The notes under the pieces: generated by a model | What the model saw: the letters and a program-made list of their open reading frames with translations, nothing else | What the model was told of the DNA's origin: nothing | Database searches by the model: none | Program-made: the position numbers and the translations under genes | NCBI GenBank assembly: GCA_023150805.1 | Contig: JAKLKF010000009.1 | Span: 1 to 64,000, forward strand | DNA from: Myxococcota bacterium | GTDB lineage: Bacteria > Myxococcota_A > UBA796 > UBA2385 | Direction of reading: 5' to 3' | DNA: 64,000 nt | Shown here: positions 1-64,000 of the stretch, in pieces | How positions within the stretch are numbered: the stretch's first letter is position 1 | Layout of the letters: every line of letters starts with the position of its first letter

Positions 1-1
1 C

Positions 2-238
2 GCCGCCGCTCCCGTCGCGGCCCCCGCGCCGGTCGCGGCCCCCGCGCCGGTCGCGGCCCCGCCGCCCCCCCCGGCGTCGGCGCTGCTCGGCTGGGAGCTG
101 GTGGTCGACGGCAAGCCGCTGCCCTGGCTGTTCCTGGCCTCTGACGTCGTCGCGGCCTCGGTCCAGGCCCGCGCCCAGGTCCCGCCGGCGCTGTTCGCGC
201 GCGCCAGCATCCGCCTGATCGGCCCCGCGCTGGCCTGA
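2..238 (+). CDS. C-terminal part of an Ala/Pro-linker protein (5' truncated by window edge)
   Basis: The frame is open from the window edge and ends in TGA at 236-238. It begins with a low-complexity linker of repeated AAPAPV units, followed by a compact module of about 50 residues that starts LLGWELVVDGK and ends SIRLIGPALA. The module has the same layout as the C-terminus of the HTH protein at 57898-58860: an aromatic-initiated strand, a short turn with G, a hydrophobic strand, an A-D-rich helix, and a closing strand ending in IG. Both modules follow an Ala/Pro/Val linker. I infer that the two proteins share a small domain, possibly as members of the same HTH/linker family. The N-terminal part lies outside the window, so no function is assigned. 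Confidence 0.7.
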   Translation, partial: AAAPVAAPAPVAAPAPVAAPPPPPASALLGWELVVDGKPLPWLFLASDVVAASVQARAQVPPALFARASIRLIGPALA

Positions 239-260
239 CCCTCGTCCTCCCGGAGGCTTC

Positions 261-989
261 ATGGCGCGCAGCCTGCCCGCCCCCGCCTGGGCCCTCGCGG
301 GGGTCGTGCTCGGCTTCATCGCCGGGGGCTACGCGCCCAACCGCGCCCTCGCCGAGCACGAGGACGAGGTGGCGCGCCTGCAGGACGAGCTGGTGAAGGC
401 CCGTCGGCAGGCATCTCGGCGCTCGCCCCTGTCGATGGTGGGCCTGGACCGCGCCGGCGCTCCTCAGGCCGACCCTCCGCAGGCCGGGGAGGACCCGGAC
501 GCGCCGGGGGAGGCGCCCGCCGGGCCTGCCCCCGGGGACGAGGCGGGGGACAGCGGCGCCGCGCCGGTCGTCGCCGAGGGGGGGCCGCCGCGCGACCCGA
601 TGGCCGAGTTCGACCTGGCGGTCCAGGCCCAGCGAGTGCGCATCGAGCAGTCGCGCGCCGCCCTCATCGAGCAGGGTGAGCTGGACGATGCCCAGGTCGC
701 CGCCCTGGACCAGGCCATGGCCGAGATGAACGACCGCCTGGCCGAGCTGGGGCCCGACCTGCTGCGCCTGGTCGAGTCGGGCGAGGAGCCGGACAGCCGC
801 GACCTGCTCGGCGTCACCCACGACGTGACCGGGATCCTGTACGAGGCCCAGACCGAGCTGGACCAGGTCATCGGCGACGAGGCCCTCGACCAGGTCGACC
901 CGCAGTCGCGCGAGGTCTGGAACTACGTCGACCTGGACGCCTTCCGCGACACGGTGCAGGCCGCCGGCGGCGTCGACGGGATGCGCTGA
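261..989 (+). CDS. membrane-anchored coiled-coil protein, unknown function
   Basis: The 242-residue protein starts at ATG 261, six bases after a GGAGG. Residues 8-26 form one hydrophobic segment (ALAGVVLGFIAGG core) that serves as an uncleaved anchor. It is followed by a charged heptad-like stretch (EDEVARLQDELVKARRQA), a Pro/Gly/Asp-rich linker at about residues 60-115, and a second helical, acidic region at 118-210. I see no catalytic motif. Its stop lies 3 bases before the ABC permease start, so it probably belongs to the same transcript and may be an accessory or periplasmic adaptor of that exporter. That role is inference from position only. Confidence 0.75.
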   Translation: MARSLPAPAWALAGVVLGFIAGGYAPNRALAEHEDEVARLQDELVKARRQASRRSPLSMVGLDRAGAPQADPPQAGEDPDAPGEAPAGPAPGDEAGDSGAAPVVAEGGPPRDPMAEFDLAVQAQRVRIEQSRAALIEQGELDDAQVAALDQAMAEMNDRLAELGPDLLRLVESGEEPDSRDLLGVTHDVTGILYEAQTELDQVIGDEALDQVDPQSREVWNYVDLDAFRDTVQAAGGVDGMR

Positions 990-992
990 CCG

Positions 993-1898
993 ATGCCGGG
1001 CCTCCGCGACGCGCTGGTCGTCGCCGCCTTCGACCTGCAGAGCGCGCTGCGCTCCCGCAAGGCCGTGCTGCTGCTGCTGCTCTACCTGGCGGGCGCCACC
1101 GCGGCCTCGGGCGCCTTCGTCACCCTGCTGCGCTCCATCGAGCGCACCATGGCCGAGACCCTGCAGGTCGCCCAGACCGACCGTCCGGGCACCATGACCG
1201 GCTCGATCATGGAGAGCGAGCAGCTCCTGGACGTGATCGGCGAGCTGGTCGGGGACGGGGACCTGGCCGCCGAGCTGGTCCGCACCCCGCCCCTGGCCCT
1301 GTTCTACGGCTGGATCGCGCTGACCTTCGTCCCGGTGCTCGTCACCCTGACCAGCTCCGACGCCATCGCCGCCGACGTCGACAGCGGGGCCAGCCGCTTC
1401 GCCCTGGTCCGCACCTCGCGGGGGGCCTGGGCGGTGGGCAAGCTGCTGGGCCAGCTCGCCCTGCTGGCCACCGGGATCGCCGCCGGCGCGCTGGGCTCCT
1501 GGCTGGTGGGCGCCTTCGCCCTGGCCCGCTTCGACCACCTCGCCACCGCCGCGTGGATGCTGCGCCTGGGGGGCCGGGCCTGCGTGCTCGGCTTCGCGTG
1601 GCTCGGGCTGGCGCTGGGGATCAGCCAGCTCACCCGCTCGGCCAACAAGGCCCGGGCCCTCGGCCTGGTCTCCCTGGTCGTGGTCGGCGTCACCCGCCAG
1701 CTCCTGGGCTTCGAGCCCATCCACGAGAAGGCGCCGGCCCTGCTCGACAGCCTCGCCGTCGTGTTCCCGGGCACGCACGTGCTCGACCTGTGGCGGCCCG
1801 AGCTGGCCGACCGGCTGCCGGCCACCCTGATCCTGCTCGCGATCGGCGGCACCGCCTTCATGGCCGGGCACGCCGTCTTCCTGCGGAGGGACGGGTGA
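993..1898 (+). CDS. ABC-2 type exporter permease
   Basis: The 301-residue polytopic membrane protein shows about six hydrophobic segments: near residues 27-48, 106-126, 150-190 (two), 203-225 and 279-297. The N-terminal cytoplasmic stretch contains FDLQSALRSRKAVLLLLLY, typical of ABC-2 permeases. A long extracytoplasmic loop with amphipathic helices follows the first membrane segment, and the SSDAIAADVDSGASRFALVRTSRG stretch between segments 2 and 3 is the usual ABC-2 coupling region. Its stop codon overlaps the GTG of the ATPase gene by four bases (GTGA), so the two products should be made together as one transporter. The substrate cannot be told from sequence. Confidence 0.85.
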   Translation: MPGLRDALVVAAFDLQSALRSRKAVLLLLLYLAGATAASGAFVTLLRSIERTMAETLQVAQTDRPGTMTGSIMESEQLLDVIGELVGDGDLAAELVRTPPLALFYGWIALTFVPVLVTLTSSDAIAADVDSGASRFALVRTSRGAWAVGKLLGQLALLATGIAAGALGSWLVGAFALARFDHLATAAWMLRLGGRACVLGFAWLGLALGISQLTRSANKARALGLVSLVVVGVTRQLLGFEPIHEKAPALLDSLAVVFPGTHVLDLWRPELADRLPATLILLAIGGTAFMAGHAVFLRRDG

Positions 1899-2812
1899 GC
1901 GGCCCGGCCCTGCGCACCCAGGGGCTCCGGCGCGCCTACGGCGCCACCGTCGCGCTGGACGGCCTGGATCTGGAGGTCCCGCGCGGCGTGGTCTGCGGCC
2001 TGGTGGGTCCCAACGGCGCCGGGAAGACCACGGCCTTCGGCATCATCGCCGGCCTGGTCCAGGCCGACGCCGGGCAGGTCGACCTGCTGGGCGAGGGGCC
2101 CTTCGATCCCGCCCGCCACAAGGGGCGCGTGACCCTGCTTCCCCAGGACTGCGAGCTGCCGCCGGACCTGCCGGTCGGCCTGCTGCTGACCTGGTACGCC
2201 CGCCTGCAGGGCATGGCAGGCGCGCAGGCCCGCAAGGCGGCCGAGGCTGTGCTGGACGAGGTCGCCCTGTCCGACCGGGCCGGCCAGCGGGTCAAGCAGC
2301 TCTCCCACGGCATGCGCCGCCGGGTGGCCGTCGCCCAGGCCTTGCTCGGCCAGCCCGCCCTGATCCTGCTGGACGAGCCCACCAGCGGCCTGGACCCCCA
2401 CCTGGTCGTCCGGATGCGCCAGGTGCTGCGCGCCCGCGCGCCCCAGGCCACCCTGGTCGTCTCCAGCCACGTCCTGGCCGAGCTCGAGGCGACCTGCGAC
2501 CACGTCGTCTTCATGGAGCGGGGCCGCTGTGTCGCCCAGGGCCCCCTGGCCGAGGTGACCGGCCGCAGCCGCCAGGTCGTGATCCGCCTGGCCGAGCCGG
2601 CCGCCGCCTGGGTGACCGCGGTGGAGGCCGCGGGCCTGCGCGCAGTGGCCGACGGTGATCAGCTCGTCGTCAGCGGCGACGCCGCCCTGGGCACGGCCGA
2701 GCTCAACGCCCGGGTCCTGCCCGCCCTGCTCGCCGCCGGCGCGCGCATCGAGGAGGTCCAGGCCGGCCGCAGCCTGGAGGCGACCTGGATGGCCAGCCGG
2801 GGCGAGGGGTAG
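1895..2812 (+). CDS. ABC transporter ATP-binding protein
   Basis: The 305-residue ATPase starts at GTG 1895, overlapping the permease stop. It has a complete nucleotide-binding domain: Walker A GPNGAGKTT at about residues 35-43, Q-loop region around LLPQD, signature LSHGMRRR, Walker B LILLDEP followed by the D-loop SGLD, and the switch histidine in SSHVLAE. The last 80 or so residues form the small C-terminal domain often seen in ABC-2 drug, lipid or polysaccharide exporters. It would power the permease at 993-1898. Regions upstream of GTG 1895 in the same frame are an antiparallel shadow of the permease gene and are not counted. Confidence 0.93.
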   Translation: MSGPALRTQGLRRAYGATVALDGLDLEVPRGVVCGLVGPNGAGKTTAFGIIAGLVQADAGQVDLLGEGPFDPARHKGRVTLLPQDCELPPDLPVGLLLTWYARLQGMAGAQARKAAEAVLDEVALSDRAGQRVKQLSHGMRRRVAVAQALLGQPALILLDEPTSGLDPHLVVRMRQVLRARAPQATLVVSSHVLAELEATCDHVVFMERGRCVAQGPLAEVTGRSRQVVIRLAEPAAAWVTAVEAAGLRAVADGDQLVVSGDAALGTAELNARVLPALLAAGARIEEVQAGRSLEATWMASRGEG

Positions 2813-2825
2813 GGTCGGCCAGTGG

Positions 2826-3812
2826 CTACGGACAGCCGTCCGTGTAGGTGCGGCCGATAGACAAGGCGCTGCACGTCGCGAAGGACCAGGCGCTCAGGTC
2901 GCCATCGCACAGGCCGTCGCTCGTCGAGGGCCACCTCGAGATGGGCAGGGAGCCGCCGCTGGTGACCCTGCTGCCGCTCATGGTGCCGCGGTACACGACG
3001 AAGTGCACGTGCGGCGCCGTGGAGTAGCCGGTGGAGCCCATGTAGCCGAGGTTCCGACCCTTGCCTGCCCACGTGCCCACCGACACCAGCGGCGTGTCTC
3101 GGAGGTGCGCGACGCGGAAGTAGTAGCGCCTCCCGCTCCCGGCATCTCCGCACTCGGCCACGACCTGGTTGCCATAGGAGGAGCTGTAGGACGTGCTCGT
3201 CACCCAGCAACTGGCCGGCGATTCGAGCAGGTGTCCCTCGTCGCCCGGGTCCCAGTCGGTGGCGTACGCGTCGTAGCCGCTGTGCAGTCCGCAGCCATGA
3301 CCATAGGTCATCCACGCGGAGCGAGAGGACGCGGTCGCCTCGAAGGGCAGGCGCCAGCCCCATGGGAAGCTGTCGTAGTCGCCGGGCGTCGAGCCGTACG
3401 CGACGTCGCTGCTGAGGCCGATCTCGTCGAGGAACGCCAGGATGTTCGCGCTGGGGGTGCTGCGGAGCGCGAGGAGTTCGCCGGTCTGCGCGCTGACGAA
3501 GGTGACCATGAAGGTGGCGGCTTCCGTCTGCTCAATGAAGCCCCACTCCATCTGCGCCTCGCCCGCGTGGACGCGGAAGGGCAGGAGATCCTTGTAGATC
3601 AGCAGCTTCGGGTCGACGCCGTGGCGGATCGCGGTGTCCGTGGCCTCGTCGATGGTGGTCGTCCAGGGCTGGGGCTCGGTCACCTCCCCGGTGTCCACCA
3701 CTTCGGCCGGGAGGTCGGCGAGGGGAGCGTCACCGTGGTCCGCACCGAGCGGAAGGGAGGGGTCGATGTCGGCACAGCCGGCGAGGTGGGCGAGGATCAG
3801 GAGGGTCGTCAT
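2826..3812 (-). CDS. M23-family (LytM-like) peptidase lipoprotein
   Basis: The 328-residue protein begins with a short lipoprotein signal (MTTLLILAHLAGC, lipobox LAGC with Cys13), so it should be anchored to a membrane after export. An Asp/Pro/Glu-rich linker follows. The C-terminal half carries the M23 signature: HSGYD (HxxxD) and, further on, PHVHF (HxH), embedded in the expected sequence order (VVAECGD, VAHLRD, VGTWAGKG, GSTGYSTAPHVHF). Family members cut peptidoglycan cross-bridges; some are regulators without activity, but the metal ligands are present here. The protein is Cys-rich for a periplasmic enzyme (YGHGCGLH, CWV, CGD), which suggests disulfides. Transcription is convergent with the ABC operon, with 13 bases between stops. 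Confidence 0.83.
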   Translation of the reverse strand: MTTLLILAHLAGCADIDPSLPLGADHGDAPLADLPAEVVDTGEVTEPQPWTTTIDEATDTAIRHGVDPKLLIYKDLLPFRVHAGEAQMEWGFIEQTEAATFMVTFVSAQTGELLALRSTPSANILAFLDEIGLSSDVAYGSTPGDYDSFPWGWRLPFEATASSRSAWMTYGHGCGLHSGYDAYATDWDPGDEGHLLESPASCWVTSTSYSSSYGNQVVAECGDAGSGRRYYFRVAHLRDTPLVSVGTWAGKGRNLGYMGSTGYSTAPHVHFVVYRGTMSGSRVTSGGSLPISRWPSTSDGLCDGDLSAWSFATCSALSIGRTYTDGCP

Positions 3813-3935
3813 GTCAGGCTCCGTGGTGTCGGGACTGCGGTCGGGTCGGGGTGGGCGCGCTGCCCACGGACAGCATCTGTGGTCTGCCCCCCCCTGTCAC
3901 CGCAGGAGACAGACCTCAGCCCGTCCCCGTCCGCC

Positions 3936-5165
3936 TCAGGTCGTCCCGCCTCCGTCCGGCCGCTGCACGAGGATGGAGTCCGACCGGATCCCCGTGACCT
4001 CGAAGGGCAGGATCGACCACTCCTGGCGCTGTGAAAACAGCTTGAGACCAGCGTTCTCGTAGTCTTCCAGGTCTCGCATGGTCCCGGTGACCAGCACCGC
4101 CCCGGCGTCCGACCGCGCCAGGAAGTCCAGCTCGGACCTCAGCGGCTCCTTGCCGGACTCGGACAACAACCTCAGGAGGCAGGCGTTGCTCACCAGGGTC
4201 CCGCTGGCTCCGACGCCGGCCGACAGCAGCCACCGCACCTCCCGTCCACGGTACCGGCCGGTGGCCAGGGCGATGCACCCCTGCTGCGAGGCCGTCACGT
4301 TCGCGAGGGGATGGCCGTCGTAGTCGAGCAGGGCGTTGGTCTCGACGCCGGCGGGCCTCGGCAGGACGTTGGCCTCCGCCAGCCGCCGCACGATCTCCGC
4401 GGACACCGCGTTGACGTTGCCCATCCCCAGCCCGACGATGGTGACGACGCCCTGGCGAGGCAGCGCGTCGAACTCCCGGAGGATCTCGATGTCCAGCATG
4501 GAGCGGACGTGCGCGCGCGGGCGTCGGGACGCAATCAGGGCGGCGATGTCGGCCAGGCCCGAGGCGTCGGTGGCCAACGCGCGGTAGGACTGCCCCGCGG
4601 CCTCCAGGGTGGCCTTTCGGACCTGCTCGATGGTGGGAGTGGACCCTGCCACGGGCTGCCAGGTGCGGAAGGGGCGATGCGAGCGGGTCCCCAGCGAGAA
4701 GAGGACCACGGCCTCGCCCGCCGCGGGGGCCACCCACTCGAGCAGGTCGAGCAGGGGCGAGCCGCCAGAGGTCCCGAAGTGGCCCACGAGGCGGTAGGAG
4801 CTCTCCTTCGGGAACCACAGCCCCAAGGCAGGCACCTCCCGCATGCACGCGCGGATTCCGCGGACGTGCTCGTAGACCCGGTGCCTTCCGCTCTCCTCTT
4901 CGACGGAGTGCCACAGGAGCTGCCGCAGGTCGTCCCCGGTGGCGCTCCCACCGCTGCGGGAGCGCACGACCAAGTGGCGCAGGATCTGTGCCTTGATCCC
5001 GGTGAAGGCGCTCGACCACCCGGTCGTCGACACGACGCAGGTCTTGCCGTCCGGGGAGGACCGCACCGACACGCCGCATTGGTACTCGTCCAGCTCCACG
5101 CAGGCCCTTCGGGTCTCCCTGGATCCGTCGCCCGCCGGGGCCATGGACCTCGTGGGAGCGCCCAC
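3936..5165 (-). CDS. winged-helix DNA-binding protein with an unrecognised C-terminal domain
   Basis: The 409-residue protein starts at GTG 5165, four bases after the stop of the dioxygenase-WD40 gene. ATG 5144 is an alternative start with a GAGG just upstream. Residues about 45-125 resemble an OmpR/PhoB-type winged helix: a helix with LRHLVVRS, then GDDLRQLLW, then RVYEHVRGIRACMRE, ending in YRLVG. The remaining 280 residues match no family I can name. They contain Gly-rich turns (VVTIVGLGMGNVNA; SAGVGASGT) alternating with Ala/Leu helices, which could be a ligand-binding alpha/beta fold. There is no receiver domain and no transmembrane helix. Its position suggests a regulator or effector working with the neighbouring dioxygenase; this is inference. 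Confidence 0.7.
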   Translation of the reverse strand: MGAPTRSMAPAGDGSRETRRACVELDEYQCGVSVRSSPDGKTCVVSTTGWSSAFTGIKAQILRHLVVRSRSGGSATGDDLRQLLWHSVEEESGRHRVYEHVRGIRACMREVPALGLWFPKESSYRLVGHFGTSGGSPLLDLLEWVAPAAGEAVVLFSLGTRSHRPFRTWQPVAGSTPTIEQVRKATLEAAGQSYRALATDASGLADIAALIASRRPRAHVRSMLDIEILREFDALPRQGVVTIVGLGMGNVNAVSAEIVRRLAEANVLPRPAGVETNALLDYDGHPLANVTASQQGCIALATGRYRGREVRWLLSAGVGASGTLVSNACLLRLLSESGKEPLRSELDFLARSDAGAVLVTGTMRDLEDYENAGLKLFSQRQEWSILPFEVTGIRSDSILVQRPDGGGTT

Positions 5166-5169
5166 GCTA

Positions 5170-6438
5170 TCACCCCACCCGCGTCCCGCGCAGCCGGCCG
5201 TCGTAGCCCACGCTCCACACCCGGCTCCGGCCGGCGCAGAGCCCGGTCACGAAGTCCCCGTGCCGGTGCAGCTCTTGCGGGTCCGCCGAGGGAGGGTCGC
5301 CCCTCCACAGCCTCACGGCCCCGTCCTCGCCGCCGCTGACCAGGCCCCAGCGCGTGGACAGCAGCGCCCGCACCGCTCCCTGGTGCGCCTTCCAGGCGCG
5401 GTCCGCGTGCTCGATGCGTCCGTCGACCCGGCCGCGCGCGACCTGCCCCTGGTGCCGCGCCAGCGCCCGCACCTCGCCCCGCGCCTCGACCGGGCCCTGG
5501 TCCTCCAGGGCGGGCAGGTGGTCCCACAGCCAGCCCTGGCCCGGCACCTCCTCCACCAGGCGGTCGCCCTGCCAGCGCCGGGCCGCGCCGTCGGCGCCGG
5601 TGCTCCACAGGCCGTCGGTTCCGGCCCGCAGCGACAGGACGGCGCCCCCGTGGGCCTGCCAGCGCCGCGGGGGGCCGCCGTCGTCGGGCCAGGCGTGCAG
5701 CAGGCCCTGGCGGTCGCTTCCCACCAGCGCCCCGGGCAGGCAGGCCACCCGCAGGATCGAGCCCCCGCTGCCGATCAGCGTGCGGCCGGCGTGCCGCACC
5801 ATCCCGTCCCGCCCCGCCACCGCCGGCTGGCCGTGGTGCAGCGCGACGTCCCACAGGTAGCCGCGCGCCCGGGCCCGGCCCTCGCTGCGGTAGATCACGT
5901 CGGTGCGCAGCACCCACTTGGTCCCCGCGCGCACCGGGCGGCCCTCGTGCCAGCGGGCGTGGGCGAAGACCAGCGCCTGGCCCGCCGCCGGGCGGAAGGC
6001 TCCCTGGCCCAGGGACCGAGCGCCGTCCGACCAGAAGCAGGTCTCGCCGCCCTCGTAGCCCTCCGGGTCGGCCAGGTAGAGCATCACGGTCAGCAGGCTG
6101 CGGTGGTCGGCGTCGGGGACCCAGGGACCGTCGCGGTGGAGGGAGAAGGCCTGCCCGTCCCGGTAGCGGCAGGCGCGGAAGCGGGGGTTCAAGGAGTGCA
6201 GCCGCCAGGTGCCGCCGTCGTGGCGCAGCGCGGGGGGCAGCAGGGGGCGCAGGCGCGCCAGCCAGTCCGCGGCCAGCGCCGGATCATCGAAGACGCGCCG
6301 GTCGTTGTCGCGGTAGTCCGGGGGGTAGGTCGGGCCGGTCGCCTGGAAGCCCAGGGCCTCCAGGCGCTGGATCCAGGCCGGGCAGGCGGCGGCGGGCAGC
6401 AGGGGGACGAGGTGGAGCACGTCGAGGGCGTCGAGCAC
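5170..6438 (-). CDS. prolyl-4-hydroxylase-like 2OG-Fe(II) dioxygenase fused to a WD40-type propeller
   Basis: The 422-residue protein starts at GTG 6438, preceded by a GGAGG six bases upstream; longer in-frame starts have no support. The N-terminal half is a P4H-type dioxygenase. H101 and D103 (in LHRDGPW), H164 (WHEG) and K174 (GTKWVLR) reproduce the HxD...H...K layout, including the ten-residue H-to-K spacing known in prolyl 4-hydroxylases, so iron and 2-oxoglutarate binding should be intact. From about residue 185 the sequence becomes WD40-like blades, such as LSTRWGLVSGGEDGAVRLW and RVWSVGYDGR, with about five recognisable units. There is no signal peptide. The propeller probably recruits the protein to be hydroxylated. 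It is transcribed away from the TetR-HD gene across a 99-base region. Confidence 0.85.
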   Translation of the reverse strand: MLDALDVLHLVPLLPAAACPAWIQRLEALGFQATGPTYPPDYRDNDRRVFDDPALAADWLARLRPLLPPALRHDGGTWRLHSLNPRFRACRYRDGQAFSLHRDGPWVPDADHRSLLTVMLYLADPEGYEGGETCFWSDGARSLGQGAFRPAAGQALVFAHARWHEGRPVRAGTKWVLRTDVIYRSEGRARARGYLWDVALHHGQPAVAGRDGMVRHAGRTLIGSGGSILRVACLPGALVGSDRQGLLHAWPDDGGPPRRWQAHGGAVLSLRAGTDGLWSTGADGAARRWQGDRLVEEVPGQGWLWDHLPALEDQGPVEARGEVRALARHQGQVARGRVDGRIEHADRAWKAHQGAVRALLSTRWGLVSGGEDGAVRLWRGDPPSADPQELHRHGDFVTGLCAGRSRVWSVGYDGRLRGTRVG

Positions 6439-6504
6439 GGGACCTCCAGGGATGTCCGCAACCTGCCCTCGCGCCCCCGGTGCGGCGAGTCCGGGGATGT
6501 TATC

Positions 6505-6522
6505 TGGTCGGTGAACCGACCA
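6505..6522. promoter_or_regulatory. perfect inverted repeat, likely TetR-family operator
   Basis: TGGTCGGT-GA-ACCGACCA is a perfect 8-bp inverted repeat with a two-base centre. It lies in the 99-base divergent region between the dioxygenase-WD40 gene and the TetR-HD gene, 15 bases upstream of the latter's start. Size and symmetry match operators of TetR-type dimers. The obvious ligand is the adjacent TetR-HD protein, repressing itself and perhaps the divergent gene. Confidence 0.75.
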
Positions 6523-6537
6523 ATCAATGGAGGGCCC

Positions 6538-7734
6538 ATGCCTCGTCCGCCCAACACCTCGGTCCGGCGCCAGCAGATCGTGCTCGCCCTGCTCCGCCTG
6601 CTCGCCCGCGAGGGGCACGGCGGCGTCACCATGGCGGCCCTGGCGAAGGAGAGCGGCCTGGCCCAGGGGCTGCTGCACTACCACTTCCCGGACAAGGCGC
6701 AGATGCTGGCGGCGGCGCTGGGGGAGCTGGAGGTGCGGCTGCACGAGCGCGCCCGCCGCGCGGCGGCCGGGGCCCGCGACGCCGACCAGCGCCTGGACGC
6801 CTGGCTCCAGGCCTTGCTGGGGACGCAGGACGTGGAGCGCGAGGCGGTCGCGGCCTGGGTGGCGGTCGGATCGGCTGCGGCGGTGGACCGGGACCTGGGG
6901 GCCCTCTACGTGGCGGCCCTCGGCCGGCTGCGGGCGGCGCTGGCCCCCGCCTTCGCCGGCCGACCGGAGGGCACGCTGGACGGCGTCCTGGCCTACGTCG
7001 AGGGGGCGTGGCGCCTGGGCACCCTGGCCCCGGCCCAGGTCTCGCCCGGCTTCGCCCTGCCGGTCCTGCGGCGGATGCTCGACCTCTCCCCGTCCTCCGA
7101 GCCCCGCGCCGACCGGGTGCTGCGGGCCCTGCGGGAGTTCGCGCCGGTGGACCTGTCCGAGGCGAGCTGGGTGGCCCTGGGGGCGGCGTGGAGCGAGCCC
7201 GGCCGGCGGCACCACGACCTGGAACACCTGCTGGACGTGGGGCTGGCCTGGCTGGAGCTGGCGGAGGAGGGGCGGTGGCAGAACGCCGTGGCGGCCTTCC
7301 TGGCCCTGCTCTTCCACGACGCCGTCTACTGGGTCGGCGCGCCCGACAACGAGGAGCAGAGCGCCCGGCTGCTGCTGGAGCTCGCGGCGGGCGCCGCCCC
7401 CGCCGGCACGCTGGCCGCCGCCGCTGACCTGGTGCGCCTGACCGCCGGCCACGGGCACCACGGGGCGGCGTCCCTGTCCCCCGACGCGCGGCTGCTGCTG
7501 GACTGCGACACGGCCATCCTGGGCGCGCCGCCGGCCCGCTACGCCCGCTACGTCGCGGGGGTCCGGGCGGAGTGGGCGGCGGTGGTGGACGAGGCGGGCT
7601 GGCGGGCCGGGCGGGCCGCCTTCCTCGACCGGCTCCTGGCCCAGAAGCGGGTCTTCCTGTCGGACCGCTTCCGCGACCGGCTGGAGGCCCAGGCGCGGGA
7701 GAACCTGGCGGCGGAGCGGGCGGCGCTGGAGTGA
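6538..7734 (+). CDS. TetR-family regulator fused to an HD-type phosphohydrolase domain
   Basis: The 398-residue protein starts at ATG 6538 behind GGAGGG. Residues 8-60 form a TetR N-terminal HTH (VTMAALAKESGLAQGLLHYHF, then PDKAQML). A TetR-like helical regulatory domain follows to about residue 190. From about residue 205 there is a second domain of the HD superfamily: RRHHDLEHLL, then LALLFHDAVYW (the HD pair), NEEQSARLL, and LTAGHGHH, ending with AFLDRLLAQKRVFLSDRFR. This order matches the predicted HD phosphohydrolase group COG4339. Such a fusion could couple DNA binding to hydrolysis or sensing of a phosphorylated metabolite. The TetR and HD parts are clear; the coupling is inference. 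Confidence 0.88.
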   Translation: MPRPPNTSVRRQQIVLALLRLLAREGHGGVTMAALAKESGLAQGLLHYHFPDKAQMLAAALGELEVRLHERARRAAAGARDADQRLDAWLQALLGTQDVEREAVAAWVAVGSAAAVDRDLGALYVAALGRLRAALAPAFAGRPEGTLDGVLAYVEGAWRLGTLAPAQVSPGFALPVLRRMLDLSPSSEPRADRVLRALREFAPVDLSEASWVALGAAWSEPGRRHHDLEHLLDVGLAWLELAEEGRWQNAVAAFLALLFHDAVYWVGAPDNEEQSARLLLELAAGAAPAGTLAAAADLVRLTAGHGHHGAASLSPDARLLLDCDTAILGAPPARYARYVAGVRAEWAAVVDEAGWRAGRAAFLDRLLAQKRVFLSDRFRDRLEAQARENLAAERAALE

Positions 7735-7737
7735 AGA

Positions 7738-9753
7738 TCAGTCCTGGTCAGCCAACCAGGATTGCCACAGCGCGAGCCCCTCCTCCGTCCGGTGCATCAC
7801 GTAGTGCGGGTCGTAGTCGCCGTCCGCCTCCACCGTCGTGCGGGTGCAGTCCGGCAGGGCCAGGTCGCACAGCGCCTCGCTGGTGAAGTCGGGGACCTGC
7901 CAGTCGCCGGCGCCGATGATCATCGTCGTGGGCAGGGCCTCGTCCCGGGCGACGGCCATCGGGTCGCTGGGATCCATGGTCCACTGGAAGAGCTGGAGCG
8001 CCGGGTGGAGGCGGTCGATGCGCGCCCAGGCCTCTTCGGGCAGGCCCATGGCGGCGCCCAGGGCGGCGGGGGCGGTGACGGGGTCGGGCGGATCGTCGAC
8101 GCCCAGCAGGGCGAAGAGCGCGGCCATCGTGGTCGGATCGATGGTGTCGATCAGGCCGGTGTCCAGGAAGTAGTGGCTGAACAGGCCGCCGGAGCCCGAC
8201 AGGAAGGCCGCGTCGAAGGCCTCGGGATCCATGGCCAGGCCCAGGTTGGCCGTCACGCTGCCCAGGCTGTGGCCCGCCCGGCGCAGGCGGGTCTCGTCGA
8301 CGCTGCCGGCCGGCAGGGCGGCGTCCAGGTCCCGCTGGACGAAGCGCAGCAGGACGTGGCCGTCGACCGCGGTCTGGCGCTGGTTGTCGCGGAAGGCCGG
8401 CAGGTTGACGATGTTGTAGAAGCCCAGGCTGGCGTCGTAGCCCTCGTCGACGAGCGGGTAGCGGGTGCCGTACAGGGCCGCGTCCCGGCCGATGATCGCG
8501 TAGCCCGCGTCCGCCAGGGCCTGGGCCAGGGCGCGGCCGTCGTCGGCCTGGTTGCGGCGCTGCACGCTGTTGTAGGCGTGGCCGCCCGTGCCGTGGTCCC
8601 AGATCACGACGGGCGCATCGTGTGCCGGCTGGCCGTCCTTGCCGCGGGGCAGGCTCACGACGATGCGCATCCACTCGGTCTCGGGCGCGCGCTCCACGGC
8701 GCCCGCCGCGTCGAAGCCGATCCAGCCGGTGCTGCGGTCGACGTCGGCCAGGTGGGCGAGGCCCGGCGACATGTAGGGCCGGTCCTCGAGCCCCGAGTAG
8801 TTCAGGGTGGGGATGCTGGCCTGGTACACGACCATGGGCCAGCTCTCGTCCAGCAGCGTCGTGTGCTCGCCGCCCTCCTCCAGGGGGGCCAGGTAGGCGA
8901 CCTCGGTGCTGCCGTCCTCGAAGGTGGCGGTGGCCAGGGTCGCGTCCTTGCCCGAGGGGGTGAGCCCCTGGTGATAGGCCAGCGAGGTGACGCGGCGGAA
9001 GCTCACGCCGGAGCCGTCGGTGGCCGCGCCCAGCCGTGCGTCGACGTCGGCCGCCAGCGCCCGCAGCTCGGCGGTGCCGTCCTGGACGGTGAACAGCGTG
9101 GCGACCGCCGCCTCGCCCACGACGCCGGCGGCGTCGAGCCGCGCCTGCACGCCCTCGGGCAGGGAGTAGCCGTCCGGCGCCCGCACCCCGGCGGCGGCCA
9201 TCACGACGGCGGCGCAGGTGGCGCCGGATGCGGGCGGCCGGCCCAGGATCGGCCCGAAGGCCAGGGTGTTCGGCGCCCAGGCCGGGTCTCCCAGCGGGTC
9301 GTCGACGAAGCGCAGGTCCAGCGGCAGCAGCTCGACGCCGTCGGGGGCGTCGCAGGCCCACAGCACCGGGTCGGTGGGCAGCCCCGCGGTCGTCGCGGGC
9401 AGCCCGTCCAGGGCCGCCTCGAAGCGGAAGTACGCCGCGCCGTCGTTGGCGAAGCCCCGCGTGGTCTGCTCGATGCGCGCGGCCCAACCCGCCAGGACCG
9501 GCGCCAGGGGGCCCTCCTGCACCAGCGGGTAGCCTTGCAGCGAGGCGCGCCCGTCGCGCAGGGCGTCGTCGGTGGGCCAGGGCAGGTCGAAGAAGTGCTC
9601 GGCCCGCGCGGGGTCGACGATGGCCAGCACCCCCTCTGCCGGCGGGCTGCCGCTGTCGTCGGCGCCCGGCTTGCAGCCCACGGGCAGGAGCACACTAGCT
9701 GCGCTAGCGAGCAGCAGACGACGTCCTCGGGGTGCGCTACCGGCCGGTCGCAT
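7738..9753 (-). CDS. lipoprotein alpha/beta hydrolase
   Basis: The 671-residue protein starts at ATG 9753, behind GGGAGGGG; a 12-codon longer frame exists but has no ribosome site. The N-terminus is a lipoprotein signal (RGRRLLLASAASVLLPVGC). The catalytic core lies in the C-terminal half: VVIWDHGTGG supplies the oxyanion-side HG motif, GHSLGS holds the nucleophilic serine, and the last 60 residues carry the probable acid (GAGDWQVPDF) and histidine (DYDPHYVMH). The N-terminal 300 residues are Asp- and Ala-rich and look like a binding module. The substrate is unknown; esters or polyesters outside the cytoplasm are plausible. Its start overlaps the end of the metallophosphoesterase gene by 17 bases. 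Confidence 0.85.
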   Translation of the reverse strand: MRPAGSAPRGRRLLLASAASVLLPVGCKPGADDSGSPPAEGVLAIVDPARAEHFFDLPWPTDDALRDGRASLQGYPLVQEGPLAPVLAGWAARIEQTTRGFANDGAAYFRFEAALDGLPATTAGLPTDPVLWACDAPDGVELLPLDLRFVDDPLGDPAWAPNTLAFGPILGRPPASGATCAAVVMAAAGVRAPDGYSLPEGVQARLDAAGVVGEAAVATLFTVQDGTAELRALAADVDARLGAATDGSGVSFRRVTSLAYHQGLTPSGKDATLATATFEDGSTEVAYLAPLEEGGEHTTLLDESWPMVVYQASIPTLNYSGLEDRPYMSPGLAHLADVDRSTGWIGFDAAGAVERAPETEWMRIVVSLPRGKDGQPAHDAPVVIWDHGTGGHAYNSVQRRNQADDGRALAQALADAGYAIIGRDAALYGTRYPLVDEGYDASLGFYNIVNLPAFRDNQRQTAVDGHVLLRFVQRDLDAALPAGSVDETRLRRAGHSLGSVTANLGLAMDPEAFDAAFLSGSGGLFSHYFLDTGLIDTIDPTTMAALFALLGVDDPPDPVTAPAALGAAMGLPEEAWARIDRLHPALQLFQWTMDPSDPMAVARDEALPTTMIIGAGDWQVPDFTSEALCDLALPDCTRTTVEADGDYDPHYVMHRTEEGLALWQSWLADQD

Positions 9754-10624
9754 AGGCCCCTCCCGGCTCGGGCGAGAAGCGGTGGCCATCGAAGCGGTGG
9801 CGCTCCACGTGGTGCAGGCCGGCGCGGTCCACCTGGTAGACGTTGAGGTGGGCCGTGCGGTCCTGGTCGGGCAGGAAGGCGTAGCCGCTGGCGCCGGGAT
9901 CGAGCACCGGGACGGGGCCGCGGGCCGTGGGCAGCTCGGTGCGGAAGCCGTGGTGCTCGTGGCCGTGCAGCACGGCGTCCACCTGGTCCGTCGCGGCCAG
10001 GAAGGCCTCGACCTCGGCGGCGTTGGTCAGGGCCCGGGTCGAGGGGCCATAGGGCGCACCGTCCCTCCCGCGCAGCGGGTAGTGCAGCAGCAGGAAGACG
10101 AAGGGGCGATCGGCTCCCCAGCCGGCCTGCGCCAGCAGCGCGCGGGCCTGGTCGAGCTGGGCGCGCGGGGTGTGGCCGCTGGAGAGCAGGTGGGCCCGGC
10201 AGGTCTCGATGGCCAGGAAGGCGACCTCGCCGTGCCGCACCAGGTAGGGCAGCCGCCCCTGCGGGCCCATCCAGGCCCCGAAGTGCCGGCCGATCAGGTC
10301 CTGTCGCACGGCCTGGGGCACGTAGGTGTCGTGGTTGCCGGGGATGACCACCGCCGGGACCCGGTCCAGCAGGGGGGCGAGCAGCCGCCGGGCCTCCAGG
10401 AACTCGGCCTCGGTCGCCTGGGCCGTCAGGTCCCCGGTGATCACGACCACGTCGGGGTCCTGCTCGAGCGCGGCCTGCACCGCGGCGCGCTGGGCCGCGG
10501 GGTCGAACTTCTTCTTCCTGCCGAGCAGGTAGAGGTTGGCGGTCGCCGCCAGCCGCTTGCCCAGCAGCTCCTGCGGGCGGGGGAGGACCTGCACGTGCAG
10601 GTCGGTCAGGTGCACGATGCGCAC
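9737..10624 (-). CDS. calcineurin-like metallophosphoesterase
   Basis: The 295-residue cytoplasmic-type enzyme shows the whole metallophosphoesterase motif series in order: TDLHVQ (DxH, residues 7-9), ITGDLT (GD), IPGNHDT (GNHD), LLHYP (H) and VLHGHEHHG (GHxH). These residues bind the two metal ions and the phosphate. No signal peptide or membrane helix is visible. The substrate could be a cyclic nucleotide, phospholipid or phosphodiester; the sequence does not decide. It is followed directly, with overlap, by the lipoprotein hydrolase and preceded 36 bases upstream by the cytochrome c peroxidase gene. Confidence 0.9.
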   Translation of the reverse strand: MRIVHLTDLHVQVLPRPQELLGKRLAATANLYLLGRKKKFDPAAQRAAVQAALEQDPDVVVITGDLTAQATEAEFLEARRLLAPLLDRVPAVVIPGNHDTYVPQAVRQDLIGRHFGAWMGPQGRLPYLVRHGEVAFLAIETCRAHLLSSGHTPRAQLDQARALLAQAGWGADRPFVFLLLHYPLRGRDGAPYGPSTRALTNAAEVEAFLAATDQVDAVLHGHEHHGFRTELPTARGPVPVLDPGASGYAFLPDQDRTAHLNVYQVDRAGLHHVERHRFDGHRFSPEPGGAYATGR

Positions 10625-10660
10625 GCCGGCTCCGGGGGTCGGTACGGCCGCGGGACGGGC

Positions 10661-11680
10661 TCAATCGGCCGTCGCGGGCGAAGGAGCGGCCAGCGCCGGA
10701 TCTTCCAGGTAGGCCGGGTCGGTCAGCGCCTCGAGGAAGGCGACGATGTCGGCAGCTTCCTGGGCGGTGAACTGGTAGCCGCCAGCGGGCAGCCGCTTGT
10801 CCAGGGTGGGCGAGGAGACGATGCCGGTGCTGTACTGCTCCACCACCTCGGCCAGGGTCGCGAAGCGGTCGTCGTGCATGTAGGGCGCCGTGATCGCGAC
10901 GTTGCGCAGGGTCGGCGTCTTGAAGCGCCCGTCGTCCTCGGCGCGGCCGGTCACCGTCGCGCGGCCCGTGCCGGCGAGGGTGGCCGGGTCGTCCAGGCCG
11001 ATGTTGTGGAAGTCGTTGTCGGTGAAGAGCAGCCCGGCGTGGCAGCCATGACAGGTGCCCTTGGCGCCGTAGTAGAACAGGTACATGCCCCGGCGCTCGG
11101 ACTCGGTCAGGGCGTTGAGCGTGCCGGCGACGTGGTCGTCGAAGGGGGAGCCGGCCGACACCATCGTCCGCTGGAACTGGGCCATCGCCATGGCGGCCTT
11201 CTCCAGCGTCACCTCGGTGCTGCCGAAGGCCTGCAGGAACATGCCCTCCAGGTCGGGCTCGCGCAGCTGGGTCACGTCGGACTCGAAGAAGTCGACGAGC
11301 TCCAGGTACATCACGTCTTCCAGCGTGCCGGCGTAGCCGCCCGCCCACAGGAAGTTCGAGGCCCAGCCGAGGTTGACGTGGGGGAGGATCCCCAGCACCT
11401 CGGGGTTGCCGAAGGAGTAGGCCTGCAGGTGGCAGTCGGCGCAGGCCCGGCTGCGGTCCGGCGAGGTCCGACGGTCGTAGTACAGGGTCCGGCCCAGGGC
11501 GACGCCCTGCACCGTGGTCGGGTTGTCCTCGGGCACCACGAGCTCGGGGAAGCTGTCGGGCAGCGAGACCTCGAGAGGGGTCGGCGGCTGGACGTCGCCC
11601 TTCTCCGCGGGCGCCTGGCAGCCCACCCCGAGCGCCCCGCTGGCGACGAGGGAGAGGGAGCTGGAATTCCACGGACGCAT
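10661..11680 (-). CDS. di-haem cytochrome c peroxidase (MauG/CcpA family) lipoprotein
   Basis: The 339-residue protein starts at ATG 11680. An N-terminal lipoprotein signal ends in GALGVGC. Two c-type haem sites are present, CADCH at about residue 75 and CHGCH at about residue 200, along with the family's LGRTLYYDRRTS, FKTPTLRNVA, and PYMHDDR stretches, the last giving the distal Met of the electron-transfer haem. Members reduce hydrogen peroxide with electrons from small cytochromes in the periplasm; MauG-like relatives oxidise proteins. A -10-like TATCTT ends only six bases before the ATG, so the transcript may be leaderless. Confidence 0.92.
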   Translation of the reverse strand: MRPWNSSSLSLVASGALGVGCQAPAEKGDVQPPTPLEVSLPDSFPELVVPEDNPTTVQGVALGRTLYYDRRTSPDRSRACADCHLQAYSFGNPEVLGILPHVNLGWASNFLWAGGYAGTLEDVMYLELVDFFESDVTQLREPDLEGMFLQAFGSTEVTLEKAAMAMAQFQRTMVSAGSPFDDHVAGTLNALTESERRGMYLFYYGAKGTCHGCHAGLLFTDNDFHNIGLDDPATLAGTGRATVTGRAEDDGRFKTPTLRNVAITAPYMHDDRFATLAEVVEQYSTGIVSSPTLDKRLPAGGYQFTAQEAADIVAFLEALTDPAYLEDPALAAPSPATAD

Positions 11681-11686
11681 GGTGGG

Positions 11687-11692
11687 AAGATA
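11687..11692 (-). promoter_or_regulatory. possible -10 element of the cytochrome c peroxidase gene
   Basis: TATCTT on the minus strand ends six bases before ATG 11680. It is one of several TAnnnT hexamers placed close to starts in this window, and the distance would give an almost leaderless transcript. No convincing -35 element is visible. Confidence 0.35.
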
Positions 11693-11783
11693 ACCGTCGT
11701 GCGCGGCGTTCGCTGTCAGCGGTCCGCTGCCGGGGTGCGATTCCCCGGCCCGCTGCGGCAGGCTGCTCTTCGTGGAGGTTCCG

Positions 11784-13274
11784 ATGCGCCTGTGGCCTGC
11801 CCTGCTCTCCTGCACCCTGTTCGCGTTGGCCTGTGGCGGCACCAAGACCGTGCAGGGGGACGACGTGCAGGGCGACGCCACCGCCCCGCGGGGCAAGGCC
11901 GAGGGCAAGGCGCCGCGGGTGGAGCCCCCGGCCGGGGGCGGCGCGCCCAGGGGGCAGGCCGACGCCGACGCGCCGGCCACGCCGGGCACGTCGTCGGCGG
12001 GTAGCGCCGGGGACGACGCCATCGTGTCGGTGAGCCTGCCGCTGGGCAGCGCCGCCACCAGCATGCGCACCACCGGCCGCGGCGGCGCGGTCACGCCGGA
12101 CTCGGCGCCGCCCGGCGGTGGCCCTCCGCCCGGCGCCGGCGCCCCTCCGCGCGGCAAGGCGGGCAAGGCCGGCGGCGGTCCGCCTCCCCAGGGGGGCGGG
12201 GGGCCGCCGCCCGGGGCGGGGGGGGGATCCGCCGGCGCGGGCGCCAGCAACCCGGTCAGCGCGGCCTTCAACAACGCCAACGTGCTCGCCCGCACCGCGG
12301 ACGGCACGGTGCACATGCTCTTCGCGATGAACGGCGAGGTCCGCTACCGCCGCAAGGGCCCGGACGGCAGCACCAAGGAGACGACCTTCGGCACCTCGCG
12401 GGCGCCCGCCCTGGCCACCGACGGGGAGAGCACCGTCCTGGTCGTCTGGTCCGACGCCTCGGGGCTGATGGCGGCGATGAGCAGCGACGGTGGCAAGACC
12501 TTCGGCAAGTCCGCGACCATCGCCGCGGGCCGCGGCCAGAACCCGGCCGCGCACCTGTGGCGGGAGGGGGGCAAGCTCAAGGGCGCCGTGGTCTGGCACG
12601 AGGACGTGGGGCCCGGCAGCGGGGGCCGCGGAGCCGCCAAGGGCGTCTTCGGCCTGACCATGGACGAGGGGCGCTTCTCCGCGCCGACCCGCCTGGACGG
12701 GTCGGCGGTCGAGGCCGCCTTCGCCACCGTGCACGGCGGCCCCCAGGGGGTCGTGGTCCTGTGGCGGGAGCGCCAGACCCAGGGCGGCGAGCGGTCGATC
12801 TACCTGAGCGAGCTGCAGGCCGGGCGCTTCGGCAAGGGCCGCCGGCTGGCCAGCGGCCTGGACCCCTCGGCCTGCGTCGACGGCAAGGGCAACGTCCACG
12901 TCGGCTACCAGAACGAGTACAAGGAGACCTGGTACATGCGGTCGGAGGACGGGGGGCGGACCTTCAGCAGCCCCATGCAGCTCGACCACGCCGGGCTCTT
13001 CGTCCGGGTGGCCTGCAACGCCGACGGGCAGGTCGCGCTGGCCTGGGAGCACTTCAACGATCCCCAGGCCTCCTTCGCCGACGACAGCAGCAAGGGCCTG
13101 GGCCTGGCCAGCTCGCTGGACGGCGGGCGGACCTGGCGGGTGCACGATCCCACCGGCGGCGAGACCGGCCTGGCGCTCACGACCTGCGCCCTGGACGACG
13201 ACGGCCGCATGGACCTGCTGTGGGTCCGGGACGGCCGCGAGGTGGTGACCTACAGCACCGACCTGGACGACTGA
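11784..13274 (+). CDS. lipoprotein with BNR (sialidase-type Asp-box) repeats
   Basis: The 496-residue protein starts at ATG 11784, five bases after GGAGG; GTG 11772 overlaps that site and is unlikely. The N-terminus is a lipoprotein signal (LLSCTLFALAC). Residues 20-150 are an extreme Gly/Pro/Ala/Lys linker of low complexity. After that, Asp-box motifs of the SxDxGxT(F/W) type recur (SSDGGKTFG, SEDGGRTFSS, SLDGGRTWRV), which is the beta-propeller pattern of sialidase-like proteins. The catalytic Arg triad and Tyr/Glu of sialidases are not evident, so a binding or structural propeller is more likely than an enzyme. It is divergent from the cytochrome c peroxidase gene across 103 bases. Confidence 0.85.
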   Translation: MRLWPALLSCTLFALACGGTKTVQGDDVQGDATAPRGKAEGKAPRVEPPAGGGAPRGQADADAPATPGTSSAGSAGDDAIVSVSLPLGSAATSMRTTGRGGAVTPDSAPPGGGPPPGAGAPPRGKAGKAGGGPPPQGGGGPPPGAGGGSAGAGASNPVSAAFNNANVLARTADGTVHMLFAMNGEVRYRRKGPDGSTKETTFGTSRAPALATDGESTVLVVWSDASGLMAAMSSDGGKTFGKSATIAAGRGQNPAAHLWREGGKLKGAVVWHEDVGPGSGGRGAAKGVFGLTMDEGRFSAPTRLDGSAVEAAFATVHGGPQGVVVLWRERQTQGGERSIYLSELQAGRFGKGRRLASGLDPSACVDGKGNVHVGYQNEYKETWYMRSEDGGRTFSSPMQLDHAGLFVRVACNADGQVALAWEHFNDPQASFADDSSKGLGLASSLDGGRTWRVHDPTGGETGLALTTCALDDDGRMDLLWVRDGREVVTYSTDLDD

Positions 13275-13297
13275 CGGCGGCGGGCGTGCGCGCCGTC
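13273..13297. terminator. possible stem-loop between convergent genes
   Basis: GACGGCG and CGCCGTC form a 7-bp stem with an 11-base loop, starting inside the stop of the BNR lipoprotein gene and lying before the convergent stop at 13308. There is no U tract, as is usual in such GC-rich DNA. Confidence 0.35.
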
Positions 13298-13307
13298 CGG
13301 CGCGGGC

Positions 13308-16300
13308 TCAGTTCGCGACCACCGCCTCCAGCTCGTGCACGTCGACCGCCTCGTTGCCGGCCAGGTCGCGGGCGCGGAGCTCGATGGTGTGCGGTCCCTC
13401 CTCGAAGCCGGGGAAGAGCACGTCGGCGGCCCACTGCGGCGCGTCGATCTCCGGCCACTGCCCGATGAGCGCCCCGTCGACGGTGAGCGTGGCGCTGTCG
13501 ATCCAGCGGTCGTCCAGCACGTTCATGGCGATGGACAGCTCGGTGCCGACCTTGACCTCGGCCTCGACGGGGCGGGTGAGGCGGACGGCGGGCGCCAGGT
13601 CGTCGCCCAGGGCGGCGTTGACGTGGGCGATGCGCCACTCCCGCAGCGGCGCACCCTCCGCGTCCCAGCCCTCGGCCAGCACCTCGTGCGCGCCGGGGTC
13701 AGTGGCCGACCAGGTCGCCGAGACCATCGTGGCGTCCTCGACCGCCAGCAGCTCGCCGTCGACGACGAGCGCGATCCGGGCGAGGTCCCCGGTCGCGGTG
13801 AGCTGGACGTCGCCGTAGAGGTTGTCCGGATCCAGCGGCTGGCCGTCGACGGGGTCCTGGAAGCGCAGGTTCAGCGTGGGCGGGGGCTCCGGGGCCGAGG
13901 CGCAGCCGGCCAGGCTCCCGAAGAGCAGGGCAAGCCCGGCCAGGTGCCGTCGCCGTGCGCCGCCCCGCGGGCCCCGGCGCTGGCGCGCCACGGCCAGGAG
14001 CAGGGCCGACCCCAGGAGGGCCAGGCCGGCGCGGCCCCGGCCGGTCGGCGACGTGGTGCAGCCACCGCCGCCGTCGCAGGCGTCCTCGTCGGTGTCGCCG
14101 TCGCAGTCGTTGTCCAGGCCGTCGCAGGCCTCGGGCGCGCCCGGCGCCCGGCGGGGATCGGCGTCGTCGCAGTCCTCGGTGGCCGGGCTGCCGTCCCCGT
14201 CCAGGTCCAGCGCCCCGTCTTCGCTGTCGTCGGCGAGGGGGGGCAACGCGCCGTCCAGCACCTGTTGCCCGTCGAGGACCAGCGCCACGCCTTGCAGGGG
14301 GAAGGTGTCGGTGGCCGCGTTGGCGATGATCCCCACGTCGGGGACGCCGTCGGCCTCCAGGATGCCGTCCTCCAGCCAGCCGACCCAGGCGCCCAGGCCA
14401 TCGGCCCCCCCCAGCACGTGCAGGGGCTGGAGCTGGTCGTCGAGCACCTGGACCTGGTCGCCGTAGGGGGCGCCGACGAGCAGCGCCTCGCCCCAGGCCA
14501 GCGCGTAGCCGAAGCCGCTGGCCTCGGGGCCGCCTGCGCTGGCGACGGCCACCTCGTCGATGTCCACCGCGCCGGCGGGGACCCCCTCCACCTTCCAGAT
14601 CCGCCCCGCGCCCTGGTCGGCCCAGGGGCTCGAGATCACCAGGCTCCCGCCGTCGGGCGCCGCGTCCATCGCGTAGCCCAGGGTCGCCTCGGTGCGGCTG
14701 GTGATCCAGGATCCGTCGGCGTCGTCCGTGGAGCGCGAGGAGTCCCCCGAGGGGAAGGGCCCCAGGAAGACGTGGACCGCGCCCTCCAGGTCGGGCTGCA
14801 GGGAGCCGATCACCAGGTCCTCGATCCCGTCGCCGTCCAGGTCGCCCGGGGTCAGGACCCGCCAGCCGAACCAGGTCGACTCGTCGTCGTCCCAGGCCGT
14901 GAGCGCGCCGGTGGCCACGCTCGCCGCGCTGTCCAGCGCGTCCGGACTGCAGCTCTCCCGCTGGGCGATGGGCAGGGACTGGCCGCCGGTGGACTCGCGC
15001 CCCGCCAGCCCGCCGTGGACCAGGTACACGACGCCGGACATCCGCCGCGGCTCGACCCAGTCCTCCTCGGGGCAGGTGGGGGGGCGGGCGGGGAAGTCGC
15101 GCCGCCAGGCCAGCGAGGGGGCGCTCACGACCAGGTCGAGCTGGCCGTCCTGGTCCAGGTCGGCGCCGTGGTCCATGATCGCGCCGAAGGAGTCGCCGTT
15201 GCGCTCGCCGGACAGCATCAGGGCCGCCTGGTCGGTGGTCGCGGCCCAGCCCAGCCGCCCCAGGTCCCGGAAGACCGCCAGCTCGCCCTTCTCGGTCTGG
15301 TCCAGGCCGGTGTGGTCGATGCCCACGTAGAGCGCCCGGGTCGGCTCGCCCTCGTCGACGACGGCGACCGATGCGCCGAAGTTGACGTTCTCGGTCGCGC
15401 CGAACAGCGTGAGCGGCGCGTGGCCCAGCCACAGGTCCTCCGGCAGGGACGCGGCGTGGACGATCTGCACCTCGCCCGGCGAGTAGCTGCTCTGGATGCC
15501 GAAGCGGTTGGCGATGGCCAGGTCCGTGCCGTCCGGGTCCGTCAGGGCGCCGGTCAGCACCGGACCCACCAGCCGCTCCTCGGGGTCCGAGCCCCACAGG
15601 CGGTGCTCCGCGCCCTGCAGGGCGTCCAGCGCCTGGGCGTGGGCCGGCGAGGGCGCGGCGACCAGGCCCAGGGCAAGCGTGGCCCCACCCAGGACGGCCC
15701 CCCCGCGGCGGGCTCGGCGGCGGAGCGCCAGCAGGGCCAGCGCCACCGGGGCCCAGCCCGCGGCGCCGATCCCGCCGCAGCCACCGCAGCCCTCGTCCAC
15801 CGGGGCATCGTCCGCCAGCGGGGGCCCGCAGTCCTCGTCGACCTGCCCGTCGCAGTCGTCGTCCACGCCGTCGCCGCAGACCTCGATGGCGCCGGCGTTC
15901 ACCCAGGCGGCCAGGTCGTCGCAGTCCTGGTCGACGGTGTAGCCGTCCCCGTCCTGGTCGGTGCCGGCAGAGTAGTCGCCATGGGTGCAGGTGGCGTCCA
16001 GCGCCGCCTGGTCCTGGGGTCCCACGATGGCGATCACGCCGTCCAGCTCGGCGTGGACCGAGGCGAAGGGCGCGGTGATAGCCACCAGCCGCTCGCCGTC
16101 CACCACGGCGGAGTGCAGGGCGTGGCCGACCTGGCCGCCGGTCCAGCAGCCGTCGATCCGCCCCAGGTGGTCGGTGCTGCCGTCGACCTCTCCCTCGACC
16201 GCTTCGAACAGGAAGGCCGAGCCGAAGCCCGACACCGCGCCCGGCGCGCCCACCGCGAAGGCGGCGCCGTCGAAGAGCCCCTCGGCGTCGGCCACGCCGT

Positions 16301-17435
16301 GGCCGAACAGGGACCAGGGAGGCCCGGTCAGCGTGGCGCTCGCGCGCTCGCTGGTGGTGGAGGTGCCGGCCTGGTCCAGGTCCGAGAGCAGGAAGGCCCG
16401 GCCGGCGGCGTTGGCCGCCTCGGGCGCGGTGCCCAGGACGCGGCCGTCGGACAGGGTGAGCAACTGCCAGGGGAAGCTGTCGCCGGGCTCGTCGCCTCGC
16501 AGCTCGGCCAGGGCCTCGCCGGTCTCGCGGAAGCGCCGGGAGACGTCGCCCTGGATGGGCGCGCTCTGGATGGGGAAGGCCGCCCCGGAGCTGCGCCCCA
16601 GCTTGTCGAACTGGCCGGGGCTGGCGTAGCCGGGGACCCCCAGGATCATCTCCTCGCGGCCGTCTCCGTCGATGTCGGGGATGGTCGTCGCCGACCGCCC
16701 GGCCAGGGACCCGACCTCGTCGTGGATCCAGACCGCGTGCAGCCCGACGACGTTGCGGCTGGCGGGGTTGGGCGAGAAGCTGACCAGGATCGACGCCTCC
16801 TCGAAGCCGCGCGGCAGGGTCTCGACCAGCCCGACCCAGCCGCGGTCCAACGAGCCCGACGGGGTCGGGGCGGGCGCGGCGATCAGCAGGTCGACGCGCC
16901 CGTCGTCGTTGAGATCGGGTGCCCCGTAGACGCGCATCCCCAGCCGCCCGTACTCGGTCCCGCCCACCAGGCGATCCACGCCGTTCCAGGCCTGGGGATC
17001 CAGCACCTGGGCCGTGCCGGCCACCTGGGTGCCGCCGTAGACGATGAAGACGGACCCGCTCGAGCTGGCCTGGTCGCTGCGATGGGGCGCGCCGGCGGCG
17101 AAGTCGTCGTAGCCGTCCCCGTCCAGGTCGCCGGGGGCGGCCAGCGCGTAGCCCACGTTGCCCTGGGGCTCGTCCCCCACCAGGAAGGCGTCGGTGGCGT
17201 CGTCCAGCGGCGTCAGGGGCGCCAGCGCGCGCGGGTCCGGGATCCAGGCCACCATGCCCGCCTCGTGGCCACCGCGGTCCGCCCAGGGGAAGCCGACGGT
17301 CAGCTCCTCGATGCCGTCACCGTCCAGGTCGGTGACCAGGGGTGCCCAGGGGCCCGAGCCTGGGTCTCCGACGACGGAGGGCAGCCCGTCGATCGCCCCG
17401 GCGTAGGCCAGCGGCAGCAGCCAGGGCAGGATCAT
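13308..17435 (-). CDS. FG-GAP propeller frame reading as three exported proteins in one (polyprotein-like)
   Basis: One open frame of 1375 codons starts at ATG 17435, overlapping the upstream stop as ATGA. Residues 1-549 carry a signal peptide (MILPWLLPLAYAGA) and FG-GAP repeats with D-x-DGDG calcium loops, ending in a MopE-like Cys/Asp motif and a MYXO-CTERM-like tail. Residues 601-1125 repeat this plan with new FG-GAP units, a second MopE-like motif and a second MYXO-CTERM-like tail. Residues 1178-1375 begin at a lipobox Cys and form Ig-like domains. At both joints a hydrophobic tail, an Arg-rich loop and a new signal-like segment follow without a stop. It may be a true polyprotein or three genes whose stops were lost. 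In-frame GTG codons at 15746 and 13991 could start the later parts. Confidence 0.8.
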   Translation of the reverse strand: MILPWLLPLAYAGAIDGLPSVVGDPGSGPWAPLVTDLDGDGIEELTVGFPWADRGGHEAGMVAWIPDPRALAPLTPLDDATDAFLVGDEPQGNVGYALAAPGDLDGDGYDDFAAGAPHRSDQASSSGSVFIVYGGTQVAGTAQVLDPQAWNGVDRLVGGTEYGRLGMRVYGAPDLNDDGRVDLLIAAPAPTPSGSLDRGWVGLVETLPRGFEEASILVSFSPNPASRNVVGLHAVWIHDEVGSLAGRSATTIPDIDGDGREEMILGVPGYASPGQFDKLGRSSGAAFPIQSAPIQGDVSRRFRETGEALAELRGDEPGDSFPWQLLTLSDGRVLGTAPEAANAAGRAFLLSDLDQAGTSTTSERASATLTGPPWSLFGHGVADAEGLFDGAAFAVGAPGAVSGFGSAFLFEAVEGEVDGSTDHLGRIDGCWTGGQVGHALHSAVVDGERLVAITAPFASVHAELDGVIAIVGPQDQAALDATCTHGDYSAGTDQDGDGYTVDQDCDDLAAWVNAGAIEVCGDGVDDDCDGQVDEDCGPPLADDAPVDEGCGGCGGIGAAGWAPVALALLALRRRARRGGAVLGGATLALGLVAAPSPAHAQALDALQGAEHRLWGSDPEERLVGPVLTGALTDPDGTDLAIANRFGIQSSYSPGEVQIVHAASLPEDLWLGHAPLTLFGATENVNFGASVAVVDEGEPTRALYVGIDHTGLDQTEKGELAVFRDLGRLGWAATTDQAALMLSGERNGDSFGAIMDHGADLDQDGQLDLVVSAPSLAWRRDFPARPPTCPEEDWVEPRRMSGVVYLVHGGLAGRESTGGQSLPIAQRESCSPDALDSAASVATGALTAWDDDESTWFGWRVLTPGDLDGDGIEDLVIGSLQPDLEGAVHVFLGPFPSGDSSRSTDDADGSWITSRTEATLGYAMDAAPDGGSLVISSPWADQGAGRIWKVEGVPAGAVDIDEVAVASAGGPEASGFGYALAWGEALLVGAPYGDQVQVLDDQLQPLHVLGGADGLGAWVGWLEDGILEADGVPDVGIIANAATDTFPLQGVALVLDGQQVLDGALPPLADDSEDGALDLDGDGSPATEDCDDADPRRAPGAPEACDGLDNDCDGDTDEDACDGGGGCTTSPTGRGRAGLALLGSALLLAVARQRRGPRGGARRRHLAGLALLFGSLAGCASAPEPPPTLNLRFQDPVDGQPLDPDNLYGDVQLTATGDLARIALVVDGELLAVEDATMVSATWSATDPGAHEVLAEGWDAEGAPLREWRIAHVNAALGDDLAPAVRLTRPVEAEVKVGTELSIAMNVLDDRWIDSATLTVDGALIGQWPEIDAPQWAADVLFPGFEEGPHTIELRARDLAGNEAVDVHELEAVVAN
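13902..14060 (-). other. joint 2 of the FG-GAP frame: MYXO-CTERM-like tail followed by lipoprotein signal
   Basis: Residues 1126-1178 of the long frame read Cys-Thr-Thr, a hydrophobic helix (AGLALLGSALLLAV), an Arg-rich stretch (RQRRGPRGGARRR), a second hydrophobic helix (LAGLALLFGS) and a lipobox LAGC. The first half is what ends a myxobacterial surface protein; the second half is what starts a lipoprotein. An in-frame GTG lies at 13991. Confidence 0.7.
15636..15788 (-). other. joint 1 of the FG-GAP frame: MYXO-CTERM-like tail followed by signal peptide
   Basis: Residues 550-600 of the long frame read CGGCGG, a hydrophobic helix (APVALALLAL), RRRARRG, a second hydrophobic helix (AVLGGATLALGLVA) and a signal-peptidase-I-like end (PSPAHA before QA). 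Again a C-terminal sorting tail runs straight into an export signal. An in-frame GTG lies at 15746. Confidence 0.7.
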
Positions 17436-19738
17436 CGGATGGTGACCGTGCCCGCCATGCAGCGGTAGGGCCCGTCCGTGCGATGGTGGAAGCGCTGCGT
17501 CTCGAGCACGTAGTCGCCGTTGGAGCCCGAGCCCGAGTGCATGTGACAGATGTAGTGGTAGACCCCGGGCTGGTTGAAGGTCCAGGTCGCGTAGGCGCCG
17601 CCCACCAGCTCGTGGAAGGGGCTCAGCGCGGCGCCCGAGGGGTCCAGCAGCTGCACGTCGTGCAGCTCGTTCTGCAGGTTCCCGTTGTTGACGGAGTCGT
17701 TCCACCAGGTGACCACGGTGCCCTGGTCGACCACGATGTGGGATGGCGTGAACACACTCGCGCCGCGAGGCATGGTCACCGAGGCCTGCGGCAGCGCCAT
17801 GTAGAAGGCCGAGGGCAGGCTGAGCGCCTCCTTGCCGTCGTCGGAGGCCAGTGCGACCCGCCACACCAGGGGCCGGGTGCCGTCGGAGATCCCCCGGAGG
17901 GCGTCGAGGGTGTCCCCACAGACCTCCAGGCTGCCGCCCGTGACCGGGCCCAGGTCGATGCGCTCGGTCACCCCGAAGGTCCCGTCGCCGGACACCTGCA
18001 CGACGGCGCTGGCGTCGACGTCCCCCTGCCAGGTGAACTCGAAGCAGTCGGTCACCACGCCGTAGGCTTCGGGCGCGGTCGTGACCACGGCCAGCCCGCC
18101 CCGCTGCCCCACCGCGCAGCCGTCGCCGTCCGTGAGGCGTCCGACGCGGGTGCCCGGGCACTGGTCCCAGTCGTCGGGGACCCCGTCGAAGTCCTCGTCC
18201 TGCCAGTCGACCGGCTCCTCGACCACCAGGACCTGGTCGGCGGGGACCGCGTCGAGCTCCACCACGGCGCCGTTGGTGAAGGTGACCCGGACCAGCTCGG
18301 CCTCGTCGTGGGGGCCCAGGCCGACGATGGTGGCGTCGGTCCCCTGGGACTGGAAGTTCGACCAGCTCCCGACCGACCGCGTCACCGTCCCGCCGGCCGT
18401 GACGACCTCGATGCGGGCGCCGATGGCCGAGCGGTTGTGCGTCAGGCCGATCGGGCGCACGCCCAGCCAGTGGTTCTCGGCCGGGCCGTTGTACCGGAAC
18501 AGGTGGTCGTCGTTGGGGCGGCGGCTGAGCCCGCTGGAGATGTAGACCTCGGGGTAGCCGTCCTGGGTCAGGTCGGAGGCGGCGACCGACCAGCTCAGCA
18601 GGTCCGAGGCCCGGATCCCGGCGCCGTCGCAGGCCCGGTGGAAGTCCATCCCGCCCTGGTTGACGAAGACGTGCGGCTCGAAGACTAAGCCGGACATGAC
18701 GATGTCCAGCAGGCCGTCATTGTCCAGGTCCACCAGCGCCAGGCCGTGGGGGTCGATCCGATCCCGGAGCGCCGCCTCGCTCTCGTCGTCGGCGCCCAGG
18801 CTGAGCCCGACGTCGACGAAGAAGCCGTCGAGGTTCTCCAGCACCAGGTTGCCGCTGTACATGTAGTCGTGGGTCATCACGACGATGTCGGAGTCGCCGT
18901 CATTGTCCAGGTCGCCGCAGGCGGCCCCGAAGCTGAAGCGCCGGAGCGGGTCGACCAGGCCGCGCTCGATCGCCTCGTCGCGGTAGGTGCCGTCCCCCTG
19001 GCTGACGAAGAGCTGGTTGTGGTGGCCGCGGCCGTTGGTCTGGAAGATGTCGGGGAGCTGGTCACCGTTCACGTCGAGCAGGCAGACGCCTTCGCCCGAG
19101 GTCGAGCTGTCGATGCCCGACTCGGCCGTGACGTCGCGGAAGCTCCCGTCCCGCTGGTTGCGCAGCAGCACGCTGGCCCCGGAGCCGTCCTCGGGCCCGT
19201 TGCTGAAGAAGACGTCCAGCCAGCCGTCGCCGTCGGCGTCCAGCAGCAGGCCCTGGTGGCCCCAGCCCGGGTGCGCCGCGGCGCCGCCCCAGGCGGTCAC
19301 GTCTTCGTACCAGGTCCAGCCTTCGTTCCGGTAGAGCACGTTGTGACCGTTCACGGTCATGTAGATGTCGGGCAGGCCGTCCCCGTCGAGGTCCCCCCGC
19401 AGCGGCGCCCGGTCCTCGCACAGGCTGTCCAGCCCCATCTGCTGGCCGGACTCGACGTAGCTGCCGTCGGGCTGCTGGATGAAGAGCAGGTTCTCGCCGG
19501 AGTAGTAGCCGGCGCCCTCGATCCGGGCGGGCCCCATCGCCAGCAGGATGTCGGTGCGCCCGTCGCCGTCGAAGTCGTTGAGGTTGACGCCCTTGGAGCT
19601 CCCGAAGCCGCGGACGCCCACCTCGTCGCCGATGTCCACGTACCACTCGCCGTGGTCCCAGCACTCGCCGTTGGAGTCCTTGGACAGCTCCTGGGCCTGC
19701 GCGAGCCCGGTGGCGACGAGGAGCAGCGCCGTGATCAT
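17432..19738 (-). CDS. VCBS/FG-GAP and ASPIC-UnbV protein with C-terminal cupredoxin
   Basis: The 768-residue exported protein starts at ATG 19738 with signal peptide MITALLLVATGLAQA. Residues 30-400 hold repeated propeller units with DxDGDGxxD loops (for example DFDGDGRTDI and DLDGDGLPDI). An ASPIC/UnbV domain follows (NHWLGVRPIG, then RSAIGARIEV, IVGLG and VRVTFTNGAVVE). Next comes a thrombospondin type 3-like calcium motif (DEDFDGVPDDWDQCPG). The last 120 residues look like a plastocyanin-type copper domain: ELHDV for the first His and HYICHMHSG for Cys, His and a possible axial ligand. It sits between two coupled genes in one operon and is probably a cell-surface, calcium- and copper-binding protein. 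Confidence 0.88.
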   Translation of the reverse strand: MITALLLVATGLAQAQELSKDSNGECWDHGEWYVDIGDEVGVRGFGSSKGVNLNDFDGDGRTDILLAMGPARIEGAGYYSGENLLFIQQPDGSYVESGQQMGLDSLCEDRAPLRGDLDGDGLPDIYMTVNGHNVLYRNEGWTWYEDVTAWGGAAAHPGWGHQGLLLDADGDGWLDVFFSNGPEDGSGASVLLRNQRDGSFRDVTAESGIDSSTSGEGVCLLDVNGDQLPDIFQTNGRGHHNQLFVSQGDGTYRDEAIERGLVDPLRRFSFGAACGDLDNDGDSDIVVMTHDYMYSGNLVLENLDGFFVDVGLSLGADDESEAALRDRIDPHGLALVDLDNDGLLDIVMSGLVFEPHVFVNQGGMDFHRACDGAGIRASDLLSWSVAASDLTQDGYPEVYISSGLSRRPNDDHLFRYNGPAENHWLGVRPIGLTHNRSAIGARIEVVTAGGTVTRSVGSWSNFQSQGTDATIVGLGPHDEAELVRVTFTNGAVVELDAVPADQVLVVEEPVDWQDEDFDGVPDDWDQCPGTRVGRLTDGDGCAVGQRGGLAVVTTAPEAYGVVTDCFEFTWQGDVDASAVVQVSGDGTFGVTERIDLGPVTGGSLEVCGDTLDALRGISDGTRPLVWRVALASDDGKEALSLPSAFYMALPQASVTMPRGASVFTPSHIVVDQGTVVTWWNDSVNNGNLQNELHDVQLLDPSGAALSPFHELVGGAYATWTFNQPGVYHYICHMHSGSGSNGDYVLETQRFHHRTDGPYRCMAGTVTIR

Positions 19739-20181
19739 GGCAGGTACCGAGGTTCCGAGGAGGCGACGCGCGAGTTGCCCGGCATTCCCCCCTGCACGCG
19801 CCACCACCGCCCGCCAGGGACCACGGTGGCCGTGTGGAAGGAGGTCCGCACGGCGGTCTGGGTCCGTCCGGCCAGGAAGTCGGCGTCCGGCGAGAACTGC
19901 AGCAGCCAGGTCTGGCAGGTGCCCGACCAGGAGAAGACCATCGCCTCGGCCCCCGGCGCCTGGGGAGTGGGATCGTACAGGTTCACCTGGCATCCGGCCA
20001 TCTGCTGCTCCGTGCAGCCGACCGCGTCCTTGGGCGCCGGGTCGCTGTCGGGGCACTGGTCCAGCGTGTCGGGGACGCCGTCGCAGTCCTGGTCACCAGG
20101 ACGCTCCGCGCAGGGGACGGGATCCAGGCTGTCCTGCGGGGTGGAGCAGGACAGGAACGTCAGGAGCGAGAGGAGATACAC
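19735..20181 (-). CDS. small lipoprotein with thrombospondin type 3-like calcium motif
   Basis: The 148-residue product starts at GTG 20181, directly at a lipoprotein signal (VYLLSLLTFLSC). A calcium-type motif follows (DQDCDGVPDTLDQCP, with paired Cys), then a domain of about 90 residues with FSWSGTC and WWRVQ that is similar in tone to the linker domain of the next protein (FEFTWQGDV, VWRVAL). Its stop overlaps the start of the VCBS gene as ATGA, making it the first gene of the three-gene surface operon. The start is weakly supported: there is no clear ribosome site, but earlier in-frame codons would destroy the signal. Confidence 0.72.
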   Translation of the reverse strand: MYLLSLLTFLSCSTPQDSLDPVPCAERPGDQDCDGVPDTLDQCPDSDPAPKDAVGCTEQQMAGCQVNLYDPTPQAPGAEAMVFSWSGTCQTWLLQFSPDADFLAGRTQTAVRTSFHTATVVPGGRWWRVQGGMPGNSRVASSEPRYLP

Positions 20182-20264
20182 GTCGCAGTGTATCCGCGCC
20201 GGACCCGGCCCGCAACCCGCGGCCTGGGCAGGCGGGCACGTCGGCGGCGCCTTGCTCGTCGCGT

Positions 20265-20270
20265 TATCCT
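20265..20270 (+). promoter_or_regulatory. possible -10 element upstream of the PilZ-like gene
   Basis: TATCCT stands out in a GC-only stretch of the divergent region 20182-20337, pointing toward the start at 20338. No -35 match is seen. Confidence 0.3.
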
Positions 20271-20278
20271 CGGCGGCC

Positions 20279-20328
20279 CGCGCTCCCCCTCCTCCCGCGC
20301 TCCCCCCTCCTCCCGCGCTCCCCCCTCC
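20279..20328. repeat. 18-bp tandem repeat in a leader region
   Basis: About 2.8 copies of CGCGCTCCCCCCTCCTCC (the first copy is one C shorter, the last cut off) lie just before the GTG start of the PilZ-like gene. The sequence is pyrimidine-only apart from the CGCG step, so the leader would be unstructured. Confidence 0.7.
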
Positions 20329-20337
20329 GAGGCACCC

Positions 20338-20976
20338 GTGTCCGACGCCCCTGACCCGCGGCGGGTCCTCCGCGACGCCGCCGAGCGCCGCCTGCCCTGC
20401 GAGGTGCTGCCGCGCGGGGGGACCGCGGTGCGCGGCGCGATGGTGCGGGTCGAGCCCGCGGGCGTCGTGGTCCTGGTGCCCGGGCGCAGGTTCTCCGGCG
20501 GCGAGGACGTGCGGGTGTGGCTGGCCGTGGACGGCAGGCCCCACAGCTTCGAGGCCAGCGTCCTGCGGGCCGGCGTGCCGGTGCCCGACCGCAGCCAGGA
20601 CGGGCTGCTGCTGGGCTACATCGATCGCTGGACCGAGGGGGGGGATCCCTCGACGGGGCTCGATGGCTGCGTGGTGGAGGTGGTTCCGCCCAACGGACCG
20701 CCGGTCAGCCTGCTCCAGGCGCCCGCCCGGGTCGTGGACGTCGGCCTGCGCGAGCTGGCCTTCACCGTGCCCAGCAGCTTCACCCTGGTCTTCGTGACGC
20801 AGGGGCGGGTGCGGGTCCGGCTGGGGGCGCCCGGCCGCGCGCCGGTGGAGGTCGAGGCCCGGGTGCACTCCCTCTCGCCGGGCGAGGGCTCGTTGCTCTA
20901 CGGCCTGCGCTTCGAGGCGGTCGACGACCCCGACGCGCTGCGGGTGGTGACCGAAGACCTGGAGCGCCGGCTGTAG
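20338..20976 (+). CDS. PilZ-like domain protein
   Basis: The 212-residue protein starts at GTG 20338 (VSDAPDPRRVLRD). It is made of short beta strands with two copies of a PilZ-like barrel. The first has RRLPCEVLPRGG, then VRVEPAGVVVLVPG and FSGGEDVRVWL; the second has VRVRLGAPG, ARVHSLS and YGLRFEAVDDPDALRVV. The final phrase is typical of PilZ ends. Classical c-di-GMP residues (RxxxR, then D/NxSxxG) are only partly visible, so nucleotide binding is uncertain. No membrane helix is present. It is divergent from the surface operon and convergent with the M24-like gene. Confidence 0.6.
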   Translation: MSDAPDPRRVLRDAAERRLPCEVLPRGGTAVRGAMVRVEPAGVVVLVPGRRFSGGEDVRVWLAVDGRPHSFEASVLRAGVPVPDRSQDGLLLGYIDRWTEGGDPSTGLDGCVVEVVPPNGPPVSLLQAPARVVDVGLRELAFTVPSSFTLVFVTQGRVRVRLGAPGRAPVEVEARVHSLSPGEGSLLYGLRFEAVDDPDALRVVTEDLERRL

Positions 20977-20991
20977 CGGCCGCCGGGCCGC

Positions 20992-21717
20992 TCAGAGCCG
21001 GCCGACCTGGTCCAGCCCCTCGCGCCCCAGGATGCGCTTGTCCTCGGGCGTGACCAGCACCAGCTCGGCGAAGCTCGCGCCCTGGCCGTCCATGACCAGG
21101 CGCGGGCGCACCACGTAGACGCCGTTCATCCGGCGGGGGTTGAAGTACTGGATCTGGTTGCGCCGCAGCAGGCTGTGCGCCCAGGCCCCCTGGGGCCAGC
21201 GCCCCGCCCAGGCGCGGTCGGGGGTCAGCGCCAGGAAGCCGATCGAGGTCTGGCCGCCCAGGCTGGCCCGCCGGTTGTTGGCCCAGGCCTGCGCGAAGAC
21301 GAAGAGCTCGCCCACGCACTTCCAGCGGCTGGCGAAGCCCACCACGGCGCGGCACAGCTCGCGGGCGCCCTCGACCACCGGCGGGTCGGCCTGCTGGAAG
21401 GCCAGCGCGACGCCGGCGTGGCCGAAGGCCTGGTCGGTGGCGGGGGCGACCTCCAGCTCGACCAGCATGCCGGGCGCCAGGGCCGGACTGCGGCGGGGGC
21501 GGTCGGTCGGGCGCAGGGCCGGGGGCCCGCCGAAGCGCACGGCCGGCGGGCGGAACCACGTGTGGACGCCCAGCGCGCGTCCCCGCTCCAGGGCCAGCCG
21601 GTGCACGTCCTGTTCGCTCATGCCCGCCTCCAGGTGGGGCACGAGGTCGCGCAGCAGGCCCTGGGCGAGCTGCTGGGCGTCGAGGAAGGCGGGGAGCGTG
21701 GAGAGGGGGTCTGCCAT
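20992..21717 (-). CDS. M24 (aminopeptidase P-like) fold protein lacking the metal site
   Basis: The 241-residue protein starts at ATG 21717, five bases after the lytic transglycosylase stop. The plan is that of M24 enzymes: an N-terminal helical region, then HTWFRPPAVRFGG, then LAPGMLVELEVAP, and a C-terminal strand FAELVLVTPED. In active relatives the strand VDIGP provides one Asp and GD a few residues later the second; here they are Glu and His (VELEVAP, FGHAG), and the GHGIG-type histidine motif is missing. It is therefore likely to be a binding protein or a changed enzyme. The family assignment rests on pattern only. Confidence 0.65.
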   Translation of the reverse strand: MADPLSTLPAFLDAQQLAQGLLRDLVPHLEAGMSEQDVHRLALERGRALGVHTWFRPPAVRFGGPPALRPTDRPRRSPALAPGMLVELEVAPATDQAFGHAGVALAFQQADPPVVEGARELCRAVVGFASRWKCVGELFVFAQAWANNRRASLGGQTSIGFLALTPDRAWAGRWPQGAWAHSLLRRNQIQYFNPRRMNGVYVVRPRLVMDGQGASFAELVLVTPEDKRILGREGLDQVGRL

Positions 21718-21722
21718 CGGGC

Positions 21723-24047
21723 TCACTCGGGGCGCGCGCGGTGGTTGAAGGCCGACAGGTCCGGGAAGAGCGGACCGTCGTCGTAGGTCACGCGGTAGAG
21801 CTGCCAGGTGCCCATCACGCGCTTGACGTAGTGGCGGGTCTCGCGCAGCGGGATCGCCTCGATGAACTCGTCGGTGGGCCGGTCGGGGTCCAGGGCCAGC
21901 CACTTCTCCAGGTTGCCCTCGCCGGCGTTGTAGGCGGGGGTGGACAGGAAGAGGTTGCCGTCGAAGCGGCTGACGAGGCCGTCGTAGTACCGGGAGCCGA
22001 TCCGCAGGTTCAGCAGCGGGTCGGCGAGCTGGGCGGTCGTCACGCGCAGGCCCATCTTGCTGCCGACGTGCTGGGCGGTGGCCGGCATGAGCTGGCTCAG
22101 GCCACGGGCGCCCGCCCAGCTCTTCGCCTGGGGGTTGAAGCTGCTCTCCTCGCGCACCAGGGCGTGGAAGATGCGCAGGTCCCAGTCGTAGCCCTCGCCG
22201 GCCTGCTGCACCTCGTCCCAGTAGCGGTCGGGGAAGGCCAGGCGCACGATGCGATCCCGGTCCGGCCCCAGCGTCTCGGCGGGGTGGGAGAGCAGGTAGT
22301 GGTGCAGCAGGTCGTGGGCGCCGAAGGGGTCGGTCCGGGCCATCACCTGGGCCCGCACCGCGACCTCGCTGGGCGTCAGGCTGGCCTCGTCGTGCTGCTC
22401 CAGCTCGGCCAGCGCCTCCTTGACCAGGCCCAGCCGCGCCAGGGCCATCGCCCAGGCGCTGGAGGGCTCGGCCTGCCAGGACGGCCGGACATGCCAGCCG
22501 CCGGCGTCGGGGGGAGGGGCGGGGCGGGGGATCGCGGCCAGGCGGTCGGGGGCCAGCTCGTAGAGGCGGCTGGCGGCCAGCAGGGCATAGAAGCTGGTCG
22601 GGTACTCCCGGCACAGCTGCTCCAGCAGCTCGATGCCGCGGGCCACGGCCTCGACGTCGGGGTTCTGTGCCGAGGGGTCGGCGACGTCGGGGTGGATGCG
22701 CCAGCGGGCGGACCAGTAGCGCGCGGCCAGGGCGTGGACCGGGTCGGCCTGCAGCTCGACCTTCCACAGCGACTCCTCGGCCCAGGAGATCGCGGCCTGC
22801 GGGTCACCGGCCTGGTAGGCCGTCCAGGCCAGGCGCCAGAAGCCCTCGGCGGCCAGGTCCCCCTCGGCCTGCTCCCGCGCCTGGGCGGTCCACTGCTGGA
22901 CCGCGGCGGCGTCCTGGCCGGCCTGCTGCCAGGCGACGCCCGCCAGGGCGTAGCCGTCGTCGGCCATGCTGTGGGTCGGGTAGAGGTCCGGGATCTGCTG
23001 GAAGGCCTGGGCTGCGGCGACCCACTCCTTCTTGCGCTCCAGCGCCTTGCCCGCGACGTAGAGCGCCTTTGCGCCGCGGTCGTCGTCCACGCCCTGGCAG
23101 CGCCGGCCCGCCGGCTGGAGCACCTCGGCGGCCAGGGTCGCGTTGTTGCGCTTGAAGTGGGAGCGTCCGAAGGCGTACCAGGCGGCGCAGGCCTCGGGCG
23201 AAGCCTCGGTGAAGCCGCCGATGACCGGGGCCAGCAGGTCGGTGGCCTCCTGGAAGGCGCCGGCCTCCATCAAGGCGTCGGCCCGCCAGGCCTTGTCGGC
23301 GGCGGTGGCGCGGTCGCCCAGCTCGGCCGTGGCCAGGCGGCCCTCCCGGCTGAGGGGGTAGTGGCGGTACAGGCGCCCGAGCAGCGGGCGCGCGGCCGGC
23401 GAGGAGAGCCCGGCGCGGTTGGCGAGGGCCCACAGGGCCACCTCGCTGCCGGTCGAGGGATCCGGGCGGGCGGCCAGGTCCTCGTACAGCGCCAGGGAGT
23501 CCGCGGTGCGGCCGGCGTCGAAGAGGGCCCGCGCCTCGGCCACGCGCGCCCGCGGCCAGATCACGGCGGCGCGGTCCACGCGGCCCAGGGTGGCGGCGGC
23601 CTGGACCGGCTGCCCTGCGGCCAGCAGGACCTCGCCCTCGACCAGCAGGCGGTAGGGCTCGGGGGCGGTGCGGCTGTTGGCGACGACCTGGAGCAGGGGC
23701 AGCGCCTCGGCCGCGCGATCGGCGCGGACCAGGCTCCAGGCCAGCAGGAAGGCGTGGTCGCCGACGGCCGCGCCCGGCAGGTCCATCGGCCGGATCGCCT
23801 GCAGGGCGGCCACGGCGTCGGCGTGCTTGCGGTTGGCCAGGGCCTGGGCCAGGTCCTCGGGCAGGTCGAGGGCGGGGAGGAAGGCCGCCGCGGGCAGCAG
23901 GGCGACGGCGTCGCCGGCCACGGGCGGGGGCAGGGCCAGCGCGGGGGTGCCGCCGAGGTCCGCCTGGCGGGTGGCGAGCAGGCCGGCGGCGGCGAGCAGG
24001 GCGGGCAGGGCGAGGAGCCGGGCGTGGCGGAGGGGGGAGGGGGGCAC
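21723..24047 (-). CDS. Slt70-like soluble lytic murein transglycosylase with TPR superhelix
   Basis: The 774-residue protein is given a GTG start at 24047 because it opens a clean signal region (LRHARLLALPALLAAAGLLA); upstream in-frame sequence is a Pro/Arg tract without a better start. Residues 60-600 are alpha-solenoid TPR-like repeats, as in Slt70. The C-terminal SLT domain has the catalytic Glu in ALVREESSFNP, then GARGLSQLMPATA and later PAYNAGEGN, the full family set. It cleaves the MurNAc-GlcNAc bond in the periplasm. The length is slightly above the usual 640 or so residues of Slt70 because of a longer solenoid. The M24-like gene follows after five bases. Confidence 0.9.
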   Translation of the reverse strand: MPPSPLRHARLLALPALLAAAGLLATRQADLGGTPALALPPPVAGDAVALLPAAAFLPALDLPEDLAQALANRKHADAVAALQAIRPMDLPGAAVGDHAFLLAWSLVRADRAAEALPLLQVVANSRTAPEPYRLLVEGEVLLAAGQPVQAAATLGRVDRAAVIWPRARVAEARALFDAGRTADSLALYEDLAARPDPSTGSEVALWALANRAGLSSPAARPLLGRLYRHYPLSREGRLATAELGDRATAADKAWRADALMEAGAFQEATDLLAPVIGGFTEASPEACAAWYAFGRSHFKRNNATLAAEVLQPAGRRCQGVDDDRGAKALYVAGKALERKKEWVAAAQAFQQIPDLYPTHSMADDGYALAGVAWQQAGQDAAAVQQWTAQAREQAEGDLAAEGFWRLAWTAYQAGDPQAAISWAEESLWKVELQADPVHALAARYWSARWRIHPDVADPSAQNPDVEAVARGIELLEQLCREYPTSFYALLAASRLYELAPDRLAAIPRPAPPPDAGGWHVRPSWQAEPSSAWAMALARLGLVKEALAELEQHDEASLTPSEVAVRAQVMARTDPFGAHDLLHHYLLSHPAETLGPDRDRIVRLAFPDRYWDEVQQAGEGYDWDLRIFHALVREESSFNPQAKSWAGARGLSQLMPATAQHVGSKMGLRVTTAQLADPLLNLRIGSRYYDGLVSRFDGNLFLSTPAYNAGEGNLEKWLALDPDRPTDEFIEAIPLRETRHYVKRVMGTWQLYRVTYDDGPLFPDLSAFNHRARPE

Positions 24048-24189
24048 GGGAGGGGGCGCCTGGCGGAGGGGGGGCGGCGAGCGGCGGGAGGAGGAGCGGC
24101 GGAGCGGGGGCGGGCCATGCTCGTAACCGAGGACCCCGACGGGGCGACCGGGTTCCCGAGGTGGGCGCAATGTCGGGCCGCGCGTGTCG

Positions 24190-24195
24190 TAGCCT
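24190..24195 (+). promoter_or_regulatory. possible -10 element of the M50-like gene
   Basis: TAGCCT lies 20 bases before GTG 24216, with GGGAG in between. This supports GTG 24216 over ATG 24117, which is upstream of the hexamer and has no good ribosome site. Confidence 0.4.
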
Positions 24196-24215
24196 GCCAC
24201 GACCTGGGAGCGATC

Positions 24216-24896
24216 GTGCAGCGAACGAAGCTCGACCCTGACACGCGGCGCCGGCTGGGCATGGCCCTGGCGGCGCTGGCCATCCTGGTGGCGTGGGACT
24301 TCCCGCTCCTCGCCCCGCTGCGGATCCTGGTCGTGGTCTTCCACGAGGCGGGGCACGCGCTGACCGCCCTGGCGACGGGCGGCGAGGTGCTGTCGGTGAC
24401 CGTCTCGCCGCTGGAGGGGGGGCTGACGGTGACCCGGGGGGGGCTGCACCTGCTGGTGCTCAACGGCGGCTACCTGGGCAGCCTGGTGGCGGGGGTGGCG
24501 CTGCTGCGGCTGTCGCGCCAGGACGGGCGCGGGCGGGCGGTGCTGGGCCTGCTGGGCGTGGTGCTGGGGGCGGCCGCGCTGGCCTGGTTCCGCCCCGTGC
24601 TGTCCTTCGGCTTCGCCTATGCGGTGCTCGCCGCCGTGGTCCTGGTGGGCCTGGCCTTGCGGGCCCGGCCGGCGGTGGCCGACTGGCTGGTGCGGATCGT
24701 GGGCCTGTTCAGCGTGATGTACGCCGCGCTGGACGTGCGGGACGACGTGCTGCGCCATGGCCTGGGGGCGGGCAACGTGCCCAGCGACGCCGCGATGCTG
24801 GCGGAGCGCACGGGGATCCCGGCCCTGGCCTGGGGCCTGGGCTGGGTGGTGGTCGGCGCCCTGCTGCTCGTGCGGCTGCGGCGGTGGGCGTTCTAG
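24216..24896 (+). CDS. M50B-like membrane metalloprotease
   Basis: The 226-residue polytopic protein starts at GTG 24216, six bases after GGGAG; ATG 24117 would add 33 residues of poor quality. The first membrane segment ends in VVFHEAGHALTAL, the HExxH zinc motif inside a membrane helix, and is followed by the GGxVxSVTVSPLEGG loop and NGGYLGSLVAG of M50B-like proteins. Five or six membrane segments are visible. Site-2-protease relatives cut membrane proteins, but for this subfamily no substrate is known. It is divergent from the lytic transglycosylase gene. Confidence 0.82.
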   Translation: MQRTKLDPDTRRRLGMALAALAILVAWDFPLLAPLRILVVVFHEAGHALTALATGGEVLSVTVSPLEGGLTVTRGGLHLLVLNGGYLGSLVAGVALLRLSRQDGRGRAVLGLLGVVLGAAALAWFRPVLSFGFAYAVLAAVVLVGLALRARPAVADWLVRIVGLFSVMYAALDVRDDVLRHGLGAGNVPSDAAMLAERTGIPALAWGLGWVVVGALLLVRLRRWAF

Positions 24897-24918
24897 CGCC
24901 CTGGCGCCGCCAGGCGCT
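24895..24918. terminator. strong stem-loop between convergent genes
   Basis: AGCGCC pairs with GGCGCT and TGGC with GCCA, with one bulged C and a three-base loop, starting in the TAG of the M50-like gene. It sits between two convergent stops and could end transcription from both sides. Confidence 0.55.
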
Positions 24919-24968
24919 CCGGGCGGGTGGCGCAGGGCAGGTCCTTGTGCGGCTGCAGCAGAGGCTGC

Positions 24969-25874
24969 TCAGACCCACAGCGCGCGGGGCACGTCGATCC
25001 AGCCCTGGGCGTCGACATCGGGGCGCAGGGGCCGGATCATGGGCAGCGCGCCGACGCGGGGGACGCGCTCGCCCTGCCCCTCGGGCCAGCCGGGCACCTC
25101 CCAGCCGCGCACGTGCCGCAGGCCCAGCTCCGCGGCGGTGCGCGCGGCCGCGGCGAGCAGGTCGGCGGCGCGGGTCGGCGCGTGCAGGTGCAGGATGAGC
25201 AGGTCGTCGCCGTGCTCGGTCCAGATCACCCGCTGGTCGCCGATGCGCGCGCCGCAGCGGGCGGCGCGGCGGATCCCGGCGAGCTGTGCCAGCCAGCGCG
25301 CGTGGTCGATCTGCCAGTCCAGGATGCCGGCGGTCACGGGGATGGCGAGGGCGCCCACGGGCGGGTGGGGGCAGTGGTCCGGCCCGAGCTCGCTCTCCGC
25401 CAGGTACCGCAGGTCGGGCGCGAGGGCGGCCGCGCCGTCGGCCGGCAAGCGGCGATCGACGGCCGGCCGCGGCCGGAAGCCCAGCCGCGCGTAGATGGCG
25501 GGGGCCACGTCGCTGTACAGCGTGAGCGCCGCGGCGCCGGGCGCGGCGGCCAGCGACGCCGCCAGGGCCTGGAGCATCGCGCTGGCGTGGCCCTGCCCGC
25601 GCAGCTCCGGGGCGGTGTAGACGCTGGCGATCTGCCAGGCCACGGCGGCCTCCCCCGACCGCCGGGCGGGCACCCGGTAGGTCTCGCAGGTCGACAGGAT
25701 CCGGTCGCCCTCCACCCAGGCCCACCCCTCGCGCGCCTGCCGGGCCCACCACCCCGCGCGCAGGCCGGCCTCCCGCCGGACGTGGGCAGACAGGTCCAGC
25801 CCTCCGCCCCAGTGGGGGTGGTTGTCGTGGTCCCGCTGCATGGCCTCGGCCTCGGTCAACGCGCGAAGCTGCAT
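24969..25874 (-). CDS. GNAT acetyltransferase with a C-terminal extension
   Basis: The 301-residue protein is given ATG 25874, with AGAGG upstream. A GTG at 25988, overlapping the upstream stop as GTGA, would add 38 residues containing a 9-residue tandem repeat. The N-terminal 160 residues are a GNAT fold: strand IASVYTAPELRG, the acetyl-CoA loop RGQGHASAML, and LYSDVAPAIYARLGF near the end. The C-terminal 130 residues form a second domain with LILHLHAPT and a Trp-rich end. This two-part plan resembles LYC1-type acetyltransferases. The substrate is unknown. It follows the GT-C-like gene in the same orientation. Confidence 0.8.
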   Translation of the reverse strand: MQLRALTEAEAMQRDHDNHPHWGGGLDLSAHVRREAGLRAGWWARQAREGWAWVEGDRILSTCETYRVPARRSGEAAVAWQIASVYTAPELRGQGHASAMLQALAASLAAAPGAAALTLYSDVAPAIYARLGFRPRPAVDRRLPADGAAALAPDLRYLAESELGPDHCPHPPVGALAIPVTAGILDWQIDHARWLAQLAGIRRAARCGARIGDQRVIWTEHGDDLLILHLHAPTRAADLLAAAARTAAELGLRHVRGWEVPGWPEGQGERVPRVGALPMIRPLRPDVDAQGWIDVPRALWV

Positions 25875-25875
25875 C

Positions 25876-25929
25876 TCTGCCTCTGCCCCGCTGCCCGGGG
25901 CTTCTGCCTCTGCGCCGCTGGCCGGGGCT
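25876..25929. repeat. two 27-bp tandem copies upstream of the GNAT start
   Basis: Copies at 25876-25902 and 25903-25929 differ at two positions. The unit is nine codons, so if translation starts at GTG 25988 it would encode a repeated Ala/Glu/Gly linker; otherwise it is leader sequence. Confidence 0.7.
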
Positions 25930-25984
25930 GCGGGCCGTAGCCCGGGAGGGTGCTCCGCGCGCGCCGGGCCGGGCTCGGGCGCGG

Positions 25985-27637
25985 TCACCTCCGGACGCTG
26001 CGCTCGGCGGTCGCGCAGGGGAAGAGCTGGTGGAGCGTGTCGTCGGGGTCGTCCAGGGCGGGCTTGCGCCGCCGCAGGAGCCAGCTCGGCTCGCCGGCCT
26101 GGCTGGCCGCGCACAGCGTGCGCGCCTGCTCCGGCAGCCAGGTGCAGTCGGTGTCGGCGTAGGCGGCGTAGTCGCCGACCACGTGGTGGGGCGCAAGGTC
26201 CAGGACCCCCGGCCTGGTCAGGAGCCAGCAGGAGGGTGGGCCTGCAGCGGTCCGAGCGCCCCAGAGGGCCACCTCCGCCACGACCTCGGTGCGGATCTGC
26301 TGGGGCTCGTCGGGCGTGGCGGGCAACCAGGAGACGACCAGGGGCGTGCGGCCCGACGCCCGCGCGGCGGCCTGGATCGGCGCGGCGAGGCGGAAGGTGT
26401 CCTCCAACTGGTCGGGCCGGAGCTGGCTCCAGTCCCAGGGGGCCAGGCGCAGGCTCGCCTGGTGGACCGCCCCGAGCCACGGAGCGAGCAGGGTCGCGCT
26501 GGCCAACATCGGCAGCCAGCGGGGTCGCCCGGGGACCAGCTGGGCGCCGAAGCCCGCCAGCGCCATGACCAGCAGCGGGGGCAGGCCGACCAGGTGGTGC
26601 TGCTCGAGGTAGGCGGTCCGGTGCCAGAGCTGGGCGTAGGCTGCGCCGCCGGCCACGGCAAGGCCGAGCGCCAGCAACGCGGTGCGCCCGGCGTCGCGCT
26701 GCTCCACGGTGGTCAAGCGACCTCCTGGCCCCGTCCTGCTCGCGGCGCTCCAGGCCAGGAACCCGACCCCACCGAGCAGCCCGGCAGCGAGCAGGCGCTG
26801 CTGCAGCTCGGCCGGCATGGCGAGCACCGGGTCCACGATCTCCCGCCACTGCCTGGGCTGCGGGGGCGTCGGCAGGCTCCCCCGGGAGATCCGGCGGACC
26901 TCGAGCAGCAACCGCTGGCCATCCCAGATCCACAGCCACGCCATGAGGCTCAGGGTCGGTCCCAGCGTGATCGCCGCCCGCGCCGCCACGCGCGCGGCCC
27001 GCCTGAACCCGGCGCCCCCCACCGGGACGGTCGCCGCGCCTAGGGCGAGCGCCACGCCCGCGAAGCCCATGGGCCACATCCCCAGGTGCATCGCCACGCT
27101 CGACGTGCAGCCCAGGGCGAGCAGCGGCGGCCCCCACGGCGACCGCGCCTGGATGCCGGCCAGCCCGAGCAGGGCGACGGAGACGAAGACCGACAGGAAG
27201 TAGGGGGACTTGATCCCGGTGTGGACGAAGAGCTCGACCGGCAGCAGCGCCAGGATGCCCGCGCCCGCGATGGCCGCGGGCAGGCCCGCCACCCGGCGCA
27301 GGGCGACCGCGGCGAGCGCAGCGGTCAGCCCCCCGGTGGCGGTCCAGGCCTGGAGGCCGAGCAGGGGCGAGGGGAAGGCCGCCTGGAAGCCGGCCATCAG
27401 CAAGAGGTAGAGCGAGGTGTAGTAGTAGGGGGGCTGCCGCAACGGCACGGCCGAGAGGATCTCGTGTGCGCTGCGCAGGTGGCTGACCTGGTCGGCCAGC
27501 AGGGGCGCTGCGGGCAGGCCGCGGAGGCGGACCGAGGCGGCGAACGCGAAGACCCCGAGGAACAGGGCGGCGTCCAGCGCCCAGGCGACGCGCCTCCAGC
27601 GGCGGCGGGTCGCCGCGAGGTGCGGTGGCGACCTCAT
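25985..27637 (-). CDS. GT-C type integral membrane glycosyltransferase-like protein
   Basis: The 550-residue protein is given ATG 27637; GTG 27676 would add 13 residues. There are about ten to twelve hydrophobic segments. After the first one comes a loop with SVRLRGLPAAPLLADQVSH; an acidic residue in this first periplasmic loop is the hallmark of PMT/ArnT-type (GT-C) transferases. The C-terminal 130 residues are a soluble domain (TPLVVSWLPATPDEPQQI onward) with several Cys. These enzymes move a sugar from a lipid carrier to a target outside the membrane. Substrate and acceptor are not visible. The 250 bases upstream (27638-27887) hold no gene. Confidence 0.75.
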   Translation of the reverse strand: MRSPPHLAATRRRWRRVAWALDAALFLGVFAFAASVRLRGLPAAPLLADQVSHLRSAHEILSAVPLRQPPYYYTSLYLLLMAGFQAAFPSPLLGLQAWTATGGLTAALAAVALRRVAGLPAAIAGAGILALLPVELFVHTGIKSPYFLSVFVSVALLGLAGIQARSPWGPPLLALGCTSSVAMHLGMWPMGFAGVALALGAATVPVGGAGFRRAARVAARAAITLGPTLSLMAWLWIWDGQRLLLEVRRISRGSLPTPPQPRQWREIVDPVLAMPAELQQRLLAAGLLGGVGFLAWSAASRTGPGGRLTTVEQRDAGRTALLALGLAVAGGAAYAQLWHRTAYLEQHHLVGLPPLLVMALAGFGAQLVPGRPRWLPMLASATLLAPWLGAVHQASLRLAPWDWSQLRPDQLEDTFRLAAPIQAAARASGRTPLVVSWLPATPDEPQQIRTEVVAEVALWGARTAAGPPSCWLLTRPGVLDLAPHHVVGDYAAYADTDCTWLPEQARTLCAASQAGEPSWLLRRRKPALDDPDDTLHQLFPCATAERSVRR

Positions 27638-27887
27638 CCCGCCGCCCCACCAGGAGGGGTCGTGGCGCTCGCGCACCCGCCCTGTCCCGCCTGCGGGGGC
27701 CCGCGGCGCGGGTGCCGGTCGGCTGCAGGTCGCCGGCGCTGGCGGGCGCCGGAGGCTGGACCGTCCGCCGATCGGCGGGTGGAGGGCGGGTCGGTGGGGG
27801 AGGCCGACGAAGGCCCATGTCGGCGCCTGCGCATCGAGGGTGCCTATCCCGCCCCCCCTCGTCCCCGTCGGAGGTGGAGCAGCTCGG

Positions 27888-30107
27888 CTATTCCCCTCGC
27901 TCCGGACGGCCCTGGCCGGGGCGCCCCAGGTGCAGGCCCAGGCCGGCGCCGCTGCTCCACGCCAGGTCGTCGTCCCGCACGCCTCCGCGCCCCTCGACGG
28001 TGACGAAGTAGCGGGGCGTCAGGTACCAACGCAGGTCCGCCCCGGCTCCGGCCAGGCCGGCGACCGGCGAGGGGGCCTGGGGATCGGAGTCCACCTCCAG
28101 CCCGCCGTAGACGAAGAGCGAGGGCCGCAGGCGACTGCGCTCGAAGAAGCCGAAGGCCATGCGCGCGCCCGTGTCGAAGAGCACGCTGCCGTCGGGCCGG
28201 CGCACGTAGCCGGTGCGATCCACGCCCAGCGAGAAGCCGGGGTCCATCACCCAGTCCACCGACAGGCCGGTGCTGGCCAGGGCCAGGTCGCCGGTGACGG
28301 TGGCCTCCCCCTTGGCCGCGGTGCGCCAGGCCGTGCCGTAGGTGAGCACGACGCCGGTCACGGGGCGTCCGCCCTCTCGGCGCAGGACCTGCCAGCCGTC
28401 CGCGGCCGCCCAGCCCCGGACCATCTGGGCGATCATCAGCCCCGGCGTGGGGCCGGTGAAGAGCATGCCACCCCAGCCGTCCAGGTCGTCGCCCATGGCC
28501 CGCTGCACGCTGAAGGCGCCGCCAGTGGCCGCGCCCCAGCCGATCAACATGCCCGCGCCCTTGGCCCACTGGCCGTTGTAGGCCTGGCCTGCGCCGGGCA
28601 GCAGCGCGCTGGCCGAGGCGGCGATGACCGGGCTGTGGCGGAGGTCGAGGCGGGGCTTGGCGGGGGCGCCGACGCCAGCGTCCTGGGGGGCGAGGGGAGG
28701 GGGCAGGGTGGCGGCGGGAGCGGCGCCGGTGGGTCCGGTCGCCGCGTCGGGCGCCGGGGTCGTGGCGGCCTCGGGCGCCGGCGGGGTGGGGGCCGGGTCG
28801 GTCGGGCTGCCGGTGGGCTCCTCGGTGCCCTTGCGGCCGGCCCCCTGCAGGCTGGCGCCGGCGCTCATGATGGCCTGCCCCGTCTTCTCGGCCACGTGGC
28901 CCAGCCACCGGTTGGGCCGGAACTCGTCGGCGGCCTCGGAGGAGGTCGGGGCGCTGGTGGGCGCCTGGACCTGCCGCCAGCCCTCGGGCGGTGGGGGCGG
29001 GTTGGTGGCCGGGGGCGCGCCGGCCGGGACGGCCAGCGGGGACGCGCCGGCCGGGACGGCCACCTGGGCTGGGTCGCTGTCGCTGCCCTTGGCGGCGACG
29101 GCGCGGTCCAGGCTGCGGAAGGCCAGGGCGGGCACGGCGAGATCGGCGCCCTCGGACAGGCCGAAGCGCGCCTCCTGGGTGGACCCGGCCGCCCGGAGCT
29201 GCAGGCGGTACGTGCCGGGGCTGAGCGCGAGCACGCTCTGCACGCCCTCGGCCTTGGAGACCTCGGCGACGGGGACGTCGTCGGGCTCCCGCAGGACGGT
29301 CACGACCCCGGCCATCTCCAGCGGCAGGCGCAGGCGGGCGCTGGCCCGGCGCACGTCGGTGAGGGGCAGGTCACCCTTGCCCTGGATGCGGAAGTCGTAG
29401 GCCGGGTGCTGGGTGCCGCCGGTCGTGGCGCCGGTGCGGGCCACGGTGCGGTCGTAGGCGTAGGCGTAGGCCTCGTCCAGGCTGACCACGCCGTCCCCCG
29501 TGTCGGCGGCTCCGCGCAGCCCCGACAGCAGGTAGTGCGTGAAGAAGCTGCCGCGCAGGCGGTCGCTCTCCTGGGCCGCCTCGTCGGCGCTGGCGGCGGT
29601 GAGCCAGGCCTCTCCCTCGGCGGACAGCGCCGCCTCGTCCATGAAGGGCTCGGCCAGCGCCAGGCCCTTCAGCCGGGTGATCTCGCCCGAGCGGCAGGCG
29701 TCGAGCACGCCCAGGCGCACCTCGGCGGGGATCTGGCGGATCTGGCTGCGCAGGCGGTCGAAGGGCACGTCACCGGTCGACAGGCGCAGCCCTCCCTGGT
29801 CGGCGTGGCCCGAGTAGTAGAACAGGAACAGGTCCTCGCCGTGTCCCGCCGCGACGCCGTGGTGCAGGGCGATGGCCTGGGCGAGCTGCTGATCGGTCGG
29901 GCTCTCCAGCACGGTGACCAGGCCGGGGCTGAAGCCGCCCAGCTCGACCAGCAGGTCGGCCATGCGCCGCGCGTCGTCGTGCGCGTAGAGCAGTGGGGCG
30001 AGGTCGTCGGAGGGCGCGTTGCTGCCGACGATCAGCGCGTGCCGGAGCACCTCGGCGGCGGAGGTGCCCGGCAGGGCCAGGGCGGCGAGCAACAGGGTGG
30101 GGCTCAC
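27888..30107 (-). CDS. exported caspase-fold (peptidase C14) protein with outer-membrane-like C-terminal domain
   Basis: The 739-residue protein starts at GTG 30107, one base after the anti-sigma stop and eight bases after GGAG. A signal peptide covers residues 1-18. Residues 20-240 are a caspase-like domain with the catalytic dyad His101 (LFYYSGHAD) and Cys138 (VLDACRSG). A PEGA/DUF4384-like sandwich follows (about 255-345), then a 130-residue Pro/Ala/Thr linker. The last 260 residues begin with a glycine-rich hydrophobic part (ASALLPGAGQAYNG) and end with alternating strands finishing GLGLHLG, resembling a small beta-barrel. It is the last gene of the sigma/anti-sigma operon and may be its output or its signal processor. 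Confidence 0.88.
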   Translation of the reverse strand: MSPTLLLAALALPGTSAAEVLRHALIVGSNAPSDDLAPLLYAHDDARRMADLLVELGGFSPGLVTVLESPTDQQLAQAIALHHGVAAGHGEDLFLFYYSGHADQGGLRLSTGDVPFDRLRSQIRQIPAEVRLGVLDACRSGEITRLKGLALAEPFMDEAALSAEGEAWLTAASADEAAQESDRLRGSFFTHYLLSGLRGAADTGDGVVSLDEAYAYAYDRTVARTGATTGGTQHPAYDFRIQGKGDLPLTDVRRASARLRLPLEMAGVVTVLREPDDVPVAEVSKAEGVQSVLALSPGTYRLQLRAAGSTQEARFGLSEGADLAVPALAFRSLDRAVAAKGSDSDPAQVAVPAGASPLAVPAGAPPATNPPPPPEGWRQVQAPTSAPTSSEAADEFRPNRWLGHVAEKTGQAIMSAGASLQGAGRKGTEEPTGSPTDPAPTPPAPEAATTPAPDAATGPTGAAPAATLPPPLAPQDAGVGAPAKPRLDLRHSPVIAASASALLPGAGQAYNGQWAKGAGMLIGWGAATGGAFSVQRAMGDDLDGWGGMLFTGPTPGLMIAQMVRGWAAADGWQVLRREGGRPVTGVVLTYGTAWRTAAKGEATVTGDLALASTGLSVDWVMDPGFSLGVDRTGYVRRPDGSVLFDTGARMAFGFFERSRLRPSLFVYGGLEVDSDPQAPSPVAGLAGAGADLRWYLTPRYFVTVEGRGGVRDDDLAWSSGAGLGLHLGRPGQGRPERGE

Positions 30108-30108
30108 G

Positions 30109-30828
30109 TCAACGCTCCTTCTGCAGCGCGATCCGACGCACCTCCACTCCGCTCATTCTACGCCCGCTTGCGGCCGCCTGCGCGGCCTGCCGGTCCAGCG
30201 GCTCGCGGCTGAGGACGACGACCAGCTCCTCGTCGCCGGCCTGGCCGTCCACGGTGAGCGCGAAGGGGGAGAGGGTCGGCTGGTCGGGGTCGAGGGGGAA
30301 GCGGCCGATCAGGCCGTCGGCGTCGCCGACCCAGGCCTCGGCGCCGAGGCCGGCGGGGATGCGGAGCTGGATGCGGTCGCCGGGGCGGATCGCCTCGCCC
30401 GGGTCGAGCACGCCGTGGTCCTCGACCAGCACGACCACCTCTCCGTCGCCCTTGAGCCGCGTGGCGTCGGGGTCGGCGTCGGGGGCGGCGACCCGCACGG
30501 CGACCAGGGCCAGGGCGGCGACCAGGACGGGCACGGGGGCCCAGCGCAGCCAGGCCTGGGCGCGCTCCCACAGGCTGGGGCGGGCCTGGGGCAGGGCCAG
30601 CGGGGGGGCCTTGACCTCGAAGGCACGGCGGAAGGCGAGCTGGGACTGGTGGCGGGACCGGCACTCCTCGCAGCCCTCCAGGTGGGCCTGGGCGGCGCGG
30701 GCCTGCGGGCCGTCCAGCTCGCCGTAGCGGAGCTGGTGGAGGGTGAGGGTGCTGAGGTGGCCGGCCTGGGTGGGGGGAGGGGCCACGCGGGCCTCCGGGG
30801 CGGGGCTTCGGGGGGAGGGCGAGGTCAT
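30109..30828 (-). CDS. zinc-finger anti-sigma factor with DUF4384-like sensor domain
   Basis: The 239-residue protein starts at ATG 30828, overlapping the sigma factor stop as ATGA. Residues 24-60 hold a ZAS motif with H49xxxC53xxC56, which binds zinc and clamps the sigma factor. One membrane helix lies at about 93-116 (APVPVLVAALALVAVRVAA). The extracytoplasmic part (VVVLVEDHGVLDPGEAIRPG, then DRIQLRIPA) resembles DUF4384, a domain often found beside caspase-like proteins. Together with the sigma factor gene it forms a standard membrane-sensing pair; the coupled caspase gene downstream suggests that proteolysis is part of the response. Confidence 0.88.
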   Translation of the reverse strand: MTSPSPRSPAPEARVAPPPTQAGHLSTLTLHQLRYGELDGPQARAAQAHLEGCEECRSRHQSQLAFRRAFEVKAPPLALPQARPSLWERAQAWLRWAPVPVLVAALALVAVRVAAPDADPDATRLKGDGEVVVLVEDHGVLDPGEAIRPGDRIQLRIPAGLGAEAWVGDADGLIGRFPLDPDQPTLSPFALTVDGQAGDEELVVVLSREPLDRQAAQAAASGRRMSGVEVRRIALQKER

Positions 30829-31379
30829 GGCGCCTCCGGGTGGTCGGGCAGGTCGGGGGTGGCGGCCCAGCCCGCCCAGTCGGGGAAGCGGGCCTGGGTC
30901 TGCACGCGGAACTTCGCGAGCCGCTTGCGCACCGCGGCGCCGCTGATGCCCAGCAGCTCGCCCACCTCGTCCTGGGTCATGCCGTCCATGTAGCAGTAGA
31001 CGACGCACTGCTGGGTGCGCTCGTCCCAGCCGTCGAGCAGGCGGGCGACGAGCTGGTGCTGGGCCAGGGTGGTCAACACGCTGTCCCCGACCGCAGGGGG
31101 GGCGTGGTCCTGGATCTCCTCGACGGGGTCCTCGGGGTGCCGCTTGCGGGAGCGGATCACGTTGAGGCACTGGTTGGTCGCGATCCGGTAGAGCCAGGTG
31201 CTGGGCTTGCTGCCGCCCCGGAAGTCGTCGGCGTAGCGGTGGGCCTTCAGGAAGACCTCCTGCATCGCGTCGACCGCGTCGGCCTCGTTGTGCAGCATGG
31301 ACAGGCAGCGGCCGTAGACCATGTCGCCGTACCGGCGGTACAGGGCGGCGACGTCCAGGCGCTCGTCGGCGCTCGCCAT
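30825..31379 (-). CDS. ECF-type RNA polymerase sigma factor
   Basis: The 184-residue protein starts at ATG 31379. Region 2 is clear (VYGRCLSMLHNEADAVDAMQ, then EVFLKAHRYADDF and the Trp/Arg stretch STWLYRIATNQCLNVIRSRK). Region 4 follows (LLDGWDERTQQCVVYCYMDG, then TQDEVGELLGISGAAVRKRL), giving the -35 reading helix. There is no region 1 or 3. The gene is first in a three-gene operon whose members overlap or abut, so sigma, anti-sigma and caspase-domain protein should be co-made. No canonical bipartite ECF promoter is obvious in the 89 bases upstream. Confidence 0.93.
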   Translation of the reverse strand: MASADERLDVAALYRRYGDMVYGRCLSMLHNEADAVDAMQEVFLKAHRYADDFRGGSKPSTWLYRIATNQCLNVIRSRKRHPEDPVEEIQDHAPPAVGDSVLTTLAQHQLVARLLDGWDERTQQCVVYCYMDGMTQDEVGELLGISGAAVRKRLAKFRVQTQARFPDWAGWAATPDLPDHPEAP

Positions 31380-31468
31380 GCTTCGGTCCCGGGCGGAGGT
31401 GGGCCGGGGCGGAGCTATCGCGTCCGACCGCCCTTGGGTGAGGGGCAGGGCCCCGGCCGCCGTCCGCA

Positions 31469-32002
31469 TCAGCCGCAGGCCCCGCTGGTGCCGCCGCCGT
31501 CGGTGCCGCCGCCGTCGCTGCTGCCGTCGGTGCCGCCGCCGTCGCTGCTGCCGTCGGTGCCGCCGCCGTTGGTGCTGCCGTCGAGGACGAGGAAGGCGTC
31601 GTCGACCCAGATGGCCGTGCCGTCGTCCAGCTCGACCAGCAGGTCGACCGGCCCGGCCGGGGCGTCGTCGTCGACGGCCAGGGTGATGAGCAGCTCGTCC
31701 TGGCGCGCCTGCATCGTGCAGGGGGTGATGGGGCCGAAGAACTCCACCGCGGCGACCGTGCTCCAGTCGAAGGGCTGGTCGGACTGCAGGCCGGCGATCA
31801 GGTCCTCGCCGGGGGCGCCGGCGTCGGGGTCCAGCCACAGGCGGGCCTTCGGCTCCTCCGGCGCGCCGGTGTCGTCCGGGTCGGGGCGCCCGCTGTCGTC
31901 GTCGGCCCAGAAGTCGTCGCCGGGGCAGTCGTTGTCGTGGATGACACAGGCGCCCAGGGCGGGCAGCAGGCTGAAGGCGAGCAGGGGGAGGGGGCGGGTC
32001 AT
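31469..32002 (-). CDS. small Asp/Gly-rich lipoprotein with C-terminal repeats
   Basis: The 177-residue protein starts at ATG 32002, preceded by GGAGA. A lipoprotein signal ends in LLPALGAC. Residues 25-50 are very acidic (DDFWADDDSGRPDPDDTG). A domain of about 90 residues follows, with FFGPITPCTMQ and LLVELDDGTAIWVDD. The end is a tandem array of GGGTDGSSD units encoded by a 27-bp repeat, closing with CG. No family is recognised. It lies 89 bases upstream of the sigma factor on the same strand and could be the first gene of that operon. Confidence 0.78.
   Translation of the reverse strand: MTRPLPLLAFSLLPALGACVIHDNDCPGDDFWADDDSGRPDPDDTGAPEEPKARLWLDPDAGAPGEDLIAGLQSDQPFDWSTVAAVEFFGPITPCTMQARQDELLITLAVDDDAPAGPVDLLVELDDGTAIWVDDAFLVLDGSTNGGGTDGSSDGGGTDGSSDGGGTDGGGTSGACG
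31498..31578. repeat. 27-bp tandem repeat coding the GGGTDGSSD array
   Basis: Three head-to-tail copies (31498-31524, 31525-31551, 31552-31578) lie inside the lipoprotein gene; the first two are identical and the third differs near its end. The unit is nine codons, so copy-number change would keep the frame. Confidence 0.85.
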
Positions 32003-32235
32003 GGAGGTCTCCTCGAGTGCGGGGGCGAGGGGGGCCCTCGCCGTGCTCGCCCGGGGCACCCTCGCCACCGGGTCGCCTGCTTGGACCCCGGCCCGGCGGG
32101 CGGGCGCTACCGGCGCGGGAAAAAACTCCTCGCCGCCCCCGGTGACCCGCGGGGGCCGCTGCATTACCGTGCTGCCTCCCTCCCCACGCTCCTCCCCCGG
32201 ACGCGGCGCGGATCGCCGCGCGCAGGACCTCGCGG

Positions 32236-33117
32236 ATGCCCGAGATCGACAAGGCCTACAAGAACCTGGACTTCCTCACCAGCCCCGCGGCGCGGACCAT
32301 CCGCATGCTGTGCGAGTACGAAGAGCCGCGGCAGCGCTTCCGCGACCAGAAGGTGCACGACACCCTGGTCTTCTACGGGTCGGCGCGCGCCGTGACCCGC
32401 GAGCAGGCGGTGGGCGAGCTGTCCCGGGCCGAGCTGGAGGCGCGCACGGCGGCGGACGACCAGGAGAAGCGCCGCCTGGAGCACCAGGTGACCCTGGCGC
32501 AGCGCCGGGTGCGCCTGTCTCGCTACTACGAGGACGCCCGCGAGCTGGCGCGGCGCATCACCGACTGGAGCATGGCCCAGAAGAAGGGGCGCTACCTGGT
32601 GTGCACCGGCGGCGGGCCCGGCATCATGGAGGCGGCCAACCGCGGGGCGGCCGACGTGCCGGGCGGGCGCAGCCTGGGCCTGGGCATCTCCCTGCCCTTC
32701 GAGGAGAAGCTCAACCCCTACGTCACGCCGGAGCTGGGCTTCGAGTTCCACTACTTCTTCATGCGCAAGTACTGGTTCGCCTACCTGGCCAAGTCGCTGG
32801 TCATCTTCCCCGGCGGCTTCGGCACCATGGACGAGCTGTTCGAGATGCTGACCCTGCGGCAGACGGGCAAGATCAAGAAGCCCCTGCCGACGCTGCTCTA
32901 CGGCGCCGACTACTGGCGGCAGATCACCGACATCCAGACCATGGTCGACTGGGGCACCATCTCCGAGCGCGACCTGCTGCTCTTCCACCGCAGTGACAGC
33001 GTGGACGACGCCTTCGACTTCCTCGTCGCCTCGCTGGAGCAGGTGGAGCGCGAGCGCAACGGCATGGCCGAGGACCTCCAGCCGCCCGAGCGGCGCGACC
33101 AGTTCAAGGAGGACTGA
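32236..33117 (+). CDS. LOG-family (cytokinin riboside monophosphate phosphoribohydrolase-like) protein
   Basis: The 293-residue protein starts at ATG 32236. The Rossmann-like core has the family's two signatures, GGGPGIMEAANRGA and PGGFGTMDE, plus FYGSAR near the N-terminus. It also has an inserted charged helix (RTAADDQEKRRLEHQVTLAQ) typical of longer LOG members. Such proteins cut the ribose bond of nucleoside 5'-monophosphates; the older label lysine decarboxylase is misleading. Two bases separate it from a ferredoxin gene, which is followed by an adenosine-deaminase-like gene, suggesting a nucleotide salvage or detoxification unit. Confidence 0.9.
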   Translation: MPEIDKAYKNLDFLTSPAARTIRMLCEYEEPRQRFRDQKVHDTLVFYGSARAVTREQAVGELSRAELEARTAADDQEKRRLEHQVTLAQRRVRLSRYYEDARELARRITDWSMAQKKGRYLVCTGGGPGIMEAANRGAADVPGGRSLGLGISLPFEEKLNPYVTPELGFEFHYFFMRKYWFAYLAKSLVIFPGGFGTMDELFEMLTLRQTGKIKKPLPTLLYGADYWRQITDIQTMVDWGTISERDLLLFHRSDSVDDAFDFLVASLEQVERERNGMAEDLQPPERRDQFKED

Positions 33118-33118
33118 G

Positions 33119-33517
33119 GTGACCCCCTTCGGTATCCGCAAGCGGCTCAAGGGCCTGGTCGGCCAGGGGCAGGCGCCCCAGGTCACGCGCTTCCCCGTCA
33201 CCTTCGTCCTGCCCGACGGCACCGAGCAGGTGGTGCAGACCGAGGCCCGCTACACGCTGGCCATGGCCAGCCAGTTCCTGCCCAGCCCCATCGCGACGGG
33301 CTGCCCCGACGGCCAGTGCGGGCAGTGCGTGGTGGAGGTGCTGGACGCCTCGGGCCTGGCGGCCCCGTCGGACAGCGAGCGCAAGATCATGGACAAGTGG
33401 CACAAGGTGCCCGATCCCAAGCGGCGCCTGGCCTGCCACGCGCGGGTCGAGGGCCCGGGCGCCCGGGTCAAGGTCTTCTCGCTCTTCGACTACAACAGCG
33501 TGCGCGGGACGGAGTGA
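33119..33517 (+). CDS. [2Fe-2S] ferredoxin
   Basis: The 132-residue protein starts at GTG 33119, directly after the LOG stop. It has a Cx4Cx2C cluster (GCPDGQCGQCVVEV) and a later Cys (RRLACHAR), which together bind a plant-type [2Fe-2S] centre. A basic N-terminal helix (IRKRLKGLVG) precedes the fold. The redox partner is not encoded next to it. The tight spacing with the LOG and deaminase genes suggests that one of the pathway steps needs electrons. Confidence 0.88.
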   Translation: MTPFGIRKRLKGLVGQGQAPQVTRFPVTFVLPDGTEQVVQTEARYTLAMASQFLPSPIATGCPDGQCGQCVVEVLDASGLAAPSDSERKIMDKWHKVPDPKRRLACHARVEGPGARVKVFSLFDYNSVRGTE

Positions 33518-33521
33518 GGCC

Positions 33522-34520
33522 ATGGTCGACCAGCCGCCCCTCTGCGATCTGCACATCCACGTCGGCTCCTCGGTGGCGCCGCACATCATGTGGTCCATCG
33601 CCCACCAGCAGGGCTTCAAGCTGCCGGTCAAGGACTACTGGGAGTTCGTCGACCTGATCACGGTCGATCCCCGCCGCGACCGCAGCCTGGACGACTACCT
33701 GCGGATCCTGCACGAGTGGACGGAGCGCATCCAGAGCAGCCCCGCCGCCATCGAGCGCAGCGTCTACGAGATCATCGGCAAGGAGTACCGCAGCAGCCGG
33801 GTCGAGCGGATCGAGCTTCGCTTCAACCCGATGAAGCGCAACGAGGGCGGTGCCCGCGACCTGGACCACATCATCCACGCCGCGATCCGCGGGATGGACC
33901 GCGCCTGCCTGGAGTACGGCGTGCAGGCGGGCCTGCTGTTCTGCCTGGCCCGGGAGTTCGACGCCGAGCTCAACGAGATCCTGGTCGACAAGGCGATCAT
34001 GTACCAGCCGCGCGGCGTGGTCGGCATCGACCTGGCGGGGACCGAGCGCAACCCGATGGAGCTGACCGAGAGCGTGGGTCGCTACGCCCGCCTGTTCGCG
34101 CGGGCGCGGGACGCGGGCCTGGGCACCACGGTGCACACCGGCGAGACGGTGGCGACCTCGGGCGAGGGGGTGATCGCGGTGCTCGACCAGCTCAAGCCGG
34201 ACCGCATCGGCCACGGCATCCGCGCGGCCTACAACGACGAGGCGCTGGCGCGGCTGGTCGACACGGGCACGGTGCTGGAGATCTGCCCGACCAGCAACCT
34301 GCACACCCGCGCGGTGCGCCACCTCGAGGAGTTCCGCTACATCCTGGGGGCCTTCGTGGACCGCGGCGTGCGCTTCACCGTCAACACCGACGGCACCTAC
34401 CTGTGCTCGACCAGCCTGCAGCGGGAGTACAACCTGCTGCGCGACGCGGAGATCCTGTCGGGCGAGGAGCTGGAGCGCGCGCGGGTGCTGGCCTTCGAGG
34501 CCAGCTTCCTGGCGCGCTGA
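33522..34520 (+). CDS. adenosine deaminase family protein
   Basis: The 332-residue protein starts at ATG 33522, four bases after the ferredoxin stop and behind GGAG. Metal and catalytic motifs appear in order: DLHIHVGSS (HxH), GIDLAG, VHTGE (H and catalytic E), IGHGI (H), CPTSN, and VNTDG. In classical enzymes the last motif is TDDP, where the first Asp binds zinc and the next shapes the pocket; here the second Asp is Gly, so substrate preference may differ (for example adenine, AMP or a modified nucleoside). It is the third gene of the LOG-ferredoxin-deaminase operon. Confidence 0.88.
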   Translation: MVDQPPLCDLHIHVGSSVAPHIMWSIAHQQGFKLPVKDYWEFVDLITVDPRRDRSLDDYLRILHEWTERIQSSPAAIERSVYEIIGKEYRSSRVERIELRFNPMKRNEGGARDLDHIIHAAIRGMDRACLEYGVQAGLLFCLAREFDAELNEILVDKAIMYQPRGVVGIDLAGTERNPMELTESVGRYARLFARARDAGLGTTVHTGETVATSGEGVIAVLDQLKPDRIGHGIRAAYNDEALARLVDTGTVLEICPTSNLHTRAVRHLEEFRYILGAFVDRGVRFTVNTDGTYLCSTSLQREYNLLRDAEILSGEELERARVLAFEASFLAR

Positions 34521-34529
34521 GCGCGGGGC

Positions 34530-35561
34530 TCACAGCCGGTCCAGCGCCCAGGTGGCCGCCTCGGCGACCACGGGGTCGGCGTGGCGGCGGGCCTGCTCCA
34601 GCACGGGCAGCGCGGCCCGGTCGCCCAGGTTGCCCAGCACGATGGCGGCGTTGCGCTTGAGCCCGACGGCGCCCGGCCGCCGCAGCGGCGAGCCCTCCAG
34701 GGCCTGCTCCAGCGCGGCGTCGGGGGTGCCGAGCACCCAGGCCAGGTCCAGCCAGGCCATGCCCGGGCGAGGGGCCAGGTCGACCTCGGGCGAGGGCGGC
34801 GGCGCGTGGTTGTGCGGGCAGACCTCCTGGCACAGGTCGCAGCCGAAGACCCAGCGGCCCAGGCCGGGGCGCAGCGGGAGGGGGATGGGGCCCTGGTGCT
34901 CGATGGTCAGGTAGGAGATGCAGCGGCGGGCGTCGAGCTGGTGGGGGCCCAGGAAGGCGTCGGTCGGGCAGGCGTCCAGGCAGCGCCGGCAGCTCCCGCA
35001 GTGCCGCTCGGCGCCGGCGCGCGGCAGGTCGGGCGGCAGCGCCACGTCGACCAGCACCACCGCCAGGAACAGGAAGCTGCCCTCGCCGGGGACGATCAGG
35101 CAGCAGTTGCGCCCGACGAAGCCGAGCCCGGCGCGCTCGGCCCAGGCCCGCTCGATCAGGGGGCGGCTGTCGACCCCCCAGTACAGCCCCAGGTCGGGCA
35201 GCTCCTGGCGCAGCCGGGCCGCCAGGCGGCGCAGGCGCTTGCCCACCAGGTTGTGGTAGTCGCGACCCCAGGCGTAGCGGGCGACCATCCCGGTCAGGCC
35301 GCCGGGGTCGGGCGGGCGGGGCCAGGCGTGGTCCACGCCCAGCACCACGGCGGAGCGCGCCGAGGGCAGCAGCGCGGTCGGGTTCGCCCGGGGGCCGCGC
35401 CCCCGCACCATCCAGCCCATCGTCCCGTGGCGCCCCTGGGCCAGGAAGGCGTCGTAGCGGTCGATGCCGGGCGCGTCTGCGACAGGGGTGATCCGCAGCC
35501 GGGTGAAGCCCAGCGAGGTGGCTGCCGACCGGATTCGCGCTGCGACATCTGGGGGGTGCAG
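34530..35561 (-). CDS. queG: epoxyqueuosine reductase QueG, apparently initiated at CTG
   Basis: The enzyme completes queuosine in tRNA. From the first ATG (35420) it has 296 residues, but the frame stays open for 47 codons upstream, and these encode the normal QueG N-terminus (SLGFTRLRI, then YDAFLAQGRHGTMGWM). The only start-like codon after the in-frame TGA is CTG 35561, six bases from a GGAG. The cobalamin domain (GLGFVGRN) and two [4Fe-4S] sites (CGSCRRCLDACP and CDLCQEVCPHN) are intact, and a HEAT-like repeat closes the protein (ALPVLEQARRHADPVVAEAA), as in other QueG proteins. It converges with the deaminase gene and is divergent from trxB. Confidence 0.87.
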   Translation of the reverse strand: MHPPDVAARIRSAATSLGFTRLRITPVADAPGIDRYDAFLAQGRHGTMGWMVRGRGPRANPTALLPSARSAVVLGVDHAWPRPPDPGGLTGMVARYAWGRDYHNLVGKRLRRLAARLRQELPDLGLYWGVDSRPLIERAWAERAGLGFVGRNCCLIVPGEGSFLFLAVVLVDVALPPDLPRAGAERHCGSCRRCLDACPTDAFLGPHQLDARRCISYLTIEHQGPIPLPLRPGLGRWVFGCDLCQEVCPHNHAPPPSPEVDLAPRPGMAWLDLAWVLGTPDAALEQALEGSPLRRPGAVGLKRNAAIVLGNLGDRAALPVLEQARRHADPVVAEAATWALDRL

Positions 35562-35567
35562 GGCTCA

Positions 35568-35571
35568 CTCC
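35568..35571 (-). promoter_or_regulatory. ribosome binding site supporting the CTG start of queG
   Basis: GGAG on the minus strand is six bases before CTG 35561 and overlaps the TGA that closes the frame upstream. No such site precedes ATG 35420. Confidence 0.6.
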
Positions 35572-35628
35572 GAAGGGGGACCTGGATAGGGGGTCGGCCT
35601 TCCCCTCCGCTATCCGCCAGGAGACACC

Positions 35629-36570
35629 ATGAGCGATGAGAAGGTCGAGAACGTCGTCATCTTCGGCTCGGGCCCCGCTGGGCTGACCGCCGCCCTCTAC
35701 GCCGCGCGCGCCAACCTCGAGCCCCTGGTCTACGAGGGCATCGAGCCGGGTGGCCAGCTCATGACGACCACCGACGTCGAGAACTTCCCGGGCCACGAAG
35801 ACGGCATCATGGGCCCGGAGCTGATGGAGGTGATGAAGAAGCAGGTCGCCCGCTTCGGCACCCGCTTCGAGCTCGACGAGTGCACGGGCGTGGACTTCTC
35901 GTCCTGGCCCTACCGCTACACCACCTCGCAGGGCGGCGGCCTGGCGAAGACCATCATCATCGCGACCGGTGCCAGCGCGAAGTACCTGGGCCTGAAGAAC
36001 GAGCTGCGCCTGCGCGGCCACGGCGTGTCGGCCTGCGCGACCTGCGACGGCTTCTTCTTCCGGGGGCAGGAGATCGCGGTGGTGGGCGGCGGCGACTCGG
36101 CGGCCGAAGAGGCGGGCTTCCTGACCCGCTTCGCCACCCGGGTCCACCTGCTGGTGCGACGCGACAAGCTGCGCGCGAGCAAGATCATGCAGGACCGGGT
36201 GCTGGCCAACGAGAAGATCACGGTGCACTGGAACTCGACGGTGACCGACGTGCTGGGCAAGGACCAGGTCGAGGGCATCCGGGTCAAGGACCTGGTGAGC
36301 GGCCAGGAGCAGGACTGGACCCACATCCGTGGCCTGTTCCTGGCGATCGGCCACCAGCCGAACAGCAAGGCCTTCGTGGCGGGCCTGGACCACGACGAGA
36401 CCGGCTACCTGCTCACCGCCCCGGACTCGACCCGGACCAACGTGCCGGGCGTGTTCGCCTGCGGCGACGTGCGGGACAAGGTCTACCGCCAGGCCATCAC
36501 GGCGGCCGGCTCGGGCTGCATGGCGGCGCTGGAGGCCGAGCGCTGGCTCGAGGCCCAGGGCGGGCACTGA
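35629..36570 (+). CDS. trxB: thioredoxin reductase
   Basis: The 313-residue flavoprotein starts at ATG 35629 behind AGGAG. It has the FAD motif GSGPAGLTAALYAAR, the redox-active pair in ACATCDGFFF (CxxC), the NADPH motif GGGDSAAEEA and the C-terminal FAD motif GVFACGDVRD. These place it firmly among bacterial thioredoxin reductases, which pass electrons from NADPH to thioredoxin. The insertion RLRGHGVSA matches typical members. It is divergent from queG, with 67 bases between, and convergent with the DnaQ-WYL gene. Confidence 0.95.
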   Translation: MSDEKVENVVIFGSGPAGLTAALYAARANLEPLVYEGIEPGGQLMTTTDVENFPGHEDGIMGPELMEVMKKQVARFGTRFELDECTGVDFSSWPYRYTTSQGGGLAKTIIIATGASAKYLGLKNELRLRGHGVSACATCDGFFFRGQEIAVVGGGDSAAEEAGFLTRFATRVHLLVRRDKLRASKIMQDRVLANEKITVHWNSTVTDVLGKDQVEGIRVKDLVSGQEQDWTHIRGLFLAIGHQPNSKAFVAGLDHDETGYLLTAPDSTRTNVPGVFACGDVRDKVYRQAITAAGSGCMAALEAERWLEAQGGH

Positions 36571-36585
36571 GCGCTCCGCCGCGCT

Positions 36586-37410
36586 TCAGTCGGTCCCGCT
36601 GTCCAGCACGCGCCGGATCCGGGTCAGCTTGAAGACCCGGGGCTCGTCCCGCAGGTGGCACATCGCCTCGACATAGGGCGGGCGGATGCCGGTGATGGTG
36701 ATCTCCCGCCGGGTCGACAGCGCCCCGCCCGCGCCGCTGGTGTAGTCGATCACGACCCGACGGCCGCTCTGCCAGGCCGCGCGCAGGGCGTGGGCGATCG
36801 CCTTCCGGCCCGCGCCGCCGCGGGCGAGCGACTCGGTCAGCGCCAGCACCTCGCCGACCGTCGGGGGGCCCTCGGGCTGGAGCGCGGCCAGCATCGCCCG
36901 GTACACGCCGAGCGTCGCGCGCGCGTCCGGCAGGGCGCGGTGGGGCTGGGTGTGCACGACCCCCATGCGCTCCGCCAGGGCCGGCAGGCTGCAGTGGATC
37001 AGGCCGAAGACGGTGCGGGCCAGCTCCAGCGTGTCGATGACCACGGCGGGAGCCGGCGGCGTCAGCCCCGCCCGGCGGCACTCTGCCGCCAGCAGGGCCA
37101 GGTCGCTGGGGGCGTTGTGGGCCACCAGGACCGCGCCGTCGACCAGGTGCGCGACCTGGCGCCAGGCGTGGGCGAAGCCGGGTTGGCCGGCCACCATCCC
37201 GTCGTCGATGTGGTGGATGGCGCGGCCCTCGGCCGGGATGGGCTGCCCCGGGTCGACCAGGGCGCAGAAGGTCCGCTCCTGGTCGCCGTCCACCCGGATC
37301 ACCGCGAGCTCGATGACGCGCGCCTCCGCCTCGGAGGACAGGCTGGTCGCCTCGAGATCGATGACCACGGTCGGCGCGAGGTCGGCGGAGAGCCTGCTCG
37401 GCGTCGGCAT
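36586..37410 (-). CDS. DnaQ-like 3'-5' exonuclease fused to a WYL domain
   Basis: The 274-residue protein starts at ATG 37410. Residues 14-175 are a DEDDh exonuclease: VVIDLEATSL (D18, E20), AHNAPSDLALL (third acid), and HRALPDARATLGVYR (His and last Asp). After a helical spacer, residues 215-272 look like a WYL domain: RRVVIDYTSGAGG, then REITITGIRP, YVEAMCHLRDEPRVFKLTRI. WYL domains sense ligands, often nucleic acid or nucleotides, in stress and phage-defence regulators, usually attached to winged helices. A nuclease-WYL arrangement suggests that ligand binding controls degradation. The start of the PHP lipoprotein frame is not coupled (six bases between the two genes). Confidence 0.87.
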   Translation of the reverse strand: MPTPSRLSADLAPTVVIDLEATSLSSEAEARVIELAVIRVDGDQERTFCALVDPGQPIPAEGRAIHHIDDGMVAGQPGFAHAWRQVAHLVDGAVLVAHNAPSDLALLAAECRRAGLTPPAPAVVIDTLELARTVFGLIHCSLPALAERMGVVHTQPHRALPDARATLGVYRAMLAALQPEGPPTVGEVLALTESLARGGAGRKAIAHALRAAWQSGRRVVIDYTSGAGGALSTRREITITGIRPPYVEAMCHLRDEPRVFKLTRIRRVLDSGTD

Positions 37411-37416
37411 CCAGGC

Positions 37417-40400
37417 TCAGTCCGCGGGCGCCGACAGCCAGGCGGCCATGCCCGGCGCATCGAAGCCGTCGCCGTCCCGATCGACCCAGATCGGGTTGGT
37501 CAGGGCGTAGGGATGCAGCGGATAGGCCCGCGGGATGGGCCAGGCCGGCTCGAGCAGGCTGTCGATGCCGGGCACCCCGGAGAGGGCGTCGATCACGACG
37601 TCCTGGAGCTGGACGGGGGGGATGTCCACGGGGGTGAACACCGGCGAGAGGTCGCCGCTGCCCATCGCGATGACCACGTACCAGGCGTCCTGGTCGGGCG
37701 ACACGACGAGCTGCTCCGACAGGTTGAGGGTGTCGGGGTTGGGGACCGGCACCTCGTACTCGGCGATGAGGGCGCCGTTCTCGTAGACCTCGACCCGCTC
37801 GACGTCGAACCACGAGGGGCTCTGCACCTCGATGGACAGGGTCACCGGCTCGGAGGAGACGACCGTGCTGCCCGGGCCCTGGTCGGGCTGGTCGGCGGAG
37901 AAGCGGACGAAGGGGCCGTAGCTGGCGACCACCCGCCCCTCGCGCACCGCGCGGGCGAGGTCCTCGACCTGGAGGAAGGCCGGGTCGTCGACGTCGGAGA
38001 CCACGTAGTTGCGCGGGCAGCCGGACTCGACGCTGGTCTTGCCGTGGGTGTCGGAGTTGCCCAGCGCCGTGTAGCGGAAGCCCAGGTTGAGCAGGTTGAA
38101 CCAGTCGTCGACCGTGCCCTCGTGGCCACCGCCGCCCAGGGTGTAGGTCCCGTCGAAGAGCGCCTGCTGCTCCTCCATCGTGCGCTCGATCATGTCGTAG
38201 GCGCTGACGCTGTCGGGGTCCTTGCCGTAGGCGACCAGCTCGGGCGTGGTCGGCGTGCGGATCAGCTCCAGGCGCTTGGCGTTGAGGATCTCCAGCGCGT
38301 CGAAGTCGGTCGTGAAGGTGTCCGCCGAGATGAGCGGGTTGGTCAGGGCGACGGCGATGCTGGGCTCGACCAGGGGCTCGTCTCCGTCGGCCTCGTAGTG
38401 GTTCAGGCCGAACTGGTCGAAGTAGCCCAGGATGCCGTCGCGGGGGTGGCCGACGAAGACCACGGGCTCGTCCTCGGCCTTGGGGTCGCCCAGCAGGCGG
38501 ATGCCCTCGACGATCTCCTCGGGCTCGAGGTCGGTCCAGTCCATCGCGCCGCCGTTGTCGGCCAGGTAGTCGTGCAGCAGCGGGAAGCCCAGGAAGTGGC
38601 CGATCTCGATGGTCGTGACCTCGAGTCCGGGGGCGGAGGAGACGAACTCCTCCAGGCCCAGGTCCTCGATGACCGGGCGGTAGTCGGTGATGGCGTCGTG
38701 GTCGGTGCTGGTGAAGAACTCCACGCCCTCGGCGGCCATGGTGGCGACGCGGCCGGGCAGGCTGACGCCGGAGTCGAAGGAGGCCTCGGCGTGCACGTGG
38801 AAGTCGGCGGCGACGTAGCCGGTGCTGTCGACCGAGCGGATGACGGTCAGGTCGAGGTCGTGGTGGGTGTCGGCGCCGACCGTGAAGGGGGCCGACAGGT
38901 CGAGCTCGTACTCGACCCCCCGCGAGGCGATGGCCTGGTAGTCGCCCGGCGGCAGGGTGACGTGCCCCTGGCCGTGGGGGGCGAAGTAGACGGCCGCGGG
39001 GCGGCCGCCGATGTACTCGTCGCCGAGCGACGGCTGGCGCACGTCCTGCCCGTCGGTCCGGACGAAGGTGACCTTGGCGGGGACGACGAGGCCCTCGCCG
39101 TCGCGGATGGTGAAGTCGACGCTGCCGGGCTGGGGGCTCTCCAGGACCAGGTCGACCTGGCCGCCCTCCTGCACCGTCACGGGCACGCGGGCGCCCAGCG
39201 GCCGCCCCTCGCCGTGGACCTGCAGCTCCCAGTCCCCGGCGGGCAGGCTGCCGCCGAAGGAGCCGTCGGGCACGGGGTCGTCGCCGACGTCGGTGGCCCA
39301 CTGCGACCAGGGCAGCGCGGCGCCGGGACGGAAGGCGAAGACGCTGACGTCGGAGAGGCTGACGCCGGTGCTGGCCTCGACCACGAAGCCGGCCACCTGG
39401 CCGACGGCGTCGCCCCGCGCCTCGAGCAGGTGGTCGACCACGCTGCCGACGTCGCCTTCGCCGATGGTGAACCAGCGGTCGTAGCGGTACTGCGTGCCGT
39501 CGGGGAAGCGGCCGGAGACCTTGGGGTCGCCGGCGACGCCCGCGCCGACCGCGATGGTCTGGCTGCTGGTGAACATGGGCACGAACAGCCGCCCCTGGAC
39601 CGGCATCAGGCCGTAGGAGACGCCCTCGGCCGTGCCCGCCACGAAGTCGGTGGGGATCGGGTCCTGGAAGGTGTTGGCGCCGGCGGCCGAGAGCTCGTGG
39701 ACGTAGCCCTCCTCGTCGAAGCCGATGTCGGCGGCGAAGACGTCGACGCTGCCGCCCTGCAGGTAGAAGTCGCCGAAGGCCAGGCCGGTCTCCATGGCGT
39801 ACTCGATGATGGGCAGCGCGTCCTGGCTGCCGGGCGCGGCCGGGATGTCCTCGCCCAGCGTGCCCTCGCAACCGCCCTCGGTGGCGCCCACGGTGGCCAC
39901 GGTGCGCATCAGCACGGCGGGGCTGCCGGCCTCCAGGATGTAGTCGGTGCGCATGCGGAAGTCGGGCGCGCCGACCAGGGGCCACAGGCCGCCGAGCAGG
40001 GTCAGGAAGGGGTCGTAGGGGCCCTCGACGCACACGATGGCGGGGCCGCCGTCGCTGCCGTCGGAGACGATGGCGACGGTGCCTTCTTCGTCGTGCACGC
40101 GGCCGACGTTCATGTTGACCGTGCTGAAGACCTCGGCCAGGCGGTCGTTGCCGTGGCCGTGCTGGTAGCGCACGTCGTCGCGCTGGAGGTCGGCGTCGAC
40201 CAGGCTGCCGCCGCTGGTGTGGGGGCCGAAGCTGACCCGCGGACCCAGGATCGCCAGGCGGATCCGGTCGTTCTCCAGGATGATGTCGCCGCCGCGGGCC
40301 AGGGCCTTGGGGCCGCCGATGGTCTCGGAGAGGTCGGCGGCCGTGTAGGCGCGGGTGAAGGGCGCGTCCTGGCCGCAGCCAGCCAGGGACAGCGGCAGGA

Positions 40401-40437
40401 GCAGGGAGAGCAGCGGGGCAGAGGGGAGGGGGCGCAT
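37417..40437 (-). CDS. large PHP-domain (CehA/McbA-like) lipoprotein
   Basis: The 1006-residue protein starts at ATG 40437 with a lipoprotein signal (LLLPLSLAGC). The first 500 residues are beta-rich carbohydrate-binding-like and Ig-like segments. A PHP metal-dependent phosphoesterase domain begins near residue 535: ADFHVHAEASFDS, then TSTDHDAITDY, VFVGHPRDG and LGNSDTHGKT supply the histidine/aspartate cluster. The last residues hold an EF-hand-like loop (DRDGDGFDAPG). CehA-type members act outside the cytoplasm on esters or phosphoesters. Its porin-like neighbour is divergent 50 bases away, so a shared response such as phosphate acquisition is possible; that link is inference. Confidence 0.85.
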   Translation of the reverse strand: MRPLPSAPLLSLLLPLSLAGCGQDAPFTRAYTAADLSETIGGPKALARGGDIILENDRIRLAILGPRVSFGPHTSGGSLVDADLQRDDVRYQHGHGNDRLAEVFSTVNMNVGRVHDEEGTVAIVSDGSDGGPAIVCVEGPYDPFLTLLGGLWPLVGAPDFRMRTDYILEAGSPAVLMRTVATVGATEGGCEGTLGEDIPAAPGSQDALPIIEYAMETGLAFGDFYLQGGSVDVFAADIGFDEEGYVHELSAAGANTFQDPIPTDFVAGTAEGVSYGLMPVQGRLFVPMFTSSQTIAVGAGVAGDPKVSGRFPDGTQYRYDRWFTIGEGDVGSVVDHLLEARGDAVGQVAGFVVEASTGVSLSDVSVFAFRPGAALPWSQWATDVGDDPVPDGSFGGSLPAGDWELQVHGEGRPLGARVPVTVQEGGQVDLVLESPQPGSVDFTIRDGEGLVVPAKVTFVRTDGQDVRQPSLGDEYIGGRPAAVYFAPHGQGHVTLPPGDYQAIASRGVEYELDLSAPFTVGADTHHDLDLTVIRSVDSTGYVAADFHVHAEASFDSGVSLPGRVATMAAEGVEFFTSTDHDAITDYRPVIEDLGLEEFVSSAPGLEVTTIEIGHFLGFPLLHDYLADNGGAMDWTDLEPEEIVEGIRLLGDPKAEDEPVVFVGHPRDGILGYFDQFGLNHYEADGDEPLVEPSIAVALTNPLISADTFTTDFDALEILNAKRLELIRTPTTPELVAYGKDPDSVSAYDMIERTMEEQQALFDGTYTLGGGGHEGTVDDWFNLLNLGFRYTALGNSDTHGKTSVESGCPRNYVVSDVDDPAFLQVEDLARAVREGRVVASYGPFVRFSADQPDQGPGSTVVSSEPVTLSIEVQSPSWFDVERVEVYENGALIAEYEVPVPNPDTLNLSEQLVVSPDQDAWYVVIAMGSGDLSPVFTPVDIPPVQLQDVVIDALSGVPGIDSLLEPAWPIPRAYPLHPYALTNPIWVDRDGDGFDAPGMAAWLSAPAD

Positions 40438-40444
40438 CGCGGGC

Positions 40445-40450
40445 TATAGT
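40445..40450 (+). promoter_or_regulatory. possible -10 element of the porin gene
   Basis: TATAGT lies 37 bases before ATG 40488, in the 50-base region shared with the divergent PHP lipoprotein. It is close to the TATAAT consensus in an otherwise GC-only stretch. No -35 match is seen. Confidence 0.45.
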
Positions 40451-40487
40451 AGCGCCGCCGCGCGCCCCGTGCATCGCGAGGACGTCG

Positions 40488-41591
40488 ATGATCACTGCCT
40501 TCCTGCTGCCTGCCCTCCTGCTGACCACCGGTGCGGAGGCGTCCGATGCGCCCGCGGCCGGCGCCGAGCCGGAGCGCTCCTCGCCGGTGCCTGCGCCGAA
40601 GCCGATCGCGCTCGTGCAGGCCTGGGTCACCGCCTATGACATGGACGAGGAGCCCCAGGCCGACCCGGCCAGCTACGGCGACCCCGAGGACGACCCGGGG
40701 CTGAAGCTCCGCCGCGCGCGGCTGGGGCTGGCCGGCGAGTCCGACGTCCTGATGTACGAGGTGACCGTCGGGGTCGCCCCGGCCTTCGACGCGCTGTCGG
40801 ACGAGGACGACGGCGTCGAGCTGGTCGACGCCTACGTGGGCTGGGCGCCGGTCGAGGACCTGTGGTTGGTGGCGGGCCAGGCCAAGCCGCCGATCTCGCG
40901 CGAGCAGCTCATGAGCAGCGCCGAGCTGGCCCTGGCCGAGCGCAGCGTGTCCAGCGAGTGGCTGGTGCCCGGCCGCGACGCCGGCCTGACCGTGGACTGG
41001 CGCACGCGGGGCGACGCGCGGGTGCGGGTCCGGGGCGGCGCCTTCAACGGCAACGGCTCGATCTTCGGCGACGACAACGGCGGCAAGCTGCTCGCCGCGC
41101 GGGCGGAGTTCGCCTACGGGCCCGCCCGCACCTACCAGACCTGGGGCGGCGAGAAGGGCTTCACCTTCGGCGTGGCGGCCGACGCCTACCACGACACCGA
41201 CATCTCGACGCAGACGCTCTCGGCGGGCGGCGACCTGATGCTGCGCGTGGCGGGCTTCCACCTGATGGCCGAGGGTCGCTTCGCGAAGCTCTCCCCCCGC
41301 AACTCCGACATCGACCAGCCCGGGGTCTTCGGCGACGTGACCCGCTGGGGCGGCCTGGCCCAGGTCGGCTACGGCATCGGCCCGGTCGAGCCCGCGGTGC
41401 GCTTCTCGCTGTTCGACGACGACACCAGCGCCGACGACAACGGCGACGTCGCCGAGCTGACCGCGGGGGTCACGGGGCACATGCGCAAGGACCACGTGCG
41501 CGTCGGCGGCGGCTACGTCCTGCGGCTGGAGCAGGGCGGCGCTACGCTGCAGAACGACACGGTCCGCCTGTGGGCCTCGCTGCGCTACTGA
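40488..41591 (+). CDS. phosphate-selective (OprO/OprP-type) porin-like protein
   Basis: The 367-residue protein starts at ATG 40488 with a signal peptide (MITAFLLPALLLTTGAEA). Most of the rest is alternating strands with KLRRARLGLAGESDVLMYEV near the start, GRDAGLTVDW in the middle, and the terminal strand VRLWASLRY ending in an aromatic residue, as outer-membrane proteins do. The RRARLG phrase early in the barrel and the overall order match the Porin O/P family. It probably forms a diffusion channel; phosphate selectivity cannot be proven here. Confidence 0.83.
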   Translation: MITAFLLPALLLTTGAEASDAPAAGAEPERSSPVPAPKPIALVQAWVTAYDMDEEPQADPASYGDPEDDPGLKLRRARLGLAGESDVLMYEVTVGVAPAFDALSDEDDGVELVDAYVGWAPVEDLWLVAGQAKPPISREQLMSSAELALAERSVSSEWLVPGRDAGLTVDWRTRGDARVRVRGGAFNGNGSIFGDDNGGKLLAARAEFAYGPARTYQTWGGEKGFTFGVAADAYHDTDISTQTLSAGGDLMLRVAGFHLMAEGRFAKLSPRNSDIDQPGVFGDVTRWGGLAQVGYGIGPVEPAVRFSLFDDDTSADDNGDVAELTAGVTGHMRKDHVRVGGGYVLRLEQGGATLQNDTVRLWASLRY

Positions 41592-41611
41592 CCACCCGGA
41601 GCCCGCGGTCC

Positions 41612-41956
41612 ATGGGCCCCATCCCCGGCCTGCCCGGCGCCAGCCAACCGAGCTTCCGCACCGGTCGCCGTGGCTGGGTGGGGCTGGACCAGGTGGTGCA
41701 CGAGGTGGTCGCCTGGCTGGCCGCCGACGGCGTCGAGCTGTCGCCCTACGTGGTGAAGGTGGCCATCCAGGTCACCCGCCGGCGCCTCGACGGGGCGTCG
41801 GAGCTGGCCGGGGCAGAGCTGTTCGCGGTGGTCCAGGTGGACCTGCGCTCCGCCCGGGTGGTGCTGCCCCTGGACCGGGTCGAGCAGGTGGTCCGCGCCT
41901 GGGCCAGCGTCGTGGCGCTGCTCGACATCCGGGACACCCGCGAGCTGGCGCCCTGA
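41612..41956 (+). CDS. small conserved-looking protein, unknown function
   Basis: A 114-residue frame starts at ATG 41612, 20 bases after the porin stop. It encodes a soluble product with an Arg/Gly-rich start and two helices (LDQVVHEVVAWLAADGVEL and RVEQVVRAWASVVALLDIRD) separated by strands (YVVKVAIQV, LFAVVQVDL). Composition looks protein-like rather than antisense, and there is no competing gene on the other strand. No family is recognised, and no strong ribosome site is visible. Confidence 0.6.
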   Translation: MGPIPGLPGASQPSFRTGRRGWVGLDQVVHEVVAWLAADGVELSPYVVKVAIQVTRRRLDGASELAGAELFAVVQVDLRSARVVLPLDRVEQVVRAWASVVALLDIRDTRELAP

Positions 41957-41973
41957 TCGGGACCCCAGACGCG

Positions 41974-42006
41974 ACGACCCCGGCCGCGCGGGGCGACCGG
42001 GGTCGT
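41974..42006. terminator. bidirectional stem-loop between convergent genes
   Basis: ACGACCCCGG (41974-41983) pairs perfectly with CCGGGGTCGT (41997-42006) around a 13-base loop. It sits between the stop at 41956 and the convergent stop at 42031. Confidence 0.7.
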
Positions 42007-42030
42007 GCTGAGGAGCAGGGTGCGGGTCGT

Positions 42031-42318
42031 TCAGCGCCAGTGCCCGGCGATCCAGATCCGCTTGCCGGCGCGCAGCTCCCAGCGGCCGGGCACCCACAGC
42101 GAGCGCCCCGGGGGCACCACCTTGAAGTGGCCGTCGATCCAGACGTCCCGACCGGCGCGGACCTCCCAGTGGCCGGGCACCCACACCCGCGCGGGGGGGG
42201 CCTTGGCGGGCACGCCGACGTGGATGACGACGCGGGGGGCAGCCTCGGCCTCGGGGGCCTGGAAGGTGGCGAAGGCGAGCGCGAGGGCGGGGACGATCAG
42301 GCGGAGGGCCTTGGACAT
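42031..42318 (-). CDS. YXWGXW-repeat-type exported small protein
   Basis: The 95-residue protein starts at ATG 42318 behind AGGAG. A signal peptide ends near EAEAA. The mature part is a repeat of Trp/Gly strands: VWVPGHWEVRAG, VWIDGHFKVVPPG, LWVPGRWELRAG and IWIAGHWR. This is the (Y/W)xxGxW pattern of small periplasmic or surface proteins of unknown role. It has no Cys and no catalytic residue. It is convergent with the small gene at 41612 and divergent from the double HtrA protease gene. Confidence 0.85.
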   Translation of the reverse strand: MSKALRLIVPALALAFATFQAPEAEAAPRVVIHVGVPAKAPPARVWVPGHWEVRAGRDVWIDGHFKVVPPGRSLWVPGRWELRAGKRIWIAGHWR

Positions 42319-42494
42319 GGTGGTCTCCTGTGCGCGAAGGGCCCACGGGGGGGCGCTGGGCTGGGGAGCGGGTCGGGGCGGGCTCGCCGGTCCGTCGCTC
42401 GCCCATCCGACGCCATCGCCGGCCAGCCATTCGAGGTTTTTTTCAGGGGCCGCGGATAGGCCCCCGCCACCCCCCGTCCGAGGCCGTCCCGCCG

Positions 42495-45320
42495 ATGCTC
42501 TCCACCCTGCTCGCCGCCATGATCGCCCTGACCCTCTCGCCGGCCTGGGGGCAGGAGGACCTGCGGCGTGGCCCCGACGCCTCGCCGGCCTGGGAGGCGA
42601 CGCTCGACCGGGTGGTGCCGGCGGTGGTGTCCATCAAGGTCAACGCCACCCGCGCCTTCGACACCGAGAGCGCAGGCAGCAGCGTGGCCACCGGCTTCGT
42701 GATCGACGCGGAGCGTGGGCTCATCCTGACGAACCGGCACGTCGTGCAGCCCGGCCCGGTCGTGGCGCGCGCCATCTTCCAGAACCACGAGGAGGTCGAG
42801 CTGCAGCCGCTGTACCGCGACCCGGTGCACGACTTCGGGATCTTCCGCTTCGACCCGGCCCAGGTGCGGTTCATGGAGGTGCAGGCCCTGCGCCTGGCAC
42901 CGGAGAAGGCGCGCGTCGGCGCCGAGATCCGGGTGGTCGGCAACGACGCGGGCGAGAAGATCAGCATCCTGGCCGGGACGCTGGCCCGGCTGGACCGCGA
43001 CGCGCCGGACTACGGCCGCTTCCGCTTCAACGACTTCAACACCTTCTACTACCAGGCCGCCAGCGGCACGTCGGGCGGATCCTCGGGCTCGCCGGTCATC
43101 GACCGCGACGGGCACGTGATCGCGCTGAACGCCGGCTCCCGCCGCGCCGCCGCCAGCAGCTACTTCCTGCCGCTGGACCGCGTGGTCCGGGCCGTGCGCC
43201 TGCTGCAGGCGGGGCAGCCGGTGCCCCGCGGCACCTGGCAGGTCACGCTCCTGCACAAGCCCTACGACGAGCTGCGGCGGCTGGGCCTGTCCAGCGAGAC
43301 CGAGGCGCGCCTGCGCCGGGCGCAGCCCAAGGGCACGGGGATGCTGGTGGTGGAGGGCGTGGTGCCGGGCGGGCCGGCCCAGGAGCGGCTCGAGCTCGGA
43401 GACGTCCTGCTGGAGGTGGAGGGCGAGCTGATCACCGGCTTCGCCCAGCTCGAGGGCATCCTGGACGAGCGGGTCGAGGCGGAGCTGGCGGTCCGGGTCG
43501 AGCGCGGCGGGCAGCCGGTGGACCTGGCGCTGACCGTCCAGGACCTGCACGAGATCACGCCATCCTCCTACCTGGAGGTCGGCGACGCGGTGCTCAACGA
43601 GCTGTCCTACCAGCAGGCGCGCCACGCCCTGGTGCCGGTGGGCGGCGCCTACGTCGCGGCCAGCGGCTACATGCTCGGCGCCGCGGGCATCGGCGCCCGC
43701 GCGGTCCTGACGGCCATCGGCGACCAGGCGGTCTACTCCCTGGACGACGCGCAGGCGGCCTTCGCGGGGTTGGCCGACGGGGACACCGTGCCGGTGCGCT
43801 GGTTCACCCTCGACGACCCGTGGACCACGCGGGTGGGCGTGGTGACCATGGATCGGCGCTGGTTCTCGATGACCCGCTGCACCTGGGACGTCGCCTCGGG
43901 CGGTTGGCCCTGTGCCGAGGCCGCGCCGCCGCCGCCGAGCGCGCCCTGGCCGGTGGCCTCGACGACCTTCCCGCGAGAGGAGAGCCGCCTGGAGAACCGG
44001 CTGGGGCCCAGCCTGGTCCAGGTCGGCTTCGACGTGCCCTACCGGGTGGAGGGGGTGTACGGCAGCAACTTCGTGGGGACCGGGGTCATCCTGGACACCG
44101 AGCGGGGGCTGGTCGCCGTCGACCGGGACACCGTGCCGATCGCGCTGGGCGACGTACGCCTGGTCTTCGCCGGGTCCATCGAGCTGCCCGGCGAGGTCGT
44201 GCACCTGCACCCGCTGCACAACGTCGCCATCATCCGCTACGACCCGCGGCTGCTGGGCGACACGCCGGCGCGGGCCGCCCGCCTGCGCACCACGCCGCTG
44301 GCGCCGGGCGACCGCACCTGGCACGTGGGCCTGGACCGGCGCAACCGCGTCGTCAGCCGCAAGACGCGCGTGCAGCGGGTCGACCCGCTGGTCGTGCCCA
44401 TGCCCAACCCCCCCTTCTTCCGCGACCAGAACGTGGAGGTGGTCGACGTCCGCGAGGCGGCCCCCTCCTCCGGCGGCGTGCTGGCCGACCGGCGCGGCCG
44501 CGTGCAGGCGCTCTGGGCGAGCTTCGTCGACCTCAGCGGCGAGCAGCCCGAGGCCTGGTTCCGGGGCCTCCCGGCGGGCGTCGTGGCGGCGGTGCTCGAT
44601 CCCCTCCGCCAGGATCGGGTGCCGGTGCACCGGGCGCTGGGGGTCGACCTGGCCGAGATCGGGCTGGTCGACGCGCGCAACCGCGGCCTGGGAGAGGATG
44701 CGGCGCGGCTGTTGGAGGAGGCCGGCGGCGCCAACCGCCGGGCCCTGGTCGTGACCCGCGTCTGGGCCGACGCGCCCGCTCGCACCGTGCTGCGCGAGGG
44801 CGACCTGCTGGTCCGGGTCGAGGGCGCTCCCGCCGTCGGCCTGCGCGCCATCGACCAGGCCGCGCGCGCCGAGCAGGTCACCTTGCAGGTGGTGCGGGAC
44901 GGCCAGGAGCTGACCCTGGTCGTGCCCACGGTCGCGCGCGACGGCGGCGGGATCACCCGGGTCGTGTCCTGGGCGGGCACCCTGCTGCACCCGGTCCACG
45001 ACGCGGTACCCACCCAGCGGGGCCTCTCGCGCCAGGGGGTCTACGTCGCCTGGTACTGGTACGGATCGCCGGCCGCCCAGTACGATCTGCGGGCCACGCG
45101 CCGGATCCTCGAGGTGAACGATCAGCCGACGCCGGACCTGGACAGCTTCCTGGCCGCGGTCCAGGCCGTGCCTGACGGCGGCGCGGTCCGGCTGAAGACC
45201 GAGGACCTGGACGGGCGGGTGGAGGTCAAGACCCTGGTGGTCGACCTGACCTGGTGGCCGACCTGGGAGCTGGTGCGGACCGACGCCGGCTGGCAGCGCC
45301 GGGCGCTCCCGGCGGGCTGA
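42495..45320 (+). CDS. double HtrA protease resembling eukaryotic Nma111/Deg7
   Basis: The 941-residue exported protein starts at ATG 42495 with a signal peptide. The first half is an active-looking trypsin-fold domain with His82 (TNRHVV), Asp113 (VHDFGIFRFD) and Ser197 (TSGGSSGSPV), followed by PDZ-like units. The motifs FLPLDRVVRA, HKPYDELRRLGLSSE and VQDLHEITPSSYLEV are near-diagnostic for yeast Nma111 and plant Deg7, not ordinary DegP. The second half repeats the fold with a dead triad: Asp for His (VDRDTV) and Asn for Asp (LHNVAIIRYD). Further PDZ-like parts end the chain (LLVRVEGAPAVG, ILEVNDQPTPDLDSF). It probably degrades or chaperones periplasmic proteins. Confidence 0.9.
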   Translation: MLSTLLAAMIALTLSPAWGQEDLRRGPDASPAWEATLDRVVPAVVSIKVNATRAFDTESAGSSVATGFVIDAERGLILTNRHVVQPGPVVARAIFQNHEEVELQPLYRDPVHDFGIFRFDPAQVRFMEVQALRLAPEKARVGAEIRVVGNDAGEKISILAGTLARLDRDAPDYGRFRFNDFNTFYYQAASGTSGGSSGSPVIDRDGHVIALNAGSRRAAASSYFLPLDRVVRAVRLLQAGQPVPRGTWQVTLLHKPYDELRRLGLSSETEARLRRAQPKGTGMLVVEGVVPGGPAQERLELGDVLLEVEGELITGFAQLEGILDERVEAELAVRVERGGQPVDLALTVQDLHEITPSSYLEVGDAVLNELSYQQARHALVPVGGAYVAASGYMLGAAGIGARAVLTAIGDQAVYSLDDAQAAFAGLADGDTVPVRWFTLDDPWTTRVGVVTMDRRWFSMTRCTWDVASGGWPCAEAAPPPPSAPWPVASTTFPREESRLENRLGPSLVQVGFDVPYRVEGVYGSNFVGTGVILDTERGLVAVDRDTVPIALGDVRLVFAGSIELPGEVVHLHPLHNVAIIRYDPRLLGDTPARAARLRTTPLAPGDRTWHVGLDRRNRVVSRKTRVQRVDPLVVPMPNPPFFRDQNVEVVDVREAAPSSGGVLADRRGRVQALWASFVDLSGEQPEAWFRGLPAGVVAAVLDPLRQDRVPVHRALGVDLAEIGLVDARNRGLGEDAARLLEEAGGANRRALVVTRVWADAPARTVLREGDLLVRVEGAPAVGLRAIDQAARAEQVTLQVVRDGQELTLVVPTVARDGGGITRVVSWAGTLLHPVHDAVPTQRGLSRQGVYVAWYWYGSPAAQYDLRATRRILEVNDQPTPDLDSFLAAVQAVPDGGAVRLKTEDLDGRVEVKTLVVDLTWWPTWELVRTDAGWQRRALPAG

Positions 45321-45327
45321 GGTCGAC

Positions 45328-46191
45328 CTACAGGCGGGACAGGGCCGGCCACCGGGCGCAGGCCCGCTGCCACCACTCGTGCGCCACCTCGGGGTGCAGC
45401 AGCACCGGGTAGGCGGTCAGCGCGACGAAGCTGAACGGTCCCACGTTCATCAGGGCCCAGATCCCCAGGTGCATCGCCACCCCGGCGAGCAGCCACCACG
45501 GGTTCAGCCGACGCAGCAGGACCGCCACCGGGAAGAGCAGCTCGAAGGCGACGGTGAACCACTGCATCGGCAGGTAGAGCCAGCGCTGCCCGCTGACCCA
45601 CGCCCCCATGGCGCTGCCGCCGAACCAGCGGTCGACCAGGTGGAAGGCCAGCACGTCGCCCGTCCACCACACGCCGTCCTCCAGGGCCTTCAGCCCGCCG
45701 GTGCTCCCGTAGAGCGCGGCGTAGAAGACCAGCAGGAACCACCGGCCATAGGGGCTGCGCCACTTGCGGGTCAGCCCCCGCTCGCCGATCGGGCCCAGCA
45801 GCAGCCCGAGCCCGATCCAGGTGATCACGCGATCGTAGGCCTTGATGTTGAAGGCCTCCGCGGCGATGAGCAGCCAGGAGGCGCAGAGCCACAGGATCAG
45901 GCCCGGTCGGGCCAGGCGGCCTCCCACGAGGAGCAGGCCGGCACCGACGACAGCCGCCGCCCACAAGCCGTAGGCCGTGGCCGGCGAGAACACCACGTGG
46001 TCGGCGAGCTGGAAGGGCGGGCGGCTGAACACCATGTCCGTCGAGGCGTAGGCGTCCTCGATGAAGGGCAGGCGCAGGAGGTGGGCAAACACGCAGCCCA
46101 GGGCGTACAGGACCCGGGCGAGCGCCCAGGGGCCGGCCCACTGCGGTGCGTACAGTCGCGCCAGCCGACCGGAGGTGGGAACCGGTGTCAC
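45328..46191 (-). CDS. HTTM-domain membrane protein (vitamin K carboxylase-like fold)
   Basis: The 287-residue protein starts at GTG 46191, overlapping the stop of the upstream gene as GTGA. It has about six to eight membrane segments with the HTTM pattern: ALARVLYALGCVFAHLL, then a loop with ASTDMVFSRPPFQ, later YGSTGGLKALEDGVWWTGD, LPMQWFTVAFELLFPVAVL, and HLGIWALMNVGPFSFVAL. HTTM proteins share helices with gamma-glutamyl carboxylases, but the catalytic Lys is not obvious. The function is unknown. The partner gene upstream is always expected to be co-translated here. Confidence 0.83.
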   Translation of the reverse strand: MTPVPTSGRLARLYAPQWAGPWALARVLYALGCVFAHLLRLPFIEDAYASTDMVFSRPPFQLADHVVFSPATAYGLWAAAVVGAGLLLVGGRLARPGLILWLCASWLLIAAEAFNIKAYDRVITWIGLGLLLGPIGERGLTRKWRSPYGRWFLLVFYAALYGSTGGLKALEDGVWWTGDVLAFHLVDRWFGGSAMGAWVSGQRWLYLPMQWFTVAFELLFPVAVLLRRLNPWWLLAGVAMHLGIWALMNVGPFSFVALTAYPVLLHPEVAHEWWQRACARWPALSRL

Positions 46192-46724
46192 AGCCGTCGC
46201 CCGGTCGGCAGCGGCTGGTGGTCGTCACAGTCCCAGCGCAGGAGCAGGGTGCGCTCGGCCTCTCGCGCCGGCTGCTCCACCTGGCCGAGCGTCTTGGGCC
46301 ACTCCACCTTCCACAGCTCCACGCCGTCGGGTCGCGGCCGGGACCGTCGACACACCGCCTGGGCCAGGGTGTTGCGGTTCTTCGCCTCGCGCCAGAAGGG
46401 CTTGCGCACGTAGCGTGGCCCGCTCTCCCACCGGGCCGGGAAGAGGGCGTGCAGGTCCACCTCCTGCCAGGCGCCGTCGCGGCGCACGCGGGCCGCGAGG
46501 TCCAGGTGGCGGCGGTCCCGCTCCGTGAACATCTTCCAGGTCGCCGGCCACAGGCTGTAGGGGTGGTCCACCAACCACTGCGGCCAGTCCTCGACGGGGG
46601 CGAGGGCGTAGCGCATGGCCACGCCCTCGTAGACCGCCAGCAGACCCAGCAGCGCCAGGCCGGGCAGGCGCAGCCACGGAGGGGTGGTCCGCTGGTCGGG
46701 CCCCTGGGCCTGCGCCTGCTGCAT
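46188..46724 (-). CDS. small membrane-anchored partner of the HTTM protein
   Basis: The 178-residue protein starts at ATG 46724. One membrane segment at about residues 18-40 (LPGLALLGLLAVYEGVAM) is followed by a soluble Trp/Arg-rich domain (DHPYSLWPATWKMFTERDRR, then WESGPRYVRKPFWREAKNR). WKMF and the basic-aromatic pattern resemble the extra domain seen in longer HTTM proteins, so this looks like a split-off part of one. It shares four bases with the HTTM gene and starts four bases after the acyl-CoA dehydrogenase frame begins downstream in map order. Confidence 0.75.
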   Translation of the reverse strand: MQQAQAQGPDQRTTPPWLRLPGLALLGLLAVYEGVAMRYALAPVEDWPQWLVDHPYSLWPATWKMFTERDRRHLDLAARVRRDGAWQEVDLHALFPARWESGPRYVRKPFWREAKNRNTLAQAVCRRSRPRPDGVELWKVEWPKTLGQVEQPAREAERTLLLRWDCDDHQPLPTGRRL

Positions 46725-46727
46725 CCG

Positions 46728-47915
46728 CTACTCGAAGGCGGGGATGCCCGTGATCCACCGCCCCAGGATGAGGTTGTGGATGTCGTGGGTGCCCTCGTAG
46801 GTGTAGACGCTCTCCAGGTTCGCGGCGTGGCGCATCACCGGGTACTCGTCCAGCACGCCGTTGGCGCCGTGGATGTCGCGGGCAGCGCGCGCGATCTGCA
46901 GGGCGATGTCGACGTTGTTCATCTTGGCCAGGCTGATCTGCTCGGGGATGACGGTGCCGTTGTCCTTCATCCGGCCGACGTGCAGGGCGAGGAGCTGCCC
47001 CTTGGTGATCTCGCGCAGCATCCAGGCGAGCTTGTTCTGCACGAGCTGGAAGCTGGCGATGGGCTTGCCGAACTGGATGCGGGACAGCGAGTACTGCCGC
47101 GCCGAGTCGAAGCAGGCCATGGCCGCGCCCAGGGCGCCCCAGGCGATGCCGTAGCGGGCGTTGTTCAGGCAGCCGAAGGGGCCGCCCAGGCCACGCACGT
47201 TGGGCAGCAGGCGGTCCTTGGGGATCCGCACGTCCTGCAGCACCAGCTCGGAGGTGACGCTGGCCTTCAGGCTGTGCTTGCCGTGCATCTCGGGGGCGCT
47301 GAAGCCCTTGTCGTCCTTCTCGACGACGAAGCCGCGGATGACGCCCTCGGCCAGGGTGCCGCCGGGCGGCACCAGCTTGGCCCAGACGATCGCCAGGTCG
47401 GCGATGGTGCCGTTGGTGATCCACATCTTGGCGCCGTTGAGGACGTAGCTGTCCCCGTCCTCCACCGCCTTGGTGATCATGCCGCCGGGGTTGCTGCCGA
47501 AGTCGGGCTCGGTCAGGCCGAAGCAGCCGATCAGCTCGCCCTTGGCCATCTTGGGCAGGTACTTCTGCTTCTGCTCCTCGCTGCCGTACTTCCAGATCGG
47601 GAACATGCACAGCGAGCCCTGGACCGAGACGAAGCTGCGCAGGCCGCTGTCCCCGCGCTCCATCTCCTGGCAGGCCAGCCCGTAGGCGACGTTGCTCATG
47701 CCGGCGCAGCCGTAGCCCTCGAGGTTCATGCCCAGCAGGCCCATCTCGCCGATCTGCGGCACCAGGTGGCGCGGGAAGGTGCCCTTGCGACAGTGCTCCT
47801 CGATGACGGGGATGACGTTGTCGTCGACCCAGCCGCGCACGAGGTCGCGGACCATGCGCTCCTCGTCGCTGAGGTGCGCGTCCACGTTGTAGAAGTCGAG
47901 TCCTTCGAACGCCAT
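46728..47915 (-). CDS. gcdH: glutaryl-CoA dehydrogenase-type acyl-CoA dehydrogenase
   Basis: The 395-residue flavoenzyme starts at ATG 47915. It shows the family phrases in order: GLLGMNLEGYGC, FGLTEPDFGSNPGGM, MWITNGTIADLAIVWAK, SLSRIQFGKPIASFQL, and YEGTHDIHNLILGRWITG. The last carries the Glu base of short-chain and glutaryl-CoA dehydrogenases. It oxidises and, in true members, decarboxylates glutaryl-CoA to crotonyl-CoA. The substrate is suggested by family and by the divergent class III aminotransferase, which fits a lysine-to-glutarate pathway. The HTTM pair follows four bases after its stop. Confidence 0.9.
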   Translation of the reverse strand: MAFEGLDFYNVDAHLSDEERMVRDLVRGWVDDNVIPVIEEHCRKGTFPRHLVPQIGEMGLLGMNLEGYGCAGMSNVAYGLACQEMERGDSGLRSFVSVQGSLCMFPIWKYGSEEQKQKYLPKMAKGELIGCFGLTEPDFGSNPGGMITKAVEDGDSYVLNGAKMWITNGTIADLAIVWAKLVPPGGTLAEGVIRGFVVEKDDKGFSAPEMHGKHSLKASVTSELVLQDVRIPKDRLLPNVRGLGGPFGCLNNARYGIAWGALGAAMACFDSARQYSLSRIQFGKPIASFQLVQNKLAWMLREITKGQLLALHVGRMKDNGTVIPEQISLAKMNNVDIALQIARAARDIHGANGVLDEYPVMRHAANLESVYTYEGTHDIHNLILGRWITGIPAFE

Positions 47916-48107
47916 GGCAGCCTCGATCAGGCCCCGCGGGGCCGTGGGGGGGAAGGGCTCGGGGTAGCCCAACCGAGGGCTTGGGGCAATCGCGCCCCTC
48001 GCTGGACACGGGGTGTTCACGCCCGCGCCGTGGCGCCGCGGTCGCCCCGCCGGATTAGGACGGACGGCCTCTTCCCCCCCCGCAGGCCACCGCGCCGGAG
48101 GTTCCCC

Positions 48108-49598
48108 ATGTCCGTCCTCGCCAAGCTCCAGGAGATCCGCGACCACAGCGGGCCACGCCGCACCCGGGGCGTGCCGGACGACGCCCTGTCCGCCTTCGCT
48201 GCGACCGATCCCAGCCTGGTCCAGGCCGTCGATCACGCCCTGGCGCTGCACCGCCAGCACCGACAGGACCACCCGGCCCTGGTGGCGATGGCCGAGGCGG
48301 AGCTGGTCGTGCACGTCCAGGGCGGCCTGGTCAACTTCTACAAGCCCGAGACGGTCAACCCCTACGTCGCCCTGGCGGCAAAGGGCCCCTGGATCGTCAC
48401 GACCCACGGCGCGGTGGTCCACGACAACGGCGGCTACGGCATGCTCGGCCAGGGCCACAACCCCGACGCGGTGATGGAGGCCCTCTCCCGTCCCCAGGTG
48501 ATGGCCAACGTGATGACCCCCAGCCTGAGCCACCTGGCCTTCGACCAGAAGATGCGGCGGGAGCTGGGCCACACGCGCGCCGAGGGCTGCCCCTTCGCGC
48601 GCTTCATCTGCCTGAACTCGGGCAGCGAGTCGGTGACGGTCGCGCGCCGGCTGGCCGACGTCAACGCCCTGCGCATGGTCGGCCCCGGCGGCCGGCACCA
48701 GGGGCGGGTCGTCAAGGCCCTGGCCATCAAGGGCGGCTTCCACGGTCGCACCGACGGCCCGGCCCGCATCTCCGACTCCTGCCGGGACGCCTACGAGAAG
48801 CACCTCGCCAGCTTCCGGGACCACAGCGATCTCGTCGTCGTCGAGCAGAACGACGTGGCCGCGCTGGAGCAGGCCTTCGCCCAGGCCGAGGCCCGGGGCT
48901 GGTACTTCGACGCGGTCTACATGGAGCCCGTGCAGGGCGAGGGCGCCCCCGGGCGCGCCATCACCCGCGCCTTCTACGACCGCGCCGTCGAGCTGATCCG
49001 CGCCATGGGCGGCCTGGTCGTGGTCGACAGCATCCAGGCCGGCCTGCGCGCCCAGGGCGTGCTCTCGCTGGTCGACTACCCCGGCTTCCAGGACGCCGCG
49101 GTCCCCGACGTGGAGACCTGGTCGAAGGCGCTCAACGCCGGCCAGTACCCGCTCTCGGTGCTGGGCCTCTCGCAGCGCGCGGCCGACATCTACGTCAAGG
49201 GCGTCTACGGCAACACGATGACGACCAACCCGCGCGCGCTGGACGTGGCCTGCGCGGTGCTCGACAGCATCACGCCGGCCCTGCGGGAGAACATCCGGCG
49301 GCAGGGCCGGGCCTTCCTGGCCGGCCTGGAGGCGATGCAGGCCGAGTTCCCCGGCCTCATCCGCCTGGTGCAGGGCACGGGCCTGCTCTTCTGCGCCGAG
49401 CTCGACCCTGCGGTGCCGGTGGTGGCCTTCGACAGCCCCGAGGAGCGCTGCCGCCTGGCGGGCCTGGGCGTGGTGCACGGCGGGGTCAACGCGCTGCGCT
49501 TCACCCCGCACTTCGGCATCACGGACGCCGAGGTGACCCTGGTGCTGGACCTGCTGCGCGAGGTGCTGCAGGGGCTGTCGGCCCAGAAGGCCGCCTGA
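48108..49598 (+). CDS. class III aminotransferase, lysine-aminotransferase-like
   Basis: The 496-residue PLP enzyme starts at ATG 48108 behind GGAGG. The fold-type-I pattern is clear: GGYGMLGQGHNP, FICLNSGSESVTVARRL, KGGFHGRTDGPAR, VYMEPVQGEGA, and the PLP lysine in WSKALNAGQYP. Family members move an amino group from lysine, ornithine or a similar amine to a keto acid. Oddly, the PLP aspartate phrase reads VVDSIQAGLRAQG, where most relatives have DEVQTGxGRTG, so substrate handling may differ. It is divergent from the glutaryl-CoA dehydrogenase gene over 192 bases. Confidence 0.87.
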   Translation: MSVLAKLQEIRDHSGPRRTRGVPDDALSAFAATDPSLVQAVDHALALHRQHRQDHPALVAMAEAELVVHVQGGLVNFYKPETVNPYVALAAKGPWIVTTHGAVVHDNGGYGMLGQGHNPDAVMEALSRPQVMANVMTPSLSHLAFDQKMRRELGHTRAEGCPFARFICLNSGSESVTVARRLADVNALRMVGPGGRHQGRVVKALAIKGGFHGRTDGPARISDSCRDAYEKHLASFRDHSDLVVVEQNDVAALEQAFAQAEARGWYFDAVYMEPVQGEGAPGRAITRAFYDRAVELIRAMGGLVVVDSIQAGLRAQGVLSLVDYPGFQDAAVPDVETWSKALNAGQYPLSVLGLSQRAADIYVKGVYGNTMTTNPRALDVACAVLDSITPALRENIRRQGRAFLAGLEAMQAEFPGLIRLVQGTGLLFCAELDPAVPVVAFDSPEERCRLAGLGVVHGGVNALRFTPHFGITDAEVTLVLDLLREVLQGLSAQKAA

Positions 49599-49604
49599 CC
49601 GGGC

Positions 49605-51170
49605 TCAGTTGGCGTAGGACAAGGCGGCCAGGTCCCAGGCCATCTCGACGGGGGCCTGGTCGTCGGTGAGCACGCGGGCCTGCTCCCAGCCGGGGACCGG
49701 GCCCTTCACCTTGGCGCGGTAGCGGCCGCGGATCCGGTCGTAGGCGGTGGTCCGGAAGCCCTCCTCCAGCCGGTTCGCCGCCAGGTAGGGGTCGGTCGGC
49801 CGCTTCATCGCGAAGATGACGTCGTTGGACTGGGTCGCCTGGACCCACACCACCTCGTCGAAGACCTCGCGCATCGTCCGGTAGATCATCGCCGCCAGGC
49901 CGCGGGACACGCCGCGGATGCTGGCCACGTTCACGGCCAGCACGCCGCCGTCCTCCAGGTGGTCGTGCACCTGCTGGAAGAACTCGACGGTGACCAGGTG
50001 GAAGGGGATGTAGGGCTGCCGGTAGGCGTCCATCAGCACCACGTCGAAGCGCTTCTCGGTGCTCTGGATGTAGATCCGACCGTCCATCACCACCGGCTGG
50101 ATGCGCGGGTCGTCGTTGTCCAGGAAGCGCTTGCCCACCTCGACCACCTCGCCGTCGATCTCCACGCCGACCACGCGCGCCTGGGGGAAGGCGTCGAGGA
50201 ACTGCCGCGCGATGGTCCCACCGGCCAGGCCGACGATCAGCACGTCGGGGTCGGGGTGCACCTGCTCCATCCACAGCGGCGCGGTGGCCATGTAGGTCCA
50301 CACGCCCCGGATCTCCCTGGTCGGATCCGGGCACTTCACCGAGTGCACCCCCACGCCCTCGTTCAGGTACAGGTGCCAGGCGTCGGGACAGTCTCCGTAG
50401 GGCTCCTGCACCACCTGGATGAAGTGGTAGACGCTCTCTCCCTCGTAGACGGTGCCCTCCATCGGGCGCACGCTCCCGGCGGGCAGCAACAGCAGGGCCA
50501 GGGCGGCGGCGCCCACCGCGGCGGCGCGACCGCGGGAGAACAGGCCCAGGCTGCTGACGACGAGCAGGGTGGCCCCGATCGCCAGGAAGGTGCGACGCAC
50601 GCCGAGCAGGGGGACCAGGACCAGGGCGGGCAGGAAGGAGCCCAGGATGCTGCCGAAGGTCGAGAGCGCGTACAGGCGCCCGGCGGCCTTGCCGGCGTCC
50701 TCGATCCGGTAGACGGCGAGCCGCACCGCCCAGGGGCTGACGGTGCCCATCAAGGTCACGGGGATCGCCAGCAGCAGGATGGTGCCCAGCAGGCCGCCGA
50801 CCAGGCTGGCCACCGCGACCGCCGGGTTGCTCAGCTCCTCGCCCTGGACCAGGGGCCGGAGGACCGCGCTGGCGCCCCGCAGGATGGGCTGGCTGACCAG
50901 CGGCAGGGCGAGCACGAAGCCGGCCGCGACCGCCGTGGTGGCGCTCAGCCGGCGCAGGGTCGGGTGCCGGTCACCCCACCGCCCCCCCAGCCAGTAGCCC
51001 AGGCTCAGGAAGGCCATCATCGACCCGATCAGCACCGTCGTGACGATGAGCGAGGTCCCGAAGTACGGCGCCAGCAGGCGCAGTCCGGTCATCTCGACCG
51101 CCATCACGGACATGCCGCTGGTGAAGACCAGGACGGGCAGGAGGGCGGAGGCGCGGGGGGCGTCGGACAT
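49605..51170 (-). CDS. membrane-fused spermidine synthase-like protein
   Basis: The 521-residue protein starts at ATG 51170. The N-terminal 240 residues form about seven or eight membrane segments with MSVMAVEMTGLRLLAPYFG and LLGTILLLAIPVTLMGTVSPWAV, typical of the membrane part of fused spermidine synthases. The C-terminal half is a Rossmann methyltransferase fold of the polyamine synthase type: LIVGLAGGTIARQFL, VVGVEIDGEVVEVGKRF, VVLMDAYRQPYIPFHLVTVEF. The usual aminopropyl-donor pocket DxY/E motifs are altered, so the reaction is uncertain. It converges with the aminotransferase gene, seven bases between stops. Confidence 0.87.
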   Translation of the reverse strand: MSDAPRASALLPVLVFTSGMSVMAVEMTGLRLLAPYFGTSLIVTTVLIGSMMAFLSLGYWLGGRWGDRHPTLRRLSATTAVAAGFVLALPLVSQPILRGASAVLRPLVQGEELSNPAVAVASLVGGLLGTILLLAIPVTLMGTVSPWAVRLAVYRIEDAGKAAGRLYALSTFGSILGSFLPALVLVPLLGVRRTFLAIGATLLVVSSLGLFSRGRAAAVGAAALALLLLPAGSVRPMEGTVYEGESVYHFIQVVQEPYGDCPDAWHLYLNEGVGVHSVKCPDPTREIRGVWTYMATAPLWMEQVHPDPDVLIVGLAGGTIARQFLDAFPQARVVGVEIDGEVVEVGKRFLDNDDPRIQPVVMDGRIYIQSTEKRFDVVLMDAYRQPYIPFHLVTVEFFQQVHDHLEDGGVLAVNVASIRGVSRGLAAMIYRTMREVFDEVVWVQATQSNDVIFAMKRPTDPYLAANRLEEGFRTTAYDRIRGRYRAKVKGPVPGWEQARVLTDDQAPVEMAWDLAALSYAN

Positions 51171-51242
51171 CGGGGCTCCCGGGAGGACGGTCGCTCCTAT
51201 CGGCCCCCGCGGACCGCGGCCCTCCGAAGCGACAGGTCGACC

Positions 51243-51626
51243 TCAGCGCGCGCCGAGCTGCTCGAGCGCCTCGCGGGCGGCGCGCCGGACCTCGACCGAG
51301 CTGTCGCGCACGCGGGCCTCGAGGTGGGTGATCGCCTCCTTGGCGCGCAGGTCCTCCAGCGCGCGGCAGGCCTCGGCCCGCACGTCGGCGTCGGGGTCGG
51401 CGAGGGCCGCGATCACGGGCTCCACCGCCCGTCGGTCCCCGGTGAAGCCCAGGAGCTGCACGGCGTAGAAGCGCAGCAGCGGGTCCTTCCGGCTCTGCTG
51501 GTAGCACTCGACCAGGTCGGGGATCGCCTCGCCCCGGTCGAAGAGGATCGCGTCGAAGGCAGCGTCGGCGCGGGTGGGTTCCGGATCCTTCAGGGCGTTG
51601 AAGAGGTCCTTGTAGCGCGGGCGCAT
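51243..51626 (-). CDS. HEAT-repeat protein
   Basis: The 127-residue protein starts at ATG 51626. It consists of three to four HEAT/PBS-lyase-type helical repeats, most clearly DRRAVEPVIAALADPDADVR, then AEACRALEDLRAKEAI and SSVEVRRAAREALEQLGAR. There is no signal peptide. Such small solenoids mediate protein-protein contacts. It lies 72 bases upstream of the spermidine-synthase-like gene in the same direction and is divergent from surE across a 272-base region that contains no gene. Confidence 0.85.
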   Translation of the reverse strand: MRPRYKDLFNALKDPEPTRADAAFDAILFDRGEAIPDLVECYQQSRKDPLLRFYAVQLLGFTGDRRAVEPVIAALADPDADVRAEACRALEDLRAKEAITHLEARVRDSSVEVRRAAREALEQLGAR

Positions 51627-51898
51627 CGCGGTACCGCCGGGGCGAGCGTGGAGAGGGGGTGCCGACCCGGTGGGGGGAGGGGAGGGGTCGGGCGAGGGAG
51701 GTGGGGACGGCCCGCAGGAGATCAACGGCAGCGCAGCGGTGCGGAGGGCAGGTGCGGGGCAGCGCGGGAGAGCGGCAGGGAGAGCGTGCGGGCCCGTCGT
51801 CCGCGTGGGGCCTAAACAACCGCGGGGCGGCCGGCAACCGGCGCACGGTGACGAGGCTGGGGCGGCCGCCGCCCGGCGACACGTTAGGCAGGGCCGCC

Positions 51899-52672
51899 AT
51901 GCTCCTCCTCGTCTCCAACGATGACGGCATCGATGCGCCCGGCATCGACGCCCTCGCCCGCGCCCTCTCCCCGCTGGGGCAGGTGCTCGTGGTCGCGCCC
52001 CACACCGAGCGGAGCGCCCAGAGCCATGCCCTGACGATGCACGAGCCCTTGCGCGTCACCGAGCGCGCGCCGGGCCGCTTCGCCTGCTCGGGGCAGCCCG
52101 CCGACTGCGTCTACCTGGGCGTGCATCACCTGTGCGCGCAGCGGCCGACCGCCGTGATCTCGGGGATCAACCGCGGCAGCAACCTGGGTGACGACGTGCA
52201 CTACTCGGGCACCGTGGGCGCGGCCGAGGAGGCGGCGCTCATGGGCCTGCCCGCGCTGGCCGTCAGCCTGCACCCCGACCGGGAGCGCGCGCCCGACCAC
52301 CACTGGGACACGGCCGCCGTCCTGGCGGTCCGGGTGCTGCGCGCGATGCTGGCCGACCCGCTGCCGCCGCGGGTCTTCCTGAACCTCAACGTGCCCGACC
52401 GCCCCCTGTCCGAGGTGCCCGGCGTGCGCCCGGCCTCCCTGGGGCGTCGCGAGTACAAGCCGCTGGTCGCCGAGAGCCGGGACCCGCGCGGCCGGGAGTA
52501 CTACTGGGTCGGCGGCGCGCCCCTGGGCTTCGACGAGACCGAGGGGACCGACGGCTACTGGTTCGCGCGGGGCTGGGCGACGCTCACCCCCCTGCACCCG
52601 GATCACACGCACCGCGCCACCCTCGACCGACTGTCCCGCTGGGACGCGCTCAGCTCGGAGTCCGCTGGATGA
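51899..52672 (+). CDS. surE: 5'/3'-nucleotidase SurE
   Basis: The 257-residue enzyme starts at ATG 51899. The metal site is given by the N-terminal SNDDGIDAPG (two Asp), a Ser in VAPHTERSAQSHALTM, and Asn in ISGINRGSNLGDDVHYSGTV; the last phrase is the SurE signature. It hydrolyses nucleoside monophosphates and short polyphosphate and is linked to stationary-phase survival. A YqaA-like gene overlaps its end as ATGA, and apt follows, so the cluster looks like nucleotide turnover plus membrane maintenance. Confidence 0.95.
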   Translation: MLLLVSNDDGIDAPGIDALARALSPLGQVLVVAPHTERSAQSHALTMHEPLRVTERAPGRFACSGQPADCVYLGVHHLCAQRPTAVISGINRGSNLGDDVHYSGTVGAAEEAALMGLPALAVSLHPDRERAPDHHWDTAAVLAVRVLRAMLADPLPPRVFLNLNVPDRPLSEVPGVRPASLGRREYKPLVAESRDPRGREYYWVGGAPLGFDETEGTDGYWFARGWATLTPLHPDHTHRATLDRLSRWDALSSESAG

Positions 52673-53268
52673 ACCCCTTCACCCTGCTGCGCCGGTCCTA
52701 CGACTGGGTGTTGTCCTGGGCGGACAGCCGCTACGGCGCCGTGGCCCTCTTCCTGTTGGCCTTCGCCGAGTCCAGCTTCTTCCCCATCCCGCCGGACGTG
52801 CTGCTGATGGCGCTGGCGCTGGGTGCGCGCAAGAAGTCGCTGACCTTCGCGTTGATCTGCTCGATCGCCAGCGTGCTGGGCGGGCTGGCCGGCTACGCGA
52901 TCGGGGCCTTCGCCTTCGACACCATCGGCAAGCCGATCATCGAGTTCTACGGGGCGGCCGACAAGTACGACTCGGTCGGCAAGCTCTACGAGGAGCACGG
53001 CTTCTGGATCGTCTTCCTCGCCGGCTTCACGCCCATCCCCTACAAGGTGATCACCATCGCCGGGGGTGTGTTCAAGATCTCGCTGCTGCCCTTCACCATT
53101 GCGTCGATCGTGGGCCGCTCGGCGCGCTTCTTCCTCGTCGCCGGGCTGATCTACGCCTTCGGCGAGCCGGTGAAGGCCTTCATCGACAAGTGGTTCAACC
53201 TCCTCACCGTGGTCTTCAGCGTGCTGCTCATCGGCGGCTTCGTCCTGTTGAAGGCCATGGCCCACTGA
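52669..53268 (+). CDS. YqaA/DedA-type membrane protein (VTT domain)
   Basis: The 199-residue protein starts at ATG 52669, overlapping surE by four bases. It has the DedA-like layout: AVALFLLAFAESSFFPIPPDVLL, a re-entrant glycine-rich stretch (IASVLGGLAGYAIGAFAF), then VFLAGFTPIPYKVITIAGG and SIVGRSARFFLVAG. The F-x-P-I-P pair and the basic residue in GRSARF are the conserved marks of this group, thought to move lipids between membrane leaflets. Four to five membrane segments are visible. Confidence 0.9.
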   Translation: MNPFTLLRRSYDWVLSWADSRYGAVALFLLAFAESSFFPIPPDVLLMALALGARKKSLTFALICSIASVLGGLAGYAIGAFAFDTIGKPIIEFYGAADKYDSVGKLYEEHGFWIVFLAGFTPIPYKVITIAGGVFKISLLPFTIASIVGRSARFFLVAGLIYAFGEPVKAFIDKWFNLLTVVFSVLLIGGFVLLKAMAH

Positions 53269-53314
53269 CCCTCCACCGACCGCCCTCCGCCCTCCTCACG
53301 CCCCGGGAGCCGAC

Positions 53315-53842
53315 GTGCACGACCTCGAGAGCCGCCTGAAGGCCACCATCCGCGACATCCCCGACTTCCCCAAGCCCGGCATCCTGTTCAAGGACATCAC
53401 CCCGGTGCTGGCCGACCCCAAGCTGCTGCGGGCGACGATCGACTGGTTCGCGGAGCTGTACGCCGGCGAGAAGATCGACGTGGTGGTCGGCATGGAGTCC
53501 CGCGGCTTCCTGTTCGGCGCGCCGCTGGCCATGGAGCTGTCGGCGGCCTTCGCGCCCGCCCGCAAGCCCGGGAAGCTGCCCTACGACCGGGTCAGCGTGG
53601 AGTACACGCTGGAGTACGGCACCGCGACCCTGGAGCTGCACTCCGACGCGGTCAAGGCGGGCGACCGCGTGCTGATCGTCGACGACCTGCTGGCCACCGG
53701 CGGGACCGCCCGCGCGACCTGCGACCTGGTGGAGAAGCTGGGCGGCGAGGTCGTGGCCGCGTGCTTCGTGGTCGAGCTGGGCTTCCTGCCCGGTCGGCAG
53801 GCGCTCGGCGGCGTGCCGGTGCGGTCGATCCTGACCTACTGA
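53315..53842 (+). CDS. apt: adenine phosphoribosyltransferase
   Basis: The 175-residue enzyme starts at GTG 53315, behind GGGAG. It carries IPDFPKPGILFKDITP near the N-terminus, VVGMESRGFLFG, and the PRPP motif VLIVDDLLATGGTA, all standard for Apt. It converts adenine and PRPP to AMP and so recovers adenine made by deaminase- or ribohydrolase-type reactions. The gene is 46 bases after the YqaA-like stop. Its last bases overlap the convergent coaE gene by seven. Confidence 0.95.
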   Translation: MHDLESRLKATIRDIPDFPKPGILFKDITPVLADPKLLRATIDWFAELYAGEKIDVVVGMESRGFLFGAPLAMELSAAFAPARKPGKLPYDRVSVEYTLEYGTATLELHSDAVKAGDRVLIVDDLLATGGTARATCDLVEKLGGEVVAACFVVELGFLPGRQALGGVPVRSILTY

Positions 53843-54483
53843 GCCGGCGCGCCGGCCAGCCGCGCCAGGACCTGGTCCCAGGCGCAGCGCAGGCGCGTCG
53901 GGAGCTGCGCGGCGTCGCCGTCGTTGTCGAGCAGCACGACCGCGGGGCCGCCCTGGCACTCGGCCTCGCGCAGGCGGCGCGCCCGCTCTGCGGAGCTGAG
54001 CTGGGTGGCCAGCCACTGTTCGACCCGACCCGGTGGCCAGCCCTGCCGCGCCGCGAGGCGCGCGCGCTGCACCGCCGGGGAGACGGTCACCAGCAAGACG
54101 GCGTCATAGCGCCGGAAGCTTCCGGTCTCGACCATCAGGGCGGCCTCGACCACCGCCACCGGCGCCCCCTCGGCCGCGCAGGTGTCCAGCGCCCGCCCGA
54201 TCTCCGCCGCGATCCGCGGGTGGGTGATCGCCTCCAGGCGCCGCCGGTCCTCGGCGTCCGCCACGACCCGGCGCCCCAGGGCCTCGCGATCCAGGCTGCC
54301 GTCCGCGGCGAGGACCTGTGGCCCGAAGGCCCGGACGATCTCGGCCAGGCCCGCGCTGCCGGGCGCGACCACCTCGCGGCTGACCCGGTCGGCGTCGATC
54401 ACGGGCACCCCCTGGTCCCTAAGCAGCCCCGCGACCGTCGACTTGCCGCTGGCGATCCCACCGGTGAGCCCGACGGCCTTCAC
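53836..54483 (-). CDS. coaE: dephospho-CoA kinase
   Basis: The 215-residue kinase starts at GTG 54483, overlapping the upstream HEAT-like gene as GTGA. The P-loop is LTGGIASGKST (residues 6-16), followed by VIDADRVSREVV and LEAITHPRI, all typical of CoaE. It adds the 3'-phosphate that finishes coenzyme A. Being coupled to a sigma-54 activator operon is unusual for this housekeeping gene. The C-terminal part (LLDNDGDAAQLPTRLRCAWD) is the usual nucleotide-side end. Confidence 0.93.
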   Translation of the reverse strand: MKAVGLTGGIASGKSTVAGLLRDQGVPVIDADRVSREVVAPGSAGLAEIVRAFGPQVLAADGSLDREALGRRVVADAEDRRRLEAITHPRIAAEIGRALDTCAAEGAPVAVVEAALMVETGSFRRYDAVLLVTVSPAVQRARLAARQGWPPGRVEQWLATQLSSAERARRLREAECQGGPAVVLLDNDGDAAQLPTRLRCAWDQVLARLAGAPAQ

Positions 54484-54938
54484 CCCTGCTCCGCCGCGAA
54501 GCCGCGCAGGGCCCGGATGGTGCGATCCAGGCGGCGGCGGGCGCGCGCCCGGGGTTCGGCCGCGACGGCGCGCTCCAGTGCCGGCAGCGCGGAGGTCGTC
54601 TCCAGCCACCGCAGGATGTCGGCGCAGGGCACGGTCAGCTCCGGGGCGACCAGCCCCTCGACGCAGCGCGGGGCCAGCCGCGCGTCCAGGTCCGCCAGGG
54701 TCATCCGCGCCTCGTCCCGGACCAGCTCGTCGCGCTGGCGCGTGGAGGAGCGCCGCACCTCGGAGCGGACCAGGACGCGCAGCGATCGAGCGGCCAGGCG
54801 GCGCTTCGCGCGGTCCCCGCTGTCCAGGTCGGCGAGGTGATCGTCCAGCCCCGGCGGCAGCGCGCCGGGCAGGTTGGCCCCGGTCGCGCCCGCGGGCGGG
54901 GCGAGCAGGGTGGCCAGCAGGGCCAACAGCGGTGTCAT
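54480..54938 (-). CDS. exported HEAT-like helical protein, unknown function
   Basis: The 152-residue protein starts at ATG 54938, overlapping the sigma-54 activator stop as ATGA, with GGAGG just upstream. A signal peptide (MTPLLALLATLLAPPAGA) leads to a helical, Arg-rich domain (AKRRLAARSLRVLVRSEVRR, then LERAVAAEPRARARRRLD). Some helices have HEAT-like spacing. I recognise no family. Its stop overlaps the coaE start, so it is fixed between the regulator and coaE in a coupled three-gene unit. Confidence 0.72.
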   Translation of the reverse strand: MTPLLALLATLLAPPAGATGANLPGALPPGLDDHLADLDSGDRAKRRLAARSLRVLVRSEVRRSSTRQRDELVRDEARMTLADLDARLAPRCVEGLVAPELTVPCADILRWLETTSALPALERAVAAEPRARARRRLDRTIRALRGFAAEQG

Positions 54939-56707
54939 TCCTCCATCTTCTCGATGTAGCGGAAGATGGTGCGCGGGTCGACGCCCAGGTCCCGCGCGGT
55001 CTGCGCCTTGTTCCAGTTGTTGAGCTCCAGCGCCTCGCGGATGTAGCGCTTCTTGAACTCCTCGGTGGCCTGGTCCAGGTCCTCGATGTGGCGCTTCGTG
55101 GTCGCCTCGATGCCCAGGTCCTCGGCGTTGAGCAGGGCCCGGTCGGACATGATGACGGCTTTCTTGACCCGGTTCTCCATCTGTCGCACGTTGCCCGGCC
55201 AGTAGTAGTTCATCATGGCGCGCACCGCGTCGTTGGTGAAGCCGCGCGCCTTGCTGTCGTACTGGTCGGCATACTTCTGCAGGAAGTACCGGGCGAGCTG
55301 GTGCACGTCCTCCCCGCGCTCCCGCAGCGGAGGCAGGTGCACGGTCACCTCGTTGAGCCGGTAGAACAGGTCCTCGCGGAAGCGACCCTCGGCGATCTCC
55401 TTCTCCAGCTCCTTGTTGGTCGCCGAGACCACGCGGATGTCGACCGGCCGCGGTCGCAGGTCCCCCACCCGCTCGATGACCCGCTCCTGGAGCACCCGCA
55501 GCAGCTTGACCTGGAGGTTCATCGGCATCTCGCCGATCTCGTCGAGGAAGAGGGTGCCGCCGTTGGCCGCCTCGAACTTGCCGAGCTTGTCGGCGACCGC
55601 GCCGGTGAAGGAGCCCTTCTTGTGGCCGAAGAGTTCGCTCTCCAGGAGGTTCTCGGGGATCGCGCCGCAGTTGATGGAGACGAAGGGCTGGCTGGCCCGG
55701 TCGCTGGCCCGGTGCAGCTCGCGTGCGACCAGCTCCTTGCCGGTCCCGGTCTCCCCGGTGACCAGGACGGAGAGGTCGGTGGGGGCGACCTTCTGCACCA
55801 TCTTGAACACGCGCTTCATCGGCGCGCTGGTGCCGACGATGTCCCCCTGCGACGAGCGGCGGAGCTGGGCGCGCAGGTTGCGGTTGGAGATCTTCAGCTC
55901 GTTGAGCAGCAGGGCGGCGTGGACGATCATGCTGGCCTGGGTGGCCCAGACCTGGAGCATGGAGAGGTCCTCCTGCGTGAACAGGCCGGTGATGGCGTCG
56001 TTGCCCAGGTACAGGACCCCCAGCAGGTCGTTGCGGTACATCAGCGGCACGCACATGACGCTGGACAGCTTGAGGTCCACCACGCTGCGGCTGCGCCCGA
56101 AGGTCCGGTCGCTCATCGCGTCGCTGACGATGATCGGCTGCCGGCTCTGTACGACCTGCTCGACGATGGTGTCGCTGACCCGGGACAGGTCGAGCGTCTC
56201 GTCCCCGACGTTGTGCGAGGCGGCGAGGTGGCGCTCGCCGTCCTGGAAGACGATGACGAAGCCCTTCTCGGCCCGCGTCAGGTCCACCACCGCCGAGAGC
56301 AGCTTGCGGAACAGGTTCTCGGGCGAGTGCTCCTTCATCAGCTCGGCGGAGAAGGCGACCAGGCGCTGGACGGCGTCCCCGGTCGCCGGTGGGCTGGCGG
56401 CGGGGGTGGCCGGGGGTTCCCCCTCGTGCAGCGTCAGCTCGAAGCGGCCCACGAGCAGGCGATCCCCCTCGTTGAGGTCGACCTGGCGGGCGAGCTTGCC
56501 GTTGACGTAGACCTCGTTCCCGCGGTCGACCACCGTCAGGCTGTGGCGGCTGCCCACCCGCAGCAGGTTGGCGTGCGTCGCCGCGACGGTCGGGTCTTCG
56601 AGCACCACGTCGTTGCCCGCCTTGCGGCCGATGGTGACCAGTGGCTTGCGCAGGGGGATGTCGGTCGTCACCTTGCGGACCGGGTCAAGGCAGCGCAGGT
56701 AGGCCAT
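54935..56707 (-). CDS. sigma-54-dependent activator with FHA and GAF domains
   Basis: The 590-residue protein starts at ATG 56707. Residues 15-95 are an FHA domain (VTIGRKAGNDVVLEDPTVAA, then HANLL, YVNGKLARQVDL), which reads phospho-Thr. Residues 120-285 are a GAF sensor. The AAA+ core has Walker A VTGETGTGKELVAR, the sigma-54 loop GSFTGA (usually GAFTGA) and Walker B GGTLFLDEIGEMP. A Fis-type HTH ends the protein (NNWNKAQTARDLGVDPRTIF). Ser for Ala in the loop is a known tolerated variant. The FHA domain suggests control by a Ser/Thr kinase such as the one at 61048-62940. Confidence 0.95.
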   Translation of the reverse strand: MAYLRCLDPVRKVTTDIPLRKPLVTIGRKAGNDVVLEDPTVAATHANLLRVGSRHSLTVVDRGNEVYVNGKLARQVDLNEGDRLLVGRFELTLHEGEPPATPAASPPATGDAVQRLVAFSAELMKEHSPENLFRKLLSAVVDLTRAEKGFVIVFQDGERHLAASHNVGDETLDLSRVSDTIVEQVVQSRQPIIVSDAMSDRTFGRSRSVVDLKLSSVMCVPLMYRNDLLGVLYLGNDAITGLFTQEDLSMLQVWATQASMIVHAALLLNELKISNRNLRAQLRRSSQGDIVGTSAPMKRVFKMVQKVAPTDLSVLVTGETGTGKELVARELHRASDRASQPFVSINCGAIPENLLESELFGHKKGSFTGAVADKLGKFEAANGGTLFLDEIGEMPMNLQVKLLRVLQERVIERVGDLRPRPVDIRVVSATNKELEKEIAEGRFREDLFYRLNEVTVHLPPLRERGEDVHQLARYFLQKYADQYDSKARGFTNDAVRAMMNYYWPGNVRQMENRVKKAVIMSDRALLNAEDLGIEATTKRHIEDLDQATEEFKKRYIREALELNNWNKAQTARDLGVDPRTIFRYIEKMEE

Positions 56708-56755
56708 CGGCGGGGCTCCAGCAGCGTGCAGCCCCGATGGGGGCTGGCGCGGCGC

Positions 56756-56761
56756 AGTATA
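56756..56761 (-). promoter_or_regulatory. possible -10 element of the sigma-54 activator gene
   Basis: TATACT on the minus strand lies 48 bases before ATG 56707 and is the closest thing to a sigma-70 -10 box in the 104-base gap. No -35 match is visible. Confidence 0.4.
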
Positions 56762-56811
56762 GCGTCCGCGCCTGGGCGCGGCCCCTCGGCGCCGGGGCGG
56801 CCTTCCTCGGC

Positions 56812-57678
56812 TCAGAACCGCGCGGCGACCGCCAGCCCGGGCCCCGGCGCCAGGCCGATGGTCGCCTGCCTCCGCGCCCTGCGTCCGGCGACGCTGGCGT
56901 CGAGCACCCCCAGGCCGTAGCTGGCGTAGCAGGTCGCGGTGGAGGCCCACTGGGCCGCCCGTCGCGCCTGCAGCGTGTCCAGGGACCACAGGCGCTGGCC
57001 GTCGTCGGTGAAGCCCGGCTCCCCCTCCGAGCCGTAGCGTCGGTCCACGGCGATCCAGAGGAACAGGCCGGCCGAGAGGCCGCAGCTCAGCCCCTGGCCG
57101 GTGGCCAGCAGGCCCGCGGCGACCGGGCGCCCCTGTCGCGCCTGGGAGATGCCCAGCGGCAGCCAGGGCGAGGTGCGCCGGGGGGCAGGCTCGACCAGCG
57201 CCGGCGGGGGCTGCGGGCGCCAGGAGCCGCTGGCCTTCACCAGCTCGAAGAAGGCGCAGATGTCGGGCGGGTGTCGGAAGGGGTCGAGGATCAGGTCGGG
57301 ATGGTCCCGCAGCACCAGCTCCACCGCCTCGCGCGCGCCGGCCTCGTTGCCCTGGAACAGCAGGATCTCGGCCATGTAGAGGCGGGCATCCCGGACGATC
57401 TCCGGGTCGTGGGCCGCGTCCCGGATCAGGGCGGTCAGCAGGCTGAGCGCGAGGTCCTGTTGCCCCGCGTGGTAGCTGCGGATCGCGCCCTCCAGGCGAG
57501 CGGCCGGGTCCGCCGGCAGCGAGGGGGGCAGGGCATGGGAGCCCGCGGCGGGGGCCTGCGCGGTCGCAGGGTCCGGCGGCGGCCCCGGTTCGGGCTCCGC
57601 CGCGGCCGCCGCGCGCGCGAGCAGGCACAGCAACGCGGCGCATCCCAGGGGTCGGCGGAGGTCGGGGGCGAGGCCCAT
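56812..57678 (-). CDS. exported TPR-like envelope protein, unknown function
   Basis: The 288-residue protein starts at ATG 57678. A signal peptide (CAALLCLLARAAAAA) and a Pro/Ala linker precede TPR-like helices (LEGAIRSYHAGQQDLALSLL, then ARLYMAEILLFQGNEAGARE, then AVELVLRDHPDLILDP). The second half has two short hydrophobic stretches (AAGLLATGQGLSCGLSAGLF; ASTATCYASYGLGVL) and ends in a strand-like GPGLAVAARF, as in small outer-membrane proteins. No named family. A -10-like TACCCT ends six bases before the ATG. Confidence 0.75.
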   Translation of the reverse strand: MGLAPDLRRPLGCAALLCLLARAAAAAEPEPGPPPDPATAQAPAAGSHALPPSLPADPAARLEGAIRSYHAGQQDLALSLLTALIRDAAHDPEIVRDARLYMAEILLFQGNEAGAREAVELVLRDHPDLILDPFRHPPDICAFFELVKASGSWRPQPPPALVEPAPRRTSPWLPLGISQARQGRPVAAGLLATGQGLSCGLSAGLFLWIAVDRRYGSEGEPGFTDDGQRLWSLDTLQARRAAQWASTATCYASYGLGVLDASVAGRRARRQATIGLAPGPGLAVAARF

Positions 57679-57684
57679 CGCCGG

Positions 57685-57690
57685 AGGGTA
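57685..57690 (-). promoter_or_regulatory. possible -10 element very close to a start
   Basis: TACCCT on the minus strand ends six bases before ATG 57678, the same geometry as at 11687-11692, and would give an almost leaderless transcript. Confidence 0.3.
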
Positions 57691-57819
57691 GCGGGACCGG
57701 TCTGCGAGGGCAACCGAGCCAGTCACCCCGCGCAGGTGTGTTCGCGGGCGCGGGAGGGGCATCGGCCGAGCCAAGGTGGACGGATGGACAGTTCGCGTTA
57801 TGACGCGGGCGGCAGGGGT

Positions 57820-57837
57820 CACTGTCCGCAGACAGTG
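57820..57837. promoter_or_regulatory. 7-bp dyad in the leader of the HTH protein gene
   Basis: CACTGTC-CGCA-GACAGTG is a perfect inverted repeat 60 bases before ATG 57898. It could be a protein binding site, perhaps for the HTH protein itself, or a leader hairpin. Confidence 0.5.
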
Positions 57838-57897
57838 CGGGCAGCGGCCCCGACCGGCACCATCCCCGCACCGCCCCCGAACCTGCTGGAGAAGACC

Positions 57898-58860
57898 ATG
57901 AAGAAGCTGGAAGATCGTCCCTGGTGGCCCGAGCTCGTCGAGCTGAAGGACGTCCTCTCCCTGCGCGAGCTGTCGACGCGCTTCGGCGCCGCGCCCGCCG
58001 CGATCAGCAACGCCCTCAAGCGCAGCGGCATGGACCGCAACGCGGCGCCCCCCGGCCCGCGCGCCAAGCGGGACCCCGACCTGCAGCGCGCCGCCGCCGA
58101 GGCCCTCGAGGCGGTCGAGACCGGCACCCGCAAGGGCGGAAAGACCAAGTCCTCCAAGCCGGCCCCCGCCGCGGCGGTCGAGGCTCCGGCCCCCAAGGCT
58201 GCCAAGGACAAGGGCGGCAAGGACAAGGGCGGCAAGGACAAGGCCAAGGCCGCCAAGGTCGAGGTCGTGGCGGCGCCCGCGCCCGCGCCCGTCGAGAAGG
58301 CCAAGCCCGCCAAGGCGGCGGCCAAGGTCGCCGAGGCCCCGGCCCCCAAGGCCAAGGCCGTGCCCGCGCCGGCCGAGCCGGCCGACGCGGGGGGCGGGTC
58401 GCGGATCACGCCCTACCTGCACCTGCTGGGCAAGGAGATCGACCGGAAGATCGCCGACATGGCCGGCGTCTCGGTCAGCGCGGTGACCAACTACCGCAAG
58501 CGCCACGGCATCCCCTCGGCGACGGGCAGCGGCCCCAAGCCGGTCAAGGCCGCCAAGGCCGCCAAGGCCGCCAAGGTCACCAAGGCCCCCGCGCCGGTGG
58601 TCGAGGTGCCGGTGGCGCCGGTCGTCGAGGCGCCCGCCCCGGTGGTCGAGACGCCCGCCCCGGTCGTGGAGACCGCCGCCCCGGTGCTCGCCGTCCCCGT
58701 CGCCGCCGCGACCGTGGGCTTCGGCTACCGGGTGACGATCGGCGGGGAGGGCTTCGTGGTCGTGGCCGCCGACATCGCCGAGGCCGCCCGCCGCGCGATG
58801 GAGTCCGGTCGGGGCCAGGTGACCGGCGTCGAGCTGCTGGGCACCGCCATCGGCGCCTGA
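57898..58860 (+). CDS. Lys/Ala/Pro-rich nucleoid-like protein with two HTH units
   Basis: The 320-residue protein starts at ATG 57898, six bases after GGAG; upstream in-frame codons lack a site. Two HTH-like units are visible, LRELSTRFGAAPAAISNALK (about residues 24-43) and IDRKIADMAGVSVSAVTNYR (about 181-200), each followed by a basic turn. Between and after them are long AAK/PAP/VE linkers, like histone H1 or HU tails (KDKGGKDKGGKDKAKAAK). The last 47 residues form a small module (FGYRVTIGGEGFVVVAADIA, then EAARRAMESGRGQ) that matches the pattern of the partial protein at 2-238. It probably binds DNA; whether as regulator or architectural protein is open. Confidence 0.85.
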   Translation: MKKLEDRPWWPELVELKDVLSLRELSTRFGAAPAAISNALKRSGMDRNAAPPGPRAKRDPDLQRAAAEALEAVETGTRKGGKTKSSKPAPAAAVEAPAPKAAKDKGGKDKGGKDKAKAAKVEVVAAPAPAPVEKAKPAKAAAKVAEAPAPKAKAVPAPAEPADAGGGSRITPYLHLLGKEIDRKIADMAGVSVSAVTNYRKRHGIPSATGSGPKPVKAAKAAKAAKVTKAPAPVVEVPVAPVVEAPAPVVETPAPVVETAAPVLAVPVAAATVGFGYRVTIGGEGFVVVAADIAEAARRAMESGRGQVTGVELLGTAIGA

Positions 58861-58878
58861 GCCGCCGCTCCCGCTGTG

Positions 58879-58914
58879 CACGGCCCGCGTGGGTTCCCCC
58901 CCGCGCGGGCCGTG
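58879..58914. terminator. bidirectional stem-loop terminator-like
   Basis: CACGGCCCGCG (58879-58889) pairs perfectly with CGCGGGCCGTG (58904-58914), an 11-bp stem around a 14-base loop, between two convergent genes. Confidence 0.75.
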
Positions 58915-58926
58915 TCGCGTCCGGGC

Positions 58927-60456
58927 TCAGGGGAGCTGCGAGGGCTCGTCCTCGACCCGGAGCGCGAACGCGCCCTCGGCGTCGGACAGCGTGGTGGCGT
59001 ACAGCCGTCCGTCCTCGTCGCGGACCTCGATCAGGGCGAAGGGGACGGGCTCGCCGGCAGAGAGCAGGGTGCCCGAGACCAGCGTCCCCGCCGCCAGCCG
59101 GAGCTCGGTGAGGGCGTCGGAGGGGTCGTAGACCAGGTGGGTGATGGCGGCGCTCGTGTCCGACGGGGTGATGGTCAGCTCCACGGGCGTCGCCGGCAGC
59201 TCCAGGGCGAGCAGGCCGTCGTCGCCGGTGGTCGCCGAGTAGGTGTAGCCGTCGAAGCCCAGCTCGCGCGCCACCACCAGGGCCTGGGAGGCGGGCTCTC
59301 CTTCGGGGCCCAGCACCTGGGCGCTCCAGGGTACCCGGGCGGGCAGGGGCAGCTCCCCCATGTCCACGGCGGCCGTGGTGACGGTGACGGCGTGGGAGAC
59401 GGGGGAGCGCGGGGCGTCGAAGTCGGGGATCACCTCCAGCAGGTAGGTGCCGGCCATGGCCTCCAGCTCGAAGCGACCGAACTGGTCGGAGGTGGTCTCG
59501 ACCACCAGCTCGCCCTCCAGGTCCGACAGGCTCTCGGCGGTGAGGCGGACGATGCAGCGCTCGTCCTCGCCGCCCAGGCGCTCGCCGGCCTCGTCGACCA
59601 GGGTGCCCTCGACCTGCATGCGCCGGGTGGGGCCCAGGTCGAAGTCCAGCCGCGCGCCCTCCTCGCCCGCGAAGGCGAGCGGCGCCCGCACGGTGGGGTC
59701 GCTGCTGGCCTCCTCGCCGCGGACCACCAGCTCGTAGCTGCCGGGGTAGGCGCGCAGCATGTACCAGCCCTGGTCGTCCACCTCGGTCCGCGGCCCCTCC
59801 GCGCCGGTCGCCGCGTCGACGAGCTGGACGGTGACGCCCGGGACCGGCGCGCCGTCGGTGCGGGTCACCTGGCCCCACACGGGCGCCCCGTAGTCCAGGT
59901 ACAGCTCGTCCAGGGCGAGGTCGCTGGCGAGCAGCAGGACGTTGCGCACCTCGAAGGGCAGCAGGTCGGACTCCTCGGGCAGGACGACCAGGCGGTAGCC
60001 CTCTCCCGTGGGGACCTGCAGGCGGAAGGCACCGAGCGCGTCGGTGGAGGCCGTGCCGCCGGCGACCGAGCCCTCCAGCGCCACCTCGACCCGGGCCGCG
60101 ACGGGCACGTCGTCCTGGCCGGGCACCGTGGGGTCGCCCAGGTCGGTGTCGATCCCGCCCACGGCCGCGGGGGCGGCCTCGAAGCCCGTGACGAAGCCCG
60201 AGATCGTGACGGTCGGGCGGACCTCGATCTGCATCCCGGTCCACTCGGCGTCGGCCAGCAGCGGGATCGACTGGGGCAGCAGGCCCGCGGAGGCGTCGCT
60301 GGGGTGCACGTCCAGTCGAAGGTCGGGCAGCTCGATCACGCCGCCGGCCGTGTCACCGTCGTCCTGGCCCTCGTACAGGGCCATGTCGGCGCTGCAGCCG
60401 GCGAGCGCGAGCAGGAGGAGGGCCGCGGCGGGGGAGCGGGTGCGACGCTGCGTCAT
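58927..60456 (-). CDS. lipoprotein with carboxypeptidase-regulatory-like repeats
   Basis: The 509-residue protein starts at ATG 60456, overlapping the upstream lipoprotein stop as ATGA. The signal ends in LLLLALAGC. After an acidic linker there are about five prealbumin-like (CarboxypepD_reg) sandwiches with recurring phrases of the type GAFRLQVPTGEGYRLVV, GWYMLRAYPGSYELVV, GRFELEAMAGTYLLEV and GAFALRVED. Such repeats form rod-like or adhesive surface stalks. No peptidase site is present. It forms a two-gene unit with the small lipoprotein upstream. Confidence 0.87.
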   Translation of the reverse strand: MTQRRTRSPAAALLLLALAGCSADMALYEGQDDGDTAGGVIELPDLRLDVHPSDASAGLLPQSIPLLADAEWTGMQIEVRPTVTISGFVTGFEAAPAAVGGIDTDLGDPTVPGQDDVPVAARVEVALEGSVAGGTASTDALGAFRLQVPTGEGYRLVVLPEESDLLPFEVRNVLLLASDLALDELYLDYGAPVWGQVTRTDGAPVPGVTVQLVDAATGAEGPRTEVDDQGWYMLRAYPGSYELVVRGEEASSDPTVRAPLAFAGEEGARLDFDLGPTRRMQVEGTLVDEAGERLGGEDERCIVRLTAESLSDLEGELVVETTSDQFGRFELEAMAGTYLLEVIPDFDAPRSPVSHAVTVTTAAVDMGELPLPARVPWSAQVLGPEGEPASQALVVARELGFDGYTYSATTGDDGLLALELPATPVELTITPSDTSAAITHLVYDPSDALTELRLAAGTLVSGTLLSAGEPVPFALIEVRDEDGRLYATTLSDAEGAFALRVEDEPSQLP

Positions 60457-60866
60457 GGGCTCACCTCCGGCACCTGGATGGGCCACTGCAGCATCGCCGT
60501 CTCGCCGGCCGGGTCGGTGACCTGGACGGTGAGCACGTGCCCGTCGAAGGCGACGTCCCGCGCCAGGGTGAGCTGGCTGCCGAGCTGGTTCTCGCCGGCC
60601 TGGACCGGGACGGCGTCGGCGCGCACGCCGAAGCTGTCGATGGACCACAGGAAGGTCAGGTCCCCCGCCCCGTTCAGGTCCTCGGCGACCACGAAGGCGA
60701 CGTACTGCTCGGTCTGGAAGACGAGCGTCTCGCCGGCGCCGGGGCTGCTGTACTCGATGGTGGGGGGCACGTTCTGCTCGACCTCGATGAAGGGCAGGAA
60801 GTAGAAGCACCCCTGCGCCGTCGGCAGGATCAGCAAGCAAGCGACGTGCCACCATCGGGGATGCAC
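60453..60866 (-). CDS. small lipoprotein with Ig-like domain
   Basis: The 137-residue product is given GTG 60866, where a lipoprotein signal starts (VHPRWWHVACLLILPTAQGC). The frame stays open for 54 further codons upstream to 61028, through the 15-bp repeat that would encode MAPVP units; that extension would bury the signal and is less likely. The mature part is one Ig/PKD-like domain (PPTIEYSSPGAGETLVFQTE, then AEDLNGAGDLTFLWSID, VQVTDPAG). Its stop overlaps the start of the stalk lipoprotein as ATGA, so the pair is co-translated. Confidence 0.7.
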   Translation of the reverse strand: MHPRWWHVACLLILPTAQGCFYFLPFIEVEQNVPPTIEYSSPGAGETLVFQTEQYVAFVVAEDLNGAGDLTFLWSIDSFGVRADAVPVQAGENQLGSQLTLARDVAFDGHVLTVQVTDPAGETAMLQWPIQVPEVSP

Positions 60867-60934
60867 GGCGCCACGGGACGCCGGGCGGGTGGGCCGGGGT
60901 CGGGCGGGGGAGGACCACGACATCGGTGTCAGGG

Positions 60935-61009
60935 CCATCGGGACGGGGGCCATCGGGACGGGGGCCATCGGGACGGGGGCCATCGGGACGGGGGCCACTG
61001 GAACGGGGG
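60935..61009. repeat. 15-bp tandem repeat between kinase and lipoprotein genes
   Basis: Five head-to-tail copies of CCATCGGGACGGGGG; the first four are identical, the fifth has two changes, and a partial sixth follows. It is in the spacer between the kinase stop (61048) and the lipoprotein start (60866). The unit keeps the reading frame on both strands. Confidence 0.9.
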
Positions 61010-61047
61010 CCACAGGGGAGAGGACCACCGGTCCCGGCCGTCGGCGT

Positions 61048-62940
61048 TCACGGCAGCCGCACCGTCTCGCCCGCCGTCAGCGGGCCGACCTGGTGGCGCG
61101 TGGTGCGGTCGGGGCAGGTGATCACCACGTCGTGACGGCGCTCGGGCTGGTCCAGCTCCAGCGCCCGGCCCAGGGTCTCCACCGCACCCAGGGGCGCGCC
61201 GTCCAGCGCCAGGGTGCAGGCCGGGTCGAGCGCCTCCGCGAGATGGAGGACGGCCGGCCTGCGCTGCAGCGCGGGGGTGGTGATGTTGCGCGTCTCGCCC
61301 GGCGCGATGGTGAACTGCTCCTCGTGCGGGTAGGCCAGGTCGTTGCGGACCGAGAGGGTGTGGGTCCCCGGCGAGACCTGGATCGGCTCCCGCAGGCCCG
61401 GCACGCGGCCCTTGGACTCGCCGTCGATGTAGATGTGGCCCCAGCTCCCGGGGACGTGGACCGTCACCCAGCCGGGCGCCTCCGCGGGCGAGGAGGAGGT
61501 GGCGTCGCGGGCCCCGGCCTCGGCCGTCCGCGCGGCCACCAGCTGGTCGCTCTCGCGCCCCAGCAGCCGAGGGCCCGGCAGGCGGACGGCCGGACCGCGC
61601 GGCTCGGGGGCGGGGGCGGAGGGGGCGGGCGAGGGGTCCGGTGGCGCCTGGGGGGCGGCCGGGGCGGCGGCAGGGTCCACCGCGGCGGGCGGCTCGGTCG
61701 GCGGCGGTGGTGCCGGCTCGGCGACGACGGGGCGGGGCGCGCTGGCCTCGGGCTGCACCGTGCGGGCGGGCGCCGGGGCCGGCGGCGGCGCGGGCCACAG
61801 CAGCCAGCTCACCGTGCCCGCGGCGAGCAGGAGCGAGAGGCCCGCCACCCACATGCCGCGGCTGCGGCGGGGCGCCTCGCGGGGGCCGTGCATGCCCTGC
61901 ACCAGGGCGAGGACCTCCTGGTTCTGCACGCCCAGGCGCTCGTCGATGGTCAGCAGGCGGTTGAAGAGCTGCAGGGCGCCCAGGTGATCTCGCGCGTCCA
62001 GGCGCGCCTTGCCCTTGCGCAGCAGCACCTCGCGCAGCCAGGCGTCCAGGCGCTCGGCGTAGCCCTTGGGATCCACCAGCCAGGACTGCAGGGTCCACTG
62101 CGGGTCCGTGGGGTCGAGGTCGACGGCCGTCAGCACTTCCTGGAGGCGATCCCGCACGTCCTGCGCCGTGCTCGGCCGGTCGGCCGGGTCCACCTGGAGC
62201 AGCGCGTGGACCAGGTCCGCCAGGGGGCCGGCCACGTCGTGCGCCAGGTCGGCCACGCCCGGGCGGTTGCCCTCGATGATGTTGCGCAGCACGATGCTGG
62301 GGTTGTTGCCCGAGAAGGGGAGCTGCCCGGTCACCAGGTGGAAGAGCAGGGTGCCCAGGCTGAACAGGTCCGAGCGGCGATCCAGCACGCGCTCCATGGC
62401 CTGCTCGGGGCTCATGTAGGCCGGCGAGCCGACCAGGGCGCCCGTGACCGTCAGGTGCATCTCGTCGAGGAAGCGGGCGATGCCGAAGTCCATCAGCTTC
62501 ACCGTGCCGTCCTTCTTGATCATCACGTTCTCGGGCTTCAGGTCCCGGTGGATGATCCCCAGCGTGTGCGCGTAGTGCAGCGCGTCCGCCAGGCGGATGC
62601 CGATGAGGGCGACGACCTCGCTGGGCAGGGCGCCGTGGTCGGCCAGGAGCTGCTGCAGCGTCTGGCCGTCGACGAACTCCGTCACGATGAAGCAGCGCTG
62701 CGCGTCCTCGCCCGAGTAGTCCTCGATCCGCAGGATGTTGTCGTGGCGCAGGTGCTCGATGGCCCGCGCCTCGCGCGCGAAGCGCTGGCGGTTGCGGGGC
62801 TGGTTGGACAGGTGGGGGTGCAGCACCTTGACCGCCACCTCCCGCCCCAGGGTGACATGCTCTCCCCGGTAGACGGAGGCCATCCCACCTTCGCCGATCT
62901 TCTCCAGGATCCGGTACTTGTCGAGGACGGAGCCGATCAA
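61048..62940 (-). CDS. Ser/Thr protein kinase with C-terminal PEGA domain
   Basis: The 630-residue protein is given TTG 62940, where the usual kinase opening begins (IGSVLDKYRILEKIGEGG); a GTG at 63051 would add 37 poor residues. Kinase motifs are complete: glycine loop GEGGMASV, Lys38 (VAVKVL), IIHRDLKPENV, LMDFGIARF, and SPAYMSPEQAM. A coil follows, then one membrane helix (MWVAGLSLLLAAGTVSWLLW at about 408-427) and a Pro/Ala linker. The extracytoplasmic end holds a PEGA domain (IYIDGESKGRVPG, then VSPGTHTLSVRND). It could phosphorylate Thr targets read by FHA proteins such as the one at 54935-56707. Confidence 0.92.
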   Translation of the reverse strand: MIGSVLDKYRILEKIGEGGMASVYRGEHVTLGREVAVKVLHPHLSNQPRNRQRFAREARAIEHLRHDNILRIEDYSGEDAQRCFIVTEFVDGQTLQQLLADHGALPSEVVALIGIRLADALHYAHTLGIIHRDLKPENVMIKKDGTVKLMDFGIARFLDEMHLTVTGALVGSPAYMSPEQAMERVLDRRSDLFSLGTLLFHLVTGQLPFSGNNPSIVLRNIIEGNRPGVADLAHDVAGPLADLVHALLQVDPADRPSTAQDVRDRLQEVLTAVDLDPTDPQWTLQSWLVDPKGYAERLDAWLREVLLRKGKARLDARDHLGALQLFNRLLTIDERLGVQNQEVLALVQGMHGPREAPRRSRGMWVAGLSLLLAAGTVSWLLWPAPPPAPAPARTVQPEASAPRPVVAEPAPPPPTEPPAAVDPAAAPAAPQAPPDPSPAPSAPAPEPRGPAVRLPGPRLLGRESDQLVAARTAEAGARDATSSSPAEAPGWVTVHVPGSWGHIYIDGESKGRVPGLREPIQVSPGTHTLSVRNDLAYPHEEQFTIAPGETRNITTPALQRRPAVLHLAEALDPACTLALDGAPLGAVETLGRALELDQPERRHDVVITCPDRTTRHQVGPLTAGETVRLP

Positions 62941-63020
62941 TGGGGTTCCAGGTCGAGGGCCGCGCAGGTGCCTGGGCGGCGGGCTGCGGGCGGGCGTGCC
63001 GACGGAGAGGCACGGGGCCC

Positions 63021-63026
63021 AGGTTA
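63021..63026 (-). promoter_or_regulatory. possible -10 element of the kinase gene
   Basis: TAACCT on the minus strand lies 80 bases before TTG 62940 and downstream of the alternative GTG 63051, which favours the shorter kinase. Confidence 0.3.
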
Positions 63027-63075
63027 GCGCGGGCTGGGCGCCGCCGCACACCCCGGCCGGCGGGCCGGCCCGCGG

Positions 63076-63942
63076 TCAGAGCTGGCCCGGCTCGCGCCAG
63101 TCGCTGCCCATGCCGCGCTCGTGGATGATCTTGAGGATCGTGGCCGCCGTCTCCTCCACGGCCTTGTTCGTCACGTCGATGACGGGCCACGACGGGTTGC
63201 GGCGGAACAGCTCCTCGGCCCACTCCAGCTCGGCCAGGATGTGATCCATGTCGCCGTAGGGGGTGTTCGAGGACATGCGCATGGTCTGCATGCGCTGGCG
63301 CCGGATCTCCTGGAGGCTGCCCGGGTCGATGGTCAGGCAGAAGATCCGGCGCTGGTCGATGTCGTAGACCTCGCTCTCGATGGGCCGGTCCAGCACGACC
63401 GGCACGTTGCTGACCTTGTAGCCCTTGTGGGCCAGGAAGACCGAGAGCGGCGTCTTCGAGGTCCGGCTGACGCCGACCAGCACGATGTCGGCGTTGGGCA
63501 GCAGCCGCGGCTCCTTGCCGTCGTCGGCCTTGACCGTGAACTCCACGGCGGCGACGCGCTGGAAGTAGGCGTCGTCCGCCCGGTGCATGCGGCCGGGCAC
63601 CCCCTCGGGCACCGACTCCAGGAAGTCGGAGAGCTGGACCAGCAGGCTGCCGATGGCGTCGACGGTGCGCACGCGGTGCTCCTTGGCCAGCTCGGCCGCG
63701 GCGCGGCGCATGTCGCTGCGGACCAGGGTCGTCACCACGATGGAGCGCTCACGCGCGGCCAGGCGGAAGAGACGGGCGAGCTGCTCGCGCTCGTTGATCT
63801 GGGGGAAGGTGCGGACGTGGACCACGACCTCCTTGAACTGGAGCAGCGCGGCGCGGACGAGCTTCTCGGCGGTGTCGCCGGTGCCGTCGGAGACGACGAA
63901 GATCGGTCGGGGGAGGACGATGCTGCCGTAGCTCTCGGGCAT
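63076..63942 (-). CDS. ppsR: pyruvate, water dikinase regulatory protein
   Basis: The 288-residue protein starts at ATG 63942. It matches the DUF299/PPSRP family: IFVVSDGTGDTAEKLVRAAL at the N-terminus, VDAIGSLLVQLS, EFTVKADDGKEP, the P-loop-like VGVSRTSKTPLS, and MQTMRMSSNTPYGDMDHI, ending in IDVTNKAVEETAATIL. These bifunctional kinase/phosphorylases use ADP to inactivate phosphoenolpyruvate synthase (or PPDK) and phosphate to reactivate it. The target enzyme is not in the window. The 58 bases upstream to the window end show no clear feature. Confidence 0.95.
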   Translation of the reverse strand: MPESYGSIVLPRPIFVVSDGTGDTAEKLVRAALLQFKEVVVHVRTFPQINEREQLARLFRLAARERSIVVTTLVRSDMRRAAAELAKEHRVRTVDAIGSLLVQLSDFLESVPEGVPGRMHRADDAYFQRVAAVEFTVKADDGKEPRLLPNADIVLVGVSRTSKTPLSVFLAHKGYKVSNVPVVLDRPIESEVYDIDQRRIFCLTIDPGSLQEIRRQRMQTMRMSSNTPYGDMDHILAELEWAEELFRRNPSWPVIDVTNKAVEETAATILKIIHERGMGSDWREPGQL

Positions 63943-64000
63943 GGGGTCCTTGGCGGGGTCTTCGGCGGCCCCGGCGCGTTGGTTGACTCGCCTGGGGGCC

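Follow-up and report, generated by a model that had tools for sequence, protein, structure and literature searches.

The window (the whole 64,000-nucleotide stretch of DNA that was analysed, from a Myxococcota genome referred to here as G000) carries an open frame of 1375 codons on its minus strand (17435..13308), with an ATG start and a single stop. All coordinates within this frame are given for the minus strand. The encoded chain falls into three parts. A weak and short N-terminal export signal, identified from sequence and hydrophobicity (MILPWLLPLAYAG; 17397..17435), leads into part 1 (15636..17396), which contains FG-GAP repeats (Pfam PF01839), a MopE-type metal-binding motif (PF11617), a first sorting tail and a second signal peptide. 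Part 2 (13905..15635) contains FG-GAP repeats, a MopE-type motif, a second sorting tail and a lipoprotein signal, and part 3 (13311..13904) is a predicted lipoprotein with an Ig-like Big_7 domain (PF17957). PF11617 matched two stretches of the chain, one ahead of each tail; the first (DQDGDG...DEDC) lies at 15828..15959. Parts 1 and 2 share 27% identity (BLASTP, E 1e-9) and, judged by their sequences, are distant paralogues. None of the parts is a barrel, part 3 being of the Big_7 and not the OmpA type. Structure predictions for parts 1 and 2 were discarded (pLDDT about 29 from two-row alignments). A 1377-codon open frame on the plus strand (13335-17468), whose codon-position GC mirrors that of the minus-strand gene, was rejected as a GC-rich shadow.

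The gene immediately upstream (17432..20056, minus strand) encodes FG-GAP, ASPIC/UnbV and plastocyanin-like copper-binding domains, and its stop overlaps the start of the 1375-codon frame in an ATGA. A cytochrome-c-peroxidase-like frame, an identity that comes from our own reading of the sequence, lies nearby (10661-12316, minus strand).

Two internal sorting tails, each followed by an export signal

The first-pass annotation had described a single stop-free frame with two MYXO-CTERM-like tails, each running into a new export signal, with a signal-peptidase-I-like site near residue 601 and a lipobox near residue 1178. The frame, the HMM scores and the motifs agree with this description. Tail 1 (15705..15791) consists of GCGGCGG, a helix and RRRARR, and in a genome-wide HMM search scored 14.7 bits at 15705-15782, just below the cut-off of 15.85 for TIGR03382 (GC_trans_RRR). 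The joint model described below matched the surrounding segment with 46.3 bits (15633-15794). Tail 1 is followed by an internal signal peptide (15636..15704) in which residue 600 is the last of the signal-peptidase-I-like site (AHA|Q601). Tail 2 (13974..14066; GGC, helix, RQRR) scored 20.8 bits at 13974-14072 in the genome-wide search, against a cut-off of 20 for the MYXO-CTERM model TIGR03901. It is followed by an internal lipoprotein signal (13902..13973) with the lipobox LAGC at residues 1175-1178 and its cysteine at residue 1178 (LAG|C1178). The signal fits the usual definition of a lipoprotein, a lipobox cysteine behind a hydrophobic stretch and positive residues (ARRRHLAGLALLFGSLAGC). 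Neither tail stands at the C-terminus of the frame; both are internal, and there is no in-frame stop near either joint.

As a control, both MYXO-CTERM models were searched across the G000 genome and each tail was read onward to its stop. About 70 ordinary tails reached a stop after 0-22 codons, with one at 44. Four candidates without a nearby stop (L324, L344, L345 and L354) were judged by eye not to be real tails and were excluded. Run-on joints numbered four, in three genes: the two in the window, one on contig C321 and one on contig C28.

A relative with the same open joints

Among 71 genomes of the class, a full-length relative of the window protein was found in one other genome, Myxococcota isolate MAG.235 (contig JAKLKD010000038.1; G022 below), which belongs to another family of the same order; it was also the sole full-length relative in a search of named-genome contigs. 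The G022 frame is unbroken and has the same three parts and the same two joints, with 39% overall identity to the window chain. The two chains agree exactly in H-A-Q at joint 1 (AxA-Q) and in L-A-G-C-A at joint 2, and in both of them each tail has its cysteine, hydrophobic helix and Arg cluster. The ATGA overlap with the stop of the upstream gene is also present in both, and the ASPIC/UnbV-cupredoxin gene and one gene further upstream keep the same order. A frame similar to the cytochrome-c-peroxidase-like one (30% identity) was seen near the G022 locus (L031:3737-4840).

Two stop codons lost through sequencing or assembly errors would turn three genes into an apparent single frame. The window does come from a MAG, and a run of seven G residues lies at joint 1. 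Nevertheless, third-position GC stays at 0.92-0.94 without interruption across both window joints, the stretch inspected at joint 1 holds no close stop in any frame, and both joints are stop-free in the separately assembled G022 MAG. Because both joints are also open in an independent MAG from another family, the window frame is not an assembly error, and we discount lost stops almost entirely. Three separate genes in relatives would have refuted the single chain proposed in the first-pass annotation. This was not what we found, with the reservation that just one relative of the three-part protein was recovered, so that the conservation of the three-part gene rests on two sequences. If a polyprotein is defined by a single stop-free frame that codes for several mature proteins and is conserved among relatives, the frame shared by the window and G022 satisfies the definition, the cleavage being inferred.

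Two-part fusions with joints of the same type

The run-on gene on C321 (L167:5223-8840, minus strand) encodes a TSP3-repeat protein, a MYXO-CTERM tail, a signal peptide and an OmpA-type protein. This OmpA-type fusion is a single unbroken frame in 26 genomes. The GG[SA]C motif, the helix, the Arg cluster and the second hydrophobic stretch are present in all 26, and an AxA-type site in nearly all. The fused OmpA-type genes match the TraB model partially, with scores far under its cut-off. Additional fusions of the OmpA type, in which the N-terminal part differs (TSP3, DUF11 and MopE motifs), were noted at L242, L247, L248 and L251, with joint matches in families f4 and f9.

The run-on gene on C28 (1977-4334, minus strand; L319 / L264) joins an MXAN_2561-like protein to an MXAN_2562-like barrel. 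MXAN_2561 and MXAN_2562 are two named families (NCBIfam NF045522 and NF040596), the first a MYXO-CTERM protein and the second, which follows it, an outer-membrane barrel; neither is related to the window's FG-GAP chain. The fused frames score under the cut-offs of both families and are therefore distant relatives. The pair is fused in the order of the window's genome and separate in others. We counted 52 fused loci, 51 of them with an AxA-type site, and 7 split loci, found in genus g13 and in family f9 of another order. At the split loci a stop falls just past the tail, and a start and signal peptide usually follow within a few bases. Each part can therefore be its own gene product, and the pair is one gene or two, the joint being the place of the stop. 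A joint model built from these sequences matched both sister fusion families in many genomes.

Besides cutting, the first-pass annotation had offered nested translation starts at internal GTG codons as a source of three products. Each window joint does contain a GTG (at -37 and -29 from the cleavage sites). These internal starts are not conserved between the window and G022, whose joint 2 has no ATG, GTG or TTG at all; the same is true of 6 of the 26 OmpA-type joints, and 2 of the 52 fused MXAN_2561/2562-like joints have no start. A Shine-Dalgarno-like motif was found in none of the 26 OmpA-type joints, and 44 of the 52 MXAN_2561/2562-like joints lack a start bearing one. Moreover, an in-frame start cannot terminate the upstream product, which would keep the remainder of the chain. 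The suggestion of nested starts is thus weak, and we hold it to be very improbable.

The downstream part of both sister fusions is an outer-membrane protein (OmpA/TraB-like or an MXAN_2562-like barrel). Release of this part is argued from the difficulty of inserting a barrel into the outer membrane while it is tethered to inner-membrane helices. No part of the window chain is a barrel, and for this reason an uncut membrane protein cannot be formally excluded there. The chain would then remain a multi-span inner-membrane protein displaying three domains, with the tail and signal pairs as mere hairpins. Its topology would be self-consistent, since hydrophobicity analysis gives four hydrophobic segments with Arg clusters in between. 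Yet the AxA-Q and LAGC motifs, conserved at 39% overall identity, would serve no purpose if the hairpins were left uncut, and the sister fusions carry outer-membrane barrels, one such family occurring as two genes elsewhere. We regard the uncut chain as unlikely, while still a possibility to be kept in mind.

Myxosortase and the proposed processing

Both genomes encode a CPBP protease above the cut-off of 100 for the myxosortase core model NF040914 (119.4 bits in G000, 111.8 bits in G022). Both proteases score below the MrtX, MrtC and MrtP cut-offs. The G000 gene (L167:9665-10750, plus strand) lies one gene from the C321 fusion. MrtX has been shown experimentally to cut MYXO-CTERM tails, also in E. 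coli (PMC11980579). In the same study internal MYXO-CTERM motifs were termed rare and internal processing of MXAN_5598 was proposed; cutting by myxosortase of a MYXO-CTERM tail that is not C-terminal was not demonstrated there (PMC11980579).

That gap leaves room for partial processing, in which 601 and 1178 are processed by the signal peptidases, the tails are left intact by myxosortase, and parts 1 and 2 stay held by a two-helix hairpin. The signal-peptidase sites are of textbook form, and tail 1 falls under its model cut-off. On the other hand, the tail cysteine and Arg cluster are conserved in 26 of 26 OmpA-type fusions and in both three-part chains, and a myxosortase-family gene is present in the genome. 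We consider partial processing improbable.

The joints are unbroken in related bacteria; we therefore read the frame as one chain that is probably cut into separate surface proteins. Specifically, we propose that the product of the window gene is a secreted polyprotein that myxosortase and signal peptidases I and II cleave, a reading to which we assign a probability of roughly 75%, with cleavage inferred. The product of a single ribosome pass would span the membrane four times, in two hairpins. In each, the MYXO-CTERM helix would run from outside to inside, the Arg cluster would be cytoplasmic and the following signal-peptide helix would run from inside to outside. Signal peptidase I would cut after residue 600, and lipoprotein processing by Lgt and LspA would lead to a cut before Cys1178. 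Myxosortase would cut just past the cysteine of each MYXO-CTERM tail, a cysteine for which lipidation has been proposed elsewhere. The outcome would be two lipid-anchored surface proteins, parts 1 and 2, each with FG-GAP repeats and a metal-binding motif, and one Ig-domain lipoprotein, part 3, the three being produced 1:1:1 and released together. Every cleavage, lipidation and localisation in this scheme is inferred, as is any joint role of the parts in metal binding or adhesion; the idea that they are made in equal amounts as a set for metal binding or adhesion at the surface is a guess.

The polyprotein-like reading of the first-pass annotation remains the best supported, and analogous two-part fusions occur as separate genes elsewhere. 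Release of the parts of the window chain rests on analogy with the sister fusions and on the conserved sites, and cleavage has not been shown. Against it stand the absence of proteomics, the short first signal peptide, the score of tail 1 and the unmodelled mature domains.

Discussion

Polyproteins that are cut into separate proteins are common among viruses, and to our knowledge few bacteria cut one chain into separate surface proteins. The FbcH cytochrome b/c1 precursor of Bradyrhizobium is encoded in one frame and yields two proteins through a cut at an internal signal peptide. Unlike the window chain it has no C-terminal sorting tail, consists of two parts and belongs to a respiratory complex. 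Among the papers available to our literature search, none was found that links the term 'polyprotein' with Myxococcota.

The closest published case is MXAN_5598 of Myxococcus xanthus, in which, as in the window gene, one frame runs from an internal MYXO-CTERM tail into a further envelope protein, and whose N-terminal part has been proposed to be processed and anchored (PMC11980579). MXAN_5598 has two parts, an adhesin and an OmpA-type barrel (PMC11980579), whereas the window chain has three parts, two internal tails and a lipoprotein signal on part 3, and no barrel. TraA and TraB of M. xanthus are a MYXO-CTERM surface protein and its partner, an OmpA-domain outer-membrane protein, encoded by overlapping genes (PMC11980579, PMC3325183); they are two separate frames, in contrast to our OmpA-type fusions. 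For one protein, MXAN_5598, a two-part arrangement of the OmpA type has thus already been published. What appears to be new is the chain of three parts, in which two tails are combined with a lipobox and a signal peptidase I site, together with its conservation, the breadth of such fusions and the comparison of fused and split versions.

Cellular bacteria are thought to make each surface protein from a gene of its own. Our findings leave room for the possibility, which on balance we think likely, that an order of Myxococcota routinely makes envelope proteins as polyproteins. Internal myxosortase tags and internal signal peptides of either class would then yield two or three products per chain that differ in their anchoring and are made in a fixed ratio, and in the course of evolution genes would have fused and split at the same joint. 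A conserved chain with a sorting tag in its middle implies that a non-terminal tag must be acceptable to myxosortase, and a signal peptide or lipobox directly after the tag implies that Sec must restart export at an internal signal. For annotation such fused frames are a trap, as they are read as single odd proteins. They are also ready substrates for studying the joint action of myxosortase, signal peptidase I and LspA on one chain, and the existence of fused and split versions of one gene pair makes the question testable by comparison.

Follow-up and report, generated by a model that had tools for sequence, protein, structure and literature searches.

We propose that an ECF sigma factor, a membrane anti-sigma factor and an exported caspase, encoded by contiguous genes in the window (the 64,000-nucleotide stretch of a Myxococcota contig analyzed here), form a self-contained envelope signalling cassette. 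This reading, in which the caspase would cut itself and then the anti-sigma factor, thereby freeing the sigma factor, is one that we regard as fairly probable. It is built on the conserved linkage of the genes, the domain make-up of their products, a basic-glycine dipeptide conserved at three sites, and a conserved promoter, all read from the sequences of the window and its relatives.

Organization of the operon and its products

As the initial annotation had it, the minus strand at 27888-31379 carries, in this order, the genes for the sigma factor, the anti-sigma factor and the caspase, each overlapping or directly adjoining the next (Table 1); the sigma stop codon overlaps the start codon of the anti-sigma gene (ATGA). 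The unit further comprises a lipoprotein gene (31469-32002) and, upstream of it, an ECF-type promoter (32084-32111). This fourth gene, the promoter and the shared [KR]G motif described below had no place in that annotation.

Table 1. Coordinates of the operon and of its main sequence features in the window
Feature	Position	Strand	Remarks
ECF-type promoter GGTAGCG-N16-GGGTC	32084..32111	-	109 bp upstream of lipoprotein start
Lipoprotein	31469..32002	-	lipobox ..GACVIHD, acidic linker, Gly/Ser/Asp-rich tail; conserved fourth component
ECF sigma factor (P0001)	30825..31379	-	184 aa; Sigma70_r2 3e-18, Sigma70_r4 2.8e-8
Membrane anti-sigma factor (P0002)	30109..30828	-	239 aa; zinc domain, one TM helix, outer beta-domain
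Zinc motif H49-x3-C53-x2-C56 of anti-sigma factor	30661..30684	-	sequence
Putative caspase cut site of anti-sigma factor, R124-L-K126-G127 (after K126)	30448..30459	-	disordered juxtamembrane linker outside membrane
Exported caspase (P0003)	27888..30107	-	739 aa; Peptidase_C14 3.6e-13; AlphaFold2 and Foldseek
Catalytic His101	29805..29807	-	conserved 54/54
Catalytic Cys138	29694..29696	-	conserved 54/54
Putative self-cut site K147-G148, loop after Cys138	29664..29669	-	K51/R3; G 54/54
Putative release site K340-G341, junction of periplasmic domains and anchor	29085..29090	-	K28/R26; G 52/54
Predicted eight-stranded outer-membrane beta-barrel, residues 585-726	27930..28355	-	AlphaFold2, Foldseek

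The sigma factor is a short protein with only regions 2 (residues 13-80) and 4 (residues 115-155), as is characteristic of the ECF class to which it had been assigned, and it matches TIGR02937 with 85.4 bits (cut-off 42.9). The anti-sigma factor starts with several helices that are followed by a TM helix at about residues 98-111 in the AlphaFold2 model. Its zf-HC2 match exceeds the cut-off (25.6 bits vs 22.2), and with its zinc motif, its single TM helix and a gene adjoining that of the sigma factor it has the features of a ZAS-type membrane anti-sigma factor, in agreement with the annotation, and is a putative inhibitor that would bind its cognate sigma factor. The best Foldseek match of the model was the ChrR anti-sigma factor (E 1.2e-3). 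The zinc motif is kept in only 19 of the 52 family members. The outer domain had been described as DUF4384-like; three of seven members of the close family match PF14326 (best 3.4e-5), and the match is weak for the window protein itself, which scores 13 bits against a curated cut-off of 27.

The third protein has a caspase fold (PF00656, 50.2 bits, cut-off 21.4) with the His/Cys dyad intact, as had been claimed, and is a putative protease; its model matched MALT1, caspases and metacaspase 9 in Foldseek. Two acidic residues, D45 (D in 50 sequences, E in 4), which aligns with the Asp of the metacaspase NDA motif, and D136 (54/54), immediately before the catalytic Cys, may belong to an acidic S1 pocket of the kind that takes a basic P1 in non-animal C14 peptidases, by analogy with TbMC2 and YCA1. 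The NCBIfam model of the EACC1-associated caspase (NF047832) gave 82.9 bits, below its cut-off of 140. The "barrel-like end" proposed earlier is supported by eight antiparallel strands in the AlphaFold2 model (mean pLDDT of the whole caspase, 63) and by Foldseek matches to OprF, NspA, OmpA, OmpX and Ail. Since this barrel would anchor the exported caspase, the catalytic domain is predicted to lie in the periplasm, beside the outer domain of the anti-sigma factor.

Conservation of the gene order and of the promoter

The linkage was followed in 75 caspases of the clade (HMM E<1e-15), which came from four sources: 20 relatives surveyed with PF00656, 58 genomes sampled evenly across the phylum, the seed loci L005-L010, and a few loci reached through a search with the anti-sigma factor. 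All of them except one (L215) adjoin a sigma and an anti-sigma gene or sit at a contig edge, and the association is therefore not due to chance; in the 20 relatives, caspases of other clades do not adjoin such a pair. The gene order, which the initial annotation had proposed to follow across Myxococcota, is kept there and also in records from Fibrobacteres (L009) and Chitinivibrionales (L010), and at 49 loci the phylogenies of the sigma factor, the anti-sigma factor and the caspase are correlated with one another (r 0.70-0.83; the null values reached at most 0.18-0.24). The direct coupling of the caspase to the sigma/anti-sigma pair is thus upheld, and the surveys speak against the possibility, raised in the same annotation, that the caspase homologues are rarely next to such a pair. 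That the genes are neighbours by chance or history, with no functional link, is hardly credible; nothing was found in support of this idea, and it is already refuted by conservation in two surveys and across phyla and by the correlated trees. The locus shows synteny with a LOG-family gene, in a vertical pattern, and no relatives of the operon were found on plasmids.

The lipoprotein gene lies upstream in L005-L008, L057 and L195, whereas in L089 and L190 it follows the caspase gene; its product could possibly act as an envelope sensor. The promoter motif, built from the window, L005, L007 and L008, scored 36, whereas none of 60 shuffles exceeded 33. In the held-out loci L057, L089, L190 and L195 the match was 12/12, and L006 has only a weak site; in most loci the promoter is located upstream of the lipoprotein gene. 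A search for shared 5+4-mers directly upstream of the sigma gene gave nothing useful, and the pattern with a spacer one base longer had no match in seven relatives. A candidate target, an outer-membrane barrel gene, carries the motif (11-12/12) in four of six orthologues, against a background of 1.1% per 410-bp window. The pattern was not enriched genome-wide (14 matches vs 20 in a reversed-pattern control), and for the regulon we relied only on matches that lie between genes or recur in other species.

A role in defence or suicide, with a phage or damage signal activating the caspase as in Csx29/Csx30/CASP-sigma and other bacterial caspase defence systems, appears very improbable. There is a precedent for it in Csx29, a member of the caspase family that cuts Csx30 and relieves the inhibition of an ECF-type sigma factor (PMC10028731), and PADLOC returned a weak generic caspase match; however, it returned nothing else on the locus, and as it was silent on the sigma and anti-sigma factors we rejected defence as the main model. 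The exported and membrane parts, the lipoprotein, the vertical synteny with the LOG gene and the barrel-protein target point instead to the envelope. No CRISPR-like array was found among the direct repeats at 18000-42000.

A basic-glycine motif and the proposed mechanism

A basic-glycine dipeptide is near-invariant at three places: a loop of the caspase, its linker, and the juxtamembrane segment of the anti-sigma factor. In the latter, position K126 is basic in 52/52 sequences (K45/R7) and is followed by G in 50/52; in these 52 sequences it is the most conserved and informative column, ahead of the zinc ligands, and the pLDDT around it is below 50. The K147 loop of the caspase was also modelled with low confidence (flanks with pLDDT <50), and the K340 site is an isolated peak of conservation in a linker that is otherwise unconserved and is disordered in the model. 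Non-animal C14 peptidases favour Lys/Arg at P1 (PMC5756287), and the orthocaspase MaOC1 cleaves after basic clusters (PMC7935541). The presence of one motif in both proteins suggests that the caspase cuts the brake outside the membrane; of the two roles originally considered for the caspase, making or answering the envelope signal, the shared site favours the first.

The dipeptide is missing within 40 residues of the TM helix in eight of nine membrane anti-sigma factors detected by zinc-domain matches only; the exception, L230, is similar to the caspase-X-sigma-anti-sigma type. Nor was the dipeptide found in L142 and L148, two DUF4384-like proteins with no accompanying caspase, which brings to ten the anti-sigma-like proteins with neither a detected nearby caspase nor [KR]G, a set of controls that is small and drawn from the same genomes. 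In a second clade, formed by triad caspases, there is no KG at Cys+9, and [KR]G occurs about 25 residues further on in most of the sequences read. The anti-sigma factors with Arg at the site are accompanied by Arg at the caspase linker (7/7), a match that is confounded by phylogeny and that we do not use as main evidence.

It seems unlikely that the caspase is only the output of the circuit, that is, that the pair senses stress in the ordinary way, through a DegS-type site-1 protease and then RseP, and switches on a caspase whose task is to process envelope proteins or to kill the cell. The caspase gene comes last in the operon, where the autoregulated promoter would control it, many ECF operons carry effectors, and a role in autolysis has been suggested for Myxococcus (PMC3501461); nonetheless, this leaves unexplained why the basic-Gly site in the anti-sigma linker is the most conserved column of that protein, why it is missing in the ten controls, and why the two sites of the caspase itself look similar to it. 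Less likely still, in our judgment, is that the caspase binds without cutting, with [KR]G as a docking or structural element and the caspase shielding or propping the anti-sigma factor. Conservation of a motif is by itself no proof of cleavage, and could reflect binding or structure, and the partner domains could sit in the active site like a pseudo-substrate. On the other side, the dyad is intact in 54/54 sequences, and two of the three motif sites lie in stretches that are predicted to be disordered and are otherwise variable.

Under the cleavage model, the anti-sigma factor would use its N-terminal domain to retain the sigma factor in the cytoplasm, while the exported caspase would be anchored by its C-terminal outer-membrane barrel. 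An envelope signal, perhaps perceived through the lipoprotein or consisting in failed assembly of the caspase's own barrel, would lead the caspase to cut itself after K147, in the loop by the active site, and after K340, in the linker; these cuts would activate the catalytic part and release it from its anchor. The next target of the released caspase would be the anti-sigma factor, with a site-1 cut after K126, close to the outer face of the membrane; the release of the sigma factor would then be completed, as for RseA, by a membrane protease acting at site 2 and by proteases of the cytoplasm. Once free, the sigma factor would recognize GGTARCG-N16-GKGTC and drive transcription of the operon that encodes it and of one or more outer-membrane barrel genes.

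In a broader form, a bacterial caspase with its own barrel, two [KR]G self-cut sites and a matching site in the anti-sigma factor would serve as the dedicated site-1 protease in a pathway for envelope stress whose sigma factor renews the cassette and makes an outer-membrane protein; the pathway would be widespread in Myxococcota and would also occur in Fibrobacterota-like lineages. We give this generalization about even chances. Bacterial caspase homologues are mostly without an assigned role and are usually discussed as death enzymes; if the proposal is right, a large clade of them would be transcription switches with a named substrate and cut site, and a caspase signalling route would serve gene control in a group known for development and programmed lysis.

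Comparison with known systems

In the SigmaE-RseA-DegS-RseP pathway, an anti-sigma factor with one TM helix receives a periplasmic site-1 cut from a PDZ serine protease, and the regulon includes outer-membrane proteins. This pathway is also discussed in PMC10028731. The system described here resembles it in its one-TM anti-sigma factor, its candidate outer-membrane protein target and a predicted periplasmic site-1 cut, for which K126-G127 is the candidate, given its conservation and predicted disorder. In contrast with DegS, the proposed site-1 protease would be an operon-encoded cysteine caspase with its own barrel; in Pfam searches no DegS-type PDZ serine protease was detected in the cassette, and the caspase is the only protease of the operon.

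The initial annotation took the locus as its strongest candidate for an undescribed system, and "undescribed" is too strong: the pairing was already known, since a 2012 study noted that four of five metacaspases of Myxococcus xanthus share a predicted operon with a sigma factor, and it listed sigma-70/metacaspase operons from Anaeromyxobacter, Haliangium, Sorangium, Ralstonia and Fibrobacter as well (PMC3501461, Asplund-Samuelsson et al. 2012). That account is a single paragraph that suggests a role in autolysis and does not deal with an anti-sigma factor, cut site, promoter, lipoprotein or mechanism; we found no description of the anti-sigma partner, the lipoprotein, the promoter, the barrel or the cut sites.

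ECF54 sigma factors are also tied to caspase-clan proteases by gene context (CHAT/subtilase neighbours), but they are described as lacking an anti-sigma factor (PMC8999054). MaOC1 is a bacterial caspase homologue with a basic P1 preference that autoprocesses and cuts the product of a neighbouring gene (PMC7935541, PMC5756287), cuts that here are predicted; its substrate, however, is the antitoxin of a toxin-antitoxin pair, with no sigma factor. In the type III-E CRISPR system Craspase/DiCASP, a caspase-family protease cuts a flexible loop of an inhibitor and relieves an ECF-type sigma factor (PMC10028731), the event that we propose for this operon. In that case the protease is TPR-CHAT, activated by RNA through Cas7-11, and the substrate is Csx30 (PMC10028731); none of the three operon proteins has a Pfam match to Cas7-11, TPR-CHAT or Csx30, and here the caspase is exported, with a predicted barrel, and the inhibitor is a one-TM zinc anti-sigma factor with an outer beta-domain. 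If our proposal is correct, the logic of Csx29/Csx30/CASP-sigma, a caspase-family protease that frees an ECF sigma factor, would operate without CRISPR and in the envelope.

Gene content and predicted topology of the cassette

The genes encoding an ECF sigma factor, a membrane anti-sigma factor and an exported caspase were confirmed by the sequence in this order and at the position proposed in the initial annotation. The stop codon of sigma overlaps the anti-sigma start (ATGA), and a 1-base gap separates the anti-sigma stop from the GTG start of the caspase. Sigma regions 2 and 4, the zf-HC2 zinc domain and the caspase domain were all matched above the curated Pfam cut-offs, and the proposed catalytic dyad, H101/C138, was found; the DUF4384-like outer domain stayed below the cut-off in the anti-sigma factor of the window and was matched in three of seven family members. 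The cassette exceeds this earlier description, as a lipoprotein gene located 5' of sigma on the same strand (ATG at 32002, stop at 31469) is part of the unit. Among the loci of relative genomes (L-numbers), the same gene is upstream in L005-L008, L057 and L195 and follows the caspase in L089 and L190; it thus remains a part of the cassette despite its changed place. The lipoprotein tail, rich in Gly/Ser/Asp/Thr, is encoded by short tandem repeats. A divergent LOG-family gene (at 32236 in the window) comes next upstream both here and in L005-L008, where it is syntenic with the cassette; given this shared neighbour, we consider these one chromosomal locus.

The anti-sigma factor has a single transmembrane helix. 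The caspase begins with a hydrophobic segment ending in SAA, and its catalytic domain is followed in the predicted structure by a beta-sandwich and then, after a long disordered linker, by a helical hairpin and eight antiparallel strands; these strands match OprF, NspA, OmpA and OmpX (Foldseek), as expected for the barrel-like end that had been suggested, in a whole-chain model of modest confidence (pLDDT 63). From these features, the anti-sigma factor would expose its outer domain to the periplasm, where the catalytic domain of the caspase would also lie.

Coordinates of the cassette and of related features
Feature	Location	Strand
Sigma, anti-sigma and caspase genes	window 27888-31379	minus
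Conserved basic residue K237, C-terminal end of anti-sigma factor P0002	window 30109-30120	minus
Lipoprotein gene	window 31469-32002	minus
Tandem repeats of lipoprotein tail	window 31467-31598	
Promoter	window 32084-32111	minus
LOG-family (Lysine_decarbox), 2Fe-2S ferredoxin-domain and adenosine deaminase-family genes	window 32236-34520	plus
Motif copy L015, upstream of barrel-like protein gene	G000:C74:5199-5226 (genome of the window)	minus
Promoter match L022	G000:C349:40496-40523 (genome of the window)	minus
Tandem caspases, L062	contig of L008, 3734-7128	

Linkage of the caspase with the sigma/anti-sigma pair

Six of the seed relatives obtained by scanning a genome collection (L005-L010), Fibrobacteres and Chitinivibrionales records among them, carry the three genes in the same order. 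As their resemblance to the window caspase was the basis of their selection, two wider surveys were carried out. In the first, the neighbourhoods of every PF00656 match in 20 relative genomes were read: strong members of the caspase clade either adjoin a sigma/anti-sigma pair or lie at a contig edge. No such pair was nearby for caspases of other clades. In the second, a profile was searched against 58 genomes that sample the phylum evenly; the clade is present in 23 of them. Adding the seed loci and a few more found through an anti-sigma search gave 75 clade caspases (HMM E<1e-15) in all, of which only one lacks the pair away from a contig edge (L215, borderline at E 5e-16). The sigma, anti-sigma and caspase trees correlate over 49 loci (r 0.73, 0.83 and 0.70; null maxima 0.18-0.24). 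A rival reading would make this linked cassette a defence system.

In several loci the order differs, with the caspase followed by another gene, then sigma and anti-sigma. The caspase comes first, with the pair downstream, in L069, L077, L081, L145 and L194; in L069, L081 and L145 the intervening gene encodes a cysteine-containing exported (lipo)protein. In L062 two tandem caspases follow a single pair, the first copy being short and devoid of the barrel part.

Conserved [KR]G sites in both proteins

K126 is the most informative column of the entire anti-sigma factor (K in 45 and R in 7 of 52) and is directly followed by G127 in 50; the HxxxCxxC zinc motif is present in only 19 of the 52. In the AlphaFold2 model, residues 113-128, between the transmembrane helix and the outer beta-domain that starts at residue 132, are disordered (pLDDT below 50). 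No [KR]G was found within 40 residues of the membrane helix in eight of nine fetched zinc-domain-only controls adjoining a sigma gene; the exception, L230, has KG and was not counted as caspase-less because of its resemblance to the caspase-X-sigma-anti-sigma type. The site is also absent from L142 and L148, DUF4384-like proteins with no caspase. Composition alone gives about a 31% chance of one [KR]G per 40 residues; therefore, the argument stands on the aligned, near-invariant column and not on bare presence. K237, in the final strand of the outer domain, is a second strongly conserved basic residue (K39/R9 of 50).

Two similar sites occur in the caspase (n=54). K147 (K 51, R 3), followed by G148 in all 54, lies nine residues past the catalytic Cys; K340 (K 28, R 26) and G341 (52) form the lone conservation peak of an otherwise unconserved linker. 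Low pLDDT (below 50) flanks the first site, at residues 140-145 and 152-163, and surrounds the second, at 334-365. Animal caspases undergo their activation cut in the loop right after the catalytic Cys. A preference for Arg/Lys at P1 is reported for non-animal C14 peptidases (PMC5756287), and MaOC1 cleaves after basic clusters (PMC7935541). A second triad-caspase clade (L072, L075, L079, L084, L085, L092, L143, L144, L147) has no KG at Cys+9, and most members read carry [KR]G about 25 residues past Cys; near the membrane, its anti-sigma factors have RG in five cases, KG in two, and only VKATG in L079.

In the simplest account, in which we infer every cut, self-cleavage of the caspase would occur at K147 and K340 and its cleavage of the anti-sigma factor at K126, with sigma released following further proteolysis; the freed sigma may then transcribe the operon that encodes it, together with a gene for an outer-membrane protein. 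Alternatively, the caspase could act by binding without cutting.

Promoter, candidate target and known systems

The ECF-type promoter motif GGTARCG-N16-GKGTC is located 84-109 bp upstream of the lipoprotein gene in the window, L005, L007 and L008, with a score of 36, whereas 60 shuffles reached at most 33. All 12 positions are matched in the held-out loci, upstream of the lipoprotein gene in L057 and L195 and upstream of sigma in L089 and L190, where sigma is the first gene. L006 has only a weak site, inspection of L184 revealed no such site, and a contig end cuts L055. An operon transcribed by its own sigma would also accommodate the rival in which the caspase is solely an output.

The promoter pattern as such is not enriched in the genome of the window. 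An intergenic copy (L015) is directly upstream of a gene for an exported barrel-like protein, and its orthologues (L219-L225) carry the motif at a similar distance. Of six other genomes, four score 12, 11, 11 and 11 out of 12, one scores 10, and one has no match at this spacing; 1.1% of 410-bp background windows reach at least 11 matches. This gene is a candidate regulon member. L022, an exact match, is 97 nt upstream of a gene for an exported Pro/Ala-rich protein.

The cassette had been put forward as a candidate for an undescribed system; a 2012 paper had already noted the sigma/metacaspase pairing in brief, in Myxococcus and elsewhere (PMC3501461), and thus the pairing is not new. Open-access full texts on anti-sigma factors together with metacaspases, orthocaspases or DUF4384 yielded no account of the module. 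The closest precedent in mechanism is Csx29/Csx30/CASP-sigma (PMC10028731), and we place the cassette as a variant among the protease-controlled sigma/anti-sigma systems.
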